Below are positions 1-64,000 of a DNA stretch of 64,000 nucleotides, piece by piece. The position numbers were made by a program, and so were the translations under genes. The notes under the pieces were generated by a model. The model ran no database searches. It was not told the origin of the DNA and worked only from the letters and a program-made list of their open reading frames with translations. This stretch comes from Paracoccus beibuensis (GTDB lineage Bacteria; Pseudomonadota; Alphaproteobacteria; Rhodobacterales; Rhodobacteraceae): NCBI RefSeq assembly GCF_026162625.1, contig NZ_JAOTBD010000003.1:1-64000 (forward strand). Reading direction: 5' to 3'. The first letter of the stretch is position 1; each line of letters opens with the position of its first letter.

Positions 1-363
1 TGGCTTCAGGCACAACGCCGAAAGATCTCCACCAAGTCCCGGTTGGGCGAAAAGCTGACCTACATCCATAACCACTGGGAGCGGCTGCAAACCTTCCTGA
101 CCGACGGGCGCATCGAGATCGGCTCCAACAGCGTCGAAAATCGGATCCGCCTCATCACCCTCAATCGCAAGAATGCGCTCTTCGCCGGTCACGACGAAGG
201 CGGCGTTGCCTGGGGCCGCATCGCCTCGTTAATCGAGACCTGCAAGATCAACGGCATTGAGCCCTTCGCCTATCTGAATGCCACCCACACGGCGATCGCC
301 ACCGGCCATTCACAAAGCCGCCTCGATGACCTGCTACCGTGGAACTTCAAGCCGTCAAGCTAA
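1..363 (+). CDS. IS66-family transposase (TnpC), C-terminal part, cut by window edge
   Basis: The frame is open from base 1 and ends with TAA at 361-363, so the 5' part lies outside the window. The protein shows the hallmark C-terminal region of IS66 transposases: a segment with the motif IEIGSNSVENRIR, followed by the NALFAGHDEGG stretch, and the usual ending around DLLPW. The DDE transposase acts on IS66 ends. No intact TnpA/TnpB partner is visible here. Directly downstream lies an IS5 scar, so the region is a mobile-DNA junction bordering the taurine cluster. Whether the full transposase is intact cannot be judged from this window. Confidence 0.9.
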   Translation, partial: WLQAQRRKISTKSRLGEKLTYIHNHWERLQTFLTDGRIEIGSNSVENRIRLITLNRKNALFAGHDEGGVAWGRIASLIETCKINGIEPFAYLNATHTAIATGHSQSRLDDLLPWNFKPSS

Positions 364-384
364 GCCAACAGTGGGGGCCAGCGA

Positions 385-558
385 CCGCTTACGCATGGCA
401 CGCACCGCAGGCGCCAATACCGCAAGATCCATCTGGCCATGGATACAGCCATCGGCGACATCCGGGCGGTGGAGTTCATCTCAAGCCGCGAAGGCGACAG
501 CCCTGTGCTGCCGGTGCAACAACGCCTTCTGGCACTGTTCATCACGGGCATATGTTAG
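385..558 (+). pseudogene. IS5-family transposase relic (internal fragment)
   Basis: In frame with base 421 the translation reads HGTHRRRQYRKIHLAMD, then DIRAVEF and REGDSPVLP, and stops at TAG 556-558. This is the central part of an IS5-type DDE transposase, without the N- and C-terminal regions. A 32-base stretch starting near 394 also occurs inverted in the IS5 remnant near 36.6 kb. The rest of 364-645 holds no other gene. Confidence 0.75.
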
Positions 559-645
559 ACAGAACCTGCAGTGGGCTGCTGCGTCTGACCGCGATTCACT
601 CACAAGCTAAGAGACCTGAGTTGCTTGGCTCGAACCTGACATTGA

Positions 646-2106
646 CTACTTGAGCGACTCTTGGATCAATCGGATACCTTTCGCGATCAATTCCGCTTTA
701 ATCGAAGCATAGCCAAGACGAAAAAGCGTGCAGCATTCTGGGGGCTCCTCGAAAAAAACCTCTCCGGGCTCTATTAGGACGCTATGGTTGCGCAGGCGCT
801 GGGCCAGTTCGTGGCTGTCGACGCCGTCCGCGCTGACCCATACGCTGGAGCCACCTTGCGCGGCCGCACCCATGATCTTCAAGCTTGAAGCCGCTAGCGC
901 TTCCTCCAGGACGGCCCGTTTCTGTTTCAGGCTTCGGCGGAGCCGGACGATATGGGCGTCGTAGTGCCCGAGAGCAAGGAAGTATGCCGTAATGCGCTGT
1001 AAATGGCTGGGCGGATGACGCAGCATCATTGCGCGGAGGGCACGAGCGCGTGCGATGAATGGGGCGGGCGCAACCATGTAACCGATCCGCAACCCCGGGA
1101 ATAGCGACTTCGAGAAGCTACCGATGTAGATCACGCGCCCTGCGGCATCCAAGGACTTCAGCGCGGGGGCGGGAGGCGCGAGATAGGACATTTCGAAGTC
1201 GTAATCATCCTCGATAATTACAGAATCCAATTCGTTGGCGCGGCGGAGCAACTCCTGCCTCCTTGACAGCGGCATCGTAGCACCGGTGGGAATGTGGTGG
1301 CTTGGCGTCGCGATGATCAGCCGGGTGTTCTGCGGCAGCCTCGCCGGATCGAGGCCCATCTCATCGACGGGTAGGAAATGGATCGGACTGCTCGCACGCC
1401 GCAGCGTCTCGGCAAAATCGGGATAGCCGGGTTCCTCGGTCACGGCCAATCGATCGATGCGGGCGAGAAGTTCGACGGCCAGATAGAGGGCGTTCTGTGC
1501 GCCCAATGTCAGTAGAACCTCGTCCGGCTCTGCATTGAAACCCCTCCGGGGTAGGGTATTCGAGCAGATATAGTCGATCAGAAGTGGGTCGTCCGCGCCA
1601 TATCGATCCGCTGAAAGTTCGGAAAAATCGCGCGTGCCCAAGGCTCGCCGCGCGCAGTCGCGCCATGCATGATGATCGAACAGATCCGGGTCGACTTGTC
1701 CGAAAATAAAGGGATATCGGAAGCTGCGCCAGTTGTCCGGCTTTCGGATCACCCGTTTGGGCATGTCATGCTCTGACAGCCACTTATCCCATTGCACGGA
1801 CTTTTCTCTGAGCTTGCCCTGAGGCATCGCGTCTACGCGTCGATGCGGCACGGTCGCGGCGACCGAAATGCCCGAGCGGGGTAGGGATTCGAGATATCCC
1901 TGGCTGATCAGCTCCTGATAAACCAGCGTGACCGTCATGCGGGACATGCCCAGATGTTGGGCAAGCTGCCGGCTGGAGGGAAGTCGAGCCCCGGGCCGCG
2001 CGCGGGACTGCAGGATTGCTCGGACGATCGCAGCGGCCAGTCGGCCCTGCAGCGTAGGCGCGTCCTCGCGCAGGAATATCGCGTCAAATGGGATGTGGCT
2101 TCGCAT
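646..2106 (-). CDS. tauR: TauR-type MocR/GntR transcriptional regulator of taurine catabolism
   Basis: 486 aa. Residues about 15-90 form a GntR winged helix (SRQLAQHLGMSRMTVTLVYQELISQ begins the recognition part) and the rest is an aminotransferase fold I domain. The PLP-binding lysine lies in the motif IYIGSFSKSLFPG. This is the MocR architecture, and TauR of Rhodobacter capsulatus belongs to it. In this family PLP and the amine substrate control DNA binding. The gene is divergent from tauKLM and its ATG sits immediately next to a tandem 10-bp repeat that looks like its operator, so autoregulation is likely. The start has no obvious ribosome binding site, so a leaderless message or a slightly later start is possible. 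Assignment to taurine rests on the neighbours. Confidence 0.88.
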   Translation of the reverse strand: MRSHIPFDAIFLREDAPTLQGRLAAAIVRAILQSRARPGARLPSSRQLAQHLGMSRMTVTLVYQELISQGYLESLPRSGISVAATVPHRRVDAMPQGKLREKSVQWDKWLSEHDMPKRVIRKPDNWRSFRYPFIFGQVDPDLFDHHAWRDCARRALGTRDFSELSADRYGADDPLLIDYICSNTLPRRGFNAEPDEVLLTLGAQNALYLAVELLARIDRLAVTEEPGYPDFAETLRRASSPIHFLPVDEMGLDPARLPQNTRLIIATPSHHIPTGATMPLSRRQELLRRANELDSVIIEDDYDFEMSYLAPPAPALKSLDAAGRVIYIGSFSKSLFPGLRIGYMVAPAPFIARARALRAMMLRHPPSHLQRITAYFLALGHYDAHIVRLRRSLKQKRAVLEEALAASSLKIMGAAAQGGSSVWVSADGVDSHELAQRLRNHSVLIEPGEVFFEEPPECCTLFRLGYASIKAELIAKGIRLIQESLK

Positions 2107-2138
2107 CTGGACCTATATTCGTTCTCAACTGGACATAT
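2107..2138. promoter_or_regulatory. Candidate TauR operator: tandem direct repeat
   Basis: CTGGACCTAT (2107-2116) and CTGGACATAT (2129-2138) differ at one base and recur with a 22-bp period, so both face the same side of the helix. MocR regulators typically bind such direct repeats, and the half-site matches my recollection of the R. capsulatus TauR site (CTGGAC core). It abuts the tauR start codon and lies about 80 bp upstream of tauK. Confidence 0.7.
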
Positions 2139-2215
2139 CGAACCGCGGCTCTGGCGGCAATGGTGTTGTCACGGATTCGCCACAAGAGCGGGCCAGCAAC
2201 AGAGAGAGAAATCGC

Positions 2216-3217
2216 ATGAATATCGCACGCAATCTTCTTGCCGGAACGGCCCTGGCGCTGATGGCCAGCGTTCAGGCCTATGCGACCGAATATCGGGTCG
2301 CCGTGGGCGACGGCGCCGGCGGCACGCAGGAGGCCTTCGGCAAGGCATTCGTCGAGGCTCTGGAGCAGGAGACGGGCGGCGAGATGACCGCTAAGCTGTT
2401 CCTGAACGGCCAACTTGGCGACGAGCAGGATACTGTCACGGCAGCGGCGACGGGCACGCTGGATTTCTCGATCCTGGCGATCAACAACATCACGCCGTTC
2501 TCGCCCTCGGTCGGCACGCTGACCCTGCCCTATGTGATCCTCAGCCAGGACGATGCCGAGCAGGTGACGCAGGGTGATGTCGGCCAGCAGATGATCGAAA
2601 AGACGGTCGAGGACGCGGGGGTTCGGATCATCGGCTGGGGCTATTCGGGTTTTCGCGTGTTGACCAACTCGAAGAAGCCTGTGTCTTCGGTCGCGGATCT
2701 GCAAGGGCTGGTCGTGCGGGTTCCGAAGAACGAGATCATGATCGAGACCTACAAGAGCTGGGGCATCAACCCGACGCCGATGGCGTGGGGCGAAACCTTC
2801 GCCGCGCTTCAGCAGAAGGTCGTGGACGGGCAGGACAATCCGTACATGACCGTCTATGCGATGAAGTTCGATGAAGTCCAAAAACACATCACTGAGCTGC
2901 GCTATATCTTTTCGATCGAGCCGCTGATCGTCAGCGAGGCGCTGTTCGAATCCCTCAGCGATGAGCAGCAGGCGCAGGTCCTAGCGGCAGGCGAGGCTGC
3001 GACGCAGGCTTCGTCCGTCTTCCTGCGCGAGCAGGAAAGCAGGATCAAGGAGGAGCTTGTGGCGCGCGGAATGGAGATCACGGCGCCGGCCGATGACGAA
3101 CAGGAGTTCATCGACCTGGCGACGGCCGCGGTGTGGCCGAAATTCTACGATCAGATCGGTGGGGTCGAGGTTTTGAACGAGGTCCTGACCTCGCTGGGTC
3201 GTCCAGCGGCTGAATAG
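2216..3217 (+). CDS. tauK: TRAP transporter substrate-binding protein (DctP type), probable taurine receptor
   Basis: 333 aa. A signal peptide (about residues 1-23, ending AYA) directs export. The mature protein is a DctP/SBP_bac_7 periplasmic receptor with the conserved ligand-binding arginine in the segment LVVRVPKNE (R168) and the GWGYSGFRVLTNSKKPV signature. The ATG at 2216 follows a purine-rich AGAGAGAG stretch. A longer open frame upstream is rejected because it overlaps the operator and removes the signal peptide from the N-terminus. It is first in the tauKLM-tauXY-xsc order also known from Rhodobacter sphaeroides, where TauKLM is proposed to import taurine. Substrate identity is inferred from context. 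Confidence 0.88.
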   Translation: MNIARNLLAGTALALMASVQAYATEYRVAVGDGAGGTQEAFGKAFVEALEQETGGEMTAKLFLNGQLGDEQDTVTAAATGTLDFSILAINNITPFSPSVGTLTLPYVILSQDDAEQVTQGDVGQQMIEKTVEDAGVRIIGWGYSGFRVLTNSKKPVSSVADLQGLVVRVPKNEIMIETYKSWGINPTPMAWGETFAALQQKVVDGQDNPYMTVYAMKFDEVQKHITELRYIFSIEPLIVSEALFESLSDEQQAQVLAAGEAATQASSVFLREQESRIKEELVARGMEITAPADDEQEFIDLATAAVWPKFYDQIGGVEVLNEVLTSLGRPAAE

Positions 3218-3265
3218 TCCGTCTCCGTCGCAAAGCCCGTCATCGTAGTCTTCCGGAGGCACTCC

Positions 3266-3826
3266 ATGTCGGCTGTCTGGTCATTCCTAGACAGGTTCGA
3301 AAGCCATGTCTGCCGCGTCCTTCTGGCCATGTTCGTAACATTGCTGTTCGTCCAGATCGTTGCGCGGCAGGTGCTCGGCCTATCGATCACCTGGATCGAG
3401 GAACTGTCGGTCATCCTGTTCGTCTGGTTCGCCTACTTCGGTGCATCCTACGCCGCTCGGATAGCCGCGCATAACCGCGTGACATTCCATCTGAACGCGC
3501 TGCCGCGCACGAAGGCGCGCCTGATCGAGGCGTTGGGCGATTTGTTCTGGATCGGCTTCAACATCGTCTTCATCTGGCAGTCTATCGAGTTCATCGACCG
3601 GCTGAAGCCCTTCGTGAAGGCTCAGACGCTCGGCTGGCAGATGCGATACGTCTATGTCGTCCTGCCCCTGGCCTTCACGCTGATGACCATCCGCATCCTG
3701 CAGGTCAACTACATGAAGCTGGTGCAGGGAATCGACCCAAGCGATCCCGACCGGGTCGAGGTGGGCGACATGATCGAACTTGCCGAGGACGAGGCGCGCC
3801 ATTTCGACCAGAAGGGCCGTCGCTGA
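3266..3826 (+). CDS. tauL: TRAP transporter small membrane subunit (DctQ type)
   Basis: 186 aa with four predicted membrane helices, the DctQ layout. The conserved segment ITWIEELSVILFVWFAYFGA is characteristic. A GGAGG ribosome binding site lies just upstream. The stop codon shares one base with the tauM start (TGATG), indicating translational coupling. Its role is to couple the periplasmic receptor to the large permease in sodium-driven uptake. It is somewhat longer than many DctQ proteins because of a charged C-terminal tail. Confidence 0.87.
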   Translation: MSAVWSFLDRFESHVCRVLLAMFVTLLFVQIVARQVLGLSITWIEELSVILFVWFAYFGASYAARIAAHNRVTFHLNALPRTKARLIEALGDLFWIGFNIVFIWQSIEFIDRLKPFVKAQTLGWQMRYVYVVLPLAFTLMTIRILQVNYMKLVQGIDPSDPDRVEVGDMIELAEDEARHFDQKGRR

Positions 3827-5166
3827 TGGACAATCTTCTGATCGAGATCCTCTTCGGTTCCTTTCTTGCGCTGCTCCTTATTGGAGCACCCATCACCGTT
3901 GGACTCGGCGTCTCGGCGTTGGCCGCGATGATCTATCTGGGCGACAACCCGATCAAGATGGTCCAGATGGCCTGGTCCTCGGTGGGGTCCTTCCCGCTGA
4001 TGGCGTTGCCGTCCTTCATCCTGGCCGGCGCGCTGATGGAGGCCGCCGGCCTGTCGCGCCGCCTGATCCATGTCGCCGAGAGCCTGGCCGGTCCCTTCAC
4101 GGGCGGGTTGTCAGCCGCGACGATCATGGCCTGCCTGTTCTTCGGCGCCATTTCGGGCTCTGGGCCAGCCACCACGGCAGCGGTTGGGATGCTGATGATC
4201 CCTGCCATGTCGCGGCAAGGCTATGGCCCTGGCTATGCGGCCTCGGTGACGGCCGCGGCCGGCGGGCTGGGGATCATTATCCCGCCCTCCATCCCAATGG
4301 TCATCTACGGCATCTCGGCGATGGGGATGACCCCCCCGCCCGAGGCGATCGACGCCTTTGGCCCCTTTCAGTCCGTTTCGATCTCGAAGCTGTTCATCGC
4401 CGGGTTTCTCCCAGGCGTGGTGATGGCGGGCGGGCTGCTGGCCATGAACTACATCCGCTGCCGGATGCGCGGCTTCCGCGGAGGCACCGAGCCGCTGTCC
4501 CTGCGCAAAGTGGCGGTAGCCTGCTACCAGGGCTTCTGGGCGCTGATGGCGCCGGTGGTGATCCTGGGCGGGATCTATACCGGGATCTTCACACCGACTG
4601 AAGCCGCCATCGTCGCGATCTTCTATACCCTCTTCGTCGGGATCTTCATCTATCGCGAATTGGACCTGCGAGAGATGATCAAGGCGCTGGACACGACCAC
4701 CTGGCTTGCCGGACGCGTTCTGCTGGTGCTGTTCGCCGCGACGATCTTCGGGCGCATCCTGGTCGAGAACGGCGTGCCCGGCGTCATCGCCAGCAGCGTC
4801 CTGTCGTTGACCGACAACATCTACGTCATCTGGGCCATGATTATCGGTCTGCTGCTGGTCGTCGGCATGTTCATGGAAACGCTGGCCGCGATCATGATCC
4901 TTGTCCCGGTGATGCTGCCCGTCGCCTACATGATGGGCATAGACCCTATCCATTTCGGCATCGTGATGATCTGCACGCTGTCGGTGGGCTTCCAGACGCC
5001 GCCCCTGGGCGAGAACCTGTTCATCGCCTCGGGCATCTCGGGCGTCTCGATCGAGCGGATCAGCCTGCGGGCGCTGCCCTTCGCGGTCTCGTCGATCATC
5101 GCAATCTTCATCATCGCCTGCTTTCCGCAGATCGCTCTGTGGCTGCCGCGCGTGATGGGCTACTAG
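3826..5166 (+). CDS. tauM: TRAP transporter large permease (DctM type)
   Basis: 446 aa, highly hydrophobic, of usual DctM length. Conserved features include FFGAISGSGPATTAAVG and the GLGIIIPPSIPMVIYG loop in the first half, and MILVPVMLPV with the LSVGFQTPPLGENLF segment in the second. Together with TauK and TauL it should form a sodium-dependent TRAP importer. It is followed after 16 bp by tauX with a good ribosome binding site, so the uptake and oxidation genes are likely co-transcribed. Confidence 0.9.
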   Translation: MDNLLIEILFGSFLALLLIGAPITVGLGVSALAAMIYLGDNPIKMVQMAWSSVGSFPLMALPSFILAGALMEAAGLSRRLIHVAESLAGPFTGGLSAATIMACLFFGAISGSGPATTAAVGMLMIPAMSRQGYGPGYAASVTAAAGGLGIIIPPSIPMVIYGISAMGMTPPPEAIDAFGPFQSVSISKLFIAGFLPGVVMAGGLLAMNYIRCRMRGFRGGTEPLSLRKVAVACYQGFWALMAPVVILGGIYTGIFTPTEAAIVAIFYTLFVGIFIYRELDLREMIKALDTTTWLAGRVLLVLFAATIFGRILVENGVPGVIASSVLSLTDNIYVIWAMIIGLLLVVGMFMETLAAIMILVPVMLPVAYMMGIDPIHFGIVMICTLSVGFQTPPLGENLFIASGISGVSIERISLRALPFAVSSIIAIFIIACFPQIALWLPRVMGY

Positions 5167-5182
5167 GAAAAGGAGATATCTG

Positions 5183-5578
5183 ATGTCGGCACAGCTGACC
5201 GCACAGGACCTGAAGGACACGTTCGACGCCTTCAATCGTCACGACATCGACGGGGTCATGACCCATTTCGCCGATGATTGCGTGTTCTTCACCGTCGCGG
5301 GAGAGAATGAATACGGCAACCGGATCGAGGGCCGCGACGCCATCGCCCGGGCCTTCACCGCCGTCTGGACCGCGATGCCGGACGTCGAGTGGGCCGATCA
5401 CAGCCATTTCCTGTCCGAGGACGGCACGCGCGGCGTCTCGCAATGGACCTTCCGCGCCACCAATCCCGACGGCACCCGGACCGAGGTGCAGGGTGCCGAC
5501 CTGTTCCGCCTGCAGGACGGCAAGATCGTGGAGAAGCAGGCGATCCGCAAGCAGCGTCCAAATATCGTAGCCAAGTGA
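5183..5578 (+). CDS. tauX: TauX, small NTF2-like subunit of taurine dehydrogenase
   Basis: 131 aa, with the cone-shaped SnoaL/NTF2-like fold signature: a start with FDAFNRHDIDGVMTHFADDC, then GRDAIARAF, and an end with LFRLQDGKIVEKQ. It is preceded by AAGGAG. Its position directly before the FAD oxidoreductase gene matches tauX in the R. sphaeroides and P. denitrificans taurine clusters, where TauXY is the taurine dehydrogenase that oxidises taurine to sulfoacetaldehyde and ammonium. The molecular job of the small subunit is not known to me. Without the context it would only be called a nuclear transport factor 2 family protein. Confidence 0.8.
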   Translation: MSAQLTAQDLKDTFDAFNRHDIDGVMTHFADDCVFFTVAGENEYGNRIEGRDAIARAFTAVWTAMPDVEWADHSHFLSEDGTRGVSQWTFRATNPDGTRTEVQGADLFRLQDGKIVEKQAIRKQRPNIVAK

Positions 5579-5583
5579 GCGTC

Positions 5584-6972
5584 ATGCAGCCCATCGACAA
5601 ACGTGGGTCGGTGCCGTTCGACCCGTTCTATGACCCGATGACGGCGCGGGCGCTCGGTCCGGGCAGTGACTATGCGCCCACCTATTGGATCGGCACCGCC
5701 GGTCCCGCACCCGAGGACGATGGCCCGGTGACGCGCGACATCGACGTCGATGTGGCAATCATCGGTTCGGGCTATACCGGGTTGTCCGCGGCAATCCATC
5801 TGGCCAAGGAGCACGGAATCAAGGCGACCGTGCTCGAGGCGAACGGCGTGGCCTATGGTTGCTCCACCCGCAATGGCGGGCAGGCACAGATCAGCGCGGG
5901 TCGGCTGAAACGCAGCCAGTGGATCCAGCGCTGGGGCCTCGACGTGGCCCGCGGCCTGCATGCCGAGATGGTCGAGGCATTCGCCCTGTTCCGCGGCCTG
6001 CTGCGCGATCACGACATCCGGTGCGAGCCTCAGGATGGCGGGCATTACTACATCGCCCACAAGTCCAGCGTCATGCCCGCGCTCGCCTCGGAGGCCGCGC
6101 TGCTGCGCGAGACCTTCGGCTATGACGCAAGGATGCTGACGCGGGACGAACTGTTCCAGACAGCGGTGCGCGATCACGAGGCCCATGGCGCCCTGTGGGA
6201 GGTGGACGGCCTCGGCGTCCACGCCGCAAAGCTGGCTTTCGGCTATCTGCGGGTCGCGCGCGAGTTGGGTGCGACGGTGCATCCTGACAGCCCGGTTCAA
6301 GGCTGGGAGCTGAAGGACGGGGTGCATCACCTGCGCACGCCGGGGGGCGTCGTCCGGGCCCGCCGGGTCGCGGTGGCGACCGCCGCCTATGCGACGCGCG
6401 GCCTGCATCGGCGCCTGCGCGACCGGCTGATGCCGATCATGTCGAACAGCGTCGTCACGCGGGTCTTGGACGCCTCGGAGCTGGAGGCGGTCGGCATCCG
6501 CAAGCTCTCTCCGCTGACCGACACGCGGACGCTGCGACATTACTATCGTCTGCTGCCGGACAACCGTCTTCAGATCGGGTCACGCGCGGCGATCACGGGA
6601 CGCGATGCCGCAAACCCCGCGCATCTGGCGGCCTTGCGCGAAGGACTGGCCCGTAAGTTTCCCGCCTTGCGTGGGATTGAACTGGACTACAGTTGGTGGG
6701 GATGGGTCGATGTCAGCCATGACATGATGCCACGCATCACCGGTGTGCCCGATGCGCCAGGCCTCTTCTATGCCTTGGGCTATGGCGGCAACGGGGTCAT
6801 GTATTCGGCGATGGCGGGGCGGCGGCTGGCACAGCTGGTGGCGGGGCAAGCCCTGCCGGACTTGCCGATCTTCAACACCGAACTGCCCCACGAGGGCTGG
6901 AAGACGCCGTTCCGGCGGCTCGGCCAGTGGGGCCTCTATCACCTGTATCACTACCGCGACGAGCGGAAATAA
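5584..6972 (+). CDS. tauY: TauY, FAD-dependent large subunit of taurine dehydrogenase
   Basis: 462 aa DAO-family flavoprotein. The dinucleotide motif IIGSGYTGLSAAIHL with the acidic end of strand two (VLEA) lies about 55 residues in, followed by GCSTRNGGQ. The C-terminal flavin contact is GLFYALGYGGNGVMYS. It is expected to oxidise taurine to sulfoacetaldehyde plus ammonium, passing electrons to a cytochrome c as described for the P. denitrificans enzyme. The ATG at 5584 was chosen; an in-frame GTG at 5575 overlapping the tauX stop is also possible. The TAA stop at 6970-6972 lies at the left edge of the long repeat. Confidence 0.85.
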   Translation: MQPIDKRGSVPFDPFYDPMTARALGPGSDYAPTYWIGTAGPAPEDDGPVTRDIDVDVAIIGSGYTGLSAAIHLAKEHGIKATVLEANGVAYGCSTRNGGQAQISAGRLKRSQWIQRWGLDVARGLHAEMVEAFALFRGLLRDHDIRCEPQDGGHYYIAHKSSVMPALASEAALLRETFGYDARMLTRDELFQTAVRDHEAHGALWEVDGLGVHAAKLAFGYLRVARELGATVHPDSPVQGWELKDGVHHLRTPGGVVRARRVAVATAAYATRGLHRRLRDRLMPIMSNSVVTRVLDASELEAVGIRKLSPLTDTRTLRHYYRLLPDNRLQIGSRAAITGRDAANPAHLAALREGLARKFPALRGIELDYSWWGWVDVSHDMMPRITGVPDAPGLFYALGYGGNGVMYSAMAGRRLAQLVAGQALPDLPIFNTELPHEGWKTPFRRLGQWGLYHLYHYRDERK

Positions 6973-6986
6973 GGAGTTATTTTGCG

Positions 6987-8768
6987 ATGAGGATGACGAC
7001 CGAGGAGGCTTTTGTCAAAGTCCTGCAGATGCACGGGATCGAGCATGCGTTCGGGATCATCGGGTCTGCGATGATGCCGGTGTCGGACCTGTTTCCGAAG
7101 GCCGGGATCACGTTCTGGGACTGCGCGCACGAGACGAATGCGGGGCTGATGGCGGACGGGTTCACTCGCTCGACGGGCAGGATGTCGATGGCGATCGCCC
7201 AGAACGGCCCCGGGGTGACGGGGTTCGTGACGCCGGTCAAGACGGCTTACTGGAACCACACGCCGCTGCTTCTGGTGACGCCGCAGGCCGCCAACAAGAC
7301 GATCGGGCAGGGCGGTTTCCAGGAGATGGAGCAGATGCGGCTGTTTGCTGATTGTGTCTGCTATCAGGAAGAGGTGCGCGATCCGTCCCGCATTCCCGAG
7401 GTGCTGAACCGCGTCATCATGCAGGCCTGGCGCAACTCGGCCCCTGCGCAGATGAACATCCCGCGCGACATGTGGACCCAGGTCATCGACGTGGATCTGC
7501 CGCAGGTCGTCGCCTTTGAACGCCCCTCGGGCGGCGAGGAGGCGGTGGCCGAGGCCGCGCGCCTTCTGTCCGAGGCGCAGTTTCCTGTGATCCTGTCCGG
7601 CGCGGGTGTGGTCCTGTCAGGCGCGATTGCCGATCTGGCCCGGCTGGCCGAGCGGCTGGATGCGCCGGTCGCCTCGAACTACCAGCACAATGACAGCTTC
7701 CCCGGCTCTCATCCGCTGGCGGTGGGGCCGCTCGGATACAACGGATCCAAGGCGGCGATGGAGTTGATCGCAAAGGCCGATGTGGTGTTGGCCCTGGGCA
7801 CGCGGCTGAACCCGTTCTCGACCCTGCCCGGATACGGGATCGACTACTGGCCCAAGGAGGCAAAGATCATCCAGGTCGATATCAATGCTGACCGGATCGG
7901 ACTCACCAAGAGGGTCACCGTCGGCATCCAGGGCGATGCCGGCAAGGTCGCGCGGGGGATCATGGCGCGCCTTGGCGAGGGCGCGGGCGATGCCGGCCGT
8001 CAGGCGCGTCGCGATCTGGTCGCGCAGACCAAGTCGCGTTGGGCGCAGGAGCTGTCCAGCCTCGATCACGAAGAGGACGATCCGGGCACCGAATGGAACG
8101 CGGACGCGCGCCAGCGCGACGGCGACCTGATGAGCCCGCGGCAGGCTTGGCGCGCGATCATGCAGGCGGTACCGGCCGAGGCGATCGTCTCGTCGGACAT
8201 CGGCAACAACTGCGCCATCGGCAATGCCTATCCGACCTTCGAGGCGGGGCGCAAGTATCTGGCACCGGGCCTCTTCGGGCCCTGCGGCTACGGCTTCCCG
8301 GCCATCCTGGGTGCAAAGGTCGGCAATCCCGACACGCCGGTGATCGGCTTTGCGGGGGACGGAGCCTTCGGGATTTCCATGAACGAAATGACCGCCTGCG
8401 GCCGCGACGACTGGCCGGCGATCACGATGGTCATCTTCCGCAACTACCAATGGGGCGCCGAGAAGCGCAACACGACGCTGTGGTATGACAACAACTTCGT
8501 GGGCACCGAGCTGGACCGCGACACCAGCTATGCGGGCATCGCCAAGGCCTGCGGCGCCCATGGTGTTCAAGTGCGCAGCCAGCAAGAGCTGACCGCCGCG
8601 CTGCACGAGGCGGTCGAGCGGCAGATGAAGGACAAGAAGACCACCTTCATCGAGGTCCTGCTGAATCAGGAACTGGGCGAGCCCTTCCGCCGCGACGCCA
8701 TGAAGAAGCCCGTCGTGGTGGCCGGGATCGACCCGGCGGACATGCGCCCGCAGCGCGGCGCGGCCTGA
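6987..8768 (+). CDS. xsc: Sulfoacetaldehyde acetyltransferase (copy A)
   Basis: 593 aa, the usual Xsc length. It is a thiamine-diphosphate enzyme of the acetolactate synthase superfamily. The N-terminal pyrimidine-binding domain has HETNAGLMADGF, and the C-terminal ThDP motif starts at GDGAFGISMNE (about residue 457) and continues to FRNYQWGAEKRN. It desulfonates sulfoacetaldehyde with phosphate to acetyl phosphate plus sulfite, the key cytoplasmic step of taurine and isethionate catabolism. AAGGAG precedes the ATG. A 20-residue in-frame extension into tauY is rejected, because the second copy supports the start at 6987 through the same ribosome binding site. Confidence 0.95.
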   Translation: MRMTTEEAFVKVLQMHGIEHAFGIIGSAMMPVSDLFPKAGITFWDCAHETNAGLMADGFTRSTGRMSMAIAQNGPGVTGFVTPVKTAYWNHTPLLLVTPQAANKTIGQGGFQEMEQMRLFADCVCYQEEVRDPSRIPEVLNRVIMQAWRNSAPAQMNIPRDMWTQVIDVDLPQVVAFERPSGGEEAVAEAARLLSEAQFPVILSGAGVVLSGAIADLARLAERLDAPVASNYQHNDSFPGSHPLAVGPLGYNGSKAAMELIAKADVVLALGTRLNPFSTLPGYGIDYWPKEAKIIQVDINADRIGLTKRVTVGIQGDAGKVARGIMARLGEGAGDAGRQARRDLVAQTKSRWAQELSSLDHEEDDPGTEWNADARQRDGDLMSPRQAWRAIMQAVPAEAIVSSDIGNNCAIGNAYPTFEAGRKYLAPGLFGPCGYGFPAILGAKVGNPDTPVIGFAGDGAFGISMNEMTACGRDDWPAITMVIFRNYQWGAEKRNTTLWYDNNFVGTELDRDTSYAGIAKACGAHGVQVRSQQELTAALHEAVERQMKDKKTTFIEVLLNQELGEPFRRDAMKKPVVVAGIDPADMRPQRGAA

Positions 8769-8844
8769 TCCGGTGCTTTTGATGACCTGACCACCGGCGT
8801 GCTTCAGGCGCGCCGGGCGGTTCCCTGCATCCGATGGAACGAGC

Positions 8845-9864
8845 ATGACCTCGATGACGCTTGGCGCAACCCGACAGACGATCTCGGACATCTTTCCGGG
8901 CCTTGCCGTCTCGGCCCTGGTGGCGGCGACGGCGCAGTTCCTGTCCGAACATTACGGCGCCCCTGCGATGCTGATGGCGCTGCTGCTGGGCCTGTCGCTG
9001 AACTTCCTGGCCGAGGACGGCACGCGCACGGCCCCGGGCGTGGCGCTGACGGCGAGGACCGTCCTCAGGCTGGGCGTCGCGCTGCTGGGCGCGCGCATCA
9101 GCGTGGATATGCTGGTCGAGCTGGGCGGCACGGCGGTGACGCTGGTCATCGCCGGGGTCGTGCTGACCATCGCCTTCGGCCTGATCGCCGCGCGCTTTGT
9201 CCATCGCGACTGGCGCTTCGCCCTGCTGACCGGTGGATCGGTGGCCATCTGCGGCGCCTCGGCAGCCATGGCGATTGCGGCGGTACTGCCGCGGCACGAA
9301 CGCTCCGAACGCGACCTGGCCTTCACGGTTCTGTCAGTGACAGTGCTCTCGACCGTGGCGATGGTGCTCTATCCGATGCTGTCCTCGGTCTTTGGCTTCA
9401 CCGCGCGCGACAGCGGCGTCTTTCTGGGCGGCACCATCCACGACGTGGCGCAGGTGGTCGGCGCGGGCTTCTCCATCAGTCCAGAGACCGGCGAGACCGC
9501 AACGTTGGTCAAGCTGATCCGCGTGTCGATGCTGGCCCCGGTGGTGCTGTGCATCTCGCTGGCGATCCGGGCGCGGGGACTGGCCGATCAGGACAGCGGC
9601 AAGCGCCCCCCGCTGCTGCCGGGCTTCGTGCTGGGCTTTCTGGCGCTGGCGGCGCTGAACTCGGCCGGGCTGGTGCCTGCGGCCGTGGCGGACTGGGCAG
9701 GTGTGCTCAGCCGGTGGGCCCTGCTGATCGCCATCGCGGCGGTCGGCATCAAGACTTCGCTGGCCAGGATGCTGGACGTGGGCGGCGTGGCGATCGGGCT
9801 GATCGTGGCCGAGACGGTCTTCCTCGGCGTCTTCGTCGTCACCGGCCTGCATCTTCTGAGTTGA
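8845..9864 (+). CDS. tauZ: TauZ, YeiH-family membrane protein, putative sulfite/sulfate exporter (copy A)
   Basis: 339 aa with about ten predicted membrane helices and the family signatures ALLLGLSLNFLAEDG, LGVALLGARIS, GGSVAICGASAAMA and FLGGTIHDVAQVVGAGF. This is the YeiH/UPF0324 family. In R. sphaeroides the homologous tauZ is proposed to export the sulfate (or sulfite) released by Xsc. It lies 76 bp after xsc and 11 bp before pta, consistent with one transcript. Export function is inferred from the family and context. Confidence 0.85.
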   Translation: MTSMTLGATRQTISDIFPGLAVSALVAATAQFLSEHYGAPAMLMALLLGLSLNFLAEDGTRTAPGVALTARTVLRLGVALLGARISVDMLVELGGTAVTLVIAGVVLTIAFGLIAARFVHRDWRFALLTGGSVAICGASAAMAIAAVLPRHERSERDLAFTVLSVTVLSTVAMVLYPMLSSVFGFTARDSGVFLGGTIHDVAQVVGAGFSISPETGETATLVKLIRVSMLAPVVLCISLAIRARGLADQDSGKRPPLLPGFVLGFLALAALNSAGLVPAAVADWAGVLSRWALLIAIAAVGIKTSLARMLDVGGVAIGLIVAETVFLGVFVVTGLHLLS

Positions 9865-9875
9865 AGGAAAATTCG

Positions 9876-10832
9876 ATGAAACCGCTCGACCGCCTGCTCG
9901 CCGCCGCCCGCGCCCGTCCGCGCCACATCATCCTGCCCGAAGGCCAGGATCCGCGTGTGGCCGAGGCGGCGCAGCGCCTGACCGAGCAGGGGCTTGCCAG
10001 GATCAGCCTGATGAACGGCCCGGTCATCGCGGGCGTGCGCATGCTGTGTCCGGCCGAGGCACCCGACCTGCCGGAGCTGGCGGATCACTGGCACCGGATG
10101 CGCGCCGCGCGGGGCATGACGGCCGAGCGGGCGCTGGTCGAGATGCGCGATCCGCTGCGCCAGGCGGCGATGCGGGTCCGGCTTGGACAGGCCGATGGCA
10201 CGGTGGCCGGGGCGGTCGCGACCACGGCCGAAACGGTGCGCGCCGCCCTGCAGGTCATCGGCCCCGAGGAGGGTGCGCCGCTCGTGTCCAGCTTCTTCCT
10301 GATGCTGGCCTGCGCCGAGACGACCCCGATCAAGGGCGGGATGATATTTGCCGATTGCGGTCTGGTCGTCGATCCCGACGCGGCGGGACTGGCCGCGATC
10401 GCCCGCGCCTCGGCCGCCAGCTGCCGCCGGCTTCTGGCCGAGCCGCCGCGCGTTGCGATGCTGTCCTTCTCGACCGCCGGCTCGGCCGACCACCCCAGCC
10501 TTACCAAGATCCGCGAGGCGCTGGCGCTGGTCCGCGCCGCCGAGCCGGACCTCGAGATCGACGGCGAGATGCAGTTCGACGCCGCTCTCGACGAGGCAAT
10601 CCGCGCAAAAAAGGCGCCGGGCAGCGCGCTGACGGGCCGTCCCAACGTCTTCATCTTCCCCGACCTCGCTTCTGGAAACATCGGCTACAAGATCGCGCAA
10701 CGACTCGGCGGCCTGACCGCGATCGGCCCCATCCTCCAAGGCCTCGCAAAACCCGCAAACGACCTCTCCCGAGGATGCTCAGCCCAAGACATCGTCAATG
10801 CCGCCGTGATCACAAGCGCACAAGCCGGATAG
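9876..10832 (+). CDS. pta: Phosphate acetyltransferase (copy A)
   Basis: 318 aa, the compact Pta form consisting of the PTA_PTB catalytic domain only. Motifs include RHIILPEGQDPRVAEAAQRL at the start, IKGGMIFADCGLVVDPD in the middle, and RPNVFIFPDLASGNIGYKI near the end. It converts the acetyl phosphate made by Xsc to acetyl-CoA. A GAAGGAAAA ribosome binding site precedes the ATG. The copy ends with Ala-Gly before TAG, whereas copy B ends with Ala-Thr, because the repeat stops two codons before the end. The amidohydrolase gene follows after 15 bp. Confidence 0.93.
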   Translation: MKPLDRLLAAARARPRHIILPEGQDPRVAEAAQRLTEQGLARISLMNGPVIAGVRMLCPAEAPDLPELADHWHRMRAARGMTAERALVEMRDPLRQAAMRVRLGQADGTVAGAVATTAETVRAALQVIGPEEGAPLVSSFFLMLACAETTPIKGGMIFADCGLVVDPDAAGLAAIARASAASCRRLLAEPPRVAMLSFSTAGSADHPSLTKIREALALVRAAEPDLEIDGEMQFDAALDEAIRAKKAPGSALTGRPNVFIFPDLASGNIGYKIAQRLGGLTAIGPILQGLAKPANDLSRGCSAQDIVNAAVITSAQAG

Positions 10833-10847
10833 AAAAAGGATCTAGCC

Positions 10848-12461
10848 ATGTCGGATATCGCAGTCTACGCGGCCAAGAAAATTCTGACGATGGACCATAA
10901 CCAGCCGACGGCAAGCCACGTCGCCGTGCGGGACGGTCGTGTGCTGGCAGTGGGCGATCGAACCTGCGCCGATCCTTGGGGTGGCGGCAGGTTAGATGAT
11001 CGCTTCACAGGCAGCGTCATCTTGCCCGGTTTTGTCGAAGGCCATTCGCATCTGATGGAGGGTGGCCTCTGGCGCTACGCATATGTCGGTTTTCAGGACC
11101 GGTATTCGCCGGAGGGCGAGCTTTGGCCGGGCCTTGCATCGAATGACGAGTTGGTGGCCCGACTTCAGATTAAGGATCAGGGCAACGCCGTCGTGGGCTG
11201 GGGCTTCGACCCAATTTTCCTGAAAGGCCCGTCGCTAAGTCGTGACGACCTTGACCGGGTCTCTACAGATCGGCCCGTGGTTGTGCTCTTCTCCAACCTG
11301 CATCTCTTGGTCTGCAACACGGCCGCGCTGCGAATGGCGGGATACGAGGACGCGCTGGACGTCGAGGGAGTGATGCGAGACGGCTCGGGCCGCCCGACCG
11401 GCGAACTGCGTGAAATGGCAGCTATGTTCCCGGTGCTGCGCCGAACACGCATCGACTTCCGCGATCTTACCGCCGGGACTGAGGTGCTGCACCGCTTCGC
11501 CCGCTCGGCCCGGCGCGCGGGTATAACGACGGCGACTGATCTTTTCAGCGCCCTGACCCCGCCGGACATTGCTGCGACGTCAGGGATCGTCGAGGCGGAG
11601 GATTTTCCGATCCGCTTGATTCCGGCCCTTGGCATCGCCGGCGGCGCGCCCGAGGGCTGGATTGAGATGATTGAAAAGCTGCGTCTCATGTCCGGCGAGA
11701 AGCTGCGCTTGGGTGCCGCGAAACTAATGACCGACGGCTCGATCCAAGGCTTCTCGGCGCGACTGAAATGGCCCGGTTATTTGACCGGTGCGCCGAATGG
11801 GATGTGGAACATGGCACCAGCCGAGTTGCGCGAGATGATTTCGGCGCTTCATGCAGCCGGCATTCAAATGCATGTCCATGTAAATGGCGACGAAGCGTCT
11901 GAACTGGTCATCGATGCGATGGCGCAGGCTATGCGCGGCCCCGGGCCCAGGGATCACCGCCACGTGCTACAGCACGGTCAGCTGATGGACGAGGCGCAGT
12001 TCCGTCGCGCCGCAGAGTTGGGATTGGCTGTCAATCTGTTTGCGAATCACATCTACCACTTCGGAGACCAGCACTACGAAAGGACGGTCGGGCCGGATCG
12101 GGCAATTCGGATGAATGCCTGCCGAAGTGCGCTGGACGCCGGCTTGCAACTCGCGATCCATTCCGACGCGCCGGTCACGCCGCTCTCGCCCCTATTTACT
12201 GCCTGGTGCGCGGTGAATCGCCTGACCGCATCGGGCCGGGTTCTCGGCGCGAGCCAGTCGCTATCGGTGCAAGAGGCTCTATATGCGATTACGATGGGCG
12301 CTGCGTGGACGCTGCGCATGGATCACGAGATCGGCAGCATCGAGGTGGGCAAGCGCGCCGATTTCGTCGTCCTTGACGAGGATCCCATACAGTGCCCTGC
12401 GTCGAATCTGAAGGATATCGGTGTCCGAGCCACGATCGTTGGCGGGCGGGTATTTGAATGA
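10848..12461 (+). CDS. YtcJ-type metal-dependent amidohydrolase, substrate unknown
   Basis: 537 aa amidohydrolase family 3 protein. Metal-site motifs visible in order are GHSHLM, KLMTDGSIQGFSARL (lysine or structural site), MHVHVNGDEA, VLQHGQ and IHSDAPVTPL. The C-terminal GSIEVGKRADFVVLDEDP is the family's closing signature. Relatives cleave C-N bonds of amides, for example N-substituted formamides. It follows pta directly with AAAAGGA upstream and overlaps the CobW-type gene by four bases. It may release a sulfonate amine such as taurine from an N-acyl precursor; that is inference from position only. There is no signal peptide, so the enzyme is cytoplasmic. Confidence 0.8.
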   Translation: MSDIAVYAAKKILTMDHNQPTASHVAVRDGRVLAVGDRTCADPWGGGRLDDRFTGSVILPGFVEGHSHLMEGGLWRYAYVGFQDRYSPEGELWPGLASNDELVARLQIKDQGNAVVGWGFDPIFLKGPSLSRDDLDRVSTDRPVVVLFSNLHLLVCNTAALRMAGYEDALDVEGVMRDGSGRPTGELREMAAMFPVLRRTRIDFRDLTAGTEVLHRFARSARRAGITTATDLFSALTPPDIAATSGIVEAEDFPIRLIPALGIAGGAPEGWIEMIEKLRLMSGEKLRLGAAKLMTDGSIQGFSARLKWPGYLTGAPNGMWNMAPAELREMISALHAAGIQMHVHVNGDEASELVIDAMAQAMRGPGPRDHRHVLQHGQLMDEAQFRRAAELGLAVNLFANHIYHFGDQHYERTVGPDRAIRMNACRSALDAGLQLAIHSDAPVTPLSPLFTAWCAVNRLTASGRVLGASQSLSVQEALYAITMGAAWTLRMDHEIGSIEVGKRADFVVLDEDPIQCPASNLKDIGVRATIVGGRVFE

Positions 12462-13348
12462 AGAAGCTGCCGCTTCTCGTCATCGGTGGCTATCTCGGCG
12501 CCGGCAAGACTACCCTGATCCGGCATCTGCTGCAGAACTCCGATGGGCTTCGGCTTCTCGTGCTGGTCAACGATTTCGGCAGTATCAACATTGATGCCGA
12601 CCTGATCGCGGCCGTGGATGGGGAAACCATCGCGCTCTCCAATGGCTGCGTCTGCTGCGCGATGACCGGCGATCTCTATTACGCGATCGGCGATGCGCTC
12701 GATCGCGTGCCGCGCCCGGATCTTTTGGTCGTTGAGGCCAGTGGCGTGGGCGATCCCGCGCGGATCGCAGCTGTCGCACGTGCCGAACCCGAGCTTCGCT
12801 ATTCCGGCACCGTGACGGTGGCGGATGCGCAATCGATCGGTAGCCTGCTCAACGACCCTCAAATAGGTGCGCAGGTCGCCGGGCAACTAAGCGTCGCCGA
12901 CCTGATCGTTCTGTCGCGTCCAGATCTGAGTGATCTCGGGGCGGCCTCGGACAGGATCTCACGGGTGAGCAGAGCAGAGCTCATCCCCTCGTTGCATGGG
13001 CAGATTGATGTCGGGCTGCTGACTGGTCTGCAGCCGACTAGCAGTCATTCCGCGTGCCATGCGGATCATAATTCAGCTTTTGTCAAATGGTCAGGCCATA
13101 TCAACGATCGCGTGTCACCGGAGCGACTAGACCGCTTTCTAAACGAAATACCCGTGGGCGTATTCAGGCTGAAGGGCTGGATCAGCCTGCCAGATCACAC
13201 CCTCGAGCTGCACCGCGTCGGACTTTCAACGCAGAAGTCCAAGATGCTGCCCAGAGGCGATTGCAGCCTGGTCGCGATCGCACCCTCAGGCCGGTTCGAT
13301 CCGGCCGAGATGCAGCACGCCTGGAGGCGCATGACGGGTGAAGAATAA
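12458..13348 (+). CDS. CobW/COG0523-family GTPase, putative metallochaperone
   Basis: 296 aa. The Walker A motif is GGYLGAGKTTLIRHLL at the N-terminus, followed by the COG0523 metal-binding signature with GCVCC (residues about 65-69) and DLLVVEASGVGDP. It is slightly short for the family, with a reduced C-terminal domain. An ATGA overlap with the amidohydrolase gene suggests co-translation. COG0523 GTPases deliver zinc or other metals to partner enzymes, and the metal-dependent amidohydrolase next door is the obvious client. The client assignment is inferred. Confidence 0.82.
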   Translation: MKKLPLLVIGGYLGAGKTTLIRHLLQNSDGLRLLVLVNDFGSINIDADLIAAVDGETIALSNGCVCCAMTGDLYYAIGDALDRVPRPDLLVVEASGVGDPARIAAVARAEPELRYSGTVTVADAQSIGSLLNDPQIGAQVAGQLSVADLIVLSRPDLSDLGAASDRISRVSRAELIPSLHGQIDVGLLTGLQPTSSHSACHADHNSAFVKWSGHINDRVSPERLDRFLNEIPVGVFRLKGWISLPDHTLELHRVGLSTQKSKMLPRGDCSLVAIAPSGRFDPAEMQHAWRRMTGEE

Positions 13349-13378
13349 CAAGAGCGAGCAACAGGAAGGGATTACAGA

Positions 13379-14815
13379 ATGGCTTGGTATCTGACCTACA
13401 CGGTCTGCTACTTTGCGGTGATGTTCGCGATCGGCGGATATTACTTCTTCAAGGTAAAGACCTCAGATGAATATCTGATCGCCAGCTGGAACATGGGCTT
13501 TTGGGCCATTACCGGCACCATCATCAGCACCTGCGCAGGGGCAGCCGTTTTCATCGGTTGGGTCGGGATGGGGTACAGCGTCGGCATATCTGGCTTCATG
13601 AAGTTCGCCCTGCCAGCCTCGGTTTTCAGTATCCTACTCATCTATTTCTTCAGTGCACCGCTGCGCCGTCAGCGGCTCTACACGCTGGCGGACCTCTTTT
13701 CCGAGCGGTTTGGCGACAAAGTCGGCCTCATTCCATCAATTTTTTCGGCCTTTGTCTATTCTGTGCCTACCGCCGCGCTGCAAATGGTTGGCATGGCGAC
13801 CCTGTTCGTGACCGTCTTCGGTCTTGACTATACTTGGGCAATCCTTCTGTCCTTCGCGCTGATCCTGGGCTTCACCATCCTCGGCGGGTTGGTCGCGACG
13901 ATCGTGACCGATGCGCTGCAAAGCGTCATCGTGATCATCGGCATCTTCGTCCTGTTCTTTGCCGCGATCAGCTATGCCGGCGGTCCCGAGGCGATCATGG
14001 CGAACTCTCCTCCGGATCATCTCAGGCTGTTTGGAGCGGAAGGAATCGGCGAGGTGCTTACCTTTGCGCTGACGGTAGGCCCGTTCTATCTGGTGTGGCA
14101 ATCAACTTGGCAGCGCATCTTCGCCTCTCGCACAGAGCGCATCGCTGTTCGCGCCGGGATCACAGGCTTCGTCGTATTCGGCGTCATTGCCGCGCTGCCG
14201 TATCTGATCGGCCTCAGCGCCGTGCAGTTCGTGCCAGAGGGGATGCGGCCTGACATGATCTTCTCGTTCCTGACAGTCGAACTGTTGCCGCCCTATCTGG
14301 GGGGCATCGTCGTCATTGGGCTTCTCTCGGCGCTGATGACCGGCGCGGATTCTTTCATCCTGCAAGGCAGCTCGAATCTGTCCGAGGATTTTTATCGCCG
14401 CTTGATCAATCCGGGCGCGACCGAGGTGCAGAAGATGTTCGTCGCCCGGCTGAGCGTAGTAATCATCTCGGTGCTTTCGTTGCTGGTGGCCTTTATGATG
14501 ACCGACATCATCAGCGCATATCAATGGGCGCTCCGGATTTCGTCGACGACCCTAGTCGTGCCGTTTCTTGCTGTGATGTTCTGGAGCAGGGCGACCGCGA
14601 CAGGCTGTTTCTGGTCAATGATCGGGGCACTGCTAGTGACGGTTGTCTGGCCTTCTTTTGGAACCTCGGTTGATCCGGTTTTTCCGGGAATGCTGACGTC
14701 GCTTGTCCTTCTGGCCGGTGTCAGCCTTGTCACAAAGCATTCGGCCCAGGAATGCCCGAAGGCTGTTTATTGGGATGACCTTCCATCGGCTAACTTGCGT
14801 GGTGTTCCGGCCTGA
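13379..14815 (+). CDS. Sodium:solute symporter family transporter, substrate unknown
   Basis: 478 aa with about 13 predicted membrane helices and sodium:solute symporter signatures such as WNMGFWAITGTIISTCAGAA near residue 40 and ADLFSERFGDK. The region LMTGADSFILQGSSNLSEDF near residue 320 is the conserved sodium-site helix. It lies 30 bp after the CobW-type gene and is probably co-transcribed. Its stop is only two bases from the stop of the convergent IclR gene. It is a plausible importer for the amidohydrolase substrate. No closer substrate call is possible by eye. Confidence 0.82.
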   Translation: MAWYLTYTVCYFAVMFAIGGYYFFKVKTSDEYLIASWNMGFWAITGTIISTCAGAAVFIGWVGMGYSVGISGFMKFALPASVFSILLIYFFSAPLRRQRLYTLADLFSERFGDKVGLIPSIFSAFVYSVPTAALQMVGMATLFVTVFGLDYTWAILLSFALILGFTILGGLVATIVTDALQSVIVIIGIFVLFFAAISYAGGPEAIMANSPPDHLRLFGAEGIGEVLTFALTVGPFYLVWQSTWQRIFASRTERIAVRAGITGFVVFGVIAALPYLIGLSAVQFVPEGMRPDMIFSFLTVELLPPYLGGIVVIGLLSALMTGADSFILQGSSNLSEDFYRRLINPGATEVQKMFVARLSVVIISVLSLLVAFMMTDIISAYQWALRISSTTLVVPFLAVMFWSRATATGCFWSMIGALLVTVVWPSFGTSVDPVFPGMLTSLVLLAGVSLVTKHSAQECPKAVYWDDLPSANLRGVPA

Positions 14816-14817
14816 CA

Positions 14818-15585
14818 CTAGACGAACAGCTGCGAAATTTCTTTCGCGGCTGATCGTAAATCCTCCAGGTGGGCAAGACCTTTTTCCAGCGTAAGCCGCT
14901 GGTGGGGGGCATGAAACGAAAGCGTTGCAGCCAATTGTCCATCGGGGGCGAATGCCGGGACGGCGACTGCAATCATTCCTTGCACAAATTCTTCTTCGTC
15001 GGTTGAAAAACCTTGTTCCTTGATGCCCGTCAGCTGCTCGAGCAGCCTGTCCGGATCGGTCACTGTCCGCTCCGTGTAAGGCCGAAGTTGGGCGGATCGC
15101 AGATATTTGTCTAAAGTTTCCTGTGTCATATGCGCGAGGCAGAGTTTACCTGCAGATGTGGCGTGTAGCGGAACGCGCGATCCTGCGTGCAACTGGATGC
15201 GAAGCGGCCATTCGGTTTCAACACGATCTATATAGATCATGGCATCCGTGTCCGGGATCGAGAGATTACATGTTTCACGGATTTTTTCATTCAGTCTGGT
15301 AAGGATCTGGCGCTGAGCCAGGCTGTGCTGTCCGGCGCGCATCACTCCCAGCATCATCTGTCGCAGTTTCGGTCCTGGTAGGTAGGTGCGACCATCTAAA
15401 TGGCGGATCAGGAACCCTTCCTCCTCCAAGGTGCCGATTAGGCGATGAACGGTCGGCTTCGGCAGCTTTACGGAACTGTTCAGCTCAGCCACTGTCATTG
15501 GCCGCGATCCAGCTGCAAGAGCCTCGAGAATCAGAAGGTTTCTGAGATTGGTCGCTGGCTTGTCGACTGTGGCAGACGGTGACAT
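14818..15585 (-). CDS. iseR: IclR-family regulator, probable IseR of isethionate catabolism
   Basis: 255 aa. The N-terminal winged helix (residues about 15-75) has the segments AELNSSVKLPKPTVHRLIGT and LEEEGFL, and the C-terminal effector domain carries PLHATSAGKLCLAHM and the EGFSTDEEEFVQGMIAVAVP-like region. The ATG at 15585 was chosen over TTG 15588 because AAGGAAG is then six bases upstream. It is divergent from the MFS gene with a strong palindrome between them. IclR regulators next to an MFS gene and a GMC dehydrogenase gene fit described isethionate clusters. The isethionate role is inferred. Confidence 0.75.
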   Translation of the reverse strand: MSPSATVDKPATNLRNLLILEALAAGSRPMTVAELNSSVKLPKPTVHRLIGTLEEEGFLIRHLDGRTYLPGPKLRQMMLGVMRAGQHSLAQRQILTRLNEKIRETCNLSIPDTDAMIYIDRVETEWPLRIQLHAGSRVPLHATSAGKLCLAHMTQETLDKYLRSAQLRPYTERTVTDPDRLLEQLTGIKEQGFSTDEEEFVQGMIAVAVPAFAPDGQLAATLSFHAPHQRLTLEKGLAHLEDLRSAAKEISQLFV

Positions 15586-15647
15586 CAAAAACTTCCTTAC
15601 AAGGCGGGGCTAGCGTAGCCACCCAACCCTTAGCAGTCCATTCCCTG

Positions 15648-15674
15648 AAAAATGAGACCTCAAGTCTCATTTTT
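15648..15674. promoter_or_regulatory. Perfect 11-5-11 palindrome, candidate IclR/IseR operator
   Basis: AAAAATGAGAC (15648-15658) and GTCTCATTTTT (15664-15674) are exact reverse complements separated by CTCAA. The site lies between the divergent regulator and MFS genes, 63 bp from the regulator ATG. A TTGACT hexamer at 15677-15682 may be the -35 of the MFS promoter, though no convincing -10 was found. The IclR protein is the obvious ligand. Confidence 0.72.
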
Positions 15675-15786
15675 GTTTGACTCGATGTATCGATGAGTGT
15701 CACGTTGCTCCAGATCGGCGCGGGGAGGTGTCGTCGACGCTCAAGAGAATATTGAGGACAACCGTCACAACGCATGGGAGGGCGTA

Positions 15787-17094
15787 ATGTCGGATGCTAC
15801 TTTGGAGGGCTACCCGGAAGAGGTGGTTGTTAACGACGTGCGCAGAGTCGCGCTCGCGAGTCTGATCGGATCAACGATCGAATGGTATGATTTCTTTCTC
15901 TACGGAGTTGTTGCCGGGATCGTCTTCAATGAACTCTATTTTCCGTCGGACGACGCGACGATTTCCATCCTTTTGGCATATGCGACCTTCGCCGTCGGTT
16001 TTGTGGCGCGCCCCCTAGGCGGACTGATCTTTGGCCACTACGGTGATCGAATTGGGCGGAAGACAATGCTGGTCATATCGCTCCTGCTGATGGGCGGAGC
16101 GACCGTGTTGATCGGGCTACTGCCAACCTATGACAGCATCGGCATAGCGGCTCCTATCATCCTACTTTTCCTGCGGGTCGCTCAGGGCATCGGCATCGGC
16201 GGCGAATGGGGCGGCGCTGTGCTCATGGCATATGAATTCGCTCCGAAGGAAAAGCGCGGCTTCTATGCGTCGATTCCTCAAATCGGCTTGTCCATTGGCC
16301 TGTTCATGGCCTCGGGGGTGATGGCCCTCCTGACCTTGCTGCCGGACGATGCGTTCATGGCATGGGGATGGCGAGCGGCGTTTGTTGCCTCGATTATTCT
16401 GGTCTTTCTGGGGACATGGATCCGCTCGACAATCAACGAAAGCCCGGAATTCGAGAAGGCAAAGGCCGAGTCCCGCAATCGAGATCAGGGGCTGCCTTTT
16501 GTAACGATGATCAAGCGTTACCCCGGGAACGTTCTGATGGGTATGGGTGCGCGCTATATCGATGGCGTCTTCTTCAACATCTTTGCGGTCTTCTCGATCG
16601 TCTACCTTACACGCTACGTGGGGATGGAGCGGTCGTTTGCTCTATGGACGGTCTGCGGCGCCGCTGTGGCGATGATTTTCGCCATACCCTTTTTCGGACA
16701 TCTGTCTGATCGGATCGGGCGGCCACGGACTTATGCCATCGGCTCACTACTGCTTACTCTGAGTGTGTTTCCCGCCTTTGCGCTGATGTCGACGGGTGAT
16801 CCACTGCTGATCATCCTGGGCATCGTCTTGCCTTTCGGGATCGTCTATCCGATGTGCTATGGTCCTGAAGCAGCCCTGTTCGCAGACCTTTTCGATCCAA
16901 GCGTCCGATATACCGGCGTTTCCTTCGTCTACCAATTTTCGGGGATTTTTGCCGCGGGCATCACGCCGATGATCGCGACGGCGCTGATGTCCGCAAATGA
17001 CAACGACCCCTTCTGGCTGTGCTGCTATGTCGTGTTCGCCGGGATCGTATCGATGATCAGCGCAATCCTGATAGGTCGACGCGCGCAGTCCTGA
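15787..17094 (+). CDS. iseU: MFS metabolite:H+ symporter, probable isethionate importer IseU
   Basis: 435 aa, twelve predicted membrane helices. The motif IGSTIEWYDFFLYG near residue 35 and the repeat GHYGDRIGRKTMLV mark the metabolite:H+ symporter branch, and LRVAQGIGIGGEWGGAVLM is the second signature. The ATG at 15787 is preceded by a GGAGGG sequence; a longer frame from 15697 would run into the promoter. The setting between an IclR gene and a GMC dehydrogenase gene matches IseU described in Cupriavidus necator. Substrate is inferred. Confidence 0.76.
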   Translation: MSDATLEGYPEEVVVNDVRRVALASLIGSTIEWYDFFLYGVVAGIVFNELYFPSDDATISILLAYATFAVGFVARPLGGLIFGHYGDRIGRKTMLVISLLLMGGATVLIGLLPTYDSIGIAAPIILLFLRVAQGIGIGGEWGGAVLMAYEFAPKEKRGFYASIPQIGLSIGLFMASGVMALLTLLPDDAFMAWGWRAAFVASIILVFLGTWIRSTINESPEFEKAKAESRNRDQGLPFVTMIKRYPGNVLMGMGARYIDGVFFNIFAVFSIVYLTRYVGMERSFALWTVCGAAVAMIFAIPFFGHLSDRIGRPRTYAIGSLLLTLSVFPAFALMSTGDPLLIILGIVLPFGIVYPMCYGPEAALFADLFDPSVRYTGVSFVYQFSGIFAAGITPMIATALMSANDNDPFWLCCYVVFAGIVSMISAILIGRRAQS

Positions 17095-17099
17095 ACACT

Positions 17100-17122
17100 G
17101 CAGGGGCTATCTCAGCCCCTGC
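17100..17122 (+). other. Perfect stem-loop between iseU and iseJ
   Basis: GCAGGGGCT (17100-17108) and AGCCCCTGC (17114-17122) form a perfect nine-pair stem with a five-base loop, five bases after the MFS stop. There is no T-run after it, so it is more likely a mRNA-stabilising or attenuating hairpin than a full terminator. Confidence 0.6.
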
Positions 17123-17152
17123 GCCCGACAGCCGCCTTGGAAGGAGCACAGC

Positions 17153-18808
17153 ATGACCCAGGCACCTGATATCGCAGACTATGTGGTGGTTGGCGGAGGA
17201 TCGGCCGGCTGCGTGGTTGCAAACCGTCTCAGTGCCGACCCGTCGATCCGCGTAACTCTTGTCGAGGCCGGACGCCGCGACACAAGCCCGTGGATCCACA
17301 TTCCGGTCGGCTATTTCCGCACAATGGACAACCCCGCCTTTGACTGGTGCTATTCCACGCAGCCAGATGCAGGGCTAGGTGGACGATCTCTGCGCTGGCC
17401 GCGTGGAAAGGTTCTGGGTGGCTCGTCGTCGCTGAACGGGCTGCTCTATGTCCGTGGTCAGCACGAAGATTATGATCAATGGGCGCAAATCGGAAATCGC
17501 GGCTGGTCCTGGGCGGACGTCGCGCCCATCTTTGAAGAACTGGAGACGTTTCAGCGCGGCGGAGCCGAGGGCAGGGGCACGAACGGCCCTTTGCAAGTGT
17601 CCGACCCGCGCCTGCGGCGCGAAATCTGCGAGCGCTGGATCAAGGCGGCGAATGCAACGGGTATTCCATACAACCCGGACTACAACGGTCCAAGTCAGGA
17701 AGGCGTTGGTCATTATCAGTTGACGGTGAACAAAGGCCGCCGCAGTTCCTCGGCGACCGCCTTTCTCAAGCCGATTCGAGGCCGTGCAAACCTGACGATC
17801 GTTACTCAGGCGCAAGTTCTTCGCATAATGATCAACGACGGTGCTGCTAAAGGTGTCGAAATTGTCCGTCCGGACGGGAGCCGACAAATCATCCAGGCGC
17901 AGCAAGAGGTAATTCTTTGTGCGGGTGCCATCGGTTCGCCGCAGATCATGATGCTATCCGGGATCGGCGATCCTCATCGGCTTGGGGTGCATGGTATCGA
18001 GATCGCCGCGGCCTTGCCCGAGGTCGGTCGGAACCTGCAGGACCATTTGCAGGCGCGGCTCGTCTTCAAATGTCGTGAGGCAACTCTCAATGATGAAGTT
18101 CGCAGCCTCCTGAACAAGGCAAAGATCGCGGCTGAATATGCGATGTTCCGCACCGGTCCGATGACGATGGCTGCCAGCCTCGTCTTTGGCTTTCTCAAGA
18201 CGCGGCCTGAACTGGCAACGCCCGACATACAATTCCATATCCAGCCCTGGTCAGCAGACAGCCCGGGCGAAGGAGTGCATCCGTTCTCTGCATTCACGCA
18301 ATCGGTCTGCCAGTTGCGCCCGGAAAGTCGCGGCACGATCGAATTGCTATCGGCTGACGCCAGGGACGCCCCCGCTATCCACCCGAATTATCTGGCGACG
18401 CAAACCGACCGCGACACCATTGTCGCCGGCATCAAGATCGCCCGCATGCTTGGCAGGACTGAACCACTGGCATCGGCAATCCTTGAGGAATTCAAGCCGG
18501 CTCCGGACGTTGTAAGCGATGACGAGATTCTGGCGTGGGCGAGGCAGAACTCGACCACGATCTATCATCCGACCGGCACATGCCGGATGGGGGCGGACCC
18601 TCAGTCTGTCGTAGATCCACGATTGCGTGTGCGTGGTGTGCGCGGCTTGCGGGTGGCTGACTGTTCCATCATGCCGCAGATCGTTTCAGGCAACACGAAT
18701 GCTCCCGCGATGATGATCGGGGCAAAGCTGGCCGCCATGGTCCTGGAGGATCGTGCCGCAGCAAAGATTCGGAACACGTCACGCGTTTCTGCCAACAAGG
18801 TAGCATAA
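17153..18808 (+). CDS. iseJ: GMC-family FAD alcohol dehydrogenase, probable isethionate dehydrogenase IseJ
   Basis: 551 aa. The Rossmann FAD motif VVVGGGSAGCVVANRLS is at the N-terminus, GKVLGGSSSLNGLLYVRG follows near residue 85, and the C-terminal catalytic region holds YHPTGTCRMG and VSGNTNAPAMMIGAKLA. This is the choline-dehydrogenase-like branch. IseJ oxidises isethionate to sulfoacetaldehyde, and the gene is followed directly by a second xsc cassette that would consume the product. A GGAAGGAG site precedes the ATG. The TAA stop is at the left edge of repeat copy B. Other 2-hydroxyalkanesulfonate or alcohol substrates cannot be excluded. Confidence 0.8.
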   Translation: MTQAPDIADYVVVGGGSAGCVVANRLSADPSIRVTLVEAGRRDTSPWIHIPVGYFRTMDNPAFDWCYSTQPDAGLGGRSLRWPRGKVLGGSSSLNGLLYVRGQHEDYDQWAQIGNRGWSWADVAPIFEELETFQRGGAEGRGTNGPLQVSDPRLRREICERWIKAANATGIPYNPDYNGPSQEGVGHYQLTVNKGRRSSSATAFLKPIRGRANLTIVTQAQVLRIMINDGAAKGVEIVRPDGSRQIIQAQQEVILCAGAIGSPQIMMLSGIGDPHRLGVHGIEIAAALPEVGRNLQDHLQARLVFKCREATLNDEVRSLLNKAKIAAEYAMFRTGPMTMAASLVFGFLKTRPELATPDIQFHIQPWSADSPGEGVHPFSAFTQSVCQLRPESRGTIELLSADARDAPAIHPNYLATQTDRDTIVAGIKIARMLGRTEPLASAILEEFKPAPDVVSDDEILAWARQNSTTIYHPTGTCRMGADPQSVVDPRLRVRGVRGLRVADCSIMPQIVSGNTNAPAMMIGAKLAAMVLEDRAAAKIRNTSRVSANKVA

Positions 18809-18822
18809 GGAGTTATTTTGCG

Positions 18823-20604
18823 ATGAGGATGACGACCGAGGAGGCTTTTGTCAAAGTCCTGCAGATGCACGGGATCGAGCATGCGTTCGGGATCATCGGG
18901 TCTGCGATGATGCCGGTGTCGGACCTGTTTCCGAAGGCCGGGATCACGTTCTGGGACTGCGCGCACGAGACGAATGCGGGGCTGATGGCGGACGGGTTCA
19001 CTCGCTCGACGGGCAGGATGTCGATGGCGATCGCCCAGAACGGCCCCGGGGTGACGGGGTTCGTGACGCCGGTCAAGACGGCTTACTGGAACCACACGCC
19101 GCTGCTTCTGGTGACGCCGCAGGCCGCCAACAAGACGATCGGGCAGGGCGGTTTCCAGGAGATGGAGCAGATGCGGCTGTTTGCTGATTGTGTCTGCTAT
19201 CAGGAAGAGGTGCGCGATCCGTCCCGCATTCCCGAGGTGCTGAACCGCGTCATCATGCAGGCCTGGCGCAACTCGGCCCCTGCGCAGATGAACATCCCGC
19301 GCGACATGTGGACCCAGGTCATCGACGTGGATCTGCCGCAGGTCGTCGCCTTTGAACGCCCCTCGGGCGGCGAGGAGGCGGTGGCCGAGGCCGCGCGCCT
19401 TCTGTCCGAGGCGCAGTTTCCTGTGATCCTGTCCGGCGCGGGTGTGGTCCTGTCAGGCGCGATTGCCGATCTGGCCCGGCTGGCCGAGCGGCTGGATGCG
19501 CCGGTCGCCTCGAACTACCAGCACAATGACAGCTTCCCCGGCTCTCATCCGCTGGCGGTGGGGCCGCTCGGATACAACGGATCCAAGGCGGCGATGGAGT
19601 TGATCGCAAAGGCCGATGTGGTGTTGGCCCTGGGCACGCGGCTGAACCCGTTCTCGACCCTGCCCGGATACGGGATCGACTACTGGCCCAAGGAGGCAAA
19701 GATCATCCAGGTCGATATCAATGCTGACCGGATCGGACTCACCAAGAGGGTCACCGTCGGCATCCAGGGCGATGCCGGCAAGGTCGCGCGGGGGATCATG
19801 GCGCGCCTTGGCGAGGGCGCGGGCGATGCCGGCCGTCAGGCGCGTCGCGATCTGGTCGCGCAGACCAAGTCGCGTTGGGCGCAGGAGCTGTCCAGCCTCG
19901 ATCACGAAGAGGACGATCCGGGCACCGAATGGAACGCGGACGCGCGCCAGCGCGACGGCGACCTGATGAGCCCGCGGCAGGCTTGGCGCGCGATCATGCA
20001 GGCGGTACCGGCCGAGGCGATCGTCTCGTCGGACATCGGCAACAACTGCGCCATCGGCAATGCCTATCCGACCTTCGAGGCGGGGCGCAAGTATCTGGCA
20101 CCGGGCCTCTTCGGGCCCTGCGGCTACGGCTTCCCGGCCATCCTGGGTGCAAAGGTCGGCAATCCCGACACGCCGGTGATCGGCTTTGCGGGGGACGGAG
20201 CCTTCGGGATTTCCATGAACGAAATGACCGCCTGCGGCCGCGACGACTGGCCGGCGATCACGATGGTCATCTTCCGCAACTACCAATGGGGCGCCGAGAA
20301 GCGCAACACGACGCTGTGGTATGACAACAACTTCGTGGGCACCGAGCTGGACCGCGACACCAGCTATGCGGGCATCGCCAAGGCCTGCGGCGCCCATGGT
20401 GTTCAAGTGCGCAGCCAGCAAGAGCTGACCGCCGCGCTGCACGAGGCGGTCGAGCGGCAGATGAAGGACAAGAAGACCACCTTCATCGAGGTCCTGCTGA
20501 ATCAGGAACTGGGCGAGCCCTTCCGCCGCGACGCCATGAAGAAGCCCGTCGTGGTGGCCGGGATCGACCCGGCGGACATGCGCCCGCAGCGCGGCGCGGC
20601 CTGA
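18823..20604 (+). CDS. xsc: Sulfoacetaldehyde acetyltransferase (copy B)
   Basis: 593 aa, identical in translation to copy A, including its ribosome binding site. Placed 14 bp after the GMC dehydrogenase gene, it would desulfonate sulfoacetaldehyde formed from isethionate. Because both copies encode the same enzyme, the benefit of two is probably separate induction by the taurine and isethionate regulators, or higher dosage. Confidence 0.95.
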   Translation: MRMTTEEAFVKVLQMHGIEHAFGIIGSAMMPVSDLFPKAGITFWDCAHETNAGLMADGFTRSTGRMSMAIAQNGPGVTGFVTPVKTAYWNHTPLLLVTPQAANKTIGQGGFQEMEQMRLFADCVCYQEEVRDPSRIPEVLNRVIMQAWRNSAPAQMNIPRDMWTQVIDVDLPQVVAFERPSGGEEAVAEAARLLSEAQFPVILSGAGVVLSGAIADLARLAERLDAPVASNYQHNDSFPGSHPLAVGPLGYNGSKAAMELIAKADVVLALGTRLNPFSTLPGYGIDYWPKEAKIIQVDINADRIGLTKRVTVGIQGDAGKVARGIMARLGEGAGDAGRQARRDLVAQTKSRWAQELSSLDHEEDDPGTEWNADARQRDGDLMSPRQAWRAIMQAVPAEAIVSSDIGNNCAIGNAYPTFEAGRKYLAPGLFGPCGYGFPAILGAKVGNPDTPVIGFAGDGAFGISMNEMTACGRDDWPAITMVIFRNYQWGAEKRNTTLWYDNNFVGTELDRDTSYAGIAKACGAHGVQVRSQQELTAALHEAVERQMKDKKTTFIEVLLNQELGEPFRRDAMKKPVVVAGIDPADMRPQRGAA

Positions 20605-20680
20605 TCCGGTGCTTTTGATGACCTGACCACCGGCGTGCTTCAGGCGCGCCGGGCGGTTCCCTGCATCCGATGGAACGAGC

Positions 20681-21700
20681 ATGACCTCGATGACGCTTGG
20701 CGCAACCCGACAGACGATCTCGGACATCTTTCCGGGCCTTGCCGTCTCGGCCCTGGTGGCGGCGACGGCGCAGTTCCTGTCCGAACATTACGGCGCCCCT
20801 GCGATGCTGATGGCGCTGCTGCTGGGCCTGTCGCTGAACTTCCTGGCCGAGGACGGCACGCGCACGGCCCCGGGCGTGGCGCTGACGGCGAGGACCGTCC
20901 TCAGGCTGGGCGTCGCGCTGCTGGGCGCGCGCATCAGCGTGGATATGCTGGTCGAGCTGGGCGGCACGGCGGTGACGCTGGTCATCGCCGGGGTCGTGCT
21001 GACCATCGCCTTCGGCCTGATCGCCGCGCGCTTTGTCCATCGCGACTGGCGCTTCGCCCTGCTGACCGGTGGATCGGTGGCCATCTGCGGCGCCTCGGCA
21101 GCCATGGCGATTGCGGCGGTACTGCCGCGGCACGAACGCTCCGAACGCGACCTGGCCTTCACGGTTCTGTCAGTGACAGTGCTCTCGACCGTGGCGATGG
21201 TGCTCTATCCGATGCTGTCCTCGGTCTTTGGCTTCACCGCGCGCGACAGCGGCGTCTTTCTGGGCGGCACCATCCACGACGTGGCGCAGGTGGTCGGCGC
21301 GGGCTTCTCCATCAGTCCAGAGACCGGCGAGACCGCAACGTTGGTCAAGCTGATCCGCGTGTCGATGCTGGCCCCGGTGGTGCTGTGCATCTCGCTGGCG
21401 ATCCGGGCGCGGGGACTGGCCGATCAGGACAGCGGCAAGCGCCCCCCGCTGCTGCCGGGCTTCGTGCTGGGCTTTCTGGCGCTGGCGGCGCTGAACTCGG
21501 CCGGGCTGGTGCCTGCGGCCGTGGCGGACTGGGCAGGTGTGCTCAGCCGGTGGGCCCTGCTGATCGCCATCGCGGCGGTCGGCATCAAGACTTCGCTGGC
21601 CAGGATGCTGGACGTGGGCGGCGTGGCGATCGGGCTGATCGTGGCCGAGACGGTCTTCCTCGGCGTCTTCGTCGTCACCGGCCTGCATCTTCTGAGTTGA
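20681..21700 (+). CDS. tauZ: TauZ, YeiH-family putative sulfite/sulfate exporter (copy B)
   Basis: 339 aa, identical to copy A. It keeps the same 76-bp spacer to xsc. Here the exporter would serve sulfite or sulfate release during growth on the substrate of the GMC dehydrogenase. Confidence 0.85.
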   Translation: MTSMTLGATRQTISDIFPGLAVSALVAATAQFLSEHYGAPAMLMALLLGLSLNFLAEDGTRTAPGVALTARTVLRLGVALLGARISVDMLVELGGTAVTLVIAGVVLTIAFGLIAARFVHRDWRFALLTGGSVAICGASAAMAIAAVLPRHERSERDLAFTVLSVTVLSTVAMVLYPMLSSVFGFTARDSGVFLGGTIHDVAQVVGAGFSISPETGETATLVKLIRVSMLAPVVLCISLAIRARGLADQDSGKRPPLLPGFVLGFLALAALNSAGLVPAAVADWAGVLSRWALLIAIAAVGIKTSLARMLDVGGVAIGLIVAETVFLGVFVVTGLHLLS

Positions 21701-21711
21701 AGGAAAATTCG

Positions 21712-22668
21712 ATGAAACCGCTCGACCGCCTGCTCGCCGCCGCCCGCGCCCGTCCGCGCCACATCATCCTGCCCGAAGGCCAGGATCCGCGTGTGGCCGA
21801 GGCGGCGCAGCGCCTGACCGAGCAGGGGCTTGCCAGGATCAGCCTGATGAACGGCCCGGTCATCGCGGGCGTGCGCATGCTGTGTCCGGCCGAGGCACCC
21901 GACCTGCCGGAGCTGGCGGATCACTGGCACCGGATGCGCGCCGCGCGGGGCATGACGGCCGAGCGGGCGCTGGTCGAGATGCGCGATCCGCTGCGCCAGG
22001 CGGCGATGCGGGTCCGGCTTGGACAGGCCGATGGCACGGTGGCCGGGGCGGTCGCGACCACGGCCGAAACGGTGCGCGCCGCCCTGCAGGTCATCGGCCC
22101 CGAGGAGGGTGCGCCGCTCGTGTCCAGCTTCTTCCTGATGCTGGCCTGCGCCGAGACGACCCCGATCAAGGGCGGGATGATATTTGCCGATTGCGGTCTG
22201 GTCGTCGATCCCGACGCGGCGGGACTGGCCGCGATCGCCCGCGCCTCGGCCGCCAGCTGCCGCCGGCTTCTGGCCGAGCCGCCGCGCGTTGCGATGCTGT
22301 CCTTCTCGACCGCCGGCTCGGCCGACCACCCCAGCCTTACCAAGATCCGCGAGGCGCTGGCGCTGGTCCGCGCCGCCGAGCCGGACCTCGAGATCGACGG
22401 CGAGATGCAGTTCGACGCCGCTCTCGACGAGGCAATCCGCGCAAAAAAGGCGCCGGGCAGCGCGCTGACGGGCCGTCCCAACGTCTTCATCTTCCCCGAC
22501 CTCGCTTCTGGAAACATCGGCTACAAGATCGCGCAACGACTCGGCGGCCTGACCGCGATCGGCCCCATCCTCCAAGGCCTCGCAAAACCCGCAAACGACC
22601 TCTCCCGAGGATGCTCAGCCCAAGACATCGTCAATGCCGCCGTGATCACAAGCGCACAGGCAACTTGA
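21712..22668 (+). CDS. pta: Phosphate acetyltransferase (copy B)
   Basis: 318 aa, identical to copy A except for the final residue (Thr instead of Gly), which lies outside the repeat. It ends the isethionate-side operon; no gene follows in the same direction for several kilobases. A weak inverted repeat follows the stop (ATCGGA near 22668, TCCGAT near 22688) without a T-run. Confidence 0.93.
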   Translation: MKPLDRLLAAARARPRHIILPEGQDPRVAEAAQRLTEQGLARISLMNGPVIAGVRMLCPAEAPDLPELADHWHRMRAARGMTAERALVEMRDPLRQAAMRVRLGQADGTVAGAVATTAETVRAALQVIGPEEGAPLVSSFFLMLACAETTPIKGGMIFADCGLVVDPDAAGLAAIARASAASCRRLLAEPPRVAMLSFSTAGSADHPSLTKIREALALVRAAEPDLEIDGEMQFDAALDEAIRAKKAPGSALTGRPNVFIFPDLASGNIGYKIAQRLGGLTAIGPILQGLAKPANDLSRGCSAQDIVNAAVITSAQAT

Positions 22669-22958
22669 TCGGATTCCTAACGACAAGTCCGATGCTCCGA
22701 CAACTCAGCGCCTAGTCGGCTGCCGGATCTTGAACATATGGGGTAGACACAAGCGCTTTAGGGGGGCGGGTTCAGACGCAACAGTGGAGTTCAGGTAGGC
22801 GACAGTGGCTGCGGACGCCCGCAACCAGAAAATAACTTAACATCAATCTAGGTTGCGAGGCTCCTTCGCGGAGACCCGACGCACTCCGGAAACGTGTCGA
22901 CACTGTGTCAGCGAGGCGCTGGCGGCGGGTGGCAGCGAATGTGGCTTGGCCATGACTC
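22669..22958. other. Intergenic stretch without recognisable gene
   Basis: 290 bases between pta copy B and the Fic relic. Short open frames on both strands show no recognisable domain. It probably marks the end of the sulfonate island and the start of older, decaying DNA. Confidence 0.5.
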
Positions 22959-23216
22959 TCACAGCACCAGCTCGTAGTGCGTGCTGCGGCCGCCACCTTC
23001 GCCCTTCCGCAGCAGCCCGAGGTCCAGAAGGGTTGCGATGTCCCGGTTCGCCGTGTCCTGCGAGCACTTGGCGATGACCACCCACTTCGATGAGGTTATC
23101 TTGCCCTCGAACCTGTCGAGGAGGCGGTTCAGCACTTTGATCTGGCGTTCGTTCAGCGCCAGCGCCGCAGTGCGCTCCCAGAACTGGCCCTTGGCGACGA
23201 CCGCTGCGAGGGTTGA
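22959..23216 (-). pseudogene. Fic-family protein, C-terminal remnant
   Basis: About 85 residues match the C-terminal winged-helix part of Fic/DUF4172 proteins: KGQFWERTAALALNERQIKV, then LLDRFEGKITSSKWVVIAKC and the ending GGGRSTHYEL. The catalytic Fic domain (HPFxxGNGR motif) is missing. Upstream on the same strand the sequence changes into the broken isoaspartyl peptidase, so only the tail of a former gene survives. Confidence 0.75.
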
Positions 23217-23340
23217 GTGCTGGACGTATTCTCCACAAAACGGCTGGATGAAAACTCCCCCGTTTGGCGCTGATGCCGATGGTCCGGGGGCATGCCCCCG
23301 GACCATCGGCGGCGCAAAATTACCCCTGCTGATGCCAAGG

Positions 23341-24216
23341 GATACATGCCTTCGCAATTGAAGGGGAAGGACAGGTTTCCTTGGGCATCGACGGCGATGA
23401 CGCCTCCTGATCCGTCATTCGATCCAAGGTCGTCCATGACCACATGGCGTGCCGATTCTCTCAAAGTCTGCCCTGCATGGCGCATTCGGGCGGAAATTTC
23501 GGCGGCGGCGTGCCGGCGGATGAAAATTTCGCCATGCCCGGTGCCGGAAACTGCGCAGGTGTCGTTGTCCGCATATGTGCCCGCGCCGATGACCGGGGTG
23601 TCTCCGACGCCGCCAGGTGACTTGGCCGTCATGCCGCCGGTCGAGGTGGCAGCGGCCAGATTGCCGCGAGTGTCGCATGCTGCGGCACCCACGGTCCCGT
23701 GGCGGCGGGCAGCATCAGTGTCGTCGACACCCTCCCGGCGCATTTGCAACGTTGCCTGCAGAGCATTTCACCGCTGTTGAGTGAAGAAACAGGTCTCGTC
23801 CTCGAAGGATAAGCCAGCGTCGCGTGCGACTTGCAGGGCATTGGGCCCGATGAGCAAGACATGGTCAGTGCGGTCCATGACAGCACGCGCGGCCAGGATC
23901 GGGTTGCGCGGCCCTAGGATGCCCGCGACGGCACCCGCCTTGCGCGTGGCCCCGTCCATGACCGCTGCGTCCATTTCCTGCCGGCCCTCCGAAGTGAAGA
24001 CGGCGCCGCGCCCGGCGTTGAACAGCGGCTCGTCCTCGAGCGCGCAGACAGCGGCGGTCACGGCGTCCATGGCGCTGCCGGACGCGGTCAGGACGTCGTG
24101 CCCGCCTGCAGCGCGCGGCGCAGCCCGGCGTGGTAGCGCCCCTCCAGCTTGTCAGTCATGTTCCGGCGAAGGATGGTGCCAGCGCCGCCGTGCACGGCCA
24201 GCGAAAATCGGATCAT
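23341..24216 (-). pseudogene. Isoaspartyl peptidase / type III asparaginase, inactivated
   Basis: The N-terminus reads MIRFSLAVHGGAGTILRRN, followed by a one-base frameshift near 24100, then SGSAMDAVTAAVCALEDEP and FNAGRGAVFT in the correct frame. An in-frame TGA at 23768-23770 replaces a codon where relatives, as I recall them, have tryptophan (a TGG to TGA change would suffice). The catalytic threonine segment HGTVGAAACD and GDTPVIGAGTYAD follow, and homology stops at EGMY, about ten residues short of the usual end. The N-terminal ATG overlaps the deacetylase stop (ATGA), so it was the last gene of the leftward operon. As read it cannot make an active enzyme. Confidence 0.85.
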
Positions 24217-25115
24217 CGCGATGGTCCTTTCGACAATCCGGCCTGCGCAGCGCAATAGCCCGCGATTTCGGCATGGGTGGCGATCCAGCAGTCGCCCTTG
24301 GCGACGATGCGTTCCAGAAGCTGTTCAAGGATGAAGATGCGGCTTCGATATCCGGTGACATGCGGGTGCATGGTCAGCAGGAACAGCCCGCCTTCGGCAT
24401 TGGCGCCCTCGAACTCGCGCAGGAATATGTCCAGCACATCTGTAGGCGGCGTATAGGGACGCTGTGCCCCGAACCGGTTCATCATGAAATAGACCGCATC
24501 GTCGCGGATCCATTCGACCGGCAGTTCGACGATGCCGGTAGGTTCGCCTTCCTGCAGGATCTCGTAGGGGTCGTCGTCCGAAAAGAGTGAGCTGTCATAA
24601 AGCAGGCGCATCTCGCGCGCGATCGACAGGGTGGCGGGGCTGTAGTCCCAGGACGGTGTCCGCATGCCGACAGGGCGCTGGCCGCTGACCCGTTCCAGCG
24701 TATCGGCGGCCCGCATCATCAGGTCCCGCTCGGTCGGGCCGTCCAGCGTCGTGTTCAGCTCGTGAATCCAGCCGTGAAGGCCGATCTCGTGCCCGTCCTG
24801 CGCCAGGGCACGCTGTTCGTCCGGGTGCAGCAGCGCCGCGACGGCCGGGACGAAGAAAGTCGCCTTGACGTCGTGGCGGTCCAGCACCTGCCGGATGCGC
24901 GGAACACCGCGCCGTGCCCCGAATTCGCCCCAGCTGAGACGGGCCACGGAATTGCCCCCGTCGCGCAGTTCGTTCGTCTCATGGTCGCTGTCGAATGACA
25001 GGGCCACGGCGCATCGCGCGCCGCCCGGCCAGCGATCCGGCAGCAGGCTGCGGCCCGCGCGCACCGCGCCGACCTTGGCGCGCCAAACATCCTCGGTCCA
25101 TTCATGCGGGTTCAT
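24213..25115 (-). CDS. Polysaccharide deacetylase-family hydrolase
   Basis: 300 aa NodB-homology domain. Catalytic features include ALSFDSDHE (motif 1 with paired aspartates), HEIGLHGWIHE (motif 2, metal histidines) and GMRTPSWDYS (motif 3). This branch resembles cytoplasmic PuuE/allantoinase-like deacetylases rather than secreted chitin deacetylases; there is no signal peptide. The start MNPHEW at 25115 shares a base with the SDR stop. With creatininase and peptidase neighbours, an amide or carbamoyl C-N bond is a likely target; this is inferred. Confidence 0.82.
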   Translation of the reverse strand: MNPHEWTEDVWRAKVGAVRAGRSLLPDRWPGGARCAVALSFDSDHETNELRDGGNSVARLSWGEFGARRGVPRIRQVLDRHDVKATFFVPAVAALLHPDEQRALAQDGHEIGLHGWIHELNTTLDGPTERDLMMRAADTLERVSGQRPVGMRTPSWDYSPATLSIAREMRLLYDSSLFSDDDPYEILQEGEPTGIVELPVEWIRDDAVYFMMNRFGAQRPYTPPTDVLDIFLREFEGANAEGGLFLLTMHPHVTGYRSRIFILEQLLERIVAKGDCWIATHAEIAGYCAAQAGLSKGPSR

Positions 25116-25870
25116 CAGCCGTGCCCTCCATCCACCTGCAGGATCTGCCCGGTGATCCACTCCGCCTGTCGCGTACACAGGAACGCGACCGCATGCGCGA
25201 TGTCGTCCGCCTGCCCAAGACGGCGCAGGTGGATGCTGTCGATGATGCGCTTCTGCCGGTCGGGGCCGAAGGCCTGCCACTGCTTCTCCGTCGAGGGATT
25301 GGACAGGATGAACCCCGGCGCGACCGAATTCACGGTGATGCCCGACGGCCCCAGCTCCAGCGCAAGCTGTTTGGTCAGCCCAACCAGCGCGTGCTTGGCA
25401 GCGGTATAGGCCTGGATGCCCGTCAGGCTGGGCTTCAGTCCCGCGCCCGAGGAGATGGTGACGATCCGGCCCGCACCAGCATCCTTCATGCCGGGCGTCA
25501 GGGCCTGGGCGCACCACATGACCGCATCGACATTGGCCGCGAAGATCGCCCGCCAGTCGTCTTCGCCGACCTGGTCCAAGGGCCGGCCCACTTGCCCGCG
25601 CACCCCACCTGCCGAGGTGATCAGCCCGTCGACCCGGCCATGTCGGTCCAGAACCGTCTCGCACAGCGCACGGGCACCGTCCTGTCCGCCCAGATCGCCC
25701 GCATGACAGGTGACGCCGGGCAGACCGGCAAACGACTGCAGTCCTGCATCGTCGATATCCAAGGCGGCCACGGTGGCGCCGGATCCCGCAAGGGTGCGCA
25801 CGATCGCCGCACCGATGCCTTGGGCGGCGCCGGTGACCGCGAAGACCTGTCCTGCCAACGTCAACTGCAT
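25115..25870 (-). CDS. Short-chain dehydrogenase/reductase (SDR)
   Basis: 251 aa classical SDR. The cofactor motif is AVTGAAQGIGAAIV at the N-terminus, with an acidic residue at the end of strand two (ALDIDD), which favours NAD(H). The catalytic residues are the serine in VTISSGAG and YTAAKHALV (Y-x3-K). The conserved C-terminal ending ITGQILQVDGG is present. The start overlaps the upstream gene's end by ten bases. Substrate unknown. Confidence 0.87.
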   Translation of the reverse strand: MQLTLAGQVFAVTGAAQGIGAAIVRTLAGSGATVAALDIDDAGLQSFAGLPGVTCHAGDLGGQDGARALCETVLDRHGRVDGLITSAGGVRGQVGRPLDQVGEDDWRAIFAANVDAVMWCAQALTPGMKDAGAGRIVTISSGAGLKPSLTGIQAYTAAKHALVGLTKQLALELGPSGITVNSVAPGFILSNPSTEKQWQAFGPDRQKRIIDSIHLRRLGQADDIAHAVAFLCTRQAEWITGQILQVDGGHG

Positions 25871-26883
25871 GTCGCGACCATCCTGTCCAGAAGCGCCGTC
25901 GATTGCGTCTCGGTGCCGTTCTCGATTCCGTGGATCAGGTCGCACAGCTGCGACAGGGCGGGTGTCGGGATGCCGTGTCCGCGACCGATCTCGATCAGCA
26001 CGCCGACCTGAGCGTCGACCTCGGTCTTGCGCTTGCGGACCGCCAGGTCGCGGTAGATGCCGGAATGGGTCTTCGCCGTCTTGCGGTTATGCGCCACCAT
26101 GGCGTCGATCGAGGCATCCATCCGTGCTGTATCACGGGCGAGAAATGCGTCCGGGTCGAAGCCGTTGAAGCCCAGGGGCGTTACCCCCTCGGCCTCGGCC
26201 AGGCGCATGACCTCATGGCCCAAGGCCGCATAAACCGGGCGCCACGGGGCAGGGTCCATCGCGTCGGACATCGATTCCGGCGTCAACGCGGTGGCGAACA
26301 ACAGCGAGCCATAACCCATCTTCCCCCAGAGATAGCCCCAGATGTTGTCGGTCACGACCGCCTCTGGCTCGACCAATGCGAACATCGCGTGCATCTCGCG
26401 CACCCGCGGGCTGACGCTGCCGTCCAGTTCGCCCAAGGCGACCGCAGCGCGGTTGCCGTAAAGGATGCGACCCGGCTCCAGCCAGTCTGCGCCAAAGTTG
26501 ACAAAGCATCCGACCGTGCGATCCGCGCCGATCATGTCCGCGATCACGCGCTCGTTCAGGCCGTTCTGCGCCGAGACGACGAAGCCGTCCGGCGCAAGAT
26601 GCGGCATCAGCATCTGCATGGCCTGACGCGTATGATGCGCCTTCACGGCCAGAATCACACGGCGATAGGTGCCGGTCAGCGTGGCAGGGGTTTCGGCCGG
26701 AAGGATATGAACGAACTCCTCGACGGGACCTTCGATACGCAAACCGTCGCGGCGCATTGCCTCGACATGGTCGCTCTCGATGTCGACCATCTGCACCAGA
26801 TGTCCCCCGCGGGCGGCATAGGCGCCCAGAATGCCGCCGATGGCCCCGGCGCCCCAGATCAGGACGGGTTCTTTGGCGGTCAT
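25861..26883 (-). CDS. Ketopantoate reductase-like (ApbA/PanE family) oxidoreductase
   Basis: 340 aa. N-terminal NADP-binding motif ILWGAGAIGGILGAYAARGG-like (GxGxxG), the family segment VKAHHTRQAM, and the catalytic-lysine region WGKMGYGSLLFATAL. The C-terminal helical ApbA_C domain is complete. The operon context suggests a catabolic 2-oxoacid or 2-hydroxyacid reductase rather than pantothenate synthesis. It overlaps the creatininase gene by four bases (ATGA). Confidence 0.82.
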   Translation of the reverse strand: MTAKEPVLIWGAGAIGGILGAYAARGGHLVQMVDIESDHVEAMRRDGLRIEGPVEEFVHILPAETPATLTGTYRRVILAVKAHHTRQAMQMLMPHLAPDGFVVSAQNGLNERVIADMIGADRTVGCFVNFGADWLEPGRILYGNRAAVALGELDGSVSPRVREMHAMFALVEPEAVVTDNIWGYLWGKMGYGSLLFATALTPESMSDAMDPAPWRPVYAALGHEVMRLAEAEGVTPLGFNGFDPDAFLARDTARMDASIDAMVAHNRKTAKTHSGIYRDLAVRKRKTEVDAQVGVLIEIGRGHGIPTPALSQLCDLIHGIENGTETQSTALLDRMVATCS

Positions 26884-27581
26884 GCCCAATCGCCTTCGAT
26901 AAGGGCGCGGGTTTCCGCGACGGCGACTTGCCAGATGCCGTCCATCTGGTCGTCGGGCTTCTGATAATGGCCGCCGTAATTGCCGTCCCCGATCAGGTCG
27001 CGGACGCCTTGGGCGTCGCGGTTGCGCAGGCGGTCGAAGTCGACATAGGGCTTTTGCTCCGGCGGGACAGGGCGCCCCTGCAGCCGGGTCCAGGGAAAGT
27101 TCTCCATCCAGGATGCGTGCGACGCCACGGGATCGACCGCCTGCACCGCGGCCCAGGTGCGCGGCGCCCGCCACCAGTCATGGAACCGACACCGCGCCCC
27201 GGGGCGGGCCTGCATCCATTCCGCGCAGACCGGTTGGACCGGGCTGTTGCCACCATGCCCGTTGACGATCAGCACGCGTCGGAACCCGGTGTCGTAAAGA
27301 CTGTCCAGAATATCGCGCACAAGTGTCGCATAGGTCGACAGCTTCAAGGAAACCGTGCCGGGAAAGGCCATGAAATAGGGCGTCAGCCCATAGGGAACCG
27401 CCGGGAAGACCGGAACCCCCAAAGGTGCGGCGGCATCGGTGGCGATCTTCTCAGAAAGGATCGAATCCACCGACAGGCTCAGATGGGCGTGCTGCTCGGT
27501 GCTGCCCAAGGGCAGGATGCAGCGGTCGTCGGTCTGCAGGTATGCCTCGATGTCGAACCACGAGCTTTCGGAAATTTTCAT
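26880..27581 (-). CDS. Creatininase-family amidohydrolase
   Basis: 233 aa. Family metal-binding motifs are visible: LPLGSTEQHAHLSLSVDS (Glu and His ligands plus Asp) and VLIVNGHGGNSPV. The C-terminal part ends with a segment GDGNYGGHYQK. Members hydrolyse cyclic or linear amides such as creatinine or formamide-containing intermediates. It is the second gene of the leftward operon, overlapping the GntR gene by four bases. The real substrate is unknown. Confidence 0.85.
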   Translation of the reverse strand: MKISESSWFDIEAYLQTDDRCILPLGSTEQHAHLSLSVDSILSEKIATDAAAPLGVPVFPAVPYGLTPYFMAFPGTVSLKLSTYATLVRDILDSLYDTGFRRVLIVNGHGGNSPVQPVCAEWMQARPGARCRFHDWWRAPRTWAAVQAVDPVASHASWMENFPWTRLQGRPVPPEQKPYVDFDRLRNRDAQGVRDLIGDGNYGGHYQKPDDQMDGIWQVAVAETRALIEGDWA

Positions 27582-28582
27582 GGCGTCTCTCCTTTGATGT
27601 CGCCGGCCGCGCGCAGCGTGTCCAGCGCCGGCAGAAGCTGCGTCTGCACGGCATGGCTGTCGGGGGTGTGGCGGTATTCGATCACGGTCTGGCTGGAGCC
27701 CAGCTGCGTCGCCAGATAGTCAGCCCCGGTCGCATGGATCAGCACGTCGCAGTCCTGCAGCAGGCGGTCCAGATCCTCGGCGGTGCGCGCGACTGCGGTG
27801 ACGCGGCCCAGATGCGGGGCGAACCGAGCGACTCCGGCCTTGAGCACGCTGAGGAAGTCGTCGAAATACGATACCAGGAGGACGCGCGCATCAGGGCGGA
27901 TGCCCGCAAGGGCCACACGCGTGGCCTCGTTCGGGATCAGGATCATACTGACCTGCGGGATGCCCGGAAACAGCGCGGCCGCTTGCGTCGCAAGGGTCCG
28001 CGGGGAGACGACCAGATCGACGCGGGCAGGAAGGTCCTCGCGCCGGTCGGTTGTCCAGGGCAGGACGATGTCATCGGGGGATAGATACGGTGTGAGATCC
28101 TCGGCATAGGCCAACGTGGCGTCGCTGAACGTGCCCAGCACCACGATGCGCAGGGGACGCGGGGTGGCGGACGCGGCCATCGTCACGCGAAAGGCTATAT
28201 CTTGCGCGGAAAGCCCCAAATCGCGCCCGGCTGCCACAATCGATGCGATCTGACGCTCCAGCGCGGCCAGCTGTCGCGTGCGCATGGCGCAGGGGACGCC
28301 GCGATCAGTGACGAAGGTGCCCGACCCGATCCGCCCCTCGATCTGGCCACGCTCCTGCAGGGAGGCAAAGACGTTGCTGACCGTCACCGGCGACAGGCCC
28401 AGTGTCGCCGCAAGCTTGCGGACCGACGGCAGGCGGCTGCCGGGCGGGATGTCGCCCGCGGCGATTCCGTATTCCAGCGCACCGCGCAACTGCACCGACA
28501 CCGGCACCGACGACGTCGGGTCGATCGCGTGGGCGATCCGCAGTAGGGCGGCGTCGAGATCTGGGGCGAGGGATACGCTCAT
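27578..28582 (-). CDS. GntR-family regulator with unusual C-terminal sensor domain
   Basis: 334 aa. An N-terminal GntR winged helix (residues about 25-95) has the segments GSRLPSVRKLAATLGLSPVT and GRIGSGTFV. The C-terminal 220 residues do not look like the aminotransferase of MocR nor clearly like FadR or HutC effector domains. They hold alternating beta-alpha segments (RIVVLGTFSD, VDLVVSPRTLA, VLLVSYFDDFLSVL) resembling a periplasmic-binding-protein-like or response-type sensor fold. It heads the leftward operon and is divergent from the ABC transporter, with a palindrome starting five bases upstream of its ATG. Confidence 0.78.
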   Translation of the reverse strand: MSVSLAPDLDAALLRIAHAIDPTSSVPVSVQLRGALEYGIAAGDIPPGSRLPSVRKLAATLGLSPVTVSNVFASLQERGQIEGRIGSGTFVTDRGVPCAMRTRQLAALERQIASIVAAGRDLGLSAQDIAFRVTMAASATPRPLRIVVLGTFSDATLAYAEDLTPYLSPDDIVLPWTTDRREDLPARVDLVVSPRTLATQAAALFPGIPQVSMILIPNEATRVALAGIRPDARVLLVSYFDDFLSVLKAGVARFAPHLGRVTAVARTAEDLDRLLQDCDVLIHATGADYLATQLGSSQTVIEYRHTPDSHAVQTQLLPALDTLRAAGDIKGETP

Positions 28583-28586
28583 ACCG

Positions 28587-28605
28587 TATCATTGAATGAT
28601 AACAG
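28587..28605. promoter_or_regulatory. Candidate GntR operator O1 (perfect 7-1-7 palindrome)
   Basis: TATCATT-G-AATGATA at 28587-28601 is a perfect inverted repeat followed by ACAG. It lies directly upstream of the regulator's start codon. The right half with its tail (AATGATAACAG) recurs at 28742-28752. Confidence 0.7.
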
Positions 28606-28704
28606 TTGGCCACTCAAGAGTAATTTTTGCAATAAGATGTGGCAATATATGTATCATACGCGACTTAATTCGGAAGTTATTGGCAACTCTGCCATGAAAA
28701 TTTC

Positions 28705-28752
28705 TTGACGCGCAAAAAAAATGGTCCCTAGTGTTACAGTCAATGATAACAG
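28705..28752 (+). promoter_or_regulatory. Promoter with second GntR-like site (O2) before the ABC operon
   Basis: TTGACG at 28705-28710 is a good -35; the possible -10 (TAGTGT, 28729-28734) is weak with 18-bp spacing. AATGATAACAG at 28742-28752 repeats the right arm of O1 near the expected transcription start, and flanking GTTA (28733-28736) gives partial symmetry. Confidence 0.55.
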
Positions 28753-28765
28753 GTGAGGTTCGGAA

Positions 28766-30337
28766 ATGGCTAGAAATGCTCTTTGCTCGGGAATCGCTTT
28801 CATCGCGTTGCTGGCCGCTGCGCCAGCTGCAATGGCACAAGATCTGACGATCGGTCTGCGTGCCGGGCCGGATTCAATCGATCCGCATTGGTCCACCTTG
28901 GGTAGCCAGGCCGAGGCGCTGCGGCACGTCTTTGACACGCTGGTCGACGCGGATGAGACCCTGCAGCTGCAGCCGGGCCTTGCCGTCAGCTGGACCCCGA
29001 TCAACGACACCACCTGGGAGTTCAAGCTGCGCGAGGGCGTGACCTTCCATGACGGCTCGGCCTTTACCGCCGAGGATGTCAAGTTCTCGATCGAGCGCAT
29101 CCCGGCCGTCACGGGGCCAATGCCGATGACGCTTTATACGAAATACGTCGACACGGTCGAGGTGGTGGACGACTACACCCTGCGCATCACCACCAAGGGC
29201 ATGGCGCCGTCGCTGCCGAACGATTTTACCCGCCTGTTTGTGGTGCCATCGGAAACCGGCATGGAAGCCGGTAACGAGGAGTTCAACTCGGGCGAGAAGG
29301 CCATCGGCACCGGCCCTTACAAGTTCGTCAGCTGGCAGCCCAAGGGCGACATGGTCGTCGAGCGCAACGACGACTACTGGGGCGAGGCCCCGGCCTGGGA
29401 AACGGTCACGCGCCGCGAAATCCCCGACGACGCCGCGCGCGTGGCGGCGCTGAAGTCTGGCCAGGTGGACATGATCAACTATGTTCCGGCCACCGACTAT
29501 CTGGCGATGCAGGCCGACGACAGCCTCGACACCTTCGTCTCGGATTCCATCTACATCCTGAACATCGCGCCCTCGGTGAAGGACGAGGAGCCCCAGCCGA
29601 TCAAGGTCAACGGCAAGGAAATCGAGGGCAACCCGCTGCAGGACGTGCGCGTCCGCAAGGCACTGGACCTGGCGATCAACCGCGAGGTGCTGGTCAACGT
29701 GGTGTTGGAGGGCCTGGGCACGCCGGCCAACCAGCTGATGCCCGAAGGGTTCTTCGGCTATTCCTCGGATATCCCGGCACCGGAATATGACATCGAACAG
29801 GCCAAGGCCCTGCTGACCGAGGCAGGCTATCCCGATGGCTTCGAGATCGACTTCACCTGCACGAACAACCGTGTCCCCGGCGATGCGGTGGTCTGCGAGG
29901 CGCTGGCCCAGATGTGGTCGCGCCTTGGCCTGACGGTCAACGCGCAGGCCTTGAACGGCACGGTCTTTTTCCCCGCCGCGCAGCGCGAGGAATACACGAT
30001 GACCATGTCCGCCTGGGGCACGCTGACCGGCGAGGCGGCCTATACCTACGGCGCCTTGGTCCATACCCAGGACGCCGAGAAGGGCTTTGGAAACTTCAAC
30101 CGCGCCGGCTATTCGAACCCCGAATTCGACCGGGTGTTCAGTGAAGGCAGCCAGACCTTGGACACGGACGCGCGCCGCGAACTTTATGAGCAGGCGTCTG
30201 AGATCGCGATGGAAGATCATGCGCTGATCCCCACGGTCATTCTGCAGAGCGTGTGGGCGGCCAAGGCCAACACGGTCGACTTCACGCCCCGCGTCGACCA
30301 AGAAACCCGCGCCTACGCGATCATCCCCAAGGAGTGA
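28766..30337 (+). CDS. Peptide-type ABC transporter solute-binding protein (family 5)
   Basis: 523 aa. A signal peptide (about residues 1-25, ending AMA) is followed by the SBP_bac_5 start DLTIGLRAGPDSIDPHW. Family signatures include TWEFKLREGVTFHDGSAFTA and the GTGPYKFVSWQ region; usual length for DppA/OppA-like receptors. It should bind a peptide-like or other polar ligand in the periplasm and deliver it to the permeases downstream. Strong spacing from the permease gene by a hairpin suggests higher expression of this subunit. Confidence 0.9.
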   Translation: MARNALCSGIAFIALLAAAPAAMAQDLTIGLRAGPDSIDPHWSTLGSQAEALRHVFDTLVDADETLQLQPGLAVSWTPINDTTWEFKLREGVTFHDGSAFTAEDVKFSIERIPAVTGPMPMTLYTKYVDTVEVVDDYTLRITTKGMAPSLPNDFTRLFVVPSETGMEAGNEEFNSGEKAIGTGPYKFVSWQPKGDMVVERNDDYWGEAPAWETVTRREIPDDAARVAALKSGQVDMINYVPATDYLAMQADDSLDTFVSDSIYILNIAPSVKDEEPQPIKVNGKEIEGNPLQDVRVRKALDLAINREVLVNVVLEGLGTPANQLMPEGFFGYSSDIPAPEYDIEQAKALLTEAGYPDGFEIDFTCTNNRVPGDAVVCEALAQMWSRLGLTVNAQALNGTVFFPAAQREEYTMTMSAWGTLTGEAAYTYGALVHTQDAEKGFGNFNRAGYSNPEFDRVFSEGSQTLDTDARRELYEQASEIAMEDHALIPTVILQSVWAAKANTVDFTPRVDQETRAYAIIPKE

Positions 30338-30352
30338 TCCGGCAAGCAAGTC

Positions 30353-30387
30353 CGCGCGGCGCGCACCCCACCGGGCCGCGCCGCGCG
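30353..30387 (+). other. GC-rich stem-loop between receptor and permease genes
   Basis: Two perfect 11-base arms (30353-30363 and 30377-30387) pair around a 13-base loop in the 106-bp gap. There is no T-run. Such hairpins in ABC operons commonly protect the receptor mRNA and reduce read-through, giving more receptor than permease. Confidence 0.65.
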
Positions 30388-30443
30388 CCATTGGCACCTG
30401 ACGGCCGCGCGACAACCGCGCAGCAACGACGAAACGGGGGAAT

Positions 30444-31421
30444 ATGATGTTTGGCTATCTTGTCGGCCGGCTGATGCAGGCGGCGGTGGTCGTGTTCGTC
30501 ATGTCGGTCATCGTCTTCGTCGGCGTCTATGCGATCGGCAATCCGATCGACGTGATGATCGACCCCGGTGCCAGCCAGGAGATCCGTGAGAACCTGATCC
30601 GGCAGTACGGTTTCGACCAGCCGCTATGGCTGCAGTATTTCACCTTCGTGGGCAACGTCTTCCAAGGCGATCTGGGCCGGTCCATGGTCTACAACATCCC
30701 GGTCACGTCGCTTGTCTTCTCCCGCTTGCCCGCGACGCTGGAACTGGTGCTGGTGTCGGTGGGTATCGCCACAGTGATCGGTGTCCCTGCCGGCATGTAT
30801 GCCGGCTATCGTCCCAACGGCATCGCCGCCAAGCTGATCATGGCACTGTCTGTTCTGGGCTTTTCCGTCCCGACCTTCTGGATCGGGATGCTGCTGATCA
30901 TGGGATTTGCCGTCAATCTGGGCTGGCTGCCATCGGGCGGTCGCGGAGAGGTCGGACAGTTCCTGTGGTTCAAGACATCCTTGGCGACCACAGATGGCTG
31001 GGCCCATGTGATCATGCCGGCCGTCAATTTGTCGCTGTTCAAGATGGGCCTGATGATCCGCCTGACCCGTGCGGGCATGGTCGAGGCGATGGGCACGGAT
31101 TACGTCCGCTTTGCCCGCGCGCAGGGCCTTCCGGACCGGCAGATCGTCTTCGGTCACATCATGCGCAACATCTCGATCCCGCTGGTCACTGTCTTCGGCC
31201 TCGAACTGGGCTCGACCCTGGCCTTTGCGGTGGTCACCGAAACGGTCTTCAACTGGCCGGGCGTGGGCAAGCTGATCATCGACAGCATCCTGCAATTGGA
31301 CCGGCCGGTCATGGTGTCCTACCTGGTGATGGTCGTGCTGCTGTTCGTGATGATCAACCTGGTCGTCGACCTGATCTATGCGCAGCTTGATCCGCGTGTT
31401 CGACTGAAAGGAGGCTCGTGA
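30444..31421 (+). CDS. Peptide-type ABC transporter permease (DppB-like)
   Basis: 325 aa with six predicted membrane helices. The N-terminal segment LVGRLMQAAVVVFVMSVIVF and the conserved EAA region ARAQGLPDRQIVFGHIMRN are typical of DppB/OppB permeases. Tandem ATG codons at 30444 and 30447 follow GGGGGA; the second has the better spacing. One-base overlap with the next gene. Confidence 0.88.
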   Translation: MMFGYLVGRLMQAAVVVFVMSVIVFVGVYAIGNPIDVMIDPGASQEIRENLIRQYGFDQPLWLQYFTFVGNVFQGDLGRSMVYNIPVTSLVFSRLPATLELVLVSVGIATVIGVPAGMYAGYRPNGIAAKLIMALSVLGFSVPTFWIGMLLIMGFAVNLGWLPSGGRGEVGQFLWFKTSLATTDGWAHVIMPAVNLSLFKMGLMIRLTRAGMVEAMGTDYVRFARAQGLPDRQIVFGHIMRNISIPLVTVFGLELGSTLAFAVVTETVFNWPGVGKLIIDSILQLDRPVMVSYLVMVVLLFVMINLVVDLIYAQLDPRVRLKGGS

Positions 31422-32347
31422 TGGCCCGTATCGGAAACGTTCTGGCCGTCCCCTCTGCGGCGCCGGTCGAGACGCGGGGGATGCGCCTGCGCAACTTCTG
31501 GTCCGACTATCGCCGGTCCTGGCTGGCCATCGGCGCGCTGGCCGTCATCCTGGTGCTGCTTGTCGCATCGTTCGGAGCGCCGTGGCTTGTGCCGCAAGAC
31601 CCCTATGATCTGGCGCAGCTGGATTGGCTGGACGCGTTCCTGCCGCCCGGGACCACCGGATCGGGCGGCTATGTGCATCTGCTGGGCACGGACAATGCCG
31701 GGCGCGACATGCTGTCGGCGATCCTTTACGGGCTGCGGACCAGCTTCCTGATCGGGATATCCGCCGGTGCCCTGGCGCTGACCCTGGGGATCAGCATCGG
31801 CCTGACCGCCGCCTATTTCGGGGGCCGGATCGAGGCGTTGCTGATGCGGGTCGTGGATCTTCAGCTGTCGATGCCCGCGATCCTGCTGGCATTGGTGATG
31901 GCCGCCGTTCTGGGGCAGGGGGTGCCGCAGATCATCCTGGCCTTGGTGGTGGCGCAATACGCCTATTTCGCGCGCACGACGCATGGGGCAGCATCGGTCG
32001 AACGACGCAAGGACTATATCGAGGCCGCGCGATCGACCCCGCTGCCGACCCGGCGCATCCTGTTCAAGCATCTGCTGCCCAACGTCCTGCCCCCGCTGAT
32101 TGTCGTGGCCACGGTGCAGGTCGCCAGCGCCATCTCGCTGGAGGCGACGCTGTCCTTTCTGGGCGTGGGCCTGCCGCTGACCGAACCGTCATTGGGGTCG
32201 CTGATCTCCAATGGTTTCAAATACATTCACGCCGGTCGTTCGTGGTTGTCCATCTATCCCGGTGTCTTCCTGATGATCACGGTCGTGGCGATCAATCTGG
32301 TCGGCGATCAGGTCAGGACCGTGATCGACCCGAGGAACAGCAGATGA
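31421..32347 (+). CDS. Peptide-type ABC transporter permease (DppC-like)
   Basis: 308 aa with an N-terminal cytoplasmic stretch, one helix, then the BPD_transp_1 domain. The signatures HLLGTDNAGRDMLSAILYG and the EAA loop ARSTPLPTRRILFKHLLPN fit DppC/OppC. The stop overlaps the next start by four bases. Confidence 0.88.
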   Translation: MARIGNVLAVPSAAPVETRGMRLRNFWSDYRRSWLAIGALAVILVLLVASFGAPWLVPQDPYDLAQLDWLDAFLPPGTTGSGGYVHLLGTDNAGRDMLSAILYGLRTSFLIGISAGALALTLGISIGLTAAYFGGRIEALLMRVVDLQLSMPAILLALVMAAVLGQGVPQIILALVVAQYAYFARTTHGAASVERRKDYIEAARSTPLPTRRILFKHLLPNVLPPLIVVATVQVASAISLEATLSFLGVGLPLTEPSLGSLISNGFKYIHAGRSWLSIYPGVFLMITVVAINLVGDQVRTVIDPRNSR

Positions 32348-33309
32348 CCGCAGCACTCGATGTCAAAGGCCTGACCACGCGCTTCGAAACCCGGGCGGGC
32401 CATGTCACGGCCGTCAACGATGTCAGCTTTGCCGTGCAGCCCGGCCGGATCATGGGCCTTGTGGGCGAAAGCGGATCGGGCAAAAGCGTCACCGGATTTT
32501 CGATCCTGGGACTGATCGACGCGCCCGGAGAGGTTTCGGCGGGCGCCGTCCTGATCGATGGCATCGACCTGCGGCAGTTGTCGGACGAGGACCTGCGCAA
32601 GATGCGTGGCCGCAAGGTCGCGATGGTGTTCCAGGATCCGATGATGACCCTGAACCCGGTCCTGCGGGTCGGCGACCAGATGGCGATGGCGGTGCGGGTG
32701 CATCGTCCGATGTCCAAACCGGACGCCCTCGATCATGCAAGGAAGGCCCTGGAAGTCGTCGGCATTCCATCCCCTGCCGAGCGCCTCAAGGCCTATCCGC
32801 ACCAACTGTCCGGCGGCATGCGGCAGCGGGTGGCGATTGCCATGGCGCTGCTCCACAGCCCGTCGGTCATCATCGCCGACGAGGCGACGACGGCGCTGGA
32901 CGTGTCGATCCAGGGCCAGATCCTGGCCGAGGTGCGCGAGTTGGCGGACACGACCGGTGCCGCCATTGTCTGGATCACCCACGATCTGGCCGTCGTCTCC
33001 AGCCTGGCCGACGATATCTGCGTGATGTATGCGGGCCGGATCGTCGAACGCGGCACGGCCGAGCAGGTGATCGGAGGCCCGAGGCATCCCTATACCCAAG
33101 GATTGCTCGACTCGATCCCGGCGCTGCACGAACCCGGTCGCAAGCTGCCGCAGATCCCCGGATCGACACCGCAACTGTCGCGCCTGCCCGAGGGGTGCCC
33201 GTTCCGGCCCCGCTGCCCCCGTGCGACCGACCTGTGCCGCACCGAGCCGCCGCTGGATGTCCGCGACGAACAGGCCGTGTTGTGCCATCACCCTCTGGAG
33301 CGCGCATGA
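32344..33309 (+). CDS. ABC transporter ATP-binding protein (DppD-like)
   Basis: 321 aa. Walker A GESGSGKSVTG, signature motif LSGGMRQRVAIAMAL, Walker B VIIADEATTALDV and switch histidine WITHDL are all present. The C-terminal oligopeptide extension with cysteines (CPFRPRCPRATDLC) is the usual iron-sulfur-like motif of DppD/OppD proteins. The overlap with both neighbours is ATGA. A longer upstream frame overlapping the permease is a shadow. Confidence 0.9.
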   Translation: MTAALDVKGLTTRFETRAGHVTAVNDVSFAVQPGRIMGLVGESGSGKSVTGFSILGLIDAPGEVSAGAVLIDGIDLRQLSDEDLRKMRGRKVAMVFQDPMMTLNPVLRVGDQMAMAVRVHRPMSKPDALDHARKALEVVGIPSPAERLKAYPHQLSGGMRQRVAIAMALLHSPSVIIADEATTALDVSIQGQILAEVRELADTTGAAIVWITHDLAVVSSLADDICVMYAGRIVERGTAEQVIGGPRHPYTQGLLDSIPALHEPGRKLPQIPGSTPQLSRLPEGCPFRPRCPRATDLCRTEPPLDVRDEQAVLCHHPLERA

Positions 33310-34328
33310 CCGATCCGATCCTGAAGATAGACGCCGTCTCGAAGCGGTTCACCCGCAAGCCCGGCTTGGCAGAGCGCATGGTCGGCAGGTTCACGGGCGG
33401 CGGCAAGCCCATCACCGTCCATGCGCTGACCGATGTGTCGCTGGATGTCGCCAAGGGCGAGGTCCTGGGCATCGTCGGCGAATCCGGCTGCGGCAAATCC
33501 ACGCTCGGCCGGGTGATTGCGGGCATCCATGCCCCCAGTTCGGGCAGCGTCGCGCTGAACGGCCGGCCCGTCGCCGATGAGCGGCATGGCACGGTCCACA
33601 AGCTGACGACACAGGTCCAGATGATCCATCAGGACCCCTTCGCCAGCCTGAACCCCCGGATGAAGGTCGGCGAGACCCTGGCCGAGGGGCCGCGATACCA
33701 TGGCATCATCCCGGCGGACCAGGTGCGCGCCCGCATCCGCGCCCTGCTGGAGCAGGTCGGGCTGGAGGGAGCCTATGCCGATCGCCTGCCGCATCAGTTT
33801 TCCGGCGGGCAGCGGCAGCGGATCGCCATTGCCCGCGCCTTGGCCATGCAGCCCGAGGTGCTGGTGCTGGACGAGGCCGTGGCGTCGCTGGATGTCTCGA
33901 TCCAGGCGCAGGTGCTGAACCTGTTCATGGATCTGCGTCACGACCTTGGCCTGACCGCGCTGTTCATCAGCCACGACCTGTCGGTCGTGCGCCATGTCTG
34001 CGACCGCGTGGCGATCATGTATCTGGGCCGCCTGGTCGAACTGGCGCCGGCCGATCAGCTTTATGCGGACCCGCGCCACCCTTATACGCAGGCGCTGTTC
34101 GCCTCGATCCCGACCGTCGGCACGGGCCGTGGCCGGTTCGAGGCTATCAAGGGAGAGATCCCGTCCCCGATCGCACCGCCGCCGGGCTGTCCGTTCCACC
34201 CGCGCTGCCCCTTCGCCGGGCCGCGCTGTCGGGCCGAGGCTCCGCGACTGACAGGGGCCGGGCCGGCCCGGACGGTGGCCTGCCACCTGAACGATGGCGG
34301 AGTTAACATGCAGAGAGGTGCCGCATGA
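33306..34328 (+). CDS. ABC transporter ATP-binding protein (DppF-like)
   Basis: 340 aa. Walker A GESGCGKSTLGRV, Q-loop in HQDPFASLNPR, signature FSGGQRQRIAIARAL, Walker B VLVLDEAVASLDV, and HDLSVVRHV. The C-terminal CPFHPRCPFAGPRC motif matches the oligopeptide branch. It pairs with the preceding ATPase. The stop overlaps the carboxypeptidase start by four bases, tying import to peptide cleavage. Confidence 0.9.
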   Translation: MTDPILKIDAVSKRFTRKPGLAERMVGRFTGGGKPITVHALTDVSLDVAKGEVLGIVGESGCGKSTLGRVIAGIHAPSSGSVALNGRPVADERHGTVHKLTTQVQMIHQDPFASLNPRMKVGETLAEGPRYHGIIPADQVRARIRALLEQVGLEGAYADRLPHQFSGGQRQRIAIARALAMQPEVLVLDEAVASLDVSIQAQVLNLFMDLRHDLGLTALFISHDLSVVRHVCDRVAIMYLGRLVELAPADQLYADPRHPYTQALFASIPTVGTGRGRFEAIKGEIPSPIAPPPGCPFHPRCPFAGPRCRAEAPRLTGAGPARTVACHLNDGGVNMQRGAA

Positions 34329-35797
34329 CCACGGATCTTCACGTCAGGATCGGGCGATTGAACGACGTTCTTTGCACGGTCAACATGCTCAATTGGGACG
34401 CGCGCACGCAGATGCCATCGGGCGGTGCCGAGACGCGCGGCCAGCAGGTGGCGACACTGATGGGCATCGCACGCCAGATGATCCTCGACCCGGCCATGCG
34501 GGATGCGGTCGATGCAGCGGGCGACGATCCCCAGGCAGAGGCCGTGCGACAGGCCATCGAGCATCACGCCCGCCTGCCGGCGGAACTACTGCAGGCCAAG
34601 GCGGAACATGCGACGGTCGCGGGCGCAGCCTGGGCCAAGGCGCGGCGGGAAGGCGACTTCGCGATCTTCCGGCCGCATCTGGAAAAGGTCGTGGCCTTGG
34701 CACGTCAGACTGCCGATGCGCTTGGCCATCAGGGGCATCCTTACGATCCGATGGTCCAGGTGTTCGAACCGGGCGAGACGGCTGCCAGCCTTGCGACTCT
34801 GTTCGACAGCCTCCGCGCCGGGATCCTTCCCATTCTGGATCGCGCGCGTGGTCGGCCCAGGCCCCGCACGGATTTCCTTTATCGGGATTACGATCCGCAG
34901 CGCCAGCAGCAGTTCGCGATCGAGACCGCCCGCGCGCTTGGCTATGATTTCGACCGCGGGCGCCTGGACACCGCCGTCCATCCCTTCGAGGTCAGCTTCA
35001 CCCGCAACGATGTCCGTATTACGTCGCGTTGGCCCCGGAACTATCTGCCGATGTCGATCTTCGGCACCATTCACGAGGTCGGCCATGCGCTCTATGAACA
35101 GGGCGTCGACCCTGTTCACACCCGAGGTGCCTTTGCCACTGATATGATCGGCCTTTATGCAGTCGGCGGCACCAGCTTTGGCATGCATGAAAGCCAGTCG
35201 CGTCTTCTGGAGAACCACGTCGGACGCAGCCCGGCATTCTGGCATGTGCATTTCCCCCGTCTGCGCGATACATTTCCCGACCAGCTTTCCGACGTCACGG
35301 CAGAAGAGTTCGTGGCCGCCGTCAACAGGGTCGAGCCGGGGCCGATCCGGGTGGAAGCCGATGAGCTGACCTATGACCTGCACATCATGCTGCGCGTGCG
35401 GATCGAGATGGCACTGATGGAGGGCAGCCTGCAAGTCGCCGACATTCCCGACACCTGGAACCGGGCGATGAAGTCGGACCTGGGGATCGAGATCGAAAAC
35501 GATGCTCAAGGGTGCCTGCAGGACGTCCATTGGTCCTCCGGATATATAGGCTCGTTTCCAACCTATACGATCGGCAACGTCACGGCTGCGCAACTGGTGA
35601 GACACCTTGAACAAAGATCCCCTGCCGTCAGCAAGGCGATGAACGAAGGAAACCTCAAACCACTCCGAGATAGCCTGAAGCAGGCGGTTTGGAACTACGG
35701 GCGGCTATTGACACGCGGCCAGATCTTGGGCCGCCTCGGCCTGTCGAGCAACGATCCCTCCGCCTACGTCGGATACCTGAGCAAAAAATTCAGCTGA
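34325..35797 (+). CDS. M32-family metallocarboxypeptidase
   Basis: 490 aa, normal for the M32 (thermostable carboxypeptidase 1) family. The zinc motif HEVGHALYEQG has HExxH, and the downstream MHESQSRLLEN supplies the third ligand. The N-terminal helical region with MLNWDARTQMP is also typical. It is cytoplasmic, and removes C-terminal residues from imported peptides or conjugates. As the last gene of the ABC operon it probably processes the transported ligand. The homology is continuous to the stop. Confidence 0.9.
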   Translation: MTTDLHVRIGRLNDVLCTVNMLNWDARTQMPSGGAETRGQQVATLMGIARQMILDPAMRDAVDAAGDDPQAEAVRQAIEHHARLPAELLQAKAEHATVAGAAWAKARREGDFAIFRPHLEKVVALARQTADALGHQGHPYDPMVQVFEPGETAASLATLFDSLRAGILPILDRARGRPRPRTDFLYRDYDPQRQQQFAIETARALGYDFDRGRLDTAVHPFEVSFTRNDVRITSRWPRNYLPMSIFGTIHEVGHALYEQGVDPVHTRGAFATDMIGLYAVGGTSFGMHESQSRLLENHVGRSPAFWHVHFPRLRDTFPDQLSDVTAEEFVAAVNRVEPGPIRVEADELTYDLHIMLRVRIEMALMEGSLQVADIPDTWNRAMKSDLGIEIENDAQGCLQDVHWSSGYIGSFPTYTIGNVTAAQLVRHLEQRSPAVSKAMNEGNLKPLRDSLKQAVWNYGRLLTRGQILGRLGLSSNDPSAYVGYLSKKFS

Positions 35798-36049
35798 AAA
35801 GAAGGTTGTGACGGTGTGTTCGAAGAGGCATATTCGGTCACGTCCGTCGAGTTGGTGGAGCTGATGAGCGGCGTGGCGCAGAGCGATCATCGTCGTCTTG
35901 CTAGCACCCCAGCCCGACCAACTTGCTATAGCGGAAGACGTCAAATTCCCTCCCTGCGCCGTTCGTAGACGACGGCTGAACCCCACGGTGCTTGGCTGAT
36001 GCGCTGCTGCGAAGTCCTTTTCATCGGCTGATGAGGAGTGCGTTTCGCC
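35798..36049. other. Intergenic stretch, probable left part of an IS66 element
   Basis: 252 bases without a recognisable gene between the carboxypeptidase and the IS66 orfA relic. By position it may include the former left end of that IS66 element, but no clear terminal repeat was identified. Confidence 0.35.
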
Positions 36050-36201
36050 ATGTGTGCCAAGGCTTCGTTTCTCACTTCCCTGGGCGTCGAGATTTATGCG
36101 TCGGGCCATCGCCGGTGGCCGACTGAGGTGAAGGCTCTTGTGATTGCCGATACGCTTGAACCGGCCGCTACGGTGGATGCTGTGGCCGCCAGTCATCCAC
36201 A
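36050..36201 (+). pseudogene. IS66 accessory protein TnpA (orfA), 5' part interrupted by IS5
   Basis: About 50 residues match the IS66 TnpA start: FLTSLGVEIYASGHRRWP followed by TEVKALVIADTLEPAATV and DAVAASH. The frame then runs into the IS5 terminal repeat at about 36202. The remaining orfA is not found on the far side, where an IS21 fragment begins instead, so the insertion was followed by deletion or a second event. Confidence 0.72.
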
Positions 36202-36202
36202 G

Positions 36203-37142
36203 GGGCTCTGTTGCACAAATCGGGCGACAGCGGGGCTCTCGCTTTCCCCGGACGGACTTATGCCACGGCTTAATTGATGGGGCTGCCAAGCGCGGTGAAG
36301 CCGTTCAGCACGGCAACACGGACCTTGAACTCGGCGACCTGACAGTCGAAGTCCCGAGCGGTCAGGCATTGGCCCAGCAGTTTCACGCAGTGCATCTTCG
36401 TCTCGACGCGGCTCCGACGGTGATAACCGCTCCATCGTCGCCAGATGGTTCGACCGAAGCGGCGTGACGCGCGCAGGGCTTGCGCGCGATCGCCCCGGCA
36501 GTGACGGGCTTCCGTGGCTTGGCGTTCTTGCGCGGCGGAATGATCGCGGCAGCGCCACGGGCGGCGATGGCCTCGTGGCACTTGCGGGTGTCGAAGGCGC
36601 CATCGGCGGTGACGCTGCCGATCCACTGATTGGAGGGACCTTGCGGTATTGGCGCCTGCGGTGCGTGCCATGCTTGCGGGCCAGCCATTCCCGTCACCCA
36701 GAAACTTGATCCCGGTGCTGTCCACCAGCAGGTTCAGAGGGCCCGGCACGCGGCGGTGGGGTATGTCGACCACCAGAGTTCCTTGCCTGCGGCTTGAGGC
36801 GTGGAGAAGTCGGGCACCGGCCAGTCCAGCCCTGCCATCTCCAGAATGCTGGCCACCATCCCTGTGCTTTGCCGAAGCGGCAGGCCAAAGAGCACCTGCA
36901 GAACTGGATCGCCGCGTCGGAGAACACCGGCGGGCGGCCAGGACGCCCGACTTTGTTCGCCAGCCACACCATGTCCTTGTCGAGCCAGATCAGCAACGAC
37001 CCGTGCCGCCTCAAGGCCTCATTGTAGGACTTCCAGTTCGTCGTGCGGTAGCGGGCAGCCTTAGGTTTGCTCATGCCGAGACGCTTATCCTAGCAACCCA
37101 GCCGCGTGAATCCTCCAGCAGGCCGAGTTCTGCAACAACGCC
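36203..37142 (-). mobile_element. Decayed IS5-family insertion sequence (about 0.94 kb)
   Basis: The left end shows GGGCTCTGTTGCACAAAT and the right end (37123-37142) an imperfect inverted copy (CCGAGTTCTGCAACAACGCC), so terminal repeats are still recognisable. The transposase between them is broken. The left border cuts IS66 orfA, and the right border abuts an IS21 istA fragment. No intact target-site duplication could be confirmed. Confidence 0.75.
36270..37074 (-). pseudogene. IS5-family transposase, multiply frameshifted
   Basis: The start MSKPKAARYRTTNWKSYNEA and GSLLIWLDKDMVWLA are in one frame, then FGLPLRQSTGMVAS and LDWPVPDFSTP continue in a second, then LNLLVDSTGIKFLGDG in a third. 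Later pieces SVTADGAFDTRKCHEAI and WSGYHRRSRVETKMHCVKLL finish it. Between QYRK and SVTADG roughly 90-110 bases are missing compared with the IS5 family. At least three frame changes mean no functional transposase. Confidence 0.8.
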
Positions 37143-37143
37143 G

Positions 37144-37362
37144 ATGAGAACCGTGATGCGGTGCCATATCTCCGCGTTCCAGGAGATGGGCGGTGCCTGC
37201 GCCGAGGTTCTGTATGACCGGATGAACACGGCGGTCATAGGCGAGGATGCTTCCGGGGTCGTGACCTACAACGCCTCCCTGCTGGCGCATTACGGGTCAG
37301 CACCACGAGCCTGTCAGCCGTATCGGGCCAAGACGAAAGGCAAGGTCGAACGGCCGTATTCT
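37144..37362 (+). pseudogene. IS21-family transposase IstA, internal fragment
   Basis: The translation MRCHISAFQEMGG, LYDRMNTAVIGED and HYGSAPRACQPYRAKTKGKV followed by ERPY is the catalytic-core region of IS21 IstA. Both ends of the gene and the istB ATPase gene are missing. It directly touches the right end of the IS5 remnant. Confidence 0.78.
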
Positions 37363-37479
37363 CCGCACGCGCAAGAGAAAGCGCCGCAAAACGTGCGGAG
37401 AATGATGGCTATTCTCCGCATAACGGATTTGCCGTGACCTATCGGTGCGCCTAAGACAGCGATGATCCCTCGGACCTTG

Positions 37480-37797
37480 CTTCATCCTGTCCGAGGTTTT
37501 GTAACACAAGAACCCGTCCGGGGGCAGCCTGCACATCTGTTCCCGCGGCTCCGACAGCCGCGCGGCCATGGTCAGGATGGTGATCAGCACTGCATCCGAA
37601 TGCTGCGCGAGCCGGATCAGATGCTCCCCGCTCGGCCCGCGCTCACCGGAAAGCCAGTACTTTGCGGTACGTTCGCTTGCTCCCGTCCAGCGCATCGCCG
37701 TCTTGATGGCCTGGTGCGTCGGACCCAGTTCGCGGCGCAGTGCATCGGAAATGGCGTCGCGATAGGCGACTGATCCGCGTCCAGGTACACAGTTGTG
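37480..37797 (-). pseudogene. Small helix-turn-helix protein, probably broken
   Basis: The frame reads YRDAISDALRRELGPTHQAI, then KTAMRWTGASERTAKYWLSG, then GPSGEHLIRLAQHSDAVL. This resembles small DNA-binding proteins common in Rhodobacterales accessory DNA. No ATG, GTG or TTG with a ribosome binding site was found in this frame, and the 3' end runs into unrelated sequence, so I treat it as broken. Function unknown; a role as repressor of the neighbouring recombinase element is only a guess. Confidence 0.5.
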
Positions 37798-37823
37798 CCC
37801 ATTTTCGGCACAGATGTGCCCAT
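37794..37823. repeat. Short inverted and direct repeat, candidate operator
   Basis: TGTGCC (37794-37799) and GGCACA (37807-37812) form a perfect inverted repeat with a 7-base spacer, and TGTGCCCAT recurs at 37815-37823 with a 21-bp period. It lies at the upstream end of the small helix-turn-helix frame. Confidence 0.5.
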
Positions 37824-37961
37824 CTTGATCCGCATCGCTGCGCCCTCCTCGGGTAAAGCTGTGGAGAATACAACACAGCGGCAGATTTCATTTTGCCTCC
37901 CAGCCAATACTCCGGGTCCGATCAGACGGAGATGCCTGCATGAACTGATCGGGAGAAGGGA

Positions 37962-38818
37962 ATGGCAGGCAAAGAGCTGCCCTCAAGGAGAGAACCGGCG
38001 AATTTCCCGCCAAGGCGCCGTGCGGCCGAATATGTCCGCATGTCGACGGACCATCAGAAGCACTCGACCGAAAACCAGTCGGATGCGATCCGCAAGTATG
38101 CGGAGGAACGCGGCTTCGAATTGGTCCGATGCTGGAAAGAGGGGTCTGAGGATCGAGGGCCGCGAGGCGCTGCAGCGGCTGATCCAGGATGTGCAGGACG
38201 GCACCGCGGATTTCGAGGTGATCCTCGTCTTTGACGTCAGTCGATGGGGTTGGTTTCAGGACGCCGATGAATCCGCCTATCACAAATACATCTGCCGCCG
38301 CGCAAACAAGCAGGTCGAGTATTGCGCCGAGCAATTCGAAAACGGCGGCAGCCTGATTGCCACGATCGTAAAGGGCGTCAAGCGCGCCATGGCCGGGGAA
38401 TACAGCCGGGAATTGTCGACCAAGATCTTCGCCGGCCAGTGCCGTCTGATCGAACTCGGCTACCGCCAAGGGGGACCGGCGGCTTCGGCATTTGTCGTTT
38501 CCTGCTTGATGAACGCAGAGAGGTGAAGGCAGAGCTGAAACGCGGCGAGCACAAGAGCTTGCAGACTGACAGGGTGACCCTTGTGCCGGGGCCTGAGGCC
38601 GAGGTGCAGACCGTGCGCTGGATCTACAGCCGGTTCCTGAGGCGCGGCCGATCGTAAAGCGAAATCGCGGCCGAATTGAACGAGCGTGAAATTCTGACCG
38701 ACCTCGACCGGCTCTGGACCCGCGCGACCGTCCATCAGATTCTGACCAACGAGAAATACATCGGCAACTACATCTACAACCAACGCTCGTTCAAGTTGAA
38801 GCGCAAGCGGATCACCAC
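37962..38818 (+). pseudogene. Large serine recombinase (resolvase plus recombinase domains), broken
   Basis: The start reads RRAAEYVRMSTDHQKHSTEN, holding the catalytic serine of serine recombinases. A frameshift near 38145 leads to REALQRLIQDVQDGTADFEV and DVSRWGWFQDADESAY. A second shift near 38470 leads to KSLQTDRVTLVPGPEAEV, then a stop at about 38655, after which EIAAELNEREILTDLDRLWT continues. Homology ends abruptly around 38818 where inverted phage genes begin. It was a phage- or ICE-type integrase; now inactive. Confidence 0.82.
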
Positions 38819-38819
38819 G

Positions 38820-39375
38820 CTGTTGAAGTGGCCGAAGCGTTGCAGGCCCAGCGCGGTCGGCGTGCGTGCGGCGGTGGTGGTGATGGCGATCGCCCCGCCC
38901 TGAGCGATCAGGCGCGCTGTTGCGGTCAGGAGGCCCGAGCGGTTCATCTGCCACGACAGCTGGGCCATCACGCAGCCCGCATACATGGCAAACCGCGGCA
39001 CCTCAGGCATCGCCACCTCGATGGCCATCGACGGCAGCGCCCAGTTCCCCGACCGGAACGTGTGGGTCTTGGGCGTGGTCCCGGTTGTGGTCGGGGTGCC
39101 GAAGGCGGCCTTGAGCCAGAGGCCGATGGCCTCGACGTCGATCGGCACCACCACCTCGCCATCGGCGGTGACGGCGCCCTTGATCGGCGCCAGGGGATCG
39201 CGGCCGTAGCCCAGAAGTTCGCTGTTCAGCAGGGGCTGTTCCGCGCCCAGCGTGGTCCGGGCGAAGGGCATCAGCCGGTAGCCGCTGGCGGGCGGGGAGC
39301 CGTGAACCGTCTCGAACGCAAGCGCCATCTGCGCCCGCGCGCCTTGCGCACGTGCGATGAGTGTTTCCTTGATGT
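38820..39375 (-). pseudogene. Phage tail tube protein, truncated
   Basis: About 180 residues match phage tail-tube proteins: GARAQMALAFETVHGSPPAS, PFARTTLGAEQPLLNSELLG, then DPLAPIKGAVTADGEVVVPI, ending at RFGHFN. The C-terminal half is lost at the junction with the serine recombinase. The frame is fused upstream with the end of a capsid-protease fragment, so no proper start remains. Confidence 0.7.
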
Positions 39376-39419
39376 GGGGGTGTTCAGGCCAGGGGCTGGC
39401 AGTGGTGTAGTGCAGGACG

Positions 39420-39850
39420 ACGGTGATCACCGTTATCTTGATGGCGACGGCTCCCTCGGCCGCCTCGTCGGCCAGGCCGGCCGCAACCGCGTCCGTGCCG
39501 CGGAACACGGCTGCTTCTGTGCCAGTGCCGCCGCAACGTTGTGGCGGCCGCCGCGGCTTTGGGCGACGGTCTGCGCAAACAGCTGGCGCACCGTCTCCAG
39601 CTGGCCCTGCATCTGATCGTGCACGGCTTCGGGCAGCGGCTGACAGGGATTCGCGTCGATCTTATGCGCCCCGGCATGGATCAGGGTGACAGCGATACCT
39701 TTCTGATCCACCGCTCCGCTCATATCCCTGTGCAGGGCCACGACGCCGATGCTGCAGACGGCCCTGGTCCGAGGCAGGATGATTTGGTCGGCTTGGCTGA
39801 CCAGGACATAGCCTGCGGACAGTGCGTGTTCGGCAACGAAGGCCTGCACC
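39420..39850 (-). pseudogene. S49-family (SppA/phage capsid) protease, C-terminal fragment
   Basis: The fragment reads AEHALSAGYVLVSQADQIIL with the likely catalytic serine, then CSIGVVALHRDMSGAV and VTLIHAGAHKIDANP. A frameshift near 39500 leads to the ending FRGTDAVAAGLADEAAEG in another frame. The N-terminal half is missing. Together with the tail-tube fragment it is a remnant of a structural phage module. Confidence 0.7.
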
Positions 39851-40090
39851 GGCTTCTGTGCCCGAGCCGCACATCTGGTCGACGATTGTCATGGTCAGTC
39901 AAAGCTTGCGGCATTGCCTCGGGCGGGTTGCCGATTGGGAAAGGCAAGGCAGTTCGAGAACAGGCGCTTCGTCAGGTCTTCGATCGCGGGAGGGCACAAG
40001 CTAATCTTGATTTCATCGGTGATCGAAAGAAGGCCGACGATCCTGGTGGGTTGTCGGCCTTCCGGTCGATGGCGCGCTGCTGATCGCCGG

Positions 40091-40927
40091 TCAGTTGGCG
40101 GGCTGTGTCTCGGGCTCGGTGGGCGTGTCGACGGGGCCTTCGGTCGGCCTGTCGGTCGATCCGTCAGCCGCGCTGCCCGCCGCTCCTTCAACTGGCAGGT
40201 CCGCCTGACCGCTGGGGGCCGCACCGGCTGTGTCGGCGCCCGCAGGCTGCTCGATGGGTTGGCCTGCCGGATCGTAGAGTACGACGTTCGCCCCTTCACG
40301 CAGGTTCGTGCGCAGCTCGACCATCTGCTGCTGGCGCAGGTGCTGCTCTATCTGCGGGCGCACCTCTTCAAGCGGCGGGAATTCCTCGCCGCCCTGCGCC
40401 TTCGCCTCGTCATAATATTGCTGTACGGTTTCGTCGGAGACTGCGTCAGCCGTTTCTCGCTCCAGCCAGACTTGGACCATCGCGTTCGCTTGCGCATCCT
40501 CCACCGTCTGCTCGACCAGCTGGGTCACTTCAGGGTCTTCGGCCAGGTTCTGGCTCTGCGCCTCTTGCAGGATCAGCTCACGCAGGATCAGTTGCTCGAG
40601 GGCGATCGGAGCCAACATTTGCGGTGGTTGCGCCTGCACTTGGGGGGGCAGCATGCCGATTGCGCTCATCACGTCGGCACCACGGATTTCGGCATCGCCG
40701 ACAGTGGCAACGATGGCATCGGGGGCGGGTGCGCCCATCGGATCGCCGACGGTGGTGCCTTCGGGCGCCGCGGCCTGCGCCTGCTGCGTCACGTCGGGGG
40801 ATTGTCCTTCGGGCTCTGCCGTTTGTCCGGTTTCAGCGGTCTGCGCAAAAGCCGGCGCAGCGGCAAGCGGCAGCGCGAGGATGGCGGCCATTGCGGCACT
40901 ATGCAGTGTCCGGTTCGTCATGAACAT
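40091..40927 (-). CDS. SurA-N-like periplasmic protein without PPIase domain
   Basis: 278 aa with a signal peptide (ending AFA). A Gln/Pro/Ala-rich linker is followed by a SurA_N-type helical segment (VATVGDAEIRGADVMSAIGM, LEQLILRELILQEAQSQNLA, ETVQQYYDEAKAQ) and a low-complexity Pro/Thr/Glu tail. No parvulin PPIase domain motif is seen. AAAGGAG lies six bases before the ATG at 40927. It may act as a periplasmic holdase for outer-membrane or lipoprotein clients. No partner gene is adjacent, because both flanks are degraded DNA. Confidence 0.65.
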   Translation of the reverse strand: MFMTNRTLHSAAMAAILALPLAAAPAFAQTAETGQTAEPEGQSPDVTQQAQAAAPEGTTVGDPMGAPAPDAIVATVGDAEIRGADVMSAIGMLPPQVQAQPPQMLAPIALEQLILRELILQEAQSQNLAEDPEVTQLVEQTVEDAQANAMVQVWLERETADAVSDETVQQYYDEAKAQGGEEFPPLEEVRPQIEQHLRQQQMVELRTNLREGANVVLYDPAGQPIEQPAGADTAGAAPSGQADLPVEGAAGSAADGSTDRPTEGPVDTPTEPETQPAN

Positions 40928-41009
40928 GTCGATCTCCTTTCAGACGTCTTGGTCGGGTCAACGGATGCAGCAGCGGTCCGTTCCGGGGCCGCCACTCTCA
41001 TCGCGTCAC

Positions 41010-41762
41010 GAATGGGCTAGTGCGGCGTGTGCGCCGCTTGGCGGTATCTTTATGTCGCGGGCAGCACTCAGCATCAGCGCAAGGGGGCGCAGCGGCTGGA
41101 TCTGGGCGCCGACAATCGCGCGCGCGGGCCGATGGCGGCGCAGCAGGTCACCGATGATCGCGACGGCTTCGGAGGTGTTTGCGCGCGTGGACCCGGCGCT
41201 GCCCTGGTCAGGTTCTGCTGCCGGCGCGGGGCCTCGATCAGCATGATCAGCGCCAGGAAGACGGCCAGGACCGACGCGAAAAGCGTGCTGCTCGCCGCGC
41301 TCGGGATGGTCATGGGCAGCCCCGATGCGCAAAAAGTCGAGCCGCTGGAAGATGGCGCCGCCGGCACCAGGAGAAATCTGCCGCACCTGCGTGGGCACGA
41401 CGCTGTTCGCCGCCGCGCCGTATGCGTCTGGAGAGTTGCGGACCTGCCCGGACTGGGGCAGCAGTTTTCCGTCTTCGCCGCCGGAGGGAGAGCGCGTGGC
41501 GACCTGCCGGCCCGCGATCCAGATCATGCCCACGACCAGCAGCATGCACAGGATGGTGGCGTCGATGGCCGCAGGATGGCCCAGCCAGTGCAGCTTCTCG
41601 GGCCTGCGGCGCGACCAGACGTGCCAGGAAGATCGAGAGCACCACCGGAACCATGAAGGTCGCCGTCGCATCCAGCGCCCACCCTGCAAGGATCAAGGTG
41701 ATTGCGCCCTGCAACCACAGCCGCGTGGTTCCTGACGTCTCGTGAAGGCTCGTCGGTGTCAT
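41010..41762 (-). pseudogene. AI-2E-family transporter, frameshifted
   Basis: The start MTPTSLHETSGTTRLWLQGA followed by LILAGWALDATATFMVPVVL resembles AI-2E/PerM-type membrane proteins. The frame is then lost several times: LHWLGHPAAIDATILCMLL in a second frame and STLFASVLAVFLALIMLIEA in a third. Later sequence gives no continuous membrane protein. At least two frameshifts make it non-functional. Family call is moderate because the remaining pieces are short. Confidence 0.6.
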
Positions 41763-41851
41763 TCCTCGTCCTCTCGCCATGGTTCTGGTCGTTGCAGACA
41801 GCCTTGGCGACAGAAGGGGCCGGGCGAATGCCGGCCCCATGATGCTAGCGG

Positions 41852-42418
41852 TCAGACGTCCCAGAAGCCTTCGTCGCCCATGTCGTCACCGACATCGGTC
41901 AACTCGGGCTCTTCGATGACGCCGGTGCCGTCGGCGTCGTATTCACCGAAGATGCCCGTGGTGAACTCGTCCTCGGTCAACGATCCGTCGGCATCGCTGT
42001 CGAATTCGCCGAACCTGCCGGTTTCGCCCCAGCCGTCAGCGAACTCGTTGGCCAGGATGACGCCGTCGCCGTCCACGTCCCAGGCCTGATGGTCGACGGT
42101 CTCGTCGCGGTTCCAGAAACCTGCGGCGCCGTCGGTCATGCCGTATTCGGCTTCGTTCAGGTCGCCGCTGGCATCGGTGTCATAGGTGCCATAGACGCCA
42201 TCGTCGAATTCATCCTGCGACAGCATGCTGTCGGTGTCGGTATCCCAGCCGCCGAAGATGCCGCGATCGCCAAGGCCGGTCGCGAATTCGTCCTGGCTCA
42301 GTGCGCCGTCCATGTCGGCGTCCCAGCCCGCGTCCATGGTCTGCGAGAGAGCCGGAGTCGTCGAAAGTGCAGCGAGGATGGCAGCCAGGCCGGTGAGCTT
42401 CGTGATCTGATCGGTCAT
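41852..42418 (-). CDS. EF-hand calcium-binding protein with signal peptide
   Basis: 188 aa. An N-terminal signal peptide (ending ALS) is followed by six EF-hand-like loops: DADMDGALSQDEF, DTDTDSMLSQDEF, DTDASGDLNEAEY, DVDGDGVILANEF, DSDADGSLTEDEF and DADGTGVIEEPEL. Spacing of 25-38 residues resembles tandem EF-hands, and the mature protein is very acidic. It should bind several calcium ions in the periplasm. Role unknown. The ATG at 42418 was chosen because the signal peptide starts there; the longer frame upstream has no signal. Confidence 0.8.
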   Translation of the reverse strand: MTDQITKLTGLAAILAALSTTPALSQTMDAGWDADMDGALSQDEFATGLGDRGIFGGWDTDTDSMLSQDEFDDGVYGTYDTDASGDLNEAEYGMTDGAAGFWNRDETVDHQAWDVDGDGVILANEFADGWGETGRFGEFDSDADGSLTEDEFTTGIFGEYDADGTGVIEEPELTDVGDDMGDEGFWDV

Positions 42419-42695
42419 GTCGTTCTCCGTCTTTGATGTCGGCGCTTTTTCGCCGCCCCACCAACCGGACCACGCGCGATGTGTTCCTGACGAACGCCAG
42501 AAAGTGACCCAGGCAACTGAATACACGTTAAATCTTTGTGTAGATGTACCTGCCTAAAACCCAGGCAAAGGCACCGGGGGCGGCGTCACCATGCCCTGCG
42601 CCACGGGCCTTGTCCACGCCTCGCGGTACTGCTCCGTCGGGTGCGGAACACCTGCGACGGCATCGCGTTGACACGCGAACTGATGCAGGTGGATC

Positions 42696-43286
42696 ATGAC
42701 GGACGAAAGAACGCGTGCGCTGAGCGATGTCCTCGACCAGCTGGAAAGCTCGGCCCATGGCGAGAGCATCGCGGTGCAAGAGATCGTGGACAAGCTGGGG
42801 CGCAAGTCCTTCGCGTCGCTGATGCTGACCTTCTCGCTGATTTCGACATCGCCGGCCAGCGCGATCCCCGGCGTCACCGCGATGGTCGGCGTCATCGTCT
42901 TCGTGCTGGTCGTGCAGATGGTCATCGGACGCAAGAGCGTCTGGCTGCCCGGCTTCGTCATGCACCGGCAGCTGTCGACGCAGAAGCTGTGCAAGGGCAT
43001 TGGCTGGCTGCGCAAGCCCGTGCGCTTCGTGGAACGGTTCCTGCGCCCACGGTTGCAGTTCCTGCTCCACCGCCCGTGGTTCTTCCTGCCGCTGCTGCTG
43101 ATCCTTGGGCTGACGCTGTTCATGCCGTTCATGGAGGTGATCCCGACTTCTGGGTCCATCGCGTCGGCAGTGATCGCGCTGTTCGCGGCTGGGTTGCTGA
43201 CGCGGGACGGCGGGCTGGTGCTGGCGGCGATGCTTCTGCTGTTGGCGGTCCCGGTGGCGGTCTGGCATTTCGGCTTCGGCGCCTGA
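42696..43286 (+). CDS. exoD: ExoD-family membrane protein
   Basis: 196 aa. The family signature KLGRKSFASLMLTFSLISTSPASAIPGV lies within residues 34-61 and several hydrophobic segments follow. ExoD affects exopolysaccharide production in Sinorhizobium, but its mechanism is unclear. The gene stands alone between the EF-hand gene and the oxidase operon, and converges with the cytochrome gene with only four bases between stops. An ExoY-like sugar transferase gene lies 17 kb downstream. Confidence 0.82.
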   Translation: MTDERTRALSDVLDQLESSAHGESIAVQEIVDKLGRKSFASLMLTFSLISTSPASAIPGVTAMVGVIVFVLVVQMVIGRKSVWLPGFVMHRQLSTQKLCKGIGWLRKPVRFVERFLRPRLQFLLHRPWFFLPLLLILGLTLFMPFMEVIPTSGSIASAVIALFAAGLLTRDGGLVLAAMLLLLAVPVAVWHFGFGA

Positions 43287-43290
43287 GCCG

Positions 43291-44352
43291 TCAGGGCGCC
43301 GGGCTCAGCCTCGCCGGGGGCAGCGAGGCATAAAAAGCGGCCAACGCATCGATATCGGCATCCTCGAGGTCCTCGGCCGCTTCGCGCATCAGCTCGGACA
43401 GCGGTCCGCCGCCGCGGTGGCCGTCGCGCCAGGCCTTCAGCTGGCTGCGCAGATAGGGCTCGTGCTGTCCGGACAGCGACGGGAACTCGTCCCTCAGCCG
43501 GTCGGGCCAGGGACCGTGGCAGGACCGGCAGGCAGGCACGTCGTCACCCTCTTGCGCCTCGGCCAGCGTCCGTCCCCGTTCGACCAGCCCCGGGTCGAGA
43601 TCCTGAGTGGCCGCGGGGCCGACGGCTTGGGTGGCGTAGTGTTCTGCCAGCGGCCCCAGCGCCTCCGGCGGCACCTCGGTCACGGCATGCTGCATGATGC
43701 CGCTATGGCGAAGTTCTCCCAGGAACGCGTCCAGCGACATGTCTAGGTAGGCGCGGTTCAGGATGTCCAGCCGTGGGACGTGCGGGTTTGGGGCATGGCC
43801 CTGCAAGCCGTGGCAGCTTGCGCAATAGGACAGGCCCGCCAGATCGGCGGGGGGCTGCGCGGTCAGGTCGCTGTAGGCGTCTTCCGACATTTGCCGGACG
43901 CGGACCAGGAAGGCCACGACCGACCAGACCTCGTCCTCGCGCGGGGCGGGCCACTGGGGCATGCCGCTCATCTTGACGCCGTGATAGACGATCCAGCCCA
44001 GCTCGTTCGGTTTCCAGTCGGCAACGGCATCGGTGATATGGGGCGGATGGGGCACCATCGCCCGCATCGTCTGAGTGGCCGTTTCACCGGGGCTGGCATG
44101 GCAGTGGCGGCAACTGGCGTCATAGTGGCGTACGCCAAGGGCGGCCATCTCGTCCGTCAGGGGGGGAACCTCGCTCATCGGTCGCGCCCGCAACTCGACC
44201 GAGTTCCGGAACGTCGTGTGCAGCACCCATGACACGCCCGGCAGGTGCCCGTGCCGTGCCGATACGTCGTAAAGGCCGCCAAAGACCACGGCGGCGGCGG
44301 CCGCCAGTCCAAGCCCTGCCACCGTCGCCAGCGTCCGGATCACCGTCTTCAT
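43291..44352 (-). CDS. Membrane-anchored tri-heme cytochrome c
   Basis: 353 aa. One N-terminal hydrophobic segment is a signal/anchor, followed by three heme motifs: CRHCH, CASCH and CRSCH, in three cytochrome c-like domains. Methionines such as MSGMPQWP could be distal ligands. It is the last gene of the left oxidase operon, overlapping the CtaG-like gene by four bases. It probably donates electrons to the oxidase, in the manner of tri-heme dehydrogenase subunits that feed terminal oxidases. The role is inferred from heme motifs and context. Confidence 0.83.
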   Translation of the reverse strand: MKTVIRTLATVAGLGLAAAAAVVFGGLYDVSARHGHLPGVSWVLHTTFRNSVELRARPMSEVPPLTDEMAALGVRHYDASCRHCHASPGETATQTMRAMVPHPPHITDAVADWKPNELGWIVYHGVKMSGMPQWPAPREDEVWSVVAFLVRVRQMSEDAYSDLTAQPPADLAGLSYCASCHGLQGHAPNPHVPRLDILNRAYLDMSLDAFLGELRHSGIMQHAVTEVPPEALGPLAEHYATQAVGPAATQDLDPGLVERGRTLAEAQEGDDVPACRSCHGPWPDRLRDEFPSLSGQHEPYLRSQLKAWRDGHRGGGPLSELMREAAEDLEDADIDALAAFYASLPPARLSPAP

Positions 44353-44921
44353 GCCTGCGCCTCCTGCGTGTCGAGGTGGTGCAGGGCGCGCCCGACCAGC
44401 CACAGGCCGGCGACAAGATAGACCGGCGTTCCGATGCCCAGCATGATCAGCCCGCCCAGCTGCTGCGATCCCAGGTCCTGCCCGCAGATCAGGTACATCG
44501 GGCGCGGCGACAGCACGATCAGCGCACCCAGCAGCGTCATGTGCATCGACGTCAGCAGCATCGCGCCGGCCCCCGCCAGCGGCCGCGCGGCCAGCGCCCC
44601 GGCCCAGACCGCCAGCCCGGCCAGCAGGAAGGCCGCCTGCTCCAGTACGAACCAAGCGGTGCCGAACGCCGAAAGGTTGTGCAGGCCGGGCAGGTGGAAG
44701 GACCAGACGATCGCGAACTCGACAAGCATGCCGGCCAGCGCGGGGATCGCCAGCCATTCCGTCAGCCGGGGCAGGGCCAGCACGATCAGCGGCGCAGCGA
44801 TGGCGACAAGCGTCATGTGGCGGATCATGTGCGCCGGAAACGGCGCCGTCCAGCGGTCCCAGGGCAGCAGCCACGCCGCCGCCAACGTGGCAATCGCCGC
44901 CAATGCCGCCAGCCCCCTCAT
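44349..44921 (-). CDS. CtaG-like (caa3-type) oxidase assembly protein, left operon
   Basis: 190 aa with about six predicted helices. The family's histidine-rich motifs are seen in MIRHMTLVAIAAPL, WSFHLPGLHN and MHMTLLGALIVLSPRPMY, and the closing QLGGLIMLG motif is also present. caa3_CtaG proteins assist maturation of the copper centres of oxidases. It lies between the tri-heme cytochrome and a small membrane protein, all overlapping by four bases. Confidence 0.78.
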   Translation of the reverse strand: MRGLAALAAIATLAAAWLLPWDRWTAPFPAHMIRHMTLVAIAAPLIVLALPRLTEWLAIPALAGMLVEFAIVWSFHLPGLHNLSAFGTAWFVLEQAAFLLAGLAVWAGALAARPLAGAGAMLLTSMHMTLLGALIVLSPRPMYLICGQDLGSQQLGGLIMLGIGTPVYLVAGLWLVGRALHHLDTQEAQA

Positions 44922-45325
44922 CTGCAGGTCGCCGCAAAGATCAGGGGCAGGGACGTGAAGAACACGCCCACGAAGGACACGATGGACAGAAGAAAGGCCG
45001 CGTGACCCAGGAACTCGTGCCGATCCTCGCCCACGCCCATCTCGTGTTCGTAGTCATAGTCGTCCAGCAGGTCCCATTGCTGCCACGACCGCCAGCCAAG
45101 CCAGCCGATGATCGCCAGCGCGACGACAGTCGCAACGCCAAGGCCCACGCGCAGGGGCAGCATCTGGCCGATCGGACCGGGCCATTTCACGCACCAGACC
45201 GCCGCCGCACCATAGCAGAGCGCGAAATGCGCGGCCCAGGCCAGCGGCGCGGCCGTGATCCGCGTCAGGCTGGCGCTTTCCTCGGCGAACTGGCGGGCGT
45301 CGGATGTCTGCTTGTCGTGGCTCAT
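44918..45325 (-). CDS. Small membrane protein of the left oxidase operon
   Basis: 135 aa. Three predicted helices: AAPLAWAAHFALCYGAAAV, GVATVVALAIIGWLGWRSW and AAFLLSIVSFVGVFFTSLPL. The loop has an acidic stretch DDYDYEHE. No domain recognised. The start overlaps the stop of the fused subunit I-III gene (ATGA), so it is co-translated and could be an accessory subunit (subunit IV-like) or an assembly factor. The right operon has a different small membrane protein (102 aa) in the equivalent place. Confidence 0.65.
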   Translation of the reverse strand: MSHDKQTSDARQFAEESASLTRITAAPLAWAAHFALCYGAAAVWCVKWPGPIGQMLPLRVGLGVATVVALAIIGWLGWRSWQQWDLLDDYDYEHEMGVGEDRHEFLGHAAFLLSIVSFVGVFFTSLPLIFAATCR

Positions 45326-47865
45326 GTCATCAACCTCGGGGCAATGGCGACCATGGCGCCGGTCACCAGGACGGTCAGACAGAGGAAGTGCCAGAACAGC
45401 AGGCTGTTCCACAGCGGCGCATCGTACCTGCGGGTGATCTTGCCGAAGGCCAGCCCGGCCAGGCAATAGCCCTGCAGGACGACCCCGGCGATCAGGTGGA
45501 CGATCACCCAGACGACCAGCGCCCACATCATCGCCGGATAAACGTGGGCGGTCGGGTCCATGTCCGGCAGCCACAGTGCCAGGATCAGGACGCCCCCGCC
45601 TGCACAGGCGGCCAGCATCGCGACCGCCAGCGCCGCCATGGCGCCCCTGCCCGCGTCGCGCCGCGCCCAGGCCGTCAGCGCCCAGCTGGCCACCACAAGG
45701 CCGGTGCCTATCGCCATCAAGACGGGGTTCGCGAACCCGGCCCCTTGCGGCGGAAACTGCGTGCTGGCCGTCCAGTAGAAGAAGACCGAGAAGACGAGGC
45801 TGGAAAACGCCGTCGCATCTGCCAGCATGGTGATCCAGACCGCCCACCAGCCGACCGCGTCCGGCCCCGAGACATAGAGCGGCAGGCGCAGGCCAAGGCC
45901 CGCATCCTTCGTCTCGGCCTCGGGGATCTCGGCGGTCGAGGTCCAGTTCCAGTAGATCACGCAGGCCACCGCCAACACCGCGCTGACGATGGCCGGCGGA
46001 TACCAGTGGAAGGTCGGAAAGATGAACGCCCCCCCGGTGAAGACCGCGGCCCAGATGGTGATCCAGGCGGGACCGGTGACCCGCTGCACATGCAGGGGGT
46101 GCGCATCGATGACGCTGGTGACCAGGGTCTCGCGCTTTCCCTCCTGCGCATCGGGAAGGTAATAGCGGCCGGCGTCGATGCGCTGTTGCATCTTGGGTTG
46201 CTGCCACAGGGGATAGCGCGTGTTGACGTAGGGGATCGACCGGATGCCCCAGGATTCAGCGGGGACGTTATGGGTCCATTCCAGCGTCCCCGCGTCCCAG
46301 GGGTTGCGCGGCGGGTCCGGCTGCTTGCCCTTGGGCCGCAACAGGTCATAGACGAAGATCAGCAGCCCCGTCGCCATCACGAACGCCCCGATTGTCGAGA
46401 TCATGTTCAGCCAGTTCCAGCCCAGGTCGCCCGGATAGGTGAAGACCCGGCGCGGCATGCCCCGCATGCCCGTCAGGTGCATCGGCAGGAACGTTACGTT
46501 GAAGCCGGTGAAGGCCAGCCAGAAGGCCCATCTGCCCAGACGCTCGGAGAGCTGCTTCTTGGCGATGACCGGATAGAAGTAATAGATGCCGCCGATGACC
46601 GGAAACAGCATGCCGCCGAACACCGTATAGTGCAGGTGCGCCACGATGAAATAGGTGTCATGGACTTGCCAGTCGAAAGGCACGATGGCGACCATGACGC
46701 CAGTCAGGCCGCCCGCGACGAAGATCGCCAGCGCGCCGGCGATCCACAGCATCGGGTGGATCATCCTGACGCGGCCGACCATCAGCGTCGCCACGAAGGC
46801 GAAGATCTGGATGCCGGTAGGCAGAACCACGGCCTCTGACGCGGCGGAAAAGAAGCCGAGGCTGATCGAGGGCAACCCGGTGGCGAACATGTGGTGCACC
46901 CACAGGCCGAAGCTGAGAAAGCCCGTCCCCACCGCCGAAAGCACGATCCAGGAATAGCCGACGATGGGGCGGCGCGCGGCCGTCGGGATGATCATCGCGG
47001 TGACGGCGATCGACGGCAGGAAGATGATATAGACCTCGGGATGGCCGAAGATCCAGAAGAGGTGCTGCCACAGCATCGGGTCTCCGCCGCGTTCCGGGTC
47101 GAAGAACGGCCAGTCGAAGCTGCGCTGCATCTCCAGCAGGAAGTCGCCGGCGATCAGGGGCGGGAAGGCGAAGACGATCATCCCGCCGACGACCAGCACG
47201 TACCAGGCGTAAAGCGGCATGATGTTGACGCGCATGCCCGGCGGTCGACACTTCAGGACGCCGACGATCAGCTCGACCGCGGCGGCGATGCTGGCCACCT
47301 CGATGAACGAGAGGCCAAGAAGCCAGATGTCCGTGCCGATGCCGCCGTGTTCGGTGGACAATGGCGGGTACATGAACCACCCCGCATTGGGCGCCGCATC
47401 GAAGAGGATCGAGCCCATGACGAAGATGCCGCCGATCACGAAGCACCAGAAGCCATAAGCCGACAGGCGCGGGAAGGGCATGTCCCGCGCGCCCAGCAGC
47501 GAGGGCAGGATCAGGATCGAGATCGCCTCGAAGATCGGCACGGCGAACAGGAACATCATCGCCGAGCCATGCATCGTGAAGAACTGGTTGTAGCGGTCGG
47601 CGTCCAGGAAGTCGTTTTCCGGCACCGCCAGCTGCACCCGCATCAGCAGGGCCAGGATCCCCGCCAGCAGCATGAAGAAGGTCGCGGTCAGGCAGTACCA
47701 GACGCCGACTTCGGTGTTGTTGACGGCCGACCAGTACCGCCAGCCGGGCGGCTGGGCCCAGACCTTGCGCAGCCGCTCCTCCTGTCCCTTCGCCACGTCA
47801 TCAGGAACCGGCTGGGCCAGCATCTTCTCGGTCGGGGGATAGGTGCCTTGGTCGCGGTCGGTCAT
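45322..47865 (-). CDS. Heme-copper oxidase, fused subunit I-III (left operon)
   Basis: 847 aa. The first about 560 residues are subunit I. Low-spin and high-spin heme histidines are in MHGSAMMFLF and VAHLHYTVFGG, CuB ligands in GHPEVYIIFLP and WVHHMF. The HPEVY tyrosine is kept. The C-terminal about 190 residues are a subunit III domain. The K-channel position of PTGIKxF is glutamine (PTGIQIF), and the D-channel entrance reads RDMPFPRLSAY instead of the usual PDMAFPRxNN. The GGFGN segment is replaced by FEAISI. Reads like an O2-reducing oxidase of the A type with unusual proton routes. Expected acceptor: O2. Confidence 0.88.
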   Translation of the reverse strand: MTDRDQGTYPPTEKMLAQPVPDDVAKGQEERLRKVWAQPPGWRYWSAVNNTEVGVWYCLTATFFMLLAGILALLMRVQLAVPENDFLDADRYNQFFTMHGSAMMFLFAVPIFEAISILILPSLLGARDMPFPRLSAYGFWCFVIGGIFVMGSILFDAAPNAGWFMYPPLSTEHGGIGTDIWLLGLSFIEVASIAAAVELIVGVLKCRPPGMRVNIMPLYAWYVLVVGGMIVFAFPPLIAGDFLLEMQRSFDWPFFDPERGGDPMLWQHLFWIFGHPEVYIIFLPSIAVTAMIIPTAARRPIVGYSWIVLSAVGTGFLSFGLWVHHMFATGLPSISLGFFSAASEAVVLPTGIQIFAFVATLMVGRVRMIHPMLWIAGALAIFVAGGLTGVMVAIVPFDWQVHDTYFIVAHLHYTVFGGMLFPVIGGIYYFYPVIAKKQLSERLGRWAFWLAFTGFNVTFLPMHLTGMRGMPRRVFTYPGDLGWNWLNMISTIGAFVMATGLLIFVYDLLRPKGKQPDPPRNPWDAGTLEWTHNVPAESWGIRSIPYVNTRYPLWQQPKMQQRIDAGRYYLPDAQEGKRETLVTSVIDAHPLHVQRVTGPAWITIWAAVFTGGAFIFPTFHWYPPAIVSAVLAVACVIYWNWTSTAEIPEAETKDAGLGLRLPLYVSGPDAVGWWAVWITMLADATAFSSLVFSVFFYWTASTQFPPQGAGFANPVLMAIGTGLVVASWALTAWARRDAGRGAMAALAVAMLAACAGGGVLILALWLPDMDPTAHVYPAMMWALVVWVIVHLIAGVVLQGYCLAGLAFGKITRRYDAPLWNSLLFWHFLCLTVLVTGAMVAIAPRLMT

Positions 47866-48839
47866 TTCAGCCCCATCAGATAGGCCGCCAGGGCCGCAAG
47901 GTCGCTTTCATCCAGGTGGTCATAGGCCGGCATCTCGGCCCCCGGTTTGATCGCCTCGGGGTTGGTGATCCAGGCCCGCAGCGCGTCGGCGGTCATCGGC
48001 AGGATGCCCGCAGCCAAGGCGGTCCGCCCACCCAGATGCGTCAGGTCCGGGCCGACGCGCCCGGCCGCCGGGGTGCCGCGAACCGCATGGCAGGCGCCGC
48101 AGCCTTCGCGCAGGAAGACCGCGCGGCCCGCGCCGCTCGATGTCGCTGGCAGGGCCTGTTCACGCAGCCAGCCATCGAAGGCCGCAGGCTCCATGATGAC
48201 TGCGGGAATCGCCATGAGGGCATGTGACAGGCCGCAGAACTCGGCGCATTGGCCACGGAAGGTGCCGGTTTCCGACGGGGCCAGCGTCATGCGCGTGATG
48301 CGGCCCGGGAACATGTCGGTCTTGCCGCCAAGCGCCGGGATCCAGAAGGAGTGGATGACCTCGCCCGCCGTCAGTTCGATCTCGGTTCGCTGGTCGACGG
48401 GCAGACGCAGCTCGTTCGCGGCGATGATGGGGGCGGTGGCCCCGTCGGGCCAGTATTCGACGCGCCACCACCACCGTTCGGCCGTGACGCGGACGCGCAG
48501 GCCGTCGTCGGGGGCGCGTTGCTCGCCCATCATCGGCAGGCTGTAGATCAGCAGGGCCGACAGGACCACCAGTGGAAAGAGGATGCCGCCGCCGATGATG
48601 ACGGCCTCGGCCAAGCGGCGCGACATCTTGCCGACGTGGATGCGGGTGACATAGAGAAAGAGGCCGTTCAGCGCGAACCAGATCACGACGGCTCCGGCCA
48701 GCATCACCCAGAAGAGGTTCAGCGTCGCCAGCGCGTCGACCCCTGCGGGCGAGAACATCGACTGGTTGCCGGCACAGCCCGCAGGCCCTATCAGCAGCCC
48801 GACCCGGGCAGCCCACCAGCCGAAGATGTTTCGCCGCAT
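47862..48839 (-). CDS. Cytochrome c oxidase subunit II with fused cytochrome c (left operon)
   Basis: 325 aa. The N-terminus has a lipobox-like GPAGC cleavage site, two membrane helices follow, then the CuA domain with VIHSFWIP and CAEFCGLSHALM (all ligands present). A C-terminal cytochrome c domain has CGACH and the distal methionine in GAEMPAYDHL. This is the caa3-type subunit II plan. It is first in its operon, divergent from the CtaG-like gene of the right operon. ATGA overlap with the fused subunit I-III gene. Confidence 0.87.
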   Translation of the reverse strand: MRRNIFGWWAARVGLLIGPAGCAGNQSMFSPAGVDALATLNLFWVMLAGAVVIWFALNGLFLYVTRIHVGKMSRRLAEAVIIGGGILFPLVVLSALLIYSLPMMGEQRAPDDGLRVRVTAERWWWRVEYWPDGATAPIIAANELRLPVDQRTEIELTAGEVIHSFWIPALGGKTDMFPGRITRMTLAPSETGTFRGQCAEFCGLSHALMAIPAVIMEPAAFDGWLREQALPATSSGAGRAVFLREGCGACHAVRGTPAAGRVGPDLTHLGGRTALAAGILPMTADALRAWITNPEAIKPGAEMPAYDHLDESDLAALAAYLMGLK

Positions 48840-49032
48840 CTGTCCCCGTCACCGTTGATTGGCGCCCTGTTCCTTCAACTTCCCGTGTTGCAGTTTGTTC
48901 CGGCGCCTTTGCCGGGGCGATGAAGGTTGATCGGTGTCGGTCGGCGGGAACCCCGGCAGGTTCAGACGGTTAGATCCCTGAGCCACGCCCTGTGATGGGG
49001 CGCGCGCGCATGCGATGGTGACAGGGACAGCG
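48840..49032. promoter_or_regulatory. Divergent promoter region between the two oxidase operons
   Basis: 193 bases between the left subunit II start and the right CtaG-like start. It should hold both promoters. No palindrome strong enough to propose an operator was found by eye. Confidence 0.45.
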
Positions 49033-49752
49033 ATGAACGACGATCTTCCGTATTGCGGGCCAGCGCCCATGCCCGGCCAGATCTGGACGGCGTGGAACCT
49101 GGACCCGGTGCTTCTGGCGGTGCTGGTCGTCGCGGGGGCGCTGCTTCTTGCCAGGTCGTCGTCCAGGGGGGCGGCGGCGATTGCGCTGGCGTCACTGACG
49201 GTGGCCTTCGTGTCGCCGCTTTGCGCGCTGACCGTGGCGCTTTTTTCGGCGCGGGCGGTGCATCACCTGCTGCTGGTGACGGTGGCGGCGCCTGCGCTGG
49301 CGCTGGCGCTGCCGCTTTTGCCTCGTGTCCCGGCCGGCCTGTCGCTGGCCGGAGTGACCGCGGCGATGATCGCGTGGCACCTGCCGTCCGTCTATTCCCA
49401 CATCTGGGCGTCCGAGGTGATGTACTGGGCGATGCAGGTGGCGATGCTGGTGCCGGCCTGGGGGTTCTGGTCGGCGATGCTGACGCCCCGCATGACGGCC
49501 GAGGATGCCTTTCGCCGCGCGCTGCTGGTCGGCGGGCTGGCGGGCATCATGGGCCTGATCGGGGCGCTGCTGACCTTCGCGCCCGGTACGCTCTATCTTC
49601 AGCATGTGGATGGGGCGGCCGCCTGGGGGCTGACGGCGCTGGCCGATCAGCAGCTGGCGGGGCTGCTGATGTGGGTGCCGGGGTTCCTGCCGCTTGCGGC
49701 GCTGGCGGCATGGATCCTGCAGCGCGGCTGGAAGGCCGGATTTGCCGCATGA
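49033..49752 (+). CDS. CtaG-like (caa3-type) oxidase assembly protein, right operon
   Basis: 239 aa with about seven predicted helices. Starts with a short polar segment (DLPYCGPAPMPGQIW) and shows VHHLLLVTVAAPAL, IAWHLPSVYSH and the closing ADQQLAGLLMWVPGFL motif of the family. The ATG at 49033 was chosen because AGGGAC lies upstream; an ATG at 49015 is also possible. It overlaps the next gene by four bases. It should help insert copper into the right oxidase. Confidence 0.82.
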   Translation: MNDDLPYCGPAPMPGQIWTAWNLDPVLLAVLVVAGALLLARSSSRGAAAIALASLTVAFVSPLCALTVALFSARAVHHLLLVTVAAPALALALPLLPRVPAGLSLAGVTAAMIAWHLPSVYSHIWASEVMYWAMQVAMLVPAWGFWSAMLTPRMTAEDAFRRALLVGGLAGIMGLIGALLTFAPGTLYLQHVDGAAAWGLTALADQQLAGLLMWVPGFLPLAALAAWILQRGWKAGFAA

Positions 49753-50249
49753 TCGTCGCCGCTCTCAAGTATCTGCACCTGGCGGCGATGCTCTGCTGGT
49801 GCGCGTCGCTGATCGCGCTGCCGCTGCTGCTCAGCCTCTATGGCGGGGCATGGCGGACTGATCGCGGCAGCGAGAAGCTGCAGGCGCGCTATGCCGAGTT
49901 CCGGCTGATCACCCATTACGGCTATGTCGCATTCGCAACGCCTGCCGCAGTGGTCGCCATCGCGGGGGGGACGGGGCTCATCTTCGCGGGCGACGTGTTC
50001 GACCTGTGGTTCGTGGCCAAGCTGGCCCTGGTGTCCGGAATGGCGCTGGTCCACGCATGGATCGGGCATTTCATCCTGATCTCGGCCGAACACCGGGGCA
50101 TGCACAACCTGCGGTCGCCGTTGATCCCGCTGGCGCTGGCCATTCCGCTGATGATGGGGGTGCTGTGGCTGGTGCTGGCCAAGCCCGACCTGAGCGGGCT
50201 GACCGACTGGATGCCGGACCTCATGCTGGTGCCGCGGGGGCAGACGTGA
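49749..50249 (+). CDS. CopD/HemJ-like membrane protein
   Basis: 166 aa with four predicted helices. It begins ALKYLHLAAMLCWCASLIAL and continues with LWFVAKLALVSGMALVHAWI, the histidine-containing helices typical of HemJ/CopD-type heme- or copper-associated membrane proteins. The gene is coupled to ctaG by ATGA. It could bind heme or help copper supply to the oxidase. Family assignment is by similarity of pattern, so confidence is moderate. Confidence 0.6.
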   Translation: MIVAALKYLHLAAMLCWCASLIALPLLLSLYGGAWRTDRGSEKLQARYAEFRLITHYGYVAFATPAAVVAIAGGTGLIFAGDVFDLWFVAKLALVSGMALVHAWIGHFILISAEHRGMHNLRSPLIPLALAIPLMMGVLWLVLAKPDLSGLTDWMPDLMLVPRGQT

Positions 50250-50257
50250 CAGCCGGT

Positions 50258-50773
50258 TCAGCCCTCGCGCTGCGCGCCGATGTGATAGTCGAAGACCAGC
50301 TTGCCGCCGTGCCAGCCGGTGATCCCCGTCATTCCTGCCGCCAAGGCCGATATCATCGCGCCCCAGGGCAGCACGGCGCCCACCGGGTCGTCCATGCGAA
50401 AGCCCCAGTTGAGTCCCAGCACCGACAGCAGCATCACCGCCAGCACGAAATGCGTCCAGCTGGCGCTGCGGATGCGGATGCCGGGGGCCATCAGCAGCTC
50501 CACCGTGCCGGTAACACCGGCCAGGACCCCCATCCCGAACGCCACGCCGGACCCCCAGAGCGCGACGCGCGGCCAGAACTCGTCCCCGGTGAACCAGTAC
50601 ATCGCATCGGCACCGAACACCGAGAACGCCAGCGCGATGGGGAAGGCCACCATCATCGCATGCAGCGGGTGGCCGGCGATGGCGATCTTGGTCTCGGTGT
50701 CGCTGAAGGCGACGTGCTCCTCGATCGGGTCGCTCAGCCGGCGTCGCTGCTTCCACGAATATTTCTTCCGCAT
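50258..50773 (-). CDS. DUF2231-family membrane protein
   Basis: 171 aa. Begins with a basic segment (MRKKYSWKQRRRL) followed by GHPLHAMMVAFPIALAF, the DUF2231 signature, and about four helices ending with ITGWHGGKLVFDY. It is on the opposite strand from the oxidase genes on both sides, and its ATG is only three bases from the GTG of the right subunit II gene. Function unknown; the family is common near respiratory gene sets. The converging end with the CopD-like gene leaves eight bases. Confidence 0.8.
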   Translation of the reverse strand: MRKKYSWKQRRRLSDPIEEHVAFSDTETKIAIAGHPLHAMMVAFPIALAFSVFGADAMYWFTGDEFWPRVALWGSGVAFGMGVLAGVTGTVELLMAPGIRIRSASWTHFVLAVMLLSVLGLNWGFRMDDPVGAVLPWGAMISALAAGMTGITGWHGGKLVFDYHIGAQREG

Positions 50774-50776
50774 AAG

Positions 50777-51487
50777 GTGTCCCCACTGCCCAAGTCCTGC
50801 CTTTACAAGCCCGCCGCTTTGCTGGCGGTTCCGCTGCTGGCTGCCTGCGACGGCCCTCTGAGCACACTGACCCCCGCCGGACCTGCGGCGGTCCAGATCG
50901 CGCGCCTGTGGTGGGCGATGCTGATCGGGTCGGGGCTGATCACCTTGCTGGTCATGGCGATGCTGTGGCGCGCGCTGCGCCACCAGTCGCACGACCACCC
51001 CGGACCTGCGGCCGAGCGTCGCTGGATCATCGGCTGGGGCCTGGGGTTTTCGCTGACGGTGCTGACCGTGCTTCTGGGCTTCGGCCTCTGGATCGGCGAA
51101 CGGATGATCGTGCGCAACGATGCGACGCCGCTGGTCGAGGCCCGTGCGGGGCGATGGGCGTGGGAATTCGTCCAGCCGGGACCGGGGGGCGCGCCGGTGA
51201 CGACGCAGGGGATCCTCTATGTCCCGGCGGGGCAGCCTTTCGATGTCGCGATCACGTCGTTCGACGTGATCCACAGCTTCTGGGTGCCGCGTCTTGGCGG
51301 CAAGATGGATGCCATTCCGGGCCATCGGAACGTGCATCGCCTGATGGCGGCGGAACCGGGCATCTACGAAGGACTCTGCGCGGAGTTCTGCGGGCTGGGC
51401 CACAGTTTCATGAACTTCCGGGTGATCGCCTATGACCCGGCGGGCCCGCTTCCCGCATTCACCGACGCGCCGGAGGGCCGACCATGA
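50777..51487 (+). CDS. Cytochrome c oxidase subunit II without heme domain (right operon)
   Basis: 236 aa. A lipobox VPLLAAC near residue 22 suggests a lipoprotein. Two helices are followed by the CuA domain with DVIHSFWVP and LCAEFCGLGHSFM, which keeps all CuA ligands. Unlike the left operon's subunit it lacks the cytochrome c domain. The GTG at 50777 is the best start, though it has no strong ribosome binding site and sits next to the divergent DUF2231 start. ATGA overlap with subunit I-III. Confidence 0.82.
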   Translation: MSPLPKSCLYKPAALLAVPLLAACDGPLSTLTPAGPAAVQIARLWWAMLIGSGLITLLVMAMLWRALRHQSHDHPGPAAERRWIIGWGLGFSLTVLTVLLGFGLWIGERMIVRNDATPLVEARAGRWAWEFVQPGPGGAPVTTQGILYVPAGQPFDVAITSFDVIHSFWVPRLGGKMDAIPGHRNVHRLMAAEPGIYEGLCAEFCGLGHSFMNFRVIAYDPAGPLPAFTDAPEGRP

Positions 51488-54033
51488 CCCCAAGGCCCCA
51501 GGACGACACGCAGAACGACGCCATCGACGTGACCGCGGACATCCCGGCCAACCCGCCGCAGCGCGCCCTGCGCCTGCACCGCGAGCTGGACGAGGTCTGG
51601 CGGGACCTGCCGGGCTGGCGGGGGTTCTTCACCTCGGTCAACCACAGCACGATCGGCAAGCGCTTCATGGCGACCGCCTTCGTCTTCTTTGCCATCGGCG
51701 GCGTGCTGGCCATGATGATCCGCGCGCAGCTCGCGACTCGGGACGGGGCCTTCCTGGACACCGAGCTCTATAACCAGATCTTCACGATGCATGGCAGCAT
51801 CATGATGTTCCTGTTCGCGATCCCCATGCTGGAAGGGCTGGCGCTGTGGCTTCTGCCCAAGATACTTGGCACGCGGGACATGGCCTATCCGCGGCTCAGC
51901 GCGCTTGGATACTTCTGCTATCTGTTCGGGGGCATCGTCATCGTGCTGTCGCTGCTGTTCGGGGTCGCGCCGAACGGCGGCTGGTTCATGTATGTGCCCC
52001 TGACCGACAAGACATACTCGCCGGGCATCAATGCCGACGTGTGGCTGCTGGGAGTCACCTTCGTCGAGATCAGCGCCATGGCCGCCGCAATCGAGATCAC
52101 CGTGACCATCCTGCGCTGTCGCGCCGCCCACATGCCGCTGACGCGGATGCCGCTGATGGGCTGGTACCTGCTGGGCACGGCGGTGATGATGCTGGTGGGC
52201 TTTCCGCCGCTGATCCTCGGGTCGATCCTCTTGGAGGTGCAGCGCGCCTTCGACTGGCCGTTCTTCGACGTGGCGCGCGGAGGATCGCCGCTTCTGTGGC
52301 AGCACCTCTTCTGGCTGTTCGGCCACCCCGAGGTCTATATCATCTTCCTGCCCGCCGCCGGGGCGTTGTCGACGATCATCCCGATCCTGTCGCGCACGAC
52401 GATCCTGGGCTATGGCGCCCTGGTCGCGGCGGTGATCGGGCTTGTGTTCCTGTCCTTCGGCCTTTGGGTCCACCATATGTTCACTGTAGGCATCCCGCAC
52501 ATGGCGCTGTCGTTCTTCTCGGCCGCGTCGGCGCTGGTGGCGGTGCCCACGGCGGTGCAGGTCTTCGCCTGGATCGGCACCATGTGGGAGGGCCGCGTCC
52601 AGTTCCGGCTGCCGATGCTGTACATCATGGGGTTCTTCGCGACCTTCGTCATGGGCGGTCTGACCGGCGTGATGCTTGCGATGGTGCCCTTCAACTGGCA
52701 GGCGCATGACACGCATTTCGTCGTGGCCCACCTGCACTATGTCCTGATCGGCGGCTTCGTCTTTCCCATGCTGGCGGCCATCGCCTACTGGATGCCGCTG
52801 ATCTGCGGGCGCTGGCGGGTCAGGGGACTGGGCGAGGCCGCGTTCTGGATGATCTTCATCGGCTTTCACGGCACCTTCTTCATCATGCACCTGACCGGCC
52901 TTCTGGGCATGCGCCGCCGCATCGCCGTCTATCCCGAAAACGCGGAATGGGAATGGCTGAACCTGGTCTCGTCGGGCTTCGGGATGGTGCAGGCGGCGGG
53001 CTTTGCGCTGTTCGCCTTCGACGTCGTCATGCAGTGGATGTTCGGCCGGCGCAGCTGGCGCAACCCGTGGCAGGCGCCGACGCTGGAATGGGCCATGCCG
53101 CTGCCGGCACCGTCCTACAACTTCGCCTCTCTGCCGGGACCACGGCAGCCCGACGCTGGCGCCCTGTTGGCGTTGGCGCGGGGCGAGGGGCTGCTGGCCG
53201 GTGCGCCGCGCGGTTGGCGAGAGACCCTGGCCGTCGAACCCGGCAGCGGCAAGCCGCAGCATGTGGCGGTCCTGGCCACGAACACCGCCCTTCCCGTCGC
53301 CACCGCGGCCGCGATCGGCAGCTTCTTCGGGCTGATGCTGGCGGGGCTCTATTGGCTGGCGCCGCTGGGGATCATCGCGACGATGGTGGTGGTCTGGCGG
53401 TGGGGCGCCCTGATGGGAACGGAGCGCGACCACCCGCCGGTCCAGGTTGCGCCGGACATGGCGCTGCCGCTGCACTGGCAGGTCCGCACCACCCTGGGAC
53501 AGACAGGAACCATGGTTCTGCTGGTGGCGGATGCGACGCTCTACGGGTCGCTGCTGTTCGGGGTCGGCTTTCTGACGGTGGTGGCTCCGGGCTGGCCCCC
53601 GCCCGACAGCGGCGTCGGCACCGGCTGGATGCTTCTGCTGGCGCTTGCCGCATTGGCGCTGATGGCGGCCGGGGCAATCGCCGCCCGCCTGGCCGAAAGT
53701 CGCCGGGCGCAGGCCGGCGGGCGCGTCTGGACGCGCATCGGCCTTGTCTTGGCGGGCTTGGCGCTGGTCATGCTGGTCGGGCTGGGCTGGGGACTTGACG
53801 ACCCGACGCGTCACGCGCGCGATGCACTGCGCGGGGCCATTCTGGGCTTTGCAGTCGTGCATGGAGTGATTGTGCTGATGCTGGCGCTGCGGTCTCATGT
53901 CGATGCCCGCCGCGGCCGCATCGGACTTGAACGGCGCGGCGCGGTGCCCGCCTGGCAGCTGTTTCAGGTCTTCTGGCTGGGGACGACGGCGGCGTCGCTG
54001 GCCGTGGTTGTGGCGCAGGAGGTGCTGGCATGA
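51484..54033 (+). CDS. Heme-copper oxidase, fused subunit I-III (right operon)
   Basis: 849 aa, the same fused plan as the left operon but clearly divergent from it. Ligand motifs present are MHGSIMMFLFA, GHPEVYIIFLPA, WVHHMF and VAHLHYVLIGG. The K-channel motif reads PTAVQVF (glutamine instead of lysine). The D-channel entrance reads RDMAYPRLSALGY (no NN), and GGFGN is replaced by LEGLAL. The subunit III part follows after about residue 600. Both oxidases share the unusual features, so they are likely ancestral to this sub-branch, not recent damage. Confidence 0.88.
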   Translation: MTPRPQDDTQNDAIDVTADIPANPPQRALRLHRELDEVWRDLPGWRGFFTSVNHSTIGKRFMATAFVFFAIGGVLAMMIRAQLATRDGAFLDTELYNQIFTMHGSIMMFLFAIPMLEGLALWLLPKILGTRDMAYPRLSALGYFCYLFGGIVIVLSLLFGVAPNGGWFMYVPLTDKTYSPGINADVWLLGVTFVEISAMAAAIEITVTILRCRAAHMPLTRMPLMGWYLLGTAVMMLVGFPPLILGSILLEVQRAFDWPFFDVARGGSPLLWQHLFWLFGHPEVYIIFLPAAGALSTIIPILSRTTILGYGALVAAVIGLVFLSFGLWVHHMFTVGIPHMALSFFSAASALVAVPTAVQVFAWIGTMWEGRVQFRLPMLYIMGFFATFVMGGLTGVMLAMVPFNWQAHDTHFVVAHLHYVLIGGFVFPMLAAIAYWMPLICGRWRVRGLGEAAFWMIFIGFHGTFFIMHLTGLLGMRRRIAVYPENAEWEWLNLVSSGFGMVQAAGFALFAFDVVMQWMFGRRSWRNPWQAPTLEWAMPLPAPSYNFASLPGPRQPDAGALLALARGEGLLAGAPRGWRETLAVEPGSGKPQHVAVLATNTALPVATAAAIGSFFGLMLAGLYWLAPLGIIATMVVVWRWGALMGTERDHPPVQVAPDMALPLHWQVRTTLGQTGTMVLLVADATLYGSLLFGVGFLTVVAPGWPPPDSGVGTGWMLLLALAALALMAAGAIAARLAESRRAQAGGRVWTRIGLVLAGLALVMLVGLGWGLDDPTRHARDALRGAILGFAVVHGVIVLMLALRSHVDARRGRIGLERRGAVPAWQLFQVFWLGTTAASLAVVVAQEVLA

Positions 54034-54338
54034 TCTGGCTGGCGCGCGCCCTTGCGGGTCCGATGCTGTGGGGCGCGCTGTTTTCCGCCGTCTATGCGCT
54101 GCATGGGGCCGGTTGCAACCTGGGCTGGATCGACGTGCGGCTGGGGCCGGCGGATCTGCACCATGCGGCGATGTGGGCCGTCTGGGCCGCAGGGCTGGCG
54201 GTTCACGTGCTTCTGGTCAGGACGATGCCGGCAGGGCAGGGGCGCCAGAGGAAGATCATCACCGCCGCCAGTTGGATCGGCCTTGTCGCCAGCGCCTTCA
54301 CGCTGTTTCCCGTCATTGCCACCTCGACCTGCTTCTGA
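54030..54338 (+). CDS. Small membrane protein of the right oxidase operon
   Basis: 102 aa with about three predicted helices: LAGPMLWGALFSAVYALHGA, LHHAAMWAVWAAGLAVHVLL and ASWIGLVASAFTLFPVIATS. The start overlaps the subunit I-III stop by four bases, so it is co-translated. Histidines cluster in the second helix. No domain recognised; candidate oxidase subunit or assembly factor. Confidence 0.62.
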   Translation: MIWLARALAGPMLWGALFSAVYALHGAGCNLGWIDVRLGPADLHHAAMWAVWAAGLAVHVLLVRTMPAGQGRQRKIITAASWIGLVASAFTLFPVIATSTCF

Positions 54339-54422
54339 ACGATTGAGCGCACGGGCCCGGCCGTGCTAGGCGCAAGGCATCCCTTGCCTGCGCGAAAGGT
54401 CCGACATGTCCACGGCTGCACG

Positions 54423-55568
54423 ATGACCCCCGCCGCCCGCATGGCCGCCGCGATCGGGGTCCTGGACGAGATCCTGACCGGAAGCCCCGCCGAGCAGGCG
54501 CTGTTGCGCTGGTCGCGTACCAGCCGCTTCGCTGGATCTGGCGACAGGGCGGCGCTGCGCGACCTGGTCTTCGGCGCGCTGCGGCGGCGCGACAGCTATG
54601 CGGCGCTTGGCGGCGCGTTGACCGGGCGGGGCCTGATGATCGGCCATGCGCGCGCCGAGAGTCTGCCGATGGCGCGGCTCTTCAGCGGCGAAGGCCATGC
54701 TCCGGCGGCGTTGACCGAAGCAGAGGCTGCGCATGTGCCCACTGATTTGCCCGACGACCTGCCCGACTGGCTGCGGCCTGACTGGAGCGCCGCCCTCGGG
54801 TCGCGGGCGGCAGAGGTCGCTGCGGCGATGACTCTGCGCGCGCCGGTCTGGCTGCGGGTGAACCTGGCGCGGACGGACCCGGCCGGCGCCATGGCCTCGC
54901 TTGCCGCGGAAGGGGTGGAAACGCAGCGATCAGACCTGCTGCCGTCGGCGTTGCGGGTGACTGCGAACGAACGCGCGGTTGCCCGGTCCAAGGCCTACCG
55001 CGCCGGCCTGGTCGAGTTGCAGGACCTGTCCCCGCAGCTGGCCTGTGCGGAGCTGCCACTGGTGCCGCGCATCTCGGTGCTGGACTATTGCGCGGGGGGC
55101 GGCGGCAAGACGCTGGCCATCGGCGCGCGTCAACCCGACGCCCGGCTGACGGCGCATGACGCGTTCCCCGCCCGGATGGCCGACCTTCCGGCACGTGCGG
55201 CGCGGGCCGGGCTGCGGGTTGCGGTGACGGACAAGGCGAAGGGCAGCTTCGATCTTGTCGTCGCGGACGTGCCCTGTTCGGGGTCGGGAACGTGGCGGCG
55301 GACGCCCGATGCGAAGTGGAGGCTGGACCGCCCCCGGCTTGACGGCCTCGTCGCGACGCAGGCCGAGATCCTTGACGAGGTTGTGCCGAGCGTCGCCCCG
55401 GGCGGGTGCCTTGCCTACATGACCTGCTCGGTCCTGTCGGCCGAAAACGGCGACCAGGTTGCGTCATTCCTGGCCCGGCAGCCGGCCTTTCGGTTGGCAG
55501 GGGACCAGCTTTGGACGCCGCTGACGGGCGGCGACGGCTTCTATCTGGCGATGCTGCGGCGCGGATGA
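54423..55568 (+). CDS. RsmB-like 16S rRNA (cytosine-C5) methyltransferase
   Basis: 381 aa. An N-terminal NusB-like helical region (residues about 1-130) precedes a SAM-dependent domain with VLDYCAGGGGKTLAIGARQ (motif I), DVPCSGSGTWRRTPDAKW (motif IV with one catalytic cysteine) and YMTCSVLSAENGDQV (motif VI cysteine). This is the RsmB/NOL1 family that makes m5C in rRNA. The ATG at 54423 was chosen; the open frame starts earlier without a better start. The stop overlaps the kinase frame. Confidence 0.85.
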   Translation: MTPAARMAAAIGVLDEILTGSPAEQALLRWSRTSRFAGSGDRAALRDLVFGALRRRDSYAALGGALTGRGLMIGHARAESLPMARLFSGEGHAPAALTEAEAAHVPTDLPDDLPDWLRPDWSAALGSRAAEVAAAMTLRAPVWLRVNLARTDPAGAMASLAAEGVETQRSDLLPSALRVTANERAVARSKAYRAGLVELQDLSPQLACAELPLVPRISVLDYCAGGGGKTLAIGARQPDARLTAHDAFPARMADLPARAARAGLRVAVTDKAKGSFDLVVADVPCSGSGTWRRTPDAKWRLDRPRLDGLVATQAEILDEVVPSVAPGGCLAYMTCSVLSAENGDQVASFLARQPAFRLAGDQLWTPLTGGDGFYLAMLRRG

Positions 55569-55642
55569 TGGCGCTGATTAACGCTATCTTAAAGGCTGCC
55601 GCGTTAGGTGCTGGATCGTCGAACGGCAGAAGGACGATTCGC

Positions 55643-57748
55643 ATGGCGCATCTGGACGAACAGGCGGGGCTTCCGCGCAGCGCACTTGCCGCGCTGCCGG
55701 TGCTGGTGGCGCCGATGGTGCTGGGGGCCGTGGTGCTGACGCTGCGGCCGGGTGCCGCGACGGGCATGGCGGCGGTCGTCGTCTCGACGGTCGCGGTGGC
55801 CTGGTACCTGCTGGGCGGCGCAGTGTCGGTCGCACACCTGGCGCGTGGCGTGGCGGCGCGTCGTGCCTTGCAGGCCATCCGCGGCGAGGTTGCCGTCGCA
55901 CCCGAGCCGATCTGGATCTGCGACGCCAACGGCCTTGTCCTCTTTCAGAACAATCCCGCGCAGCGCGCCTTCGACGACATGACCGGCCGCCAGATCCTGA
56001 TGCTGATGTCCCGGTTCCGCGCCGATGCGCATGGGCAGCTGTCCGACATGACGGCGCGCGCCCTGCGCCTCGGCAATGCCGAGATGGAGCTGCCGGGGGG
56101 CGAGCTTCTGTCGCTCAGCTGCCGGCCCGACGCGCCGCTGCAGGTCTGGGCGCTTCATCCCGCCGATGCGGGCGATGGTCATGTCGCACTGGATGACGAC
56201 ATGCCCCAGGACGACTTCGACGCGATTCCCGTGGCGCTTCTGCGCCTGACTGTCGATGGTCGCATCTGCCAGGCCAATGCCGCTGCGCGCGACGTGATGG
56301 AGGGACTGCTGGCCGAGGACGGCACCAGCCAGAACCTGGCCGAACTGCTGGACGGGCCGGGGCGCCCGCTGGCGGATTGGCTGGCCGACCTGTGCGCCGG
56401 GCGCGCCGTCAACCGGTCGGAAATGCTGCGCCTGCGTCACCCCGACAGCCGCGCCAATGCCATGAAGGACCGCCACTTCCAGCTGTCCGTCGCCCGCGAC
56501 CCGGCGGATGCTGCCCGCCTGATCGCGGTCCTCTCGGATGCCAGCGCGCTCAAGACGCTTGAGGCGCAGTTCGTGCAAAGCCAGAAGATGCAGGCCATCG
56601 GCCAGTTGGCGGGCGGCGTGGCGCATGACTTCAACAACCTTCTGACGGCGATCAGCGGGCATTGCGACCTGCTGATGCTGCGCCGCGACAAGGGCGACCC
56701 GGACTATGCCGATCTGGACCAGATCAGCCAGAACGCCAACCGTGCGGCGGCGCTGGTCGGACAGCTGCTGGCGTACTCTCGCAAGCAGACCCTCCGGCTC
56801 GAGACACTGGACCTTCGCGACACGCTGGCCGACCTGACCCACCTTCTGAACCGCCTGGTGGGAGAGCGTGTGGGCCTGGCGATCACCTATGACCCGGCGC
56901 TACGCGCCATTCGCGCCGACAAGCGCCAGCTGGAGCAGGTGATCATGAACCTGGTGGTCAATGCCCGCGATGCCATGCCCCAGGGCGGCGATATCAGCGT
57001 CAGGACCGAAAACGTGCACCTGTCGGCGCCGCTCAACCGGGACAGCGTGACCTTGCCCGCGGGCGGCTACGTCTGCATCAAGGTTACGGACCAGGGCTGC
57101 GGGATCTCGCCCGAGCATCTGGACAAGATCTTCGAACCGTTCTTCACCACCAAGCGGACCGGAGAGGGAACGGGTCTAGGGCTGTCCACCGCCTACGGCA
57201 TCGTCAAGCAGACCGGCGGCTTCATCTTCTGCGACAGCAAGGTGGACAAAGGCACGTCGTTCTCTCTCTACTTCCCGGCCCATGCCCATGCAGCGGCAAC
57301 CGTCACCCCCTTGCCCCAAGCAGCACCACGTCCCGCGCCGCATCTGCAAGCGCATTCGCGCGCCACCGTCCTGCTGGTCGAGGACGAAGCGCCGGTTCGC
57401 GCCTTTGCGTCGCGGGCACTGAAGCTAAAGGGCTTCGACGTCCTGGAAGCGGGTTCCGGAGAGGAGGCGCTGGAGATCCTGGAAAGTGGCGGTCGGGTGG
57501 TAGATATCTTCGTCACCGACGTCGTCATGCCGGGTCTAGACGGGCCGGCATGGGTCCAGAGGGCAAAGGAACGCCATCCTGCCGCAAGCGTGATCTTCAT
57601 GTCCGGCTATACCGAGGACATCTTCGTCGACGGACGGACGCCCGTCGCCGGTTCGGCGTTCCTTGCGAAGCCCTTTACGCTGACCGAGCTGACGCAACTT
57701 GTCGAAAACCAGCTCTCCACGGCCGGAGGTGGTAGTCGAGTGCATTAG
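55643..57748 (+). CDS. cckA: CckA-type hybrid histidine kinase
   Basis: 701 aa. Two N-terminal membrane helices (residues about 10-60), PAS-like regions, then the HisKA motif [19 protein letters not shown] with the phospho-histidine. The HATPase domain has [12 protein letters not shown] and [13 protein letters not shown], and the C-terminal receiver domain has [13 protein letters not shown] with the phospho-aspartate. CckA works through ChpT to CtrA in alphaproteobacteria. AGAAGGA precedes ATG 55643; a longer start at 55568 overlapping the methyltransferase stop is also possible. Chromosomal location is expected for this gene. Confidence 0.88.
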
Positions 57749-58899
57749 GATGTTCGATGTATGACTGGCTTTTTTGCAAATGGCGTGTGCCGCTCGGCCG
57801 GCGCTACAGCCGGTCGCTCCGACCAAGAGGGCACGGCTGGCAGACATCGATCGTCCAGAAGCTGACGGATGATCCGGACCTGTATCTGTGATGAGGTCCT
57901 TCTGCCGCCCTTGGAAGCGCGAACAGTCATGAGGGGTCAATCCGAAGATATCTCAAGTTCGACGTCGGCCGATACAACTCTCCGCGACGGATCGGAACCC
58001 GATCAAGTAAGACCCAGGCGTCGACTGGTCCGGACGCAGCGATGCCTGCTCCAGGAGAAGGCGGGCAGCCACTGGTAAGCGGAGGCATAATGCAGTGGCG
58101 GTCCATAGGAGTAAGACGACATCACGATGAGTCGCGCCGAGCCACTTTCCGCATGATAGGTTCCGGCACCCGCAACGGATCAGGCCGAACCGGATGACGG
58201 TGGCAGCGGCACAATATCCCGCGGCCTTTGCAGCCGCCAGGCAGACATCGCGGGGCGGGGGTGGCGTGGCTCGGCTTTCGGCGCTCGGTCGAAGGCGGCA
58301 ATGCCCCATTTGCGCCGTTTCGTCCTCTGGCGGCATGCGGGTTCCATCGCCGAGATCATCCTGCAAGGCTGAAAACGCCTTGGAACCCGCCTGCCGCTCG
58401 GGCGGGCACTCCCGGTTCCAGTCCCGCCTCGACCCGGTAGGGTGCGCGCCACCGCTCAGTTGCGCCATGTTCAACTGGGAGACGCGGTGCGACAATGCGG
58501 GGACAAGCGGCAGGCGCCGCAAATGGCGGATGAGAACCGCCGCCTCCGGCCGGTCCGCTTCGGCCGTGACACTGTGGCCGCGGCGTTCGATCGTGCGGTG
58601 AAGGATCGCGGCACGGGCGCAACAGGTCGCCACCATACCGTGGCTGGAAGCGATCAGCATCAGGATGCGACGCGTGTCCCACCGGACAGTGGTTCCGGCA
58701 AATCAGTCTCGGGGCACGGTCGGGCAGCTTGCGTGAACAGTGCCTGCTGACGATACCGGAAGGCCAGGCGAGCCTCCCGCATGACCTCCGGAGCTTGACC
58801 AGTGGCGGCGTAGGTTCCACCCGCAGGGGACTCGACCTGGAACAAATGGGCCGCGCGTGTCTTTCTGCACGACCTGCCGCAAAACCCGGAGCGTCGACG
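57749..58899. other. Gene-poor region, no recognisable gene
   Basis: About 1.15 kb. Several open frames exist on both strands (for example minus-strand 57953-58660), but none shows a domain, a signal peptide or a ribosome binding site, and their composition looks like shadow frames. It may hold small RNAs or be decayed accessory DNA. Confidence 0.5.
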
Positions 58900-59532
58900 A
58901 TGCCAACCACCGACCAGCCCCCACTGACCGCCTTCGCACTCAATTGCTCGCTTCGCGGCTCGGGCTCCGACGAGAAGAGCTCGACCGACCGGATGATCCT
59001 GGATCTGCTGGAGGCGATGCGCCCCCATGGCATCACCGGAGAGGTCGAGCGTGTCGCCGACCACGACGTCAAGCCGGGGGTGCTCTCGGACATGGGGCCA
59101 GGCGACGCCTGGCCTGCGCTGCGGTCGCGGATCATCGCGGCGGACATCTTCATTCTGGGAACGCCGATCTGGCTTGGCCACCCGTCGAGCATCGCGCAGA
59201 GGGTTCTTGAACGACTTGACGCCTTCCTGTCCGAGGTGGACGACCGCAACAGGATGCCTGCGGTGGGCAAGGTCGCCCTGGTGGCCGTTGTCGGCAACGA
59301 GGACGGGGCCCACGCGACCCATGCTGCCTGCTTCCAGGCGCTGAACGATGTCGGCTTCACGATCCCGCCGAACTCGGGCGTCTACTGGGTCGGCGAAGCG
59401 ATGCAGGGCAAGAACTACGTCGATCTGGACAAGACGCCTGACGCCGTTGCGTCGTCTCTTCAGACCGCCGCCTCGAACACGGCTCATCTGGCGAGGCTGC
59501 TGAAGCGGAACGAGTTTCCGGGCACGGATTAG
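58900..59532 (+). CDS. Flavodoxin-fold NADPH-dependent FMN reductase-like protein
   Basis: 210 aa. Starts with AFALNCSLRGSGSDEKSSTD, the phosphate-binding loop of the FMN_red family, followed by ADIFILGTPIWLGHPSSIAQ, the flavin-contact loop. The segment VALVAVVGNEDGAHATHAAC continues the fold. It should bind FMN and reduce flavin, quinone or similar substrates in the cytoplasm. GGAG lies just before the ATG at 58900. No operon partner. Confidence 0.8.
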   Translation: MPTTDQPPLTAFALNCSLRGSGSDEKSSTDRMILDLLEAMRPHGITGEVERVADHDVKPGVLSDMGPGDAWPALRSRIIAADIFILGTPIWLGHPSSIAQRVLERLDAFLSEVDDRNRMPAVGKVALVAVVGNEDGAHATHAACFQALNDVGFTIPPNSGVYWVGEAMQGKNYVDLDKTPDAVASSLQTAASNTAHLARLLKRNEFPGTD

Positions 59533-59864
59533 GACGCATGCGGCCACTGGTGGGATTTCGGCAGCCTCAAGGGTCGTGATCCTGCGCGACGTGCCTTTGC
59601 GGCTCGACCCAGGTGCGGGCGCTTCGCGAGGTCGGTGGCGTTGCATGAGCCGAATCCTTTTGCGCAAACTGCAAGTTCAAGCGTTCCATCCTTGCCGCTT
59701 GTCTTGGCACAACGATCCTGAATGGCATCAGCCTGACCAGCCAGGACGCGCGGTCGGCAAGTTCGTGCAGATAAAGGGTTTTTACTGGCACCTCCGGGTT
59801 GTGCCTGTGACGAAACTGACTCAAATCTTAACTAAGTTTTAGCCAGTTCATTCAAGGTACGCTC
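59533..59864. other. Intergenic stretch upstream of the sugar transferase
   Basis: 332 bases. It becomes AT-rich towards the end (around 59800-59850), as expected for a promoter of the sugar transferase gene. No gene, hairpin or repeat recognised. Confidence 0.45.
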
Positions 59865-60587
59865 ATGTTCAGTTCTGAAAGCATTCAAGTTGACTACGCG
59901 ACCAAGATCAAAACGCCTGCCCAGCAGGGCAAGGCGGCTGGCACGGCAAGGGTCATCGGGCGCCGGGCGCGGCCGATCGGCGGCCCGACCAAGCGCGCCA
60001 TCGACATCGTGCTGGTCCTGACGGCGCTGCCGCTGCTGGGGCTGTTGATGTTGGGTCTGGCGGTGCTGATCAAACGCGCTGACAACGGGCCGCTGCTCTA
60101 CGGGCACCGCCGCGTCGGGTTTAAGGGGCGCGAGTTCAAGTGCTGGAAGTTCCGCACGATGGTCGTCGATGGTGACGCCGTTCTGGAACGGCACTTCGAG
60201 AAGAACCCGGGTGACCGGATCATCTGGAACGTCCAGCGCAAGCTGACCAACGATCCGCGAATCACCCCGATCGGCGCCGTGCTGCGCAAGCTGAGCCTGG
60301 ACGAGCTGCCGCAACTGCTGAACGTTCTCAACGGCGAGATGAGCCTGGTCGGTCCCCGTCCGGTTGTCGAGGATGAGCTGGCTTACTACGGCACTACGGC
60401 CCGCTATTATCTCTCGGCTCGTCCTGGCCTGACTGGTCTTTGGCAGGTGAGCGGTCGCAGCAACACGACCTATGCCGAGCGCGTCCGTCTGGACCGTCGC
60501 TACGTATCGCGTTGGGCGCATTGGCGCGATCTGCAGATCCTGATCAAGACCGTGCCCGCGCTTATCAGTTCGCGCGGGGCACATTGA
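59865..60587 (+). CDS. Undecaprenyl-phosphate sugar phosphotransferase (ExoY-type)
   Basis: 240 aa. One membrane helix (residues about 45-70: IDIVLVLTALPLLGLLMLGL) and then the bacterial sugar transferase domain with FKCWKFRTMV, LSLDELPQLLNVLNGEMSLV, GPRPV and PGLTGLWQVSGRS. The short N-terminus matches ExoY/monotopic members, not the long WbaP type. It starts exopolysaccharide or O-antigen repeat synthesis by loading a sugar-phosphate onto undecaprenyl phosphate. No other glycan genes are adjacent, which is unusual but not rare. Confidence 0.87.
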   Translation: MFSSESIQVDYATKIKTPAQQGKAAGTARVIGRRARPIGGPTKRAIDIVLVLTALPLLGLLMLGLAVLIKRADNGPLLYGHRRVGFKGREFKCWKFRTMVVDGDAVLERHFEKNPGDRIIWNVQRKLTNDPRITPIGAVLRKLSLDELPQLLNVLNGEMSLVGPRPVVEDELAYYGTTARYYLSARPGLTGLWQVSGRSNTTYAERVRLDRRYVSRWAHWRDLQILIKTVPALISSRGAH

Positions 60588-61077
60588 TCTGCAAGGCTTG
60601 CGGCACCTTCAGCGGTGACGCAGGTCGTTGCAGCCATTGGTCCCGACCGGCACCAACATGCCCCAGGTGGCGCAACCTCATCCGAGGCATCAATCCGCAC
60701 GTCTATGTCCCGAAGCCGATCCGTTGTGCATCCTGAAGGCTCGCCAGCCCACCCTCATGAAGCGTGCGGTCCATTGTCGTCCGCCGTCTGCCATCAGTCT
60801 CGGACCAATGGCGGCTGCCCGTTTATCCAGAGAGCCGGCCGTATTTCTCTGCTGATCATGCAGATCGCGGTTGTCATCGGTGGGTCGTCAAAGCTGATGA
60901 ACCCCTTCATCCCGTGAACCTGCCTGCGGGTTGGAAGTAGGGATGGACAGCTGATGACCGGTGCTGCAGCGGTGGCGATGCCAATTTGGACGGTCGCTTT
61001 GTTCGACGTCCTGCGATGGACACCATCGCGTTTGTCTTGACGGGCCGCCTCGGCACCAGCCAAACTGATCGCTCAGA
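60588..61077. other. Intergenic stretch, nothing recognised
   Basis: 490 bases between the sugar transferase and nasA ends. Short open frames in several frames show no domain or ribosome binding site. It separates a rightward gene from a leftward operon, so terminators should lie here, but no convincing hairpin plus T-run was found. Confidence 0.45.
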
Positions 61078-63690
61078 TCATGCGTCGACGCGCAGCCGCT
61101 CCATCAGCGCCTTGATCTCGGGGCGGCAGGAACCACAGTTCGCACCGGCGCCAAGTGCGCGGCCGACGTCATCGACGGACAGCAACCCCTGCGAGGTGAT
61201 GGCCGCCACCAGCGTCGTGATCCCGATGCCCGTGCAGGCGCAAACGGTGGCGCCGCCGTCGGGCCGGTCCGCGCCGGGGCGGCCGGCGAGAAGGCCCGCG
61301 TCGATATCCTGCGAAAGTGCCGTGGCCAGGTGGCTGCGCGACAGGGCGACGGGGTCGGGCGAGACGAACAGCGCCGCCTGCAGCTGGCCGTCCCTGACGA
61401 AGGCCAGCCTGACGATCCCGCGGCTGTCGTCGCGGACGACCATCGGTGGGATGTCGAGATCCAGAAGATGCTGCGCAGCCTCGCTCCAGTCCGGGGGATC
61501 GGCAAGGCCGGCAAGCTCGGCCTGGTAACCGCCGGGCAGGGTGGCCACCGCCCAATAGTCGCTATCGGGACTTATCGGGCGGCGCGAGACGGCATAGCCG
61601 TACCAACGCGCCCGGAAAGGCGCGACTGCGACCGGCGTGGACTTGAGCGCCGGTTGGCCCGAGACCGGGTCCACCAGGGCGCGCGTCAGGCCGTTGACGC
61701 GTCCCGTCGGGGCGGTCGGCCCGCTCCAGTGTATCGGGGCGAAGGGCTGGCCCGGCGCGACGCGGTCGGTGACCAGAACGCGAAGAACCGCCTCTCCGCG
61801 CGCCGAGGTTACGCGGGCGAGGCTGGCCGGGGCGAGGCCGAGAGACGCTGCGTCGCCGGGGTGCAGTTCCAGATAGGGCTCGGCCAGGTGGCGCGACAGG
61901 CGGGGCGATGTGCCGGTGCGGGTCATGCTGTGCCAATGGTCGCGGACCCGGCCGGTGTTCAGCCTGAAGGCGAAGCCGGTCGTCGTCGGCTGGGGCAGGC
62001 GGGGAACGACCGGCACCATCCGGCCCCGGCCCGTGGACGTGTGGTAGCGGCCTTCTCCGAAAAAACGGTCGCCCTGCCGTGCCCCTGCGCGCGGCCAGAG
62101 AAACGGCGTCATCGCGTCGTAGTCCCCGCGATCCATCTTCGCGCAGTCGGAGATGTCGAAGTCGCTGCCCAGCCTGCCGGCCACCCCCGAAAGCGCGGCA
62201 TGTTCCGCGAAGATCTGCGCGGGGTGCGTCCAGGCGAAGGCCTGATGCCAACCCATCCGCTGCGCCACACCTGCGATGATGCGCCAGTCGTCGCGGGCCT
62301 GCCCGACCGGGGCAAGCGTCGGACGCTGCCGGCTGATCCGACGTTCGGAGTTCGTGACGGTGCCGTCCTTCTCGCCCCAGCCCGTCGCGGGCAGCAGGAC
62401 ATCCGCCAGTCGCGTCGTGTCGGTCTGCGCAATCATGTCCGAGACGACGACGAAGTCGCAGCCGTCCATGGCGCGGGCGACGCGGTCGGCATCGGGCATC
62501 GACATGGCGGGGTTGGTGCAGATGATCCACAGTGCCTTGATGCGGCCGTCCTCGATGGCGCGGAACATGTCGACGGCCTTCAGGCCCGGCGTCCTGGGCA
62601 TCCGGGGAGCATTCCAGAACTGCTGGACCGCCTGGCGGTGGTTCGGGTCGTCGATGTCCAGGTGGCAGGCCAGCATGTTGGCCAGCCCGCCAACCTCTCG
62701 GCCGCCCATGGCGTTGGGCTGGCCGGTGACCGAAAACGGCCCCATGCCGGGCCGCCCGATCCGCCCGGTCGCCATGTGGCAGTTCAGGATCGCGTTGACC
62801 TTGTCGGTGCCGCTGTCGGACTGGTTGATGCCTTGGGAATAGACCGTGACCACGCGGTCGCTGGCGCACCACAGGTCGATGAACTGTGCCAGGTCGTCCG
62901 GCGAAAGCCCGGTCATCGCCGGATCGGTCTGCCGCGCGGCGGCCACGGTCTCGTCCAGCCCGTCGACCGGCGCGGCGCCGGTCAGGCCGCGGCGGTCCGC
63001 CTCGGCCAGCAGCAGGTTGAAGACGGCCGCATCGGCGCCGGGCGCGACCCGCAGGTGCAGGTCGGCGATATCGCAGGTGGCGGTGCGGCGCGGGTCGATC
63101 ACGATGACCTTGGTGCCCCGAACCTCTCGTGCGGCGGCAAGGCGCTGGAAGAGGACCGGGTGGCACCAGGCCAAGTTGGAGCCGACGAGGACCACGCAGT
63201 CCGCCTCCTCCAGATCCTCGTAAAGACCGGGCACCGTGTCGCTGCCGAAGGCGCGCCGGTGCCCCGCCACCGACGACGCCATGCAAAGGCGGGAGTTGGT
63301 GTCGATATTGGCGCTGCCGATGAACCCCTTCATCAGCTTGTTGGCGACGTAGTAATCCTCGGTCAGCAACTGGCCCGAGACGTAGAAGGCGACGGAATCC
63401 GGGCCGTGTCTTTCAATGGTCTCGCTGAATCGCTGCGCGACCAGGTCCAGCGCCTCGTCCCATTCCGCCTCGCGCCCGCCGATCCGGGGGGTCAGCAGGC
63501 GTCCGGTCGGGCCGACCGTTTCACCAAGCGCCATGCCCTTGACGCACAGGCGCCCGAAGTTGGCCGGGTGATCCGGGTCGCCCTTGATCGCCAGTCCGCC
63601 GTCGGGCTGGGGCGTGGCCAGCACACCGCAGCCCACGCCGCAATAGGGGCAGGTCGTCCGAACCGGGCGGGCAGGAGCGTGCATGGTCAT
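61078..63690 (-). CDS. nasA: Assimilatory nitrate reductase catalytic subunit
   Basis: 870 aa molybdopterin oxidoreductase. The [4Fe-4S] cysteines are C14, C17, C21 and C49 (CPYCGVGC and RLCVKG). Molybdopterin-domain motifs include NTNSRLCMASSV-like sequence, VIVIDPRRTATCDIA, and TGQPNAMGGREVGGLANML. A C-terminal BFD-like [2Fe-2S] domain has CACTGIGITTL and CGSCRPEI. It reduces nitrate to nitrite in the cytoplasm. It lies nine bases after the transporter gene's stop and is likely co-transcribed with it. Regulation by nitrate and ammonium would be expected but no site is visible here. Confidence 0.93.
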   Translation of the reverse strand: MTMHAPARPVRTTCPYCGVGCGVLATPQPDGGLAIKGDPDHPANFGRLCVKGMALGETVGPTGRLLTPRIGGREAEWDEALDLVAQRFSETIERHGPDSVAFYVSGQLLTEDYYVANKLMKGFIGSANIDTNSRLCMASSVAGHRRAFGSDTVPGLYEDLEEADCVVLVGSNLAWCHPVLFQRLAAAREVRGTKVIVIDPRRTATCDIADLHLRVAPGADAAVFNLLLAEADRRGLTGAAPVDGLDETVAAARQTDPAMTGLSPDDLAQFIDLWCASDRVVTVYSQGINQSDSGTDKVNAILNCHMATGRIGRPGMGPFSVTGQPNAMGGREVGGLANMLACHLDIDDPNHRQAVQQFWNAPRMPRTPGLKAVDMFRAIEDGRIKALWIICTNPAMSMPDADRVARAMDGCDFVVVSDMIAQTDTTRLADVLLPATGWGEKDGTVTNSERRISRQRPTLAPVGQARDDWRIIAGVAQRMGWHQAFAWTHPAQIFAEHAALSGVAGRLGSDFDISDCAKMDRGDYDAMTPFLWPRAGARQGDRFFGEGRYHTSTGRGRMVPVVPRLPQPTTTGFAFRLNTGRVRDHWHSMTRTGTSPRLSRHLAEPYLELHPGDAASLGLAPASLARVTSARGEAVLRVLVTDRVAPGQPFAPIHWSGPTAPTGRVNGLTRALVDPVSGQPALKSTPVAVAPFRARWYGYAVSRRPISPDSDYWAVATLPGGYQAELAGLADPPDWSEAAQHLLDLDIPPMVVRDDSRGIVRLAFVRDGQLQAALFVSPDPVALSRSHLATALSQDIDAGLLAGRPGADRPDGGATVCACTGIGITTLVAAITSQGLLSVDDVGRALGAGANCGSCRPEIKALMERLRVDA

Positions 63691-63699
63691 GGCCGTTCC

Positions 63700-64000
63700 T
63701 TACTCTGCCGGGACCGCCGCAGGGCGGTCGTCGGTGATCCGGTCAAGCTCGGGCGAGGTGCGGTGGTGGGTGGCATAGATCATCGCGCCCACGAAGGTCA
63801 GCCCGCCGACCAGGTTGCCGATGACGGTCGGGATCTCGTTCCAGATCATGTAGTCCATGATGGTGAAGTTGCCGCCCAGCAGCAGTCCGGCCGGGAACAG
63901 GAACATGTTCACGATGGAATGTTCGAACCCCATGTAGAAGAACACCAGGATCGGCATCCACATGGCCATGATCTTGCCCGACACGCTGGTCGACATCATC
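63700..64000 (-). CDS. Formate/nitrite transporter family protein, 3' part (cut by window edge)
   Basis: The C-terminal 100 residues of an FNT channel: PILVFFYMGFEHSIVNMFLF, then FTIMDYMIWNEIPTVIGNLV. The conserved histidine of GFEHSIVNMF and the aromatic patch are visible. The 5' part lies beyond the window. With nasA downstream it should move nitrite or formate across the inner membrane (NirC-like). It ends with TAA at 63700. Confidence 0.88.
   Translation of the reverse strand, partial: MMSTSVSGKIMAMWMPILVFFYMGFEHSIVNMFLFPAGLLLGGNFTIMDYMIWNEIPTVIGNLVGGLTFVGAMIYATHHRTSPELDRITDDRPAAVPAE

Follow-up and report, generated by a model that had tools for sequence, protein, structure and literature searches.

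Described relatives of the fused oxidases

Most of what is understood about how the D- and K-channels divide their labour, and about what an A-type oxidase needs in order to pump protons, comes from point mutants of a small number of model enzymes. In the residue-based classification of Sousa 2011 (PMC3084760), as given in the sections of it compared here, A-type enzymes are defined by K354 of the K-channel and by a D-channel comprising D124, N199, N113, N131, Y35, S134, S193 and E278; the B and C types have alternative K-channels and none of the D-channel residues; the cross-linked tyrosine is described as missing from nitric oxide reductases; and the channel residues of the assigned type were missing from only four of 1216 curated sequences. 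Oxidases with fused first and third subunits (COX1-3) have been named COX operon types a and a-II, or 'A1 type, subtype a' (PMC4013037 and PMC6431628, in the sections compared), and for archaeal enzymes of family A there has been discussion of variant and lost K-channels (PMC8239418, likewise in part).

The window analysed here, a stretch of 64,000 nt from the genome of Paracoccus beibuensis (contig NZ_JAOTBD010000003.1, positions 1 to 64,000), contains two oxidases of this fused kind, P0001 and P0002. Both have the layout of A1 subtype a, or COX operon type a, with a COX1-3 fusion accompanied by subunit II and CtaG; the short, separate subunit III gene that also belongs to this subtype (types a and a-II, with fused COX1-3 or short COX3) was found at the related locus L146. 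Judged by gene layout, the family to which the two fusions belong is probably the known 'A1 oxidases, subtype a' of Degli Esposti, and its filing under A1 would rest on E278. The accounts of this subtype in the compared sections of PMC4013037 and PMC6431628 make no mention of Gln354, of glutamates at positions 108, 190 and 199 or of the change in subunit II reported below. Although the family is known, the linked glutamine and glutamate channel chemistry was not found described in the main texts of PMC8239418, PMC4013037, PMC3084760, PMC6431628 and PMC9145763, as far as these were compared; an earlier description is possible.

The Thermus thermophilus caa3 oxidase (2yev) is like P0001 in its I+III fusion, in carrying a cytochrome c on subunit II and in its fold, but has lysine (ptgvklf) where P0001 has glutamine (ptgiqif). 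The canonical aa3 oxidases of Paracoccus and its relatives have the active site, E278, Y280 and D124 in common with the glutamine-bearing enzymes, whereas their K354, N113, N199, G190 and aligned subunit II glutamate are replaced in the latter, as is N131 in most of them.

Two divergent oxidase cassettes

The two oxidase cassettes are divergent, pointing away from one another (Table 1). In that on the minus strand, the I+III fusion is preceded by a subunit II bearing a cytochrome c domain and followed by three further genes, encoding a small membrane protein, an assembly factor of the CtaG type and a di-heme cytochrome c, the last of which is the probable electron donor. This gene content is stable across 45 near relatives, the di-heme cytochrome c having been counted after subunit II and single-heme open reading frames were left out. 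The plus-strand cassette comprises a CtaG-type factor, a CopD-like protein, a DUF2231 protein encoded on the other strand, a subunit II, the second I+III fusion and a small protein; the order of its CopD-like and DUF2231 genes recurs at three further loci (L126, L145 and L152). Both subunits II contain the CuA ligand motif C-x-E-x-C-G-x-x-H-x-x-M, which identifies the enzymes as cytochrome c oxidases rather than quinol oxidases.

Five matches to the COX1 family are found in this genome: P0001, P0002, a canonical Lys354 oxidase (L001), L005, and a third enzyme with glutamine at position 354 (L002), which lies some 42 kb past the end of the window on the same contig. The nearest named relative, among the best 80 of 592 candidates, is P. 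rhizosphaerae LMG 21293 (L006), in which the first fusion is 93% identical.

Table 1. Genes of the two oxidase cassettes and codons of the residues discussed (coordinates within the window; positions 108, G190, N199 and K354 follow P. denitrificans subunit I).
Feature	Coordinates	Strand	Remarks
Di-heme cytochrome c, hydrophobic N-terminus	43291..44352	-	P0001 cassette; 45/45 near relatives
Caa3_CtaG-type assembly factor, 190 aa	44349..44921	-	P0001 cassette; present in 43/45 near relatives
Small membrane protein, 135 aa	44918..45325	-	P0001 cassette; kept in 45/45 near relatives
Subunit I+III fusion P0001, 847 aa	45322..47865	-	Gln at K354; Glu at 108, 190, 199
Q353 codon of P0001 (K354 position)	46807..46809	-	HMMER alignment to solved oxidases
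E198 of P0001 (N199 position, D-channel)	47272..47274	-	alignment
E189 of P0001 (G190 position, TM IV)	47299..47301	-	alignment
E113 of P0001 (position 108, TM II)	47527..47529	-	four residues N-terminal of N113 position
Subunit II P0003	47862..48839	-	CuA site and C-terminal cytochrome c domain; partner of P0001
Second Caa3_CtaG-type assembly factor	49015..49752	+	P0002 cassette
CopD-like membrane protein	49749..50249	+	P0002 cassette; UPF0093 match below cut-off
DUF2231 membrane protein	50258..50773	-	strand opposite to rest of P0002 cassette
Subunit II P0004	50777..51487	+	CuA site, without cytochrome c domain; lipoprotein-like start; GTG start inferred
Second subunit I+III fusion P0002, 849 aa	51484..54033	+	Gln at K354; Glu at 108, 190, 199
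E117 of P0002 (position 108)	51832..51834	+	alignment
E195 of P0002 (G190 position)	52066..52068	+	alignment
E204 of P0002 (N199 position)	52093..52095	+	alignment
Q359 codon of P0002 (K354 position)	52558..52560	+	HMMER alignment to solved oxidases
Small protein, 102 aa	54030..54338	+	after P0002; hydrophobic by sequence; no family match

Channel residues of the two fusions

Alignment to solved oxidases with HMMER confirmed that glutamine stands at the K-channel lysine in both fusions, as the first-pass annotation of this DNA had read. Its other readings of individual residues were likewise borne out: the D-channel entrance aspartate D124 is kept (D128 in P0001, D132 in P0002), N131-N132 is Ser-Ala in both proteins, the GGFGN segment is replaced by EAISI in P0001 and EGLAL in P0002, and the glutamate and tyrosine of the HPEVY motif are present (E278 as E277 and E283, Y280 as Y279 and Y285), together with the metal ligands H94, H276, H325, H326, H411 and H413. 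R473 and R474 are also kept in both. Two further differences are an asparagine for D399 in P0002 and an alanine at position 291 of P0001. The Ser-Ala pair had been taken as a loss from the D-channel, which holds for N131 but not for N132; the latter has no place in the compared section of the published residue list (PMC3084760), and alanine at 132 also occurs in two Lys-bearing enzymes (L121 and L120).

By sequence, fold and tree the fusions are A-type, the tree being one without B- or C-type rows. They match the CtaD_CoxA model with E-values of 7.1e-206 (P0001, above the curated cut-off) and 3.6e-200 (P0002, just under it), and the top fold match of an AF2 model of P0001 (pLDDT 82.8, pTM 0.87) is the caa3 oxidase 2yev_A, with a Z score of 34.3 over 750 residues; all three of the glutamates at positions 108, 190 and 199 lie within long helices of this model. 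On the published residue definition (PMC3084760, in the sections compared) both depart from the A type, having glutamine for K354 and lacking the D-channel residues as a set, although D124 and E278 are present in each. P0001 retains six and P0002 five of the 12 published A-type channel residues, with a range of three to six among glutamine-bearing enzymes and 10 to 12 among those with lysine.

A family with glutamine at position 354

Relatives came from genome contigs, which gave the best 80 of 592 confirmed candidate loci; from 249 genomes drawn from the phylum (30 loci) and 149 drawn from the family (up to 20 loci); from a further 299 drawn from the phylum, overlapping the first draw, with the sister protein as query (20 loci); and from plasmid records (19 out of 902). 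Outgroups came mainly from plasmid records and the window's own phylum. Three other-frame or antisense open reading frames were removed before residues were tabulated, and the merging of identical cores reduced 173 subunit I rows to 152 distinct cores. Position 354 is Gln in 122 of these, Lys in 24, Ala or Thr in four and Met or Ile in two, both haloarchaeal; as the queries were mostly family members, 122 against 24 is no measure of relative frequency, and the Lys set is small and mostly proteobacterial. The trait is hence not confined to the P0001/P0002 pair, for which it had first been described, but marks a widespread family.

Within this family, which has Gln354 in all 122 sequences by definition, glutamate is found at the positions of both G190 and N199 in every sequence and at position 108 in 118, the rest being two gaps, one Gly and one Gln. 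None of the 30 other sequences, the 24 with Lys354 included, has glutamate at any of the three. Since E190 and E199 are present in 122/122 Gln354 and 0/24 Lys354 sequences, Gln354 is no chance change. Along with Q354 they are invariant in all 27 members that are less than 80% identical to one another. Serine stands at T344 in all 122 rows, and N131 is kept in just nine; N113, N131 and N199 are kept in all 24 Lys rows. The active site is conserved, with H276, H325, H326, H411, H413, Y280 and E278 in 122/122 and H94 in 120 (two gaps), so that the heme and CuB histidines and cross-linkable tyrosine characteristic of heme-copper oxygen reductases are found across the family. E246, present in 113 of the 122, is presumably near the outer face on grounds of topology. 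At D124 there are eight asparagines, two glutamates and one gap among the 122, and the Asn subclade, in which the members with names are Rhizobium and Bradyrhizobium, still has E190 and E199; a fixed coupling of the trait to D124 was accordingly rejected.

As E108 stands four residues before the N113 position, it falls on the same helix face, and both E108 and E190 would be expected to face the channel. E190 is, however, nine residues from E199, and simple periodicity would turn the two to opposite sides of TM IV; of the three glutamates it therefore has the least certain role, and it may lie outside the channel lining. The first-pass annotation had carried over to these enzymes the phenotypes of mutants at the replaced positions, which uncouple or slow model oxidases. 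That transfer overlooks that the state is a conserved one, in which three glutamates of helices II and IV are inherited together; these look more like compensation than damage. These glutamates, the change in subunit II and L002, which is outside the window, had not featured in that annotation.

Subunit II and the search for a compensating lysine

The glutamate of the ExxWTxxP motif in subunit II, which we take to be the entrance of the K-channel, was located by alignment to Rhodobacter subunit II. At the aligned position both P0003 and P0004 have isoleucine, and the residue is hydrophobic in all 116 subunit II rows of the glutamine family, near-copies included (I 43, W 29, V 21, L 16, F 5, A 2); no subunit II from a canonical locus, or from L001, L101, L116 or L118, is among these rows. 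Nine canonical rows have glutamate there by definition, having been picked via the motif. No Asp or Glu was found within the 12 residues after the aligned position in any of the 116 rows. An acid is present four to six residues before it in 42 of 110 distinct subunits II, with none in the other 68; in the window it is a glutamate, four residues earlier in P0003 and five earlier in P0004. This earlier acid, about one turn towards the cytoplasm, could act as a substitute entrance, so that the mouth of the K-channel is altered throughout the family and may be partly replaced in some members.

Among 27 non-redundant Gln members, the ionizable columns of subunit I that reach at least 85% conservation, and are found in fewer than half of the enzymes with lysine, are Y87, E108, R123, E190, E199, E246, H403, D506, R554 and E555; three of these are the glutamates on TM II and IV, and none is a lysine. 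A looser limit, of Lys in at least 30% of the 122, gave columns 16, 206 and 446; enrichment relative to the other sequences is strong at just one of them, 206 (Lys 81, Arg 35), which is at the end of TM IV, outside the K-channel stretch. A compensating lysine for K354 was rejected. The finding by which the first-pass annotation would have been refuted, a lysine from another position standing in the K-channel, was thus looked for with a negative result.

Descent and classification

The tree was built from 44 of 145 rows, near-copies, rows with more than 25% gaps and rows at least 80% identical having been dropped; the trait columns were kept in it, and the position of its root is uncertain. The glutamine family (27 rows) forms one side of a branch with support of 99/98, and is joined to a fused family with Trp278 and Ala354 (two rows) with support of 100/99. 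The changes appear to have arisen in a single step, either after the lysine was lost in a common stem or along with that loss. Given a single origin, the association between the residues counts as one event, not many.

This sister fused family (L101, L116, L153 and L154) is also without Lys354, having Ala or Thr in its place and Trp for E278, but it keeps D124, N113, N131 and N199 and has none of the three glutamates. The A2 type, with tyrosine for E278, does not accommodate the glutamine family, as E278 is universal in it. B- and C-type oxidases likewise lack the canonical lysine; unlike them, the glutamine family keeps E278 and usually D124, and has extra acidic residues on its D side. A widespread clade thus falls outside the residues by which the A type has been defined.

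Route of the protons

Our main reading, to which we assign a probability slightly below one half (about 0.46), is that these are A-family oxidases in which the K-channel is disabled and protons move through a glutamate-lined channel of the D type. Electrons would pass from the CuA of subunit II to the heme a3-CuB-Tyr280 site, and in the P0003 cassette would arrive through the cytochrome c domain of subunit II itself, for which the adjacent di-heme cytochrome c is the probable donor. Protons for the chemistry, and any that are pumped, would enter by the D-type channel, which presumably carries all of them; a relay of E108 on TM II with E190 and E199 on TM IV would take the place of the asparagine gate N113/N131/N199 and pass protons to E278. 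The K route is altered both at its mouth, by the isoleucine at the aligned subunit II glutamate, and in its middle, by the exchange of lysine for glutamine; it would be shut, given that it lacks the lysine, an acid at the usual entrance position and often Ser291. As the active site, CuA and E278 are intact, oxygen reduction with electrons from cytochrome c would be expected.

That the D-kind inlet is the sole one, making the family a heme-copper oxidase class that mirrors the K-only B and C types, is a more tentative proposal, with the odds leaning against it. The main reading is supported by the joint occurrence of Gln354 and the glutamates, by the hydrophobic residue at the aligned subunit II position and by the persistence of E190 and E199 in the eight of 122 sequences with Asn at D124; against it, the invariance of Gln354 suggests that this residue has a role, Thr or Ser351 is kept in 90 of the 122, and 42 of 110 distinct subunits II, those of the window among them, have an acid ahead of the aligned entrance position. 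The same observations favour the main rival of this reading, a working K-channel without lysine, through which Gln354, waters, Thr351/Ser291 and Tyr280 would conduct as in the B and C types, alternative K-channels lacking Lys354 being accepted for those enzymes (PMC3084760, in the sections compared); Ser or Thr at 291 in 60 of 122 is also consistent with this. We regard such a channel as doubtful, given that the aligned entrance glutamate is gone in 116/116 rows and the lower acid missing in 68/110, and that alanine occupies position 291 in 62 of 122 sequences, P0001 among them, and Ala or Met position 351 in 32.

The glutamate set might instead abolish pumping, with protons of the D route going to the active site and none being pumped, so that the enzymes would serve as an electron sink of lower coupling. 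Acid is present at the N199 position in 122/122 sequences and N131 in only nine, and acids introduced at N207 and N139 of the R. sphaeroides oxidase, which we take to be N199 and N131 in the numbering used here, reportedly decouple pumping while turnover continues, making a decoupled enzyme plausible by analogy. However, point mutants in a foreign background are a poor guide to an evolved channel, and we consider loss of pumping a plausible outcome that falls somewhat short of an even chance; it overlaps the main reading, so the likelihoods given here do not sum to one. A function other than oxygen reduction, for instance as a nitric oxide reductase, is very improbable: non-canonical channels are the sole point in its favour, and it was rejected on Tyr280 and E278, which are present with H276 and the other histidine ligands in all 122 (H94 in 120, with two gaps), while the CuA motifs are present and the best fold match is a caa3 oxidase. 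Hardly credible at all is the idea that these are decayed or dispensable genes with drifting channel residues. The canonical Lys354 oxidase elsewhere in the genome would allow for it, but the reading frames are open, the operons whole and the changed residues invariant in 27/27 diverse members, a degree of conservation that speaks strongly against decay.

In the glutamine family the positions mutated in the model enzymes have been replaced naturally, with a consistent, co-inherited set, in an enzyme that must work. Fast turnover would mean that A-type chemistry can do without the K-channel lysine when the D-channel has been rebuilt; an absence of pumping would make the acid at the asparagine gate a natural switch for decoupling; and if the D-kind inlet is the only one, every proton would have to pass the three extra glutamates, and chemical and pumped protons would be gated within one channel, or not gated at all. 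The family thus offers a natural experiment on proton pumping in respiration.

Distribution and gene context

Residue-checked members were found in at least 15 of the 249 genomes of the phylum draw, and 21 of the 149 genomes in the family draw had a match at an E-value of 1e-140 or better. At least 300 residues follow R474, as expected of a I-III fusion, in 112 of the 122 Gln354 sequences; nine have about 170 residues there and are unfused, and L022 has 257. The unfused enzymes include the subclade with Asn at D124 and L002, and a trait bound to the fusion was rejected on the basis of these nine. An association with paired cassettes was also rejected, as DUF2231 and CopD genes adjoin the first cassette in only one of 73 loci of at least 11 kb, that of Paracoccus rhizosphaerae (L006). 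One locus among the best 80 of 592 candidates is from a member of the Planctomycetota (L023).

Oxidases with altered proton channel residues

The glutamate at position 278 (P. denitrificans numbering) is replaced by tryptophan, within the motif HPWVY, in the fused oxidases of four of the collected loci (L116, L101, L153 and L154), in which the position of the K-channel lysine, K354, is occupied by alanine or threonine. These enzymes are without both the D-channel glutamate and the K-channel lysine, whilst D124, N113, N131 and N199 are retained in all four distinct sequences. Judged by the published residues, they fit neither the A1 nor the A2 type.

Unfused Gln354 enzymes with asparagine in place of D124 were found in L097-L100, L117, L146, L151 and L160, the named carriers being Rhizobium and Bradyrhizobium; both classical channels of subunit I are changed at their key residues. 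The genome of the window itself has a third Gln354 oxidase (L002), approximately 42 kb past the window's end on the same contig, which is of the unfused type and retains N131.

Methionine or isoleucine at K354 in the A-family oxidases of two haloarchaeal plasmids (L118 and L147) represents a further natural loss of the K-channel lysine; phenylalanine occupies the T351 position in both. Their subunits I, and those of L152 and L150, are named 'cbb3-type cytochrome c oxidase subunit I' in public records, a name that is misleading, as all four align with the A-family set.

Coordinates of individual features
Feature	Location	Strand	Remark
Fused oxidase, Trp at E278	L116:4968-7598		Burkholderia multivorans plasmid
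EF-hand repeat protein	window 41852-42526	minus	close to oxidase cluster
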